This document shows, piece by piece, positions 1 to 16,100 of a DNA stretch of 16,100 bases. The DNA lies in contig CAOKLK010000001.1 in assembly GCA_948469295.1 (NCBI GenBank), forward strand, positions 1-16,100, in the 5' to 3' direction. Under the pieces are notes generated by a model, which was not told where the DNA came from, searched no databases, and saw only the letters and a list, made by a program, of their open reading frames with translations. The DNA is from an uncultured Mycoplasmatota bacterium. GTDB lineage: Bacteria > Bacillota_I > Bacilli_A > RF39 > UBA660. The number at the start of each line of letters is the position of its first letter. The first letter of the stretch is position 1. Position numbers and translations under genes: made by a program.

Positions 1-217
1 AGCCACTTTTTGATTCACTTGCTATGTAATCTATATCTGATAGATAGGTGAATTCATTACTTGCTTTTTGATTATTTGCAACTGAAATTTTTGTATCAAA
101 TAATTCTTTTGTTTCAAAATGATAAATGATAGAAATTGCTAAAATCAATATTATGCAACATCCTGTAACATAAATTATATTTTTAAAATTTTTATTATTT
201 TTTAAATTCCAATTCAT
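1..217 (-). CDS. N-terminal part of a membrane-anchored protein with an NPCBM-like start (cut by window edge)
   Basis: The frame is open from an ATG at 217 down to base 1, giving 72 codons. AGAGAGG lies 8 bases upstream of the ATG. The product begins with a short Lys/Asn-rich cytoplasmic stretch (residues 1-14), then one hydrophobic segment (about 15-32, IIYVTGCCIILILAISIIY), then an extracellular part. The visible end, FTYLSDIDYIASESKSG, closely resembles the opening of NPCBM/NEW2 carbohydrate-binding domains of Gram-positive surface proteins (YLSDIDY followed by a Gly-Trp). That match is from memory of the family and only the first residues of the domain are visible. Likely a single-pass extracellular protein; the rest lies outside the window. 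Confidence 0.72.
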   Translation of the reverse strand, partial: MNWNLKNNKNFKNIIYVTGCCIILILAISIIYHFETKELFDTKISVANNQKASNEFTYLSDIDYIASESKSG

Positions 218-248
218 AACTAGTACCTCTCTTTTTCTTACTAAAATC

Positions 249-320
249 ATTTTAAAACTTAAACGAGGGGTTTGTAAATAAAAATGTAAATATTTTTGAT
301 CACTTTACACATTATTTACA
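249..320 (-). promoter_or_regulatory. Promoter with overlapping TGTAAA boxes (WalR-box-like)
   Basis: Read on the minus strand, TTTACA (278-273) and TAAAAT (254-249) form a -35/-10 pair with an 18-base spacer, about 30 bases upstream of the ATG at 217. Upstream sits TGTAAA-N5-TGTAAA (320-304), which fits the WalR (YycF) consensus TGTWAH-N5-TGTWAH. A second pair of TGTAAA on the plus strand (273-278 and 285-290) has 6 bases between the hexamers. Together they also form a 10-bp inverted repeat (AATGTAAATA/TATTTACATT). Regulation by WalR is inference. Confidence 0.4.
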
Positions 321-331
321 TTGTTAAAAAT

Positions 332-355
332 AAAAAAATCCCTTAAATAAAGGGA
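332..355 (-). terminator. Intrinsic terminator of the 732-residue repeat-protein gene
   Basis: On the minus strand the stem TCCCTT/AAGGGA with loop TATTT (355-339) is followed by seven T (338-332). It lies about 30 bases after the TGA stop at 387-389. A second weak stem (GATTGG/CCAATC, 368-388) overlaps the stop codon. Confidence 0.8.
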
Positions 356-386
356 ATTTGAAAATTCGATTGGTAATAAGTTCCAA

Positions 387-2585
387 TCAATTTAAATCAT
401 CTTCAGATTGAAATATATCTAAAATTCTTCTTAATTTTTGCTCTGTTTCTAAATTATTAGAATCTTTTGCTTCTGTTATTTGGTTCATCCATAAGCATAT
501 TAAATCTTCAAAAAAGATTTGAAAGAAAGATGGTAGGGCCTCTTTATTTTTTAAGCCTTGGAACCATTCTTCATTCATACTTATTAATTTTTTAATTGTT
601 TCATTGTTTAAATTTCCAAATTGAACTATATTGGTTGCATATATTTCAAAAGCTTGTTCTAATAATTCTTTTGTATAAAGAGTTTCTTTACTGTACAACT
701 CATCTTTTCTTAGTTTTAATAGCTCTAACATCTTTTTATTTTGAAGAAGTATTTGTTGATAATTTTTTTTAGATTTTGACAAGATTCCTAAAATTTCTTC
801 TAATCCCATTTTTTTCTTTGATGTATACTTCATTTTAATTTTTTTTATAGCATTTTGATATACGCCATTTTCTTCTGGAGTTAAAGTATTCCATTCATTA
901 AAAGAATTCCCATGTTTTTTTATAATGATTTGATAATAATGGAGATGGCTTATTTTTAACTCTTCTACTATTTCTATAATTTCTTCTTTTGGTACTCTTG
1001 GAAATTTGGTAAATAAAGTTTTATGATTTGTCATCAATTTTATTTTTTTTATAATTTTTTGAAAAATTTCATTTTCTTCTGGAGTCAATTCATTGTTTTC
1101 ATTCAATGCTATTCCAAATTTTTTTATAAATATATTATAGTATTCTAAATTTGTTTCTTTTAAATATTCTGCTATTACAAACTTAAAAGATTTATCTTCT
1201 TTTACCATGAATAAGTTTATGTCTTTGATTTGACTTGTTACTACTTCTAAAATTTTATTTTCACTAATATTTGTCCAATAATATGACTTTCCAAGAAAGA
1301 TTCGCCATATTAAATAGTTTGCACTAGTTTCTTTTAAATTTTCTAAATAATCTCGACAATCTTCTTCTGTTATATGATTTTCTTCATAAAATTGATTTTG
1401 TAATATTTTAAGATATTTAAAAATTGATTGATTCATTGTATTTCTTTTTATTTCATCAATAATTTCTAAATTATTTAATCCTTTCTTTTTTAGAAGAAAA
1501 TAACAACACATATTTTGTTTTAACTTTTTAATTATTTCTGTTAATAAAAAATTTTCTTTTTCACTTTCTTCGATATCAGAACCTAATATCTCAAGTTCTT
1601 CTTGTGTTAATGTTGCCATTATTGTATTTAGAACTATTGGATCCCCTTTAAATTCTTCCAGAATTTTACTTCGATAAGTTTTTTTCTCAATTACATTTTC
1701 TGCTTTCAAATTTTTAATGATATTTTTTATAATTTCAAAAATTTGCTCTTCACTTACATGTGTCCAATAAATTTTTCTTCCTAAAAATATTAACACTATT
1801 TGATACTCATCAGGATTTTGTTTTTGTAATTTTTCTAAATATTCTTCAAATACTTCTTTTTGAACATGAAAAGTTGTATAAAACTGATCTTCTAATTTTT
1901 GTAAATAATCGGGAATTTTAGAAACGGAAACTTGTTGGAGTTCTTTTATTATTTGGTCTTCTTTCATTCCATTTATTTTCATAAGAAAATAGCACTGCAT
2001 TTTTGCTTTTACTTTTTTTACTAATTCTCGATAAATATAATAATTGTTAAGATCTAATTTTGTATCTGATTTAAAAGAATACAATGTATTTCTTTCTTTT
2101 TCTGTTAAAGTACTTATTATTATTTTTAAAATTTTTTTATCTCCTTCAAATTCTTTTTCGATGAGCGTTTCTTTTTTTTGCATTATTTTTTTTGGTATAT
2201 TATCACGATACATGTCTCGTAGAGGAATTGATAGATCTATTTCGGGTGCTAAATTTAGTCGTAAAAAAACATTTATATCAATAAAAAGGTCTCTATTTTT
2301 TTCATTGTCTTCTAAATTATAAACTTCATTCACTTGTTGATATAAAAAAAGATATGGCTTTATTAATTTTTTAAATAAGACTTTAGTTTTATCTTTTTTA
2401 ATTGCTAAAAACAAATGATATCTTAATGTTTCTTTGATTATTTTTTCAAACTCTTTTTCTGGATTTTGTTCGTATTTTTTTAAAATTTCTTTTTCTATAG
2501 TAGTAATAAATTTTGGAGATAAAGTTACTTCTTTCAATCTTTCTGCTAATATATTTTTTAAACTTGTATGAATTTTATTTTCCAT
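387..2585 (-). CDS. Unknown 732-residue Lys/Glu-rich protein built of internal repeats
   Basis: I do not recognise this family. The frame opens at a GTG (2594), but that codon sits inside the ribosome binding site AGGTGG; the ATG at 2585 has the right spacing and is preferred. Residue numbers below count from the GTG. There is no signal peptide or membrane segment, so a cytoplasmic protein is likely. Two long repeats about 163 residues apart (about 154-296 and 319-459) share CYFLxKxxG and IFLGxxxYWTxxSExxI. Two short repeats 68 residues apart (485-520 and 553-588) share YYxIxIKKxG and LTPEENxxxQxxIKKIK. The C-terminus (about 600-735) is unique and helical. The short repeats, with an LTPEE turn between helices, faintly recall helix-turn-helix or sigma-region-4-like modules, but I cannot support a DNA-binding role. 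It appears to be a single-gene transcript, divergent from the Cys-repeat surface gene, and even more AT-rich than the housekeeping genes in this window. Confidence 0.75.
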   Translation of the reverse strand: MENKIHTSLKNILAERLKEVTLSPKFITTIEKEILKKYEQNPEKEFEKIIKETLRYHLFLAIKKDKTKVLFKKLIKPYLFLYQQVNEVYNLEDNEKNRDLFIDINVFLRLNLAPEIDLSIPLRDMYRDNIPKKIMQKKETLIEKEFEGDKKILKIIISTLTEKERNTLYSFKSDTKLDLNNYYIYRELVKKVKAKMQCYFLMKINGMKEDQIIKELQQVSVSKIPDYLQKLEDQFYTTFHVQKEVFEEYLEKLQKQNPDEYQIVLIFLGRKIYWTHVSEEQIFEIIKNIIKNLKAENVIEKKTYRSKILEEFKGDPIVLNTIMATLTQEELEILGSDIEESEKENFLLTEIIKKLKQNMCCYFLLKKKGLNNLEIIDEIKRNTMNQSIFKYLKILQNQFYEENHITEEDCRDYLENLKETSANYLIWRIFLGKSYYWTNISENKILEVVTSQIKDINLFMVKEDKSFKFVIAEYLKETNLEYYNIFIKKFGIALNENNELTPEENEIFQKIIKKIKLMTNHKTLFTKFPRVPKEEIIEIVEELKISHLHYYQIIIKKHGNSFNEWNTLTPEENGVYQNAIKKIKMKYTSKKKMGLEEILGILSKSKKNYQQILLQNKKMLELLKLRKDELYSKETLYTKELLEQAFEIYATNIVQFGNLNNETIKKLISMNEEWFQGLKNKEALPSFFQIFFEDLICLWMNQITEAKDSNNLETEQKLRRILDIFQSEDDLN

Positions 2586-2605
2586 ATTTCCCACCTGTTC
2601 TTTTA

Positions 2606-2611
2606 ATTATA
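2606..2611 (-). promoter_or_regulatory. -10 box for the repeat-protein gene
   Basis: TATAAT on the minus strand lies 20 bases upstream of the ATG at 2585. No convincing -35 is seen at 16-18 bases (best is TAGAAT/CTAGAA near 2628-2634). The leader would be very short. Confidence 0.4.
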
Positions 2612-2638
2612 ACACTATTTTTTGCTAATTCTAGTAGT

Positions 2639-2667
2639 TTGACAGTATTTTTGAAATATACTATAAT
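2639..2667 (+). promoter_or_regulatory. Consensus sigma-A promoter
   Basis: TTGACA (2639-2644), a 17-base spacer and TATAAT (2662-2667) match the consensus perfectly. It points to the Cys-repeat surface gene. A strong ribosome binding site (AGGGGGAA, 2704-2711) and an ATG at 2717 follow about 40 bases after the expected start site. Confidence 0.85.
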
Positions 2668-2716
2668 ATCTTTATTCATTGGATTTTATTTTTGCATTTA
2701 TTTAGGGGGAATTTTT

Positions 2717-2749
2717 ATGTATGATGAAGCGGTTGTGAACGAAACATAA
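2717..2749 (+). CDS. 10-codon ORF: probable severed N-terminus of the Cys-repeat protein, or a leader peptide
   Basis: ATG at 2717 encodes MYDEAVVNET and then TAA (2747-2749). It has the only good ribosome binding site in this transcript (AGGGGGAA, 5 bases away). The downstream ATG at 2807 is in the same frame, and the 19 codons between TAA and that ATG are open, reading KEINKEKKINIYAKFSFQD. The simplest reading is that the gene once began here and one substitution created the stop. The alternative, a short upstream or leader peptide, cannot be excluded. Confidence 0.45.
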   Translation: MYDEAVVNET

Positions 2750-2806
2750 AAAGAGATAAATAAAGAAAAAAAGATAAACATTTACGCAAAATTTTCTTTT
2801 CAAGAT

Positions 2807-4240
2807 ATGAAAAAACATTTTAATTTTCCTGATATTTTTAAAAAATTAGGAATTTTATTATTAGTATTTTTTCTTTTTATTTTTGTCACTACAAAATGGA
2901 GTCAAAATTCTCAAAAGAAAGTTTTAGAAAAGAATTTAGAAACTATAAAAAACAGTGCTTATCAATATTATAAAGAACATAATCGCCCGATGGAAAAGAA
3001 TGAAGAATATACGATATCGTTACAAGATTTAATTGATGATCATTATATGGAACCTTTAAAAGATAAAAAAGGAAACGTTTGTAATGCTTCGAAAAGTGAA
3101 GTCACAATTTCTAAAAAAACTTCGACAAAGTATAATTTAAATGCTTATTTATCTTGTCCAAATATGGAAGATGAAAAAGATTATACTCTTGTTTATTCTG
3201 ATAAAGATACCGTTTCTGAAAGTTCGAATGTTTATTATAAATTGCAAAAAGAGGTTATTACAGATAATTATCAATATAGTTGTCCAGAAGGATATACTTT
3301 AAACGGAAAATATTGTTATGCAAGTGCTACTACTTTATTTGCAGAGCCTATTGCGAAGTATAAAACATATGCTAGAAAAACAATGAAACCTAGTTATAAA
3401 AAAATGGATGATATTTATGAATATGTGGAACCTATTGAAGTAATTCAAAAAGAAGAATATACTTGTCCTAAAAATAAAACTTTAGTGGGAAATGAATGTT
3501 TAGAAACTCGTGATTATGAAATCAAAAAAAGTTGTCCAAGTCCTTATAAGAAAAGTGGAAATCGTTGTGTTCGAGTTTTGTATGCAGATACAGCTTGGAG
3601 TGATTGGAATTATGTTTCTACTAAAACTTTTTCTTATGAAAAGTCTAGTGATGATTATAAACGTTATCAATTAGAAGCAGTTTATCGAAGTAATAATAAA
3701 AATAAATATGTTTATCAATATTTTACGCGAGAAAAGGATTATGTTTGTCCATCGGATGGAGTTCATGAAGTACAAAAAAAAGGAACTAAATGTTATTATT
3801 ATACAAATCTTATTGATACCAAAACTTGCCCGACTGGATATGAACTTAGTAAAGACAATTCTCAATGTTTAAAATACAGTAGAGCTAAAGTAATTGAAGA
3901 AAGCATCTCATATATATGTCCGACTGGATACGAGAAAAAGGGAAAAGGAATTCATACAGAATGTTATAAAACTACAAAACAAGAGGGATATTATTATTGT
4001 AAAAATACCGATTATCGTATGGATGGTGATATTTGTGTTCGTGATGAAAGTACTGTATTTACTGGTTACAAATGTCCAAGTGGATATGATTTAAATGGAA
4101 AACAATGTGTTAAAACTATTTCTGGTAATAAGATTTCTGCAACTAAAACCAATGATCCAGAAATTGACTTAACTTATAAATGGAGTAATAAACCACAAGA
4201 GTCTGGATGGACTTTTACTGGTGAAACCAAAGAGTTTTAA
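2807..4240 (+). CDS. Membrane-anchored extracellular protein with repeated Cys-Pro...Cys modules
   Basis: I do not recognise a named family. The 477 residues begin with a short basic stretch, one hydrophobic segment (about 14-28) and then an extracellular part. Residues 30-130 look pilin-like: a helix after the membrane segment (NLETIKNSAYQYYKEH) and a Cys pair (92 and 117, ending YLSCPN). From about 155 there are eight modules of the form C-P-x-G-Y-x-L-x-G-x-x-C, with Cys pairs 159/170, 220/231, 243/254, 314/329, 341/354, 371/386, 398/410 and 423/434. Such short-spaced pairs suggest disulphide-stapled hairpins outside the cell. The end reads YKWSNKPQESGWTFTGETK, with no LPXTG signal. The ATG at 2807 has no ribosome binding site (CTTTTCAAGAT precedes it). 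The strong site lies upstream at 2704 and is separated by an in-frame TAA at 2747, so this start is doubtful and the gene may be disabled. The coding frame itself is otherwise intact. Confidence 0.7.
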   Translation: MKKHFNFPDIFKKLGILLLVFFLFIFVTTKWSQNSQKKVLEKNLETIKNSAYQYYKEHNRPMEKNEEYTISLQDLIDDHYMEPLKDKKGNVCNASKSEVTISKKTSTKYNLNAYLSCPNMEDEKDYTLVYSDKDTVSESSNVYYKLQKEVITDNYQYSCPEGYTLNGKYCYASATTLFAEPIAKYKTYARKTMKPSYKKMDDIYEYVEPIEVIQKEEYTCPKNKTLVGNECLETRDYEIKKSCPSPYKKSGNRCVRVLYADTAWSDWNYVSTKTFSYEKSSDDYKRYQLEAVYRSNNKNKYVYQYFTREKDYVCPSDGVHEVQKKGTKCYYYTNLIDTKTCPTGYELSKDNSQCLKYSRAKVIEESISYICPTGYEKKGKGIHTECYKTTKQEGYYYCKNTDYRMDGDICVRDESTVFTGYKCPSGYDLNGKQCVKTISGNKISATKTNDPEIDLTYKWSNKPQESGWTFTGETKEF

Positions 4241-4267
4241 GCAAATGACAAGCATTTGCTTTTTTTT
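4240..4267 (+). terminator. Intrinsic terminator of the Cys-repeat gene
   Basis: Stem AGCAAATG/CATTTGCT (4240-4247 and 4253-4260), loop ACAAG, then a run of T to 4267. The stem begins at the last base of the TAA stop codon. Confidence 0.9.
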
Positions 4268-4309
4268 ATAAAAATCATTTCTAATTAAAAAAATATGGTA
4301 TAGTTGTTG

Positions 4310-4346
4310 TATAATAAGCTAAGTAAATAGTTGAAAATAGTTGAAA
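4310..4346 (+). promoter_or_regulatory. Remnant promoter region of the decayed surface gene
   Basis: TATAAT at 4310-4315 has no convincing -35. It is followed by a 10-bp tandem repeat, ATAGTTGAAA twice (4327-4336 and 4337-4346). The sequence just before the old start (GTAGTGATGGTT) is the same as before the intact paralogue at 11640, so the leader regions share descent. Confidence 0.35.
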
Positions 4347-4352
4347 GTAGTG

Positions 4353-4946
4353 ATGGTTCTGGATAAGAAAACAATATTAATTCCCTTAGGATGTATAATT
4401 TGATTATTATTTGTAATAGGAATCAGTTATGCTTATTGGGGGTTCTCATTTACGTAATCCGAGAATAATGTTGTTATGACAGATTGTTTTGAAATAGAAT
4501 TTATGGAAGGAAATGCAATTAATCTTTCCAAAACTTATCCAGTCAGTGATAGTGAGGGAATGAAGAATACGTTATATACTTTTATGATTAAAAATATTTG
4601 TGATAGCATGGCACAGTCAAAATATATAAAAGTAATATTACTAAAATTGTAATGGAAGATGAAATGAATCCAAAAGAAGCAGTATTAAGTTTTGACTTAT
4701 CTGAAAATCAAAATGGAAGCGTGATGGGATATTTCGTACTAAATAAAGATAACAAAACTTATACTTTTTAAATACAATCAGAAGGTGGAATATATGGAAG
4801 AGATGTTTTATACGTGTAATTCTTTAACTAATATTGTGTATGGAGAAAATTTTATTTACACAGAAGGGATAACAATTGATCGTATATTTGATAATTGTCC
4901 AGCAAATAAACCAACTCATGAATCATGGAATGGTTTACAATTTTAA
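4353..4946 (+). pseudogene. Decayed surface-protein gene: anchor domain like the 10150-11640 gene plus BspA/DUF285-like tail
   Basis: From ATG 4353 the frame reads MVLDKKTILIPLGCII, stop, LLFVIGISYAYWGFSFT, stop, SENNVVMTDCFEIEFMEG and so on to NICDSM. This matches the N-terminus of the intact protein at 10150-11640 (ISYAYWSLTFTQNENNVVTTDCFEIEF). In-frame stops are TGA (4401), TAA (4455, where the paralogue has CAA-type Gln) and TAA (4650). Homologous sequence then continues in another frame (about 4619-4768: SNITKIVMEDEMNPKEAV) and returns to the first frame. The last part (MEEMFYTCNSLTNIVYGENF, ending NKPTHESWNGLQF) has the MF-x-x-C-x-SL-x-x-I pattern of BspA-like/DUF285 surface repeats and ends in TAA at 4944-4946. 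The middle of the protein is missing compared with the paralogue. The gene is dead, with several independent lesions. Confidence 0.85.
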
Positions 4947-4965
4947 TAATTTTTACAACTGATTA

Positions 4966-4999
4966 AATAATCACTAATAATCTTGGTGATTATTTTTTT
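4966..4999 (+). terminator. Intrinsic terminator after the pseudogene
   Basis: Perfect 9-bp stem AATAATCAC/GTGATTATT (4966-4974 and 4986-4994), loop of 11 bases, then a T run to 4999. It still looks functional although the gene upstream has decayed. Confidence 0.8.
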
Positions 5000-5051
5000 A
5001 TGATAAAAATTTGATAAGTTAATATTTCTTGATTGAATTTTTATAAAACAA

Positions 5052-5073
5052 AAAGCCATCATTTGATGGCTTA
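5052..5073 (-). terminator. Intrinsic terminator of the pheST transcript
   Basis: Stem AGCCATC/GATGGCT (5054-5060 and 5065-5071) with a 4-base loop lies 5 bases after the pheT stop and is followed on the minus strand by TTTTTGTTTT. Confidence 0.85.
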
Positions 5074-5077
5074 TTTA

Positions 5078-6244
5078 TTATTTGTCACGTAATTCTGCTC
5101 GGAAAGTTTCTGTAACTTTTTTGATAATTTCATTAAATACATTCATTACTTCTTCTTCGGTTAACGTTCTTGTTTCGTCTTGGAATGTTAATTTGTAAGC
5201 TAAAGATTTTTTTCCATCTTTAATATTTGGATATAAATCAAATACTTCACAATTTGTTAATATTTTTTTCCCTTCTTTGATGATACATTTTTTGATTGTT
5301 TCGCTATCAATTTCATTATCTAAAATAAAGGCAACGTCTTTTGTTATTTCTGGATATTTATTTGCTTCTTTAAATTTTAAAGGTTTTACATTTATCATCA
5401 GAGCATTTAGTGATAATTCTGCAACATAAATTTCATCTTTTTTTAAGCTTGGATGAACTCGTCCGATGATTCCAATTGGTTTTTTATCTAATAAAATTCT
5501 AGCACTCATTCCTGGGTGAAGATTTGGTATGGTATCTTTTTCAAAACTATAACGATTTTTTAATCCCATGTAATCTAGTAAATTTTCAATCATTCCTTTT
5601 AATAAGAAGAAATCTGCTTTTACTGCAATTTTATTCCATTCATTTTGTACATAGTTTCCTTTGATTAATAAAGCAATTTTACTTTCTTCTTGATAATTGA
5701 TATCATATGTTTTACTAATTTCATAAAGAAATACGTCTTTATTTTTTCTGGCTTTGTTATAGTCATAAACATTTAATAATGATGGAATGATAGTCGTTCT
5801 TAATATCGATTTATCAACACTCATTTGATTTGGTAATTCTTTATTTTCTTTTGAATCATATCGAAATAATTTGGCCATTTTTGGGGAGGTTAATGTGTAA
5901 GTTTTACATTCATTTAATCCAAGGGTACGTAGTCTTTTGGAAATAATTTTGCGATATTTTACATCTCCTTTGTATTCTCCTTTTTTGATTGAACAAATTG
6001 GTAAGGTCGATTTTAAATTATGATATCCATATAATCTTCCTACTTCTTCTGCTATATCATTTACATAAGGATCGATATCTAATCTACGTTTTGGTATTGT
6101 TACGATAAATTCGTTATTTTTGTATTCATAAGGAAAATCTAGTCGATTTAGTTCTATTTCCATATCTTCTTTAGAAATGGTGATTCCTAGAAGAGAATTG
6201 ACTTCTTCTTCTTTAAATGTGACGATTTTTGGAGTTTTATCCAC
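5078..6244 (-). CDS. pheT: Phenylalanyl-tRNA synthetase beta chain, C-terminal part (after in-frame stop)
   Basis: This is the downstream part of pheT, in the same frame as the upstream part. The coordinates start at the first possible initiator, a GTG at 6244, but 16 further pheT-like codons (KYANAKVLSGTLTHDH) lie between the TAA at 6293-6295 and this GTG. No ribosome binding site precedes it, so independent initiation is doubtful. Counting from the GTG, residues 5-80 are the B5 domain (RRLDIDPYVNDIAEEVGRLYGY), 95-290 the catalytic-like core domain (ISKRLRTLGLNECKTYTL, HPGMSARI, GIIGRVHP), and 296-388 the FDX-ACB anticodon-binding domain (KYPEITKDVAFIL to FRAELRDK). The two parts together make about 787 codons, the normal size of bacterial PheT. 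PheT forms the alpha2-beta2 enzyme with PheS and holds the editing site and tRNA-binding domains. Confidence 0.93.
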   Translation of the reverse strand: MDKTPKIVTFKEEEVNSLLGITISKEDMEIELNRLDFPYEYKNNEFIVTIPKRRLDIDPYVNDIAEEVGRLYGYHNLKSTLPICSIKKGEYKGDVKYRKIISKRLRTLGLNECKTYTLTSPKMAKLFRYDSKENKELPNQMSVDKSILRTTIIPSLLNVYDYNKARKNKDVFLYEISKTYDINYQEESKIALLIKGNYVQNEWNKIAVKADFFLLKGMIENLLDYMGLKNRYSFEKDTIPNLHPGMSARILLDKKPIGIIGRVHPSLKKDEIYVAELSLNALMINVKPLKFKEANKYPEITKDVAFILDNEIDSETIKKCIIKEGKKILTNCEVFDLYPNIKDGKKSLAYKLTFQDETRTLTEEEVMNVFNEIIKKVTETFRAELRDK

Positions 6245-6292
6245 ATGATCATGTGTAAGAGTTCCAGATAATACTTTGGCATTGGCATATTT

Positions 6293-7441
6293 TTATAACA
6301 GGTAGCTTGCTCTTTCGTTTGCTTCTTTGGTATATTCGTTATTTAATCCTTTTCCATAACGGATAGATGCTTCACTTCGAAGATTTAAACGATTGGAAGT
6401 ATAACGGATGCTAGTACTTTCAAAAATAGCACTTTCGATTAGTAACGTTTTGGTATTCTCTGTTACTTCTGTTTCTAACCCACCCATGACACCTGCAATA
6501 CAAATGGGTTTATTTCCATCTGTAATTACTATATCATTGTTAGTTGTTATTCTTTCTATTCCATCTAGGGTCGTAATTTGTTCTTCTTTGGCATCCCGAA
6601 TTAAAATGTTATTTCCAACTTTTTCTTGATCGTAAAAATGAAGTGGTTGGCCATATTCTAGCATTACGTAATTTGAGATGTCTACCACGTTATTTATAGA
6701 ACGCATTCCATAAGCATTTAAACGTCTTTTAATAAATTCTGGAGATTCTCCAATTTGAACATCTGTTACCATTTTCATTAAACAATAAGGACATTTGGAT
6801 GTTTCTACTTTTAAGCTTACATGATTTTCTATAGAATCTTGGATGGGATTGGTTGTATGTTCTGGATAGGTTACTTTTCTATTTAGTATTGCTGCAATTT
6901 CATATGCAAACCCAATATGATAGTAACAATCATTATTTCGATGTTTATGAATATCTAATTCATATAAGGTATCATCCAATTTTAAATATTCAAATATATT
7001 TTTTCCAAGAGGGGCATCACTTGGTAATTCTTCGATTCCACGGTTGTAGTTTTCTTCTGTTTTTTCTTCTAATCCTAATTCAAATAATGCACATATCATT
7101 CCATTGGATTCTTGATTTCTAATTTTACTTTTTTTAATTTCAAAATTTCCTGGAAGGATTGCTCCTGGAAGGGCTACGATTACTTTTAATCCTTTTCTTA
7201 CATTGGGAGCACCACATACTATTTGATACGTTTCATTTCCTGTAGTTACTTGGCAGATATGTAAGTGATCGGAATCTGGATGATCTATGCATTCTAATAC
7301 TTCTCCAATTACTACATTTTTGATTTTTTTGGTCATAACTTTTTCAATGTTAATTCCCGCTTTGGTTATTTTTTTAGCTAATTCTTCTAAATCTTGATCA
7401 CTAATATCTATGTATTCACTTACCCATTCTAAATTAATCAT
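6293..7441 (-). CDS. pheT: Phenylalanyl-tRNA synthetase beta chain, N-terminal part (ends at premature TAA)
   Basis: The ATG at 7441 is chosen because AAAGGAG lies just upstream (GAAAGGAGATCAAACATG); a longer frame from a TTG at 7462 only covers the ribosome binding site. Counting from that TTG, residues 45-150 are the EMAP/OB-fold tRNA-binding domain (VIGEVLECIDHPDSDHLHIC, NGMICALFELG) and 215-375 the B3/B4 editing domain (NVVDISNYVMLEYGQPLHFYD, IAGVMGG, RSEASIRYGKGL). The frame stops at TAA (6293-6295) in ERASYLL-stop-KYANAKVL, where homologues continue. The sequence after the stop is in frame and PheT-like, so this is a single nonsense codon, not a frameshift or natural end. The start overlaps the pheS stop by 8 bases, which points to translational coupling. 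Because the gene is essential, a sequencing or assembly error, strain variation or readthrough must be considered. Confidence 0.93.
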   Translation of the reverse strand: MINLEWVSEYIDISDQDLEELAKKITKAGINIEKVMTKKIKNVVIGEVLECIDHPDSDHLHICQVTTGNETYQIVCGAPNVRKGLKVIVALPGAILPGNFEIKKSKIRNQESNGMICALFELGLEEKTEENYNRGIEELPSDAPLGKNIFEYLKLDDTLYELDIHKHRNNDCYYHIGFAYEIAAILNRKVTYPEHTTNPIQDSIENHVSLKVETSKCPYCLMKMVTDVQIGESPEFIKRRLNAYGMRSINNVVDISNYVMLEYGQPLHFYDQEKVGNNILIRDAKEEQITTLDGIERITTNNDIVITDGNKPICIAGVMGGLETEVTENTKTLLIESAIFESTSIRYTSNRLNLRSEASIRYGKGLNNEYTKEANERASYLL

Positions 7442-8486
7442 GTTTGATCTCCTTTCTATCAAAGTTTTGTAATTCTCTTAAATCGGTCATATAAAATGTT
7501 CGAACATCATCAATTCCATATTTAATCATCGCTAAACGTTCTGCTCCAAAACCAAATGCGAATCCTTGCCATTCTTTGGGGTCGTACCCACAATTTTTTA
7601 ATACATTTGGATGAACCATACCAGCTCCTGAAACGGTTATCCATCCAGTGTTTTTACAAATATTACATCCTTTTCCATGACATAAGTGGCAACTGATATC
7701 AGTTTCTACAGAAGGTTCGGTGAATGGATAATAGCTCGGACGAAATCTTGTTTCACAATCATTTCCAAATAGATGTTTGGCTATGCAATCAAACGTACCT
7801 TTTAAATCAGACAAACTAACGTTTCTATCTACAAGTAATCCTTCTATTTGAGTAAATTGATGAGAGTGAGTGGCATCGTCATCATCTCTTCGATAAGTCT
7901 TTCCAGGACATATCATTCGAATTGGTTGTTGTCCTTTTCCCTCTAACATGGTTCTTATTTGTACTGGTGAGGTTTGACTTCTCAGTAATAGTTCTTCTCC
8001 TTCTAGATAAAATGTATCTTGAGCATCTCTAGCTGGATGACCTTTTGGTAAATTTAGCATTTCAAAGTTATATTTATCTTTTTCTACTTCTGGACCATCT
8101 ACTACATCGTATCCCATTGTCATTAATAAATCTTCTACTTCTTCTACAATTTTTTCAATGATACTTGGCGATCCGAAGGGAATTTTGGTGGCTGGAAGTG
8201 TAATATCAATTTGTTCTTGTTCTAGTTTTTCATTTAGTTCTTGTTCTTCATAAAAATTTATTTTTTCTTCGAATAATTGATTGATTTCATTTTTTAGTTC
8301 ATTTAATATTTTTCCAAATTCTTTTTTTTCTTCATTATTTAACGTCTTTAAATGTTCTGTTAATTCATTCATTGCTCCTTTTTTTCCTAAATATATTACT
8401 TTTATTTCATTGATTTCTTTTAGGTTTGAAGCATTTTCTATTTTAGTTTTGATTTCTTCTTTTAAGCTTTTTACTTTTTCTATCAT
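7434..8486 (-). CDS. pheS: Phenylalanyl-tRNA synthetase alpha chain
   Basis: Catalytic subunit that charges tRNA-Phe with phenylalanine using ATP, in an alpha2-beta2 complex with PheT. The ATG at 8486 is chosen: AAAGGAG lies 8 bases upstream, and the longer frame to 8561 runs back through the T-box terminator. This gives 350 residues, the usual length. Visible: N-terminal coiled-coil tRNA-binding arm (about 1-85); HPARDAQDTFYL (150-161); TSPVQIRTM and YRRDDDDATHSHQFTQIEGL (class II motif 2 region, about 172-216); FRPSYYPFTEPS (248-259); a four-Cys element at 266, 269, 274 and 277 followed by TGW, as in Bacillus-type PheS; and motif 3 GFGAERLAM (312-320). The gene follows a T-box leader and overlaps pheT, so both subunits should respond to uncharged tRNA-Phe. 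Confidence 0.97.
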   Translation of the reverse strand: MIEKVKSLKEEIKTKIENASNLKEINEIKVIYLGKKGAMNELTEHLKTLNNEEKKEFGKILNELKNEINQLFEEKINFYEEQELNEKLEQEQIDITLPATKIPFGSPSIIEKIVEEVEDLLMTMGYDVVDGPEVEKDKYNFEMLNLPKGHPARDAQDTFYLEGEELLLRSQTSPVQIRTMLEGKGQQPIRMICPGKTYRRDDDDATHSHQFTQIEGLLVDRNVSLSDLKGTFDCIAKHLFGNDCETRFRPSYYPFTEPSVETDISCHLCHGKGCNICKNTGWITVSGAGMVHPNVLKNCGYDPKEWQGFAFGFGAERLAMIKYGIDDVRTFYMTDLRELQNFDRKEIKHD

Positions 8487-8507
8487 TTTTTGATTCTCCT
8501 TTATCAT

Positions 8508-8539
8508 AAAAAAATCCCTTACAAAAATATTGTAAGGGA
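8508..8539 (-). terminator. T-box-controlled terminator
   Basis: Stem TCCCTTACAA/TTGTAAGGGA (8539-8530 and 8524-8515) with a 5-base loop, then seven T (8514-8508), directly before the pheS ribosome binding site. The 5' half of the stem uses the CCC that pairs with the T-box in the antiterminator. Confidence 0.92.
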
Positions 8540-8690
8540 CGAGATCTACCCGCGGTACCACCCAAATTCTAGGTTTTCTAGCACTTTGTAGTTTTTAACG
8601 GGAACTCTCCGATTTTACTCCATATTTTGAATTTCGTTTTAATAGGTACTAAAAGTAATTTCAGCCATGTTACTTTTTCTCTTATTTAGA
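8508..8690 (-). promoter_or_regulatory. T-box riboswitch leader of pheST
   Basis: On the minus strand the T-box sequence GGGTGGTACCGCG (8563-8551) is followed by CTCGTCCC, which can pair with GGGTGG to make the antiterminator, and by a terminator stem that shares those bases. Upstream is a helix AAAAGTAA/TTACTTTT near the 5' end and a small CTAG/CTAG stem before the T-box. Uncharged tRNA-Phe is expected to stabilise the antiterminator. The specifier codon is not certain: UUC triplets occur at 8631-8629 and 8604-8602. The leader is compact, about 170-180 bases. Its 5' end and promoter are not firmly placed. Confidence 0.92.
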
Positions 8691-8728
8691 ATTATTAAAA
8701 CTACTTATGAATATTTCCTTGTAAAATA

Positions 8729-9268
8729 TTAATAATTTTCTGCTTTTAATTCCATAAAGCTTTGAGGATGTTTACAAACTGGACAGACAGCTGGTGCTTT
8801 TTCTCCTACGGTTACATGTCCACAATTTCTACAAATCCAAACACGTTCTTCTCCCTTTTGGAATACTAAATCATTTTCCATATTTTCAACAAGTTTCATG
8901 TATCTTTCTTCATGATGACGTTCAATTTCTCCAACTTGTTCAAATAAAACTGCAATACTTTCAAAGCCTTCTTCACGGGCAACTTCTGCAAAGTTTTTAT
9001 ACATGTCAGTCCATTCATAGTTTTCTCCATTTGCTGCATCTTTTAAGTTGGTTAATGTATCTGGTACTTTACCACCATTTAATTCTTTAAACCACATTTT
9101 GGCATGTTCTTTTTCATTGTTAGCTGTTTCTTCAAAAATTGCTGCAATTTGTTCATACCCTTCTTTTCTTGCTTGTGAAGCATAATAAGTATATTTATTT
9201 CTTGCTTGGCTTTCTCCTGCGAAAGCTGCCATTAAATTACTTTCTGTTTTACTTCCTTTTAATTCCAT
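8729..9268 (-). CDS. Rubrerythrin (ferritin-like diiron domain plus rubredoxin domain)
   Basis: Non-haem diiron peroxidase of anaerobes and microaerophiles, reducing hydrogen peroxide in the cytoplasm. AGGAGG stands before the ATG at 9268. The 179 residues hold a ferritin-like four-helix domain (about 1-135) with likely iron ligands E19, E52/H55 (EKEH), E95 and E116/H119 (ERHH), and a C-terminal rubredoxin domain with CxxC pairs at 146/149 and 162/165 ([18 protein letters not shown]). This is the standard architecture and length. The gene has its own promoter and divergent neighbour gmk. Its stop lies about 40 bases upstream of the T-box leader of pheS; no clear T-rich terminator separates them (only a weak AATATTT/AAATATT stem), so some readthrough into the leader is possible. 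A peroxide-protection protein fits a gut anaerobe. Confidence 0.96.
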
Positions 9269-9293
9269 AATTTACCTCCTTGTTTCTTTTCTT

Positions 9294-9323
9294 ATTATAT
9301 ATCAAAGTGAATTTGAAAGTAAA
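9294..9323 (-). promoter_or_regulatory. Promoter of the rubrerythrin gene
   Basis: Minus strand TTTACT (9323-9318), 18-base spacer, TATAAT (9299-9294), about 26 bases upstream of the start codon. No PerR-like box is evident. Confidence 0.55.
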
Positions 9324-9377
9324 GTTTTTTTAATGCATTTGAATTTTCGCTTTTTTATCCACTTAAAATATTCTTTT

Positions 9378-9425
9378 AATCCCTTTCTTTTAGTGTTATA
9401 ATACATTCACTAAAAGAAAGGGATT
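9378..9425 (+). promoter_or_regulatory. 18-bp perfect palindrome enclosing the gmk -10 box
   Basis: Left arm AATCCCTTTCTTTTAGTG (9378-9395) and right arm CACTAAAAGAAAGGGATT (9408-9425) are perfect inverted copies. The 12-base centre (TTATAATACATT) contains TATAAT (9397-9402), the likely -10 box of gmk; the -35 is weak. The right arm contains the gmk ribosome binding site (AAAGGGA). Transcription would start inside or next to the right arm, so the mRNA carries only one arm. The palindrome is therefore more likely a DNA-level operator or cruciform than an RNA hairpin. This is inference. Confidence 0.6.
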
Positions 9426-9430
9426 GTTTT

Positions 9431-10111
9431 ATGCTAAAACAAAAAAAACAAGGAAGTTTAATTATTATTTCTGGAACAACTTGTGCTGGAAAAGGTACGG
9501 TTATTGAAGAACTTATGAAACGAAATGATAATCTTTCTTTATCCGTATCTTATACTTCTAGAGGAATGAGAAAAGGCGAAAAAAACGGAATTGATTATTA
9601 TTTTGTAAGTAAACAAGAGTTTGAAGAAAAAATTGAACATGATGAATTTTTAGAATATGCTATGGTACATCAAAGTAATTATTATGGTACTCCGAAAAAA
9701 GAAGTAAAAGAATTATTGGAATCTGGAAAAGATGTTCTTTTGGAAATTGAAGTTCAAGGTGCTCAACAAATTAAGGAAAAATTTCCAGAAACGATTTTAA
9801 TTTTTATTATGGCTCCAAGTATGGAAGATGTGAAAAAAAGAATTGTTTCTCGTGGTCAAGAAACAAAGGAACAAATTATAAAACGTTTTCAAACTGCGTA
9901 TCAAGAAATTAATGAAATTCCTAAATATAATTATGTTGTAGTAAATGATGAGGTTCATGCTGCTGTTTCGAAAATTGAAGCGATTTTGGTGAGTGAAAAA
10001 TGCCGAGTAGATCGTATTGAAGAGATTGCAGTGGAAAATCAAGAAGAGTTTATTCACGAATTTTTAATGGATCAAGATTTTGATAATTCTAATCCATTTG
10101 AAATTGATTAA
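9431..10111 (+). CDS. gmk: Guanylate kinase
   Basis: Phosphorylates GMP and dGMP with ATP to GDP and dGDP in the cytoplasm. AAAGGGA lies 7 bases before the ATG. The 226 residues show the P-loop at 15-23 (GTTCAGKGT, a variant of the usual GPSGxGKxT that keeps GKGT), the GMP-binding part SVSYTSRGMRKGEKNGIDYYFV (the family's S-x-T-T-R-x-x-R-x-G-E), the YGTPKKEV helix start, LEIEVQGAQQIK, and the lid region RIVSRGQET. Residues after about 205 form an acidic tail (DQDFDNSNPFEID) longer than in typical Gmk (about 205 residues). The gene stands alone, without the usual Bacillus neighbours remA or rpoZ. It ends at a shared terminator with the converging surface gene. Confidence 0.95.
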   Translation: MLKQKKQGSLIIISGTTCAGKGTVIEELMKRNDNLSLSVSYTSRGMRKGEKNGIDYYFVSKQEFEEKIEHDEFLEYAMVHQSNYYGTPKKEVKELLESGKDVLLEIEVQGAQQIKEKFPETILIFIMAPSMEDVKKRIVSRGQETKEQIIKRFQTAYQEINEIPKYNYVVVNDEVHAAVSKIEAILVSEKCRVDRIEEIAVENQEEFIHEFLMDQDFDNSNPFEID

Positions 10112-10115
10112 CTTG

Positions 10116-10151
10116 AAAAAAAACTTTTGAATTTTTTTCAAAAGTTTTTTT
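10116..10151. terminator. Bidirectional terminator between gmk and the surface-protein gene
   Basis: A 14-bp stem AAAAAAACTTTTGA/TCAAAAGTTTTTTT (10117-10130 and 10138-10151) with a 7-base loop carries T runs on both strands. It serves gmk on the plus strand and the 10150-11640 gene on the minus strand, whose stop codon it overlaps. Confidence 0.88.
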
Positions 10152-11640
10152 AATCTTCTAAAATAATGTTTAGGGGATCATTTGCAGATCCGGTTCCAGA
10201 TTCTATTTTCACTTCTTGTTTTAAGTAAACAACTGGATAAACTATAAGAGGATCTCTTCCAGCTTGTGCCCTTCCCAAACCAGCTGCTTTACTTCGAACA
10301 AGGACATATATTGCCGCTTTATCTTCTCTCATAGGATTCATTAACCATATTGCTTCTTCCTTTATTAACCAATTATTATGCTTACAATTGGAAAAAGCAC
10401 TGTATGATCCTAGAGTAGCATTTAAGCATGCTTCACGATCATGATTACTTCCTCCAATGGTTGCATATCCATAATCACTTGGATACATTAATCCAACTTG
10501 TCCTTTCCAGGAAGTTGTTCTTGGAATTGTATCGTTACAATACTGGGAACTTGGATTACATACTTTTCCAATCATATTGTTTCGCTCCATATCATATGCA
10601 CTTTTGGTGGTGGTGTTATAATAACTTGACTCATGAGAACTTCCAGTATTCCATGTTACTTCATCAATTTGGTTTTTCGCATCTAAGGATAAATTATTAT
10701 AATAATCTTGATTTAAATAATTTTTAATCTCAGATTGGCTCCATTCATTGATACCAAAACTTCCATTTACGTTTTGAGGACTATTAAACCATAAACGACT
10801 TCCAATATTTTCATTGCGAATTAGCTTTATTCTTTGACCCTCTGGAGTATTGACAAGTCCAATCACTCGCCATAACTCATTATTAAAATTAATATAATTA
10901 TTTGGATTAGATCCCGCATATCGATATTCGGTTTGTTTTAAATTTTGTATGGCAACAGGATCATTGGTATAGGTAATGTTAGCATCTTCATGAGTTACTT
11001 TGTATATTCCGGTTCCACTCGTTACTGTGTTTGTCTTTATTATCGTTTCAAAGGTAGGGAGGGAATAACTTGAAATAATCGTTATTTTTCCATTATAGGT
11101 AGCATTCATACTATCTTTATCATTCGCTGTCACATCGCTATGCATCCAGATTCTTACATCAAATTCTTTTTCTTCTTGGGGATTCAATGTTCCTTTTAAT
11201 AGTTTGTAGCTTTCTAGGGCTTCTTCGATCGTTGGATCGGTTGTTAATTTTGGATTTAAGTCTTTATCTAATTTGGTTGTAATTTTAGAAATTTCATTTT
11301 CTTGAAGATTTATTTTTAAATATTTGTCTGGAAGTTTTTTCATTTCATCTGATAATGTTTCTAAATTTATTTGAAAGCTGGCACTACTATCACATACGTT
11401 ATTTATTTTAAAATGATAGGGAGTTGTTTGGAGTCCATCCGTATCACTCATGGGATAGGTTTTAGTTAAATTGATTTTTTCTCCTTCTAGAAATTCTATT
11501 TCAAAACAATCGGTTGTTACAACATTATTTTCATTTTGGGTAAAGGTTAAGCTCCAATACGCATAAGAAATGCTAATTACTAACAATAACACTAATCCGA
11601 TACTTCCAAACATTAACATTTTTTTCTTTTTCATAACCAT
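10150..11640 (-). CDS. Membrane-anchored surface protein, SYAYW-type N-terminus
   Basis: No named family recognised. The ATG at 11640 is chosen (AAAGG 5 bases upstream); GTG 11643 and ATG 11634 are alternatives. Counting from 11643, residues 5-9 are basic, 10-26 hydrophobic, then SYAYW (26-30), so it is either anchored or cleaved near there. A first domain (about 31-95) has TTDCFEIEF and a Cys pair 46/84. A beta-rich region (95-195) follows with a DUF-like DVRIWMHSD motif. The C-terminal domain (about 235-497) has many Trp, Tyr and Asn residues and Cys 362, 369, 406 and 420. It ends in YPVVYLKQEVKIESGTGSANDP, a closing pattern also found in the partial gene at 15811-16100. The N-terminal part is shared with the pseudogene at 4353. 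So this is the intact member of a family present at least three times here. Likely extracellular and possibly adhesive, which is inference. Confidence 0.82.
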   Translation of the reverse strand: MVMKKKKMLMFGSIGLVLLLVISISYAYWSLTFTQNENNVVTTDCFEIEFLEGEKINLTKTYPMSDTDGLQTTPYHFKINNVCDSSASFQINLETLSDEMKKLPDKYLKINLQENEISKITTKLDKDLNPKLTTDPTIEEALESYKLLKGTLNPQEEKEFDVRIWMHSDVTANDKDSMNATYNGKITIISSYSLPTFETIIKTNTVTSGTGIYKVTHEDANITYTNDPVAIQNLKQTEYRYAGSNPNNYINFNNELWRVIGLVNTPEGQRIKLIRNENIGSRLWFNSPQNVNGSFGINEWSQSEIKNYLNQDYYNNLSLDAKNQIDEVTWNTGSSHESSYYNTTTKSAYDMERNNMIGKVCNPSSQYCNDTIPRTTSWKGQVGLMYPSDYGYATIGGSNHDREACLNATLGSYSAFSNCKHNNWLIKEEAIWLMNPMREDKAAIYVLVRSKAAGLGRAQAGRDPLIVYPVVYLKQEVKIESGTGSANDPLNIILED

Positions 11641-11700
11641 CACTACCTTTTAGAATGTCCCAGTTTTACAAAGATATTTATTTATCGTTTTATGACACTA

Positions 11701-11729
11701 ATTATATCATATGTTTTTATTAGAATAAA
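11701..11729 (-). promoter_or_regulatory. Promoter of the SYAYW surface gene
   Basis: Minus strand TTTATT (11729-11724), 17-base spacer, TATAAT (11706-11701). The leader to the ATG is about 55 bases. Confidence 0.5.
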
Positions 11730-11743
11730 CGTTTTTTAACATC

Positions 11744-11781
11744 AAAAAAATAGAGAGAAATAAAAACATTTTTATTTCTCT
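11744..11781 (-). terminator. Intrinsic terminator of the murE transcript
   Basis: Perfect 13-bp stem AGAGAAATAAAAA/TTTTTATTTCTCT (11781-11769 and 11766-11754) followed on the minus strand by CTATTTTTTT. The stem includes the stop codon of the DUF1653 gene. Confidence 0.92.
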
Positions 11782-12029
11782 GAAGGTTTTATTAATTCAA
11801 AACGACGTTGCTCTTTGCCATTTGGACATTTTTCTTTTTCGACATACTCATCCCACATAGTAATAGGTCTTGCCCAAATGGTTACATTTTCTTCTTCTAA
11901 GTGTTTGTATAATACAAGTTCTTCTAGGTTTTCAGAATGCACTGCAATATCTATTATTTCTACTTTTCTTCCTTTAAAATGACGATAAATTTGTCCTTTT
12001 TCAATTTTCATTTTGATTTTATTTTCCAT
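11772..12029 (-). CDS. DUF1653 family protein
   Basis: Small protein of 85 residues with the DUF1653 pattern: GQIYRHFKGRKVEIIDIAVHSENLEELVLYKHLEEENVTIWARPITMWDEYV, then RRFELI. The function of the family is not known to me; it is small, soluble and widespread. The ATG at 12029 overlaps the end of murE by 11 bases, so translation is probably coupled; there is no clear ribosome binding site. A second ATG at residue 7 (12011) would give a start closer to the conserved GQIYRHFKG and is possible. It is the last gene of the murE transcript. Confidence 0.88.
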   Translation of the reverse strand: MENKIKMKIEKGQIYRHFKGRKVEIIDIAVHSENLEELVLYKHLEEENVTIWARPITMWDEYVEKEKCPNGKEQRRFELIKPSEK

Positions 12030-13380
12030 AATTTATAATTTCTTCAGCATCATCAAAATGAATTTTTTCATGTCCAATAATTTGATAATCTTCGTGTCCT
12101 TTTCCTAAAATCAAAACAATATCATCTTCTAATATTAAGTCTAATGCTCTTTTGATTGCGGTTTTCCGATCTAAGATGATTTCATAATTATCTTTTTCTA
12201 CACCTTTTATGATATCATCCATTATCTTTTTTGGATCTTCTGTTCTTGGATTATCACTGGTATAAATTACATAATCACTTTTTTCTGATGCAATATTTCC
12301 CATAATTGGTCTTTTGATTGGATCACGATCTCCTCCGCATCCAATTAGAGTGATGACTCTTTTTTTCGCTAGTTCTTTATAGGAATCGATTACTTTTTCT
12401 ACTGCATCTGGAGTATGAGCATAATCTACTACGGCATAGCCATTTTTTACTTTGTAAGTTTCACATCTTCCTTTGGGTGGATAAATGTTTTTGGTGTTTT
12501 CGATAATTTCTTCTAATGTGAAACCTAATTCATGCACAATCGCTAGTGCTGTAATGTAATTATACACATTAAATTTGCTTGTTAGATTGGTTTCAATAGC
12601 ATATTCTTTTTGTTCAAATTTTAATTGAATTTTGGTAGTAGCTGGTGTGATATTAAAATCTAAAATGTGATAATCACTGTCCGCAATTCCTAAAGTTTTG
12701 GAATTTGAATATTTTTCCATAAATTTTTGACTGGATGGATCATCTATATTTGTTAAAAATATGCCATTTGGTTTTAAATAATCTAAAATTTTTAATTTGG
12801 TATTTAAATAATTTTCCATGGTTTTATGGTAATCTAAATGATCTTCTGTAAGATTTGTAAAACCTGCTATTTGAAATTTTAACCCAGCAATTCTTGCAAA
12901 GGCAATGGCATGAGAGCTTACTTCCATGACAATCGTGGTGCATCCTTTTTCTAAGGCATCTAAAAATAAATCGTAAATTGTAATTATTTCTGGAGTAGTA
13001 TTTGGTAATTCTATTTTGGTGTCTTCAAAATAAAAACCGATGGTTCCCATATAAGCGACTTTTACCCTTAATGATTTTAAAAGTTGATATGTTAAGAAAC
13101 AAGTGGTAGTTTTTCCATTGGTTCCAGTTATTCCAATAATATTTAAATTTTCTAATTGGCTACTATATTCTTCTACTAAATGTTGTTGTAAATAACTTTC
13201 TGTACTTTCGACAATTTCTATTGGAACAGAAGATGATACTTCATGTTCGACGATAATTTTGGTAGCTCCCTTTTGAATTGCATCTTCGATATAATCATGT
13301 CCATCGACGGTATTGCCTTTGATCGCGATGAAAGTTTGTCCAGGTTTTACTTTTCTGGAATCTGTTACGTATTTTAACAT
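12019..13380 (-). CDS. murE: UDP-N-acetylmuramoyl-tripeptide synthetase, meso-diaminopimelate type
   Basis: Adds the third amino acid to UDP-MurNAc-L-Ala-D-Glu in peptidoglycan precursor synthesis, in the cytoplasm, using ATP. AAAGGATG precedes the ATG at 13380. The 453 residues show the short N-terminal UDP-binding domain (1-80, TDSRKVKPGQTFIAIKG), the P-loop GTNGKTTT (86-93), NTTPEI and EVSSHA (127-157), TEDHLDYHKTMENY (178-191), the carboxylated Lys candidate K195, GCGGDRDPIKRP (347-358) and GKGHEDYQ (426-433). DNPRTEDP (376-383) is the signature that in known MurE enzymes goes with meso-diaminopimelate rather than lysine. The family is usually about 480-500 residues; this one is slightly short at the N-terminus. 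Downstream it overlaps the DUF1653 gene. Other mur genes are not in the window. Confidence 0.95.
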   Translation of the reverse strand: MLKYVTDSRKVKPGQTFIAIKGNTVDGHDYIEDAIQKGATKIIVEHEVSSSVPIEIVESTESYLQQHLVEEYSSQLENLNIIGITGTNGKTTTCFLTYQLLKSLRVKVAYMGTIGFYFEDTKIELPNTTPEIITIYDLFLDALEKGCTTIVMEVSSHAIAFARIAGLKFQIAGFTNLTEDHLDYHKTMENYLNTKLKILDYLKPNGIFLTNIDDPSSQKFMEKYSNSKTLGIADSDYHILDFNITPATTKIQLKFEQKEYAIETNLTSKFNVYNYITALAIVHELGFTLEEIIENTKNIYPPKGRCETYKVKNGYAVVDYAHTPDAVEKVIDSYKELAKKRVITLIGCGGDRDPIKRPIMGNIASEKSDYVIYTSDNPRTEDPKKIMDDIIKGVEKDNYEIILDRKTAIKRALDLILEDDIVLILGKGHEDYQIIGHEKIHFDDAEEIINYGK

Positions 13381-13400
13381 TTTTTCACATCCTTTTTTAT

Positions 13401-13429
13401 ATTTTATTATAATAAAAGAAATGTGTCAA
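13401..13429 (-). promoter_or_regulatory. Promoter of murE
   Basis: Minus strand TTGACA (13429-13424), 17-base spacer, TAAAAT (13406-13401). The -35 shares bases with the T tract of the terminator of the gene upstream, so the two transcripts are packed end to end. Confidence 0.7.
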
Positions 13430-13453
13430 AAAAAGCACTATAATTGTGCTTTT
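13428..13453 (-). terminator. Intrinsic terminator after the DUF1292-like gene
   Basis: Stem AAAAGCAC/GTGCTTTT (13453-13446 and 13438-13431) with loop AATTATA, then T run to 13428. The stop codon TAG (13440-13438) lies at the edge of the 3' arm. Confidence 0.85.
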
Positions 13454-13683
13454 AATAGAACAGTTAATGTTTGAATTAAATCATTATCCGTGATTTTTTC
13501 TATATAAATTTCTAGATTTGTATTGATTTCTTCGAAAATAATTACGTTATCAGGAATTACTTCTTTATTGTCTGAAACTTCCATTGCTAGAAAATAGTGC
13601 TTTTCTTGCCAAGTAGTTTCATTTAATAACAAGTATTTTTTATTATTTTCTAAGGTTATGATGGTATTGATTTTTAATTTCAT
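13438..13683 (-). CDS. Small DUF1292-like protein
   Basis: 81 residues: TIITLENNKKYLLLNETTWQEKHYFLAMEV, later VIIFEEI, LEIYIEKITDNDLIQTL. The order of strands (ITLE, YxxL, YYLLA-like, VxIFE, LxxIxD) resembles the DUF1292/YrzB family. The match is moderate and made by eye. The ATG (13683) lies 2 bases after the TAA of the coiled-coil gene, and its ribosome binding site GGAGG is formed by the last two Gly codons of that gene. The two are therefore co-translated and probably functionally linked. A terminator follows. Confidence 0.6.
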   Translation of the reverse strand: MKLKINTIITLENNKKYLLLNETTWQEKHYFLAMEVSDNKEVIPDNVIIFEEINTNLEIYIEKITDNDLIQTLTVLLKAQL

Positions 13684-13685
13684 TC

Positions 13686-15671
13686 TTAACCTCCAATAAT
13701 CGAGTCAAAATCAATGTAGTCGTCATCTTTAAAATCACTGATCATGACGTCTGATTGATTTTCAATTTCTTTTGGCTCCTCAGTTTGATTTTCTAAGTCT
13801 TCAATGTTAATGACTTTTAATCTTTCTGTCACTGGGATTTGTACAGAATCTAAAATGGAAAAGTCCATAGGTTTAATTTCTTCTAATGGTGTTATTGTTT
13901 CTTCGATGATAGGATTAGAAATTATTTCTGGTGTTGGATTTTCGACTTCTGTCATGACAATAGGTGCTTCTTCTGATACTTTGATATCGTCGTCCCAATC
14001 AATATTGATTCGTTCTTCTAAGTTTTCTTTTTCTTCGATTACATTTTTATTTTTTTCTACTCTTGTAAAATCTTCTATTGAAGGTGTTAAGTCTTCTGTA
14101 ATTCGGAAATCATTTGGATCTTCTATGATATTTTTACTTTCCTCTTCTAGGAAGGCTCCTAAAGCCATTTCTATTTCATCATAAATTTCACTTGGTGTTT
14201 CTTTGTATTTTTTTCTTTCATTGATTGCATTTATTTTGTCATTTAATTCTTTTAGTTTATTTTTATCACTTTCCACTGCTAATACATCGGTTGCTCTTCC
14301 ACTCACCATAACTTTTTTAGCTACATCTTTTAAAGATTTTTCTATTTTGTTTATTTTTTCATTTATTTTTCCAATGGATTCTATTTCTAATTCTTTTGAA
14401 TATAACATTAAGTCTTCCATTTCATTTTCGTATGCACTGATCATTTCTTCAATAATCGCAAGTTCTTCTTCTTTCTTTTTATAAGATGCTAAAAGGACTG
14501 CTTTTTTCTTTGGCGATTCATTTTCTTTTTCTTCTTCAATTACAATTTTGTATTCATTCAATTCTTTTTTTAATGTTTCTTCAATTACAGTTGCTGCACT
14601 TAATAAACTATTGATTTCCTTTACTTTTACGGTATCAATTTGTTTTATTTTATTTTTTAGTTCTGTCAACTCTTCTTCTAGTTCTTGTTTTTGTTCTTCT
14701 AGATATTTTTGACGATCTTTGACAATTTTGGTATCATTTCCATTGTATTGTTTACTTTCAATGTAACTTGCGTATTCATCACGTTCTAATGATGCAGTTT
14801 CTAACGCTTCTTTTAAAATTTTATTTACTTCACTACTGTTATCTAATTCCATGAAAGGTAGCTTTTTCACAATTGTAACTAATTCTCTTACTTTAGCTAA
14901 ACACCCAGTACGATCATCTTCTATTAAAAGTTCTTTGGCTTCATTGCCAATTAAACTTGGATCTTTTAAAATTTCTTCTTTTCTAGTTTGTAATTCTTCT
15001 ATTTTCGTTCTTAAATGATTTAATCTTTTTTCATCTTCATTCTTTTTATTTTGATCAATATAAGATTCATTGTTTAAAAGGCTTTCAATTGTTTTCGATA
15101 ATTTTTCTTTTTCTTCTTGAATACTGGTTTTTAATTTTGTAACATCGTTGGTAAAATCTGTTAGTTTTCTAGAAACGCTTAAATATTCTTCTTTGGTTTC
15201 TGTTACTTGTAATTTTGCTGATTCTAGTTTTTTTTCGGTTTCAGAAATAAGATTTTGATAGTATTCTCTAGTTTCTTTATCACTTTTGTTTAATGAATTT
15301 AATTTTTCATTTAGAACAGAAAGTAGTTTTGTTAATTTTGAAACTTTTTCTTCCCAAGTTAGCATGGTTTGATGAGAGGTCTCTTCTTCTTTTAAAATCT
15401 TTTTTAATTCTTTTTCTGATTTTTTTAAATTAGCTTCTAATTTTTGAATTTTCAATTCTAAACTTACTTTAATATTTTCATCAATAATACGATCACTGGC
15501 TTTGATATATTTTTCGTCTTTGATACTAAGCCTTAAGTCTTCCATTTCTTTTTTCTTTAGATCTATATCTGCTTGAATTTCTATTAGTTCTGCTTTTAGC
15601 GTATCGTAATTTGATGTACTTTTTGACATTTCAATCAGGGTATCGATTTTTACTAGCAAATCATTTGTCAT
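13686..15671 (-). CDS. Large coiled-coil protein with acidic, disordered C-terminal tail
   Basis: I do not recognise the family. It has 661 residues with no signal peptide or membrane segment, so it is likely cytoplasmic. Residues about 25-235 and 315-490 are long heptad-rich Lys/Glu/Leu helices (for example LELKIQKLEANLKKSEKEL, LEEQKQELEEELTELKNKI). A less coiled part lies between (about 236-312, DPSLIGNEAKELLIEDDRTG). Residues about 505-661 are acidic and Pro/Ile/Glu-rich, ending in DDDYIDFDSIIGG, a compact end that could be a short peptide docking motif. AAGGGAGTG precedes the ATG at 15671. It heads a two-gene transcript with the DUF1292-like gene. A scaffold or chromosome/cell-envelope organising role would suit the shape but is only a guess. 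Confidence 0.8.
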   Translation of the reverse strand: MTNDLLVKIDTLIEMSKSTSNYDTLKAELIEIQADIDLKKKEMEDLRLSIKDEKYIKASDRIIDENIKVSLELKIQKLEANLKKSEKELKKILKEEETSHQTMLTWEEKVSKLTKLLSVLNEKLNSLNKSDKETREYYQNLISETEKKLESAKLQVTETKEEYLSVSRKLTDFTNDVTKLKTSIQEEKEKLSKTIESLLNNESYIDQNKKNEDEKRLNHLRTKIEELQTRKEEILKDPSLIGNEAKELLIEDDRTGCLAKVRELVTIVKKLPFMELDNSSEVNKILKEALETASLERDEYASYIESKQYNGNDTKIVKDRQKYLEEQKQELEEELTELKNKIKQIDTVKVKEINSLLSAATVIEETLKKELNEYKIVIEEEKENESPKKKAVLLASYKKKEEELAIIEEMISAYENEMEDLMLYSKELEIESIGKINEKINKIEKSLKDVAKKVMVSGRATDVLAVESDKNKLKELNDKINAINERKKYKETPSEIYDEIEMALGAFLEEESKNIIEDPNDFRITEDLTPSIEDFTRVEKNKNVIEEKENLEERINIDWDDDIKVSEEAPIVMTEVENPTPEIISNPIIEETITPLEEIKPMDFSILDSVQIPVTERLKVINIEDLENQTEEPKEIENQSDVMISDFKDDDYIDFDSIIGG

Positions 15672-15701
15672 ACAGTCACTCCCTTATTCTTTATTATTAT
15701 C

Positions 15702-15730
15702 ATCTTACCATATGAAAATGATTTTGGCAA
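15702..15730 (-). promoter_or_regulatory. Promoter of the coiled-coil gene
   Basis: Minus strand TTGCCA (15730-15725), 17-base spacer, TAAGAT (15707-15702), about 30 bases before the ATG. A GATAAT a few bases further on is an alternative -10. Confidence 0.5.
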
Positions 15731-15758
15731 TTTCATTTTTTCTTTTTTCTATGAAAGT

Positions 15759-15797
15759 AAAAAACATATTTTATTTGTTTTATGAAATATGTTTTTT
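15759..15797. terminator. Terminator of the partial surface-protein gene
   Basis: Perfect 13-bp stem AAAAAACATATTT/AAATATGTTTTTT (15759-15771 and 15785-15797) with a 13-base loop. It follows the TAA of the minus-strand partial gene (15811) and ends in T on that strand. Confidence 0.8.
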
Positions 15798-15810
15798 TTA
15801 TTTGGAATTT

Positions 15811-16100
15811 TTATTCCATTATATATGGAGAAGTTGTTGTTCCATTTCCACTTATCACTTTTACATTTGTTTTTAAATATATTGCTGGGATCATATTATT
15901 TGATAAAGATGCGGAAAGTTGACTTGGCGATCCACCATCCATCATAAAGAAAACAGATGAGGCGTTTGTGGAATCTAAAAGAGGCATGATGGTCCATATT
16001 CTTTGATTTGATTTATATAGCCAATTGTTGCTCTTACATTCACTTATCATTGATACTTCTGACATAGAAAGCAATTTCTTATTTAAACATGTTTCTCGTT
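15811..16100 (-). CDS. C-terminal end of a surface-protein paralogue (cut by window edge)
   Basis: The frame is open from the window edge (first codons RETCLNKK) to TAA at 15811-15813. RETCLNKKLLSMSEVSMI, then SECKSNNWLYKSNQRIWTIMP, aligns with DREACLNATLGSYSAFSNCKHNNWLIKEEAIWLMNP of the intact gene at 10150-11640. Both end in a similar way (IPAIYLKTNVKVISGNGTTTSPY against YPVVYLKQEVKIESGTGSANDP). An internal TTG at 16074 is not a real start. The rest lies outside the window. Confidence 0.85.
   Translation of the reverse strand, partial: RETCLNKKLLSMSEVSMISECKSNNWLYKSNQRIWTIMPLLDSTNASSVFFMMDGGSPSQLSASLSNNMIPAIYLKTNVKVISGNGTTTSPYIME

Follow-up and report, generated by a model that had tools for sequence, protein, structure and literature searches.

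The question raised by this locus is whether a stop codon inside pheT, the gene for the beta subunit of phenylalanyl-tRNA synthetase (PheRS), is a biological feature of the organism. PheS and PheT associate as the (alpha beta)2 ligase responsible for charging tRNA-Phe. In the 16,100-nucleotide stretch of DNA analysed here (the window), the pheT frame occupies 5078..7441 on the minus strand, running from an ATG at 7441 to a terminal TAA at 5078-5080. Its 788 codons contain one internal stop, the TAA at 6293..6295, which is codon 383 and in frame with the ATG, so that the minus-strand reading at this point is ERASYLL, TAA and then KYANAKVLSGTLTHDHVDKTPK. Reading of the whole frame revealed neither a frameshift nor a second lesion, and the 404 codons downstream of the stop are undamaged. 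The letters therefore confirm what the initial annotation had described, namely a single TAA that splits pheT after ERASYLL, with the same frame continuing and no frameshift involved.

The two parts of the frame together resemble a complete bacterial PheT. The N-terminal 382 codons (6296..7441, minus strand) match Pfam PF01588 (tRNA_bind) and PF03483 (B3_4), and residues 2-382 correspond to positions 3-383 of the NCBIfam model TIGR00472. The C-terminal 404 codons with the terminal TAA (5078..6292, minus strand) contain B5, tRNA_synthFbeta and FDX-ACB (PF03484, PF17759 and PF03147, all over the cut-off) and correspond to positions 386-798 of the 798 in the model, in agreement with the earlier description of a complete B5 to FDX-ACB half. 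The model is thus covered over nearly its whole length in one frame on both sides of the stop, and what the given sequence lacks of a bacterial PheT is the uninterrupted chain, broken by the TAA at 6293-6295. Directly upstream lies an intact pheS, encoding the PheRS alpha subunit (7434..8504, minus strand); its start at 8504 is a choice made in this analysis, the mechanical open reading frame starting at 8561. The pheST genes of Bacilli are often T-box controlled; no Rfam family reached threshold in a scan of the whole window, and hence no T-box was seen before pheS.

To place the stop among relatives, we compared 118 pheT loci, of which 116 cover the stop site, two of them being the window itself. 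All the other 114 covering loci have a sense codon at the site and no stop in the aligned stretch, among the matches listed; these counts refer to loci, include the best 80 of 308 matches and draw on two collections that may contain one genome twice. The comparison with sister genomes that had been proposed earlier therefore places the stop in none of the 114, and a split conserved in relatives, such as a genuine split synthetase might show, was not found among them. This counts both against a stop that is read through and against an enzyme made in two pieces. Of 60 genomes searched, 58 gave a pheT match, and a TAA inside pheT was found solely in the window's own assembly (G000). Two genomes from another family (G039 and G051) have three TGA codons each inside pheT, which would fit a code that reads TGA as Trp.

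We also asked how far the part downstream of the stop has been kept under selection. The ratio of C-half to N-half divergence was 1.374 for G000, the 12th lowest value in a set with a median of 1.554 (n=109, G000 plus 108 relatives with a full-length pheT of its type). Judged by this ratio, the downstream half is as constrained as in the relatives, and pseudogene decay of the C half, which would appear as relaxed constraint, is ruled out. Such a pattern indicates that the stop is very young, or that it is absent from the organism, or that the second half is still made.

The position of the stop within the protein bears on the last of these. The B3_4 match uses 169 of the 174 profile positions before it stops at residue 382, so that the cut lies approximately at the profile end, and B5 starts 24 residues into the second piece. 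An AlphaFold2 model was built for L040, the most similar pheT locus (among the best 80 of 308), from a 20-row alignment (mean pLDDT 75.4, pTM 0.47, with the blocks at 371-400 scoring 88-95). Since the stop site equals residue 384 of this model, the 16th residue of a 19-residue helix (369-387) that precedes a strand pair, the cut is placed by the model within the last predicted helix of B3/4 and not in an interdomain linker, where the break of a split synthetase might be sought. The initial annotation had let the two parts meet at the linker before B5, which the relative's model does not support, and had suggested that a split might be tolerated there. That suggestion fares no better: transposon mapping in Mycoplasma pneumoniae, as given in the available text of PMC12494982, found pheT clean-essential and insertion-tolerant only over approximately 34 bp in the B1-B3 linker.

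Start signals for a second piece were likewise sought. Past the stop, the frame next offers a start codon at 6242..6244 (GTG, minus strand, codon 400), 48 bases beyond the TAA. No Shine-Dalgarno-like run was seen when the bases upstream of it were read by eye, which bears out the earlier remark that the downstream half has no ribosome binding site. A scan of 5900-6700 for promoter-like sites gave one, on the minus strand at 6684-6655 and thus upstream of the stop, and none between the stop and the GTG; shuffled sequences give 3.2. Start signals of its own, as expected for the second piece of a split synthetase, were therefore found neither for translation nor for transcription.

The residues upstream of the stop do show something that a newly exposed chain end might show. 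At positions 368, 375 and 379, conserved hydrophobic or Cys residues have changed to polar ones in this PheT alone, all in the same helix. With the stop counted, private changes are clustered near it (permutation p 0.0112 for all changes and 0.0044 for radical ones, in a test that was post hoc). With the stop left out, the largest cluster is 3 in 16 residues, and a cluster of the same size is also found at 208-222 of PheT, which argues against a special adaptation at the stop.

Given the observed stop, its absence in relatives, the constraint downstream and further lone stops elsewhere in the assembly (see below), we find it very probable that the gene encodes an ordinary single-chain PheT and that the stop is either a consensus error or a short-lived dead allele; as a biological feature the pheT stop is most likely not to be credited. 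As to the first of these two origins, we lean towards an error in the given sequence: a base call, assembly or damage error in thinly covered data would have put TAA into the consensus. Alternatively, part of the sampled population may carry a short-lived dead pheT allele, and such a real but transient null we hold to be rather unlikely. In both cases the enzyme itself would be a normal PheRS, the living population need not tolerate the stop, and a sense codon would be expected in reads or other strains. Of the four options that the initial annotation had set side by side, making no choice, the base error (or else a transient null allele) is favoured by the evidence, and TAA readthrough and a true two-piece enzyme are disfavoured.

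Support for the preferred explanation comes from the assembly itself, which is patchy and carries other lone stops. G000 is a metagenome-assembled genome (MAG) whose 192 contigs total 940,786 bases, with a completeness of 78.15% and a contamination of 1.01%. The search for a second pheT that had been suggested found none in it, at 78% completeness. For a census of stops, 52 G000 contigs (428,026 bases) were compared with proteins from stretches of two congeners, G005 and G001. pheT itself did not enter the count, the congeners' copies being too divergent for it, and laxer cut-offs had been used in an earlier, smaller census. Against the G005 proteins, 181 genes with 56,093 codons yielded nine rows, six stops and three frameshift candidates (on contigs C12, C28 and C24), a script having dropped 13 more stops with a terminal position or weak context. 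Two of the six stops, both on L131, were judged to precede a gene start and not to fall within the gene, and a third (L134 near 11249) is close to a contig end, where the alignment is poor; these were rejected. Against the G001 proteins there were 0 stops in 22,046 codons of 61 genes, which speaks against our preferred explanation. The control comparisons gave one stop and one frameshift candidate in 39,495 codons (G005 DNA against G001 proteins), one stop in 55,686 codons (G005 DNA against G000 proteins), no stop and one frameshift candidate in 39,858 codons (G001 DNA against G005 proteins) and nothing in 21,942 codons (G001 DNA against G000 proteins). The excess of stops in G000 over its congeners thus rests on small counts. 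One stop in G005 itself deserves mention, an in-frame TGA at L167:4736 in a formamidopyrimidine-DNA glycosylase (mutM-like) gene, whose family was taken from the G001 homolog.

The three stops that were kept are all TAA, and the genes were named by the Pfam matches of the intact G005 proteins. The first (L134:249, contig C7) interrupts the gene of an AAA/ClpB-type ATPase, presumably clpC-like, which has a match in 20 of 24 genomes searched and a stop only in G000. Over 340 residues, three changes at columns with 80% conservation or more are private to the G000 copy. The stop and one other of these are separated by three codons, at positions invariant in the 19 others and approximately 250 bases from a contig end, and this pair looks like a local error cluster. 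The second (L151:3068, contig C24) lies in a CDP-alcohol phosphatidyltransferase gene with matches in 10 of 24 genomes; a mid-gene stop was found only in G000, G013 having one near the gene start. The third (L207:4202, contig C40) is in a Nudix gene and is probably real decay, since two congeners have a damaged copy as well: that of G003 shows a stop and a frame change, and that of G001 is in pieces that lie in three frames. Stop flags raised for the phosphatidyltransferase in G001 and for the Nudix gene in G018 proved not to lie inside the aligned gene.

Several observations speak against an error in the consensus. The pheT stop lies mid-contig, on the longest of the 52 contigs compared, and the neighbouring pheS has one private change against 103 relatives and shows no sign of errors. 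In 42 three-way genes with 60 private changes, no substitution type was in clear excess in G000, the spectrum being like that of the congeners. In addition, the probable decay of the Nudix gene and the decayed gene beside pheT indicate that real lesions occur in this genome. The remnants of the latter gene are found at 4330-4946 of the window; by eye, its start resembles a 497-aa gene at 10150-11643 (DUF6273) and its end resembles a protein on G000 contig C2. That contig encodes, at L129:6006-14432, a protein of 2808 aa with glycine-rich stretches and numerous repeat units, which when read by eye has the look of a secreted protein. A scan for viral contigs found no relative. A misbinned contig was considered, PheS and PheT having an alien look in this genus, and rejected: on the same contig MurE shares 71-73% identity with the MurE of five congeners and no more than 63% with any match beyond the genus (18 genomes searched), rubrerythrin is 86-92% identical to the congeners' and 83% to that of G018, and gmk, compared with congeners only, is 77-80% identical.

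A comparable stop was found in the pheS of another MAG. In a set of 104 pheS sequences (the window's and those of 103 relatives), the copy at L047 (ONJI01000043.1, MAG RUG357) has a lone mid-gene TAA at L047:3660, in a column where 100 of the 104 agree and which we take to be class II motif 2 in the catalytic core; a functional split at this point would not be plausible. Other pheS stop flags were set aside as lying at the 3' end (L052, L053 and L090) or as the terminal stop (G005), and one was raised in G003 as well. Besides the window's pheT, a lone mid-gene stop thus occurs in one of 212 PheRS gene copies (108 pheT and 104 pheS), a count from which copies without one long alignment are excluded, so that frameshifted copies would be missed, and for which the window itself was chosen for its stop. 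A cell whose only pheT is null would not function, and for this reason a lone stop in this essential gene of a MAG can serve as a yardstick of base-level quality.

A stop that is truly present and fixed might be leaky, a near-cognate tRNA inserting an amino acid at the TAA often enough to yield sufficient full-length PheT. The fully conserved downstream half is what such readthrough would require, and the available text of PMC7918605 describes prokaryotic genes that carry in-frame stops while under purifying selection, which it interprets as frequent readthrough. Among 135 G000 genes whose ends agree with those of their G005 orthologs, 91 end in TAA, 22 in TAG and 22 in TGA; TAA is thus the commonest stop and an ordinary one, which disposes of an alternative code and counts against readthrough. 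TAA is, moreover, an efficient stop. Both prfA and prfB have matches over the cut-off, the prfB match (L141:383-1417, contig C14) carrying a TAA near its N-terminal end, with similar flags in G003 and G005. No suppressor was seen among the four tRNAs that ARAGORN found in 52 of the 192 contigs, a sample outside which most tRNA genes must lie. The ordinary use of TAA, the release-factor matches and the absence of the stop from the relatives listed together leave readthrough very unlikely.

Another way in which a real loss might be tolerated is a second pheST, of the type found in the congeners, in the unassembled part of the genome. The window's PheT is 62-65% and its PheS 65-74% identical to those of five other genera of its family (G018, G027, G012, G019 and G015). 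Five of six congeners match, with PheT mostly 30-33% identical (40% for a short piece in G004) and PheS 43-46%, and no pheST match was found in the sixth, G006. The type was compared between window 5078-8504 and the loci L120, L121, L127, L282 and L005, and it is divergent in G001-G005. A second type therefore circulates in the genus, and the assembly, being 78% complete, has room for it. Nevertheless, G001, G004 and G005, which have enough flanking sequence, show the window's gene order around the divergent pheST, in the rubrerythrin-gmk neighbourhood; the divergent operon thus occupies the same locus, which argues for replacement and not addition. G018 has a pheST of the window's type among comparable neighbours, and G013 has the divergent type beside rubrerythrin. 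Identities and gene order suggest that the whole pheST operon was exchanged at its locus within the genus, probably on the congeners' side, with the window retaining the older type. Furthermore, two full-length pheT genes were found in none of the 60 genomes searched, and the window's pheS and downstream pheT half are still conserved. A hidden second pheST consequently has a slender chance, below even that of readthrough.

We know of no natural bacterial PheT in two pieces, and a stop that is real and fixed would make this the first. In its favour, all expected Pfam domains are intact, with only the last few B3_4 positions cut, and a designed split elsewhere is viable in M. pneumoniae (see below). 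On this view B1-B4 and B5-B8 would be made apart, translation starting afresh at GTG 6244, and both would join PheS. The cut would fall in the final helix of B3/4, the editing domain, and the changes at 368, 375 and 379 would be adaptations of an exposed end, in a genus where the other members with a match have a different pheST. This is the least probable reading of all in view of the predicted helix, the missing start signals, the 114 other loci, none of which has a stop there, and the essentiality of M. pneumoniae pheT outside the B1-B3 linker.

The preferred reading, an ordinary PheT with an erroneous or transient stop, can finally be set against known systems. With bacterial PheT as represented by TIGR00472, the window's copy has in common the domain order, the near-full profile coverage and the adjoining pheS; it differs in the internal TAA at codon 383. 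Our literature search returned an engineered split PheT only (PMC12494982), and the available text of PMC4690370 and PMC7973814 is not concerned with a pheT stop. The engineered strain of M. pneumoniae, as described in the accessible part of that report, has PheT likewise in two pieces and is viable, the break lying after T207 in the B1-B3 linker and a promoter having been added ahead of the second piece; a split PheT is therefore workable in principle, at another site. In the window, by contrast, the predicted cut is in the last B3/4 helix and no expression signal was seen, so the pheT stop calls for caution before it is read as a split enzyme. There is also a likeness to interrupted genes in which, as here, a single lesion affects an otherwise conserved gene and relatives are without it. 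According to the available text of PMC1852416, resequencing of 73 interrupted M. smegmatis genes traced 28 to sequencing errors. None of these was a base miscall, for which the authors blame their own program, the method being unable to find substitutions; they were insertions or deletions in an isolate genome, whereas the window has a lone stop in a MAG. The in-frame stops described in the part of PMC7918605 available to us are common to at least two prokaryotic species, lie in surroundings with few mismatches and seem not to persist for long, and for many of them the authors favour tolerance by readthrough; the stop in the window, in contrast, is found, among the loci compared, in its own genome alone.
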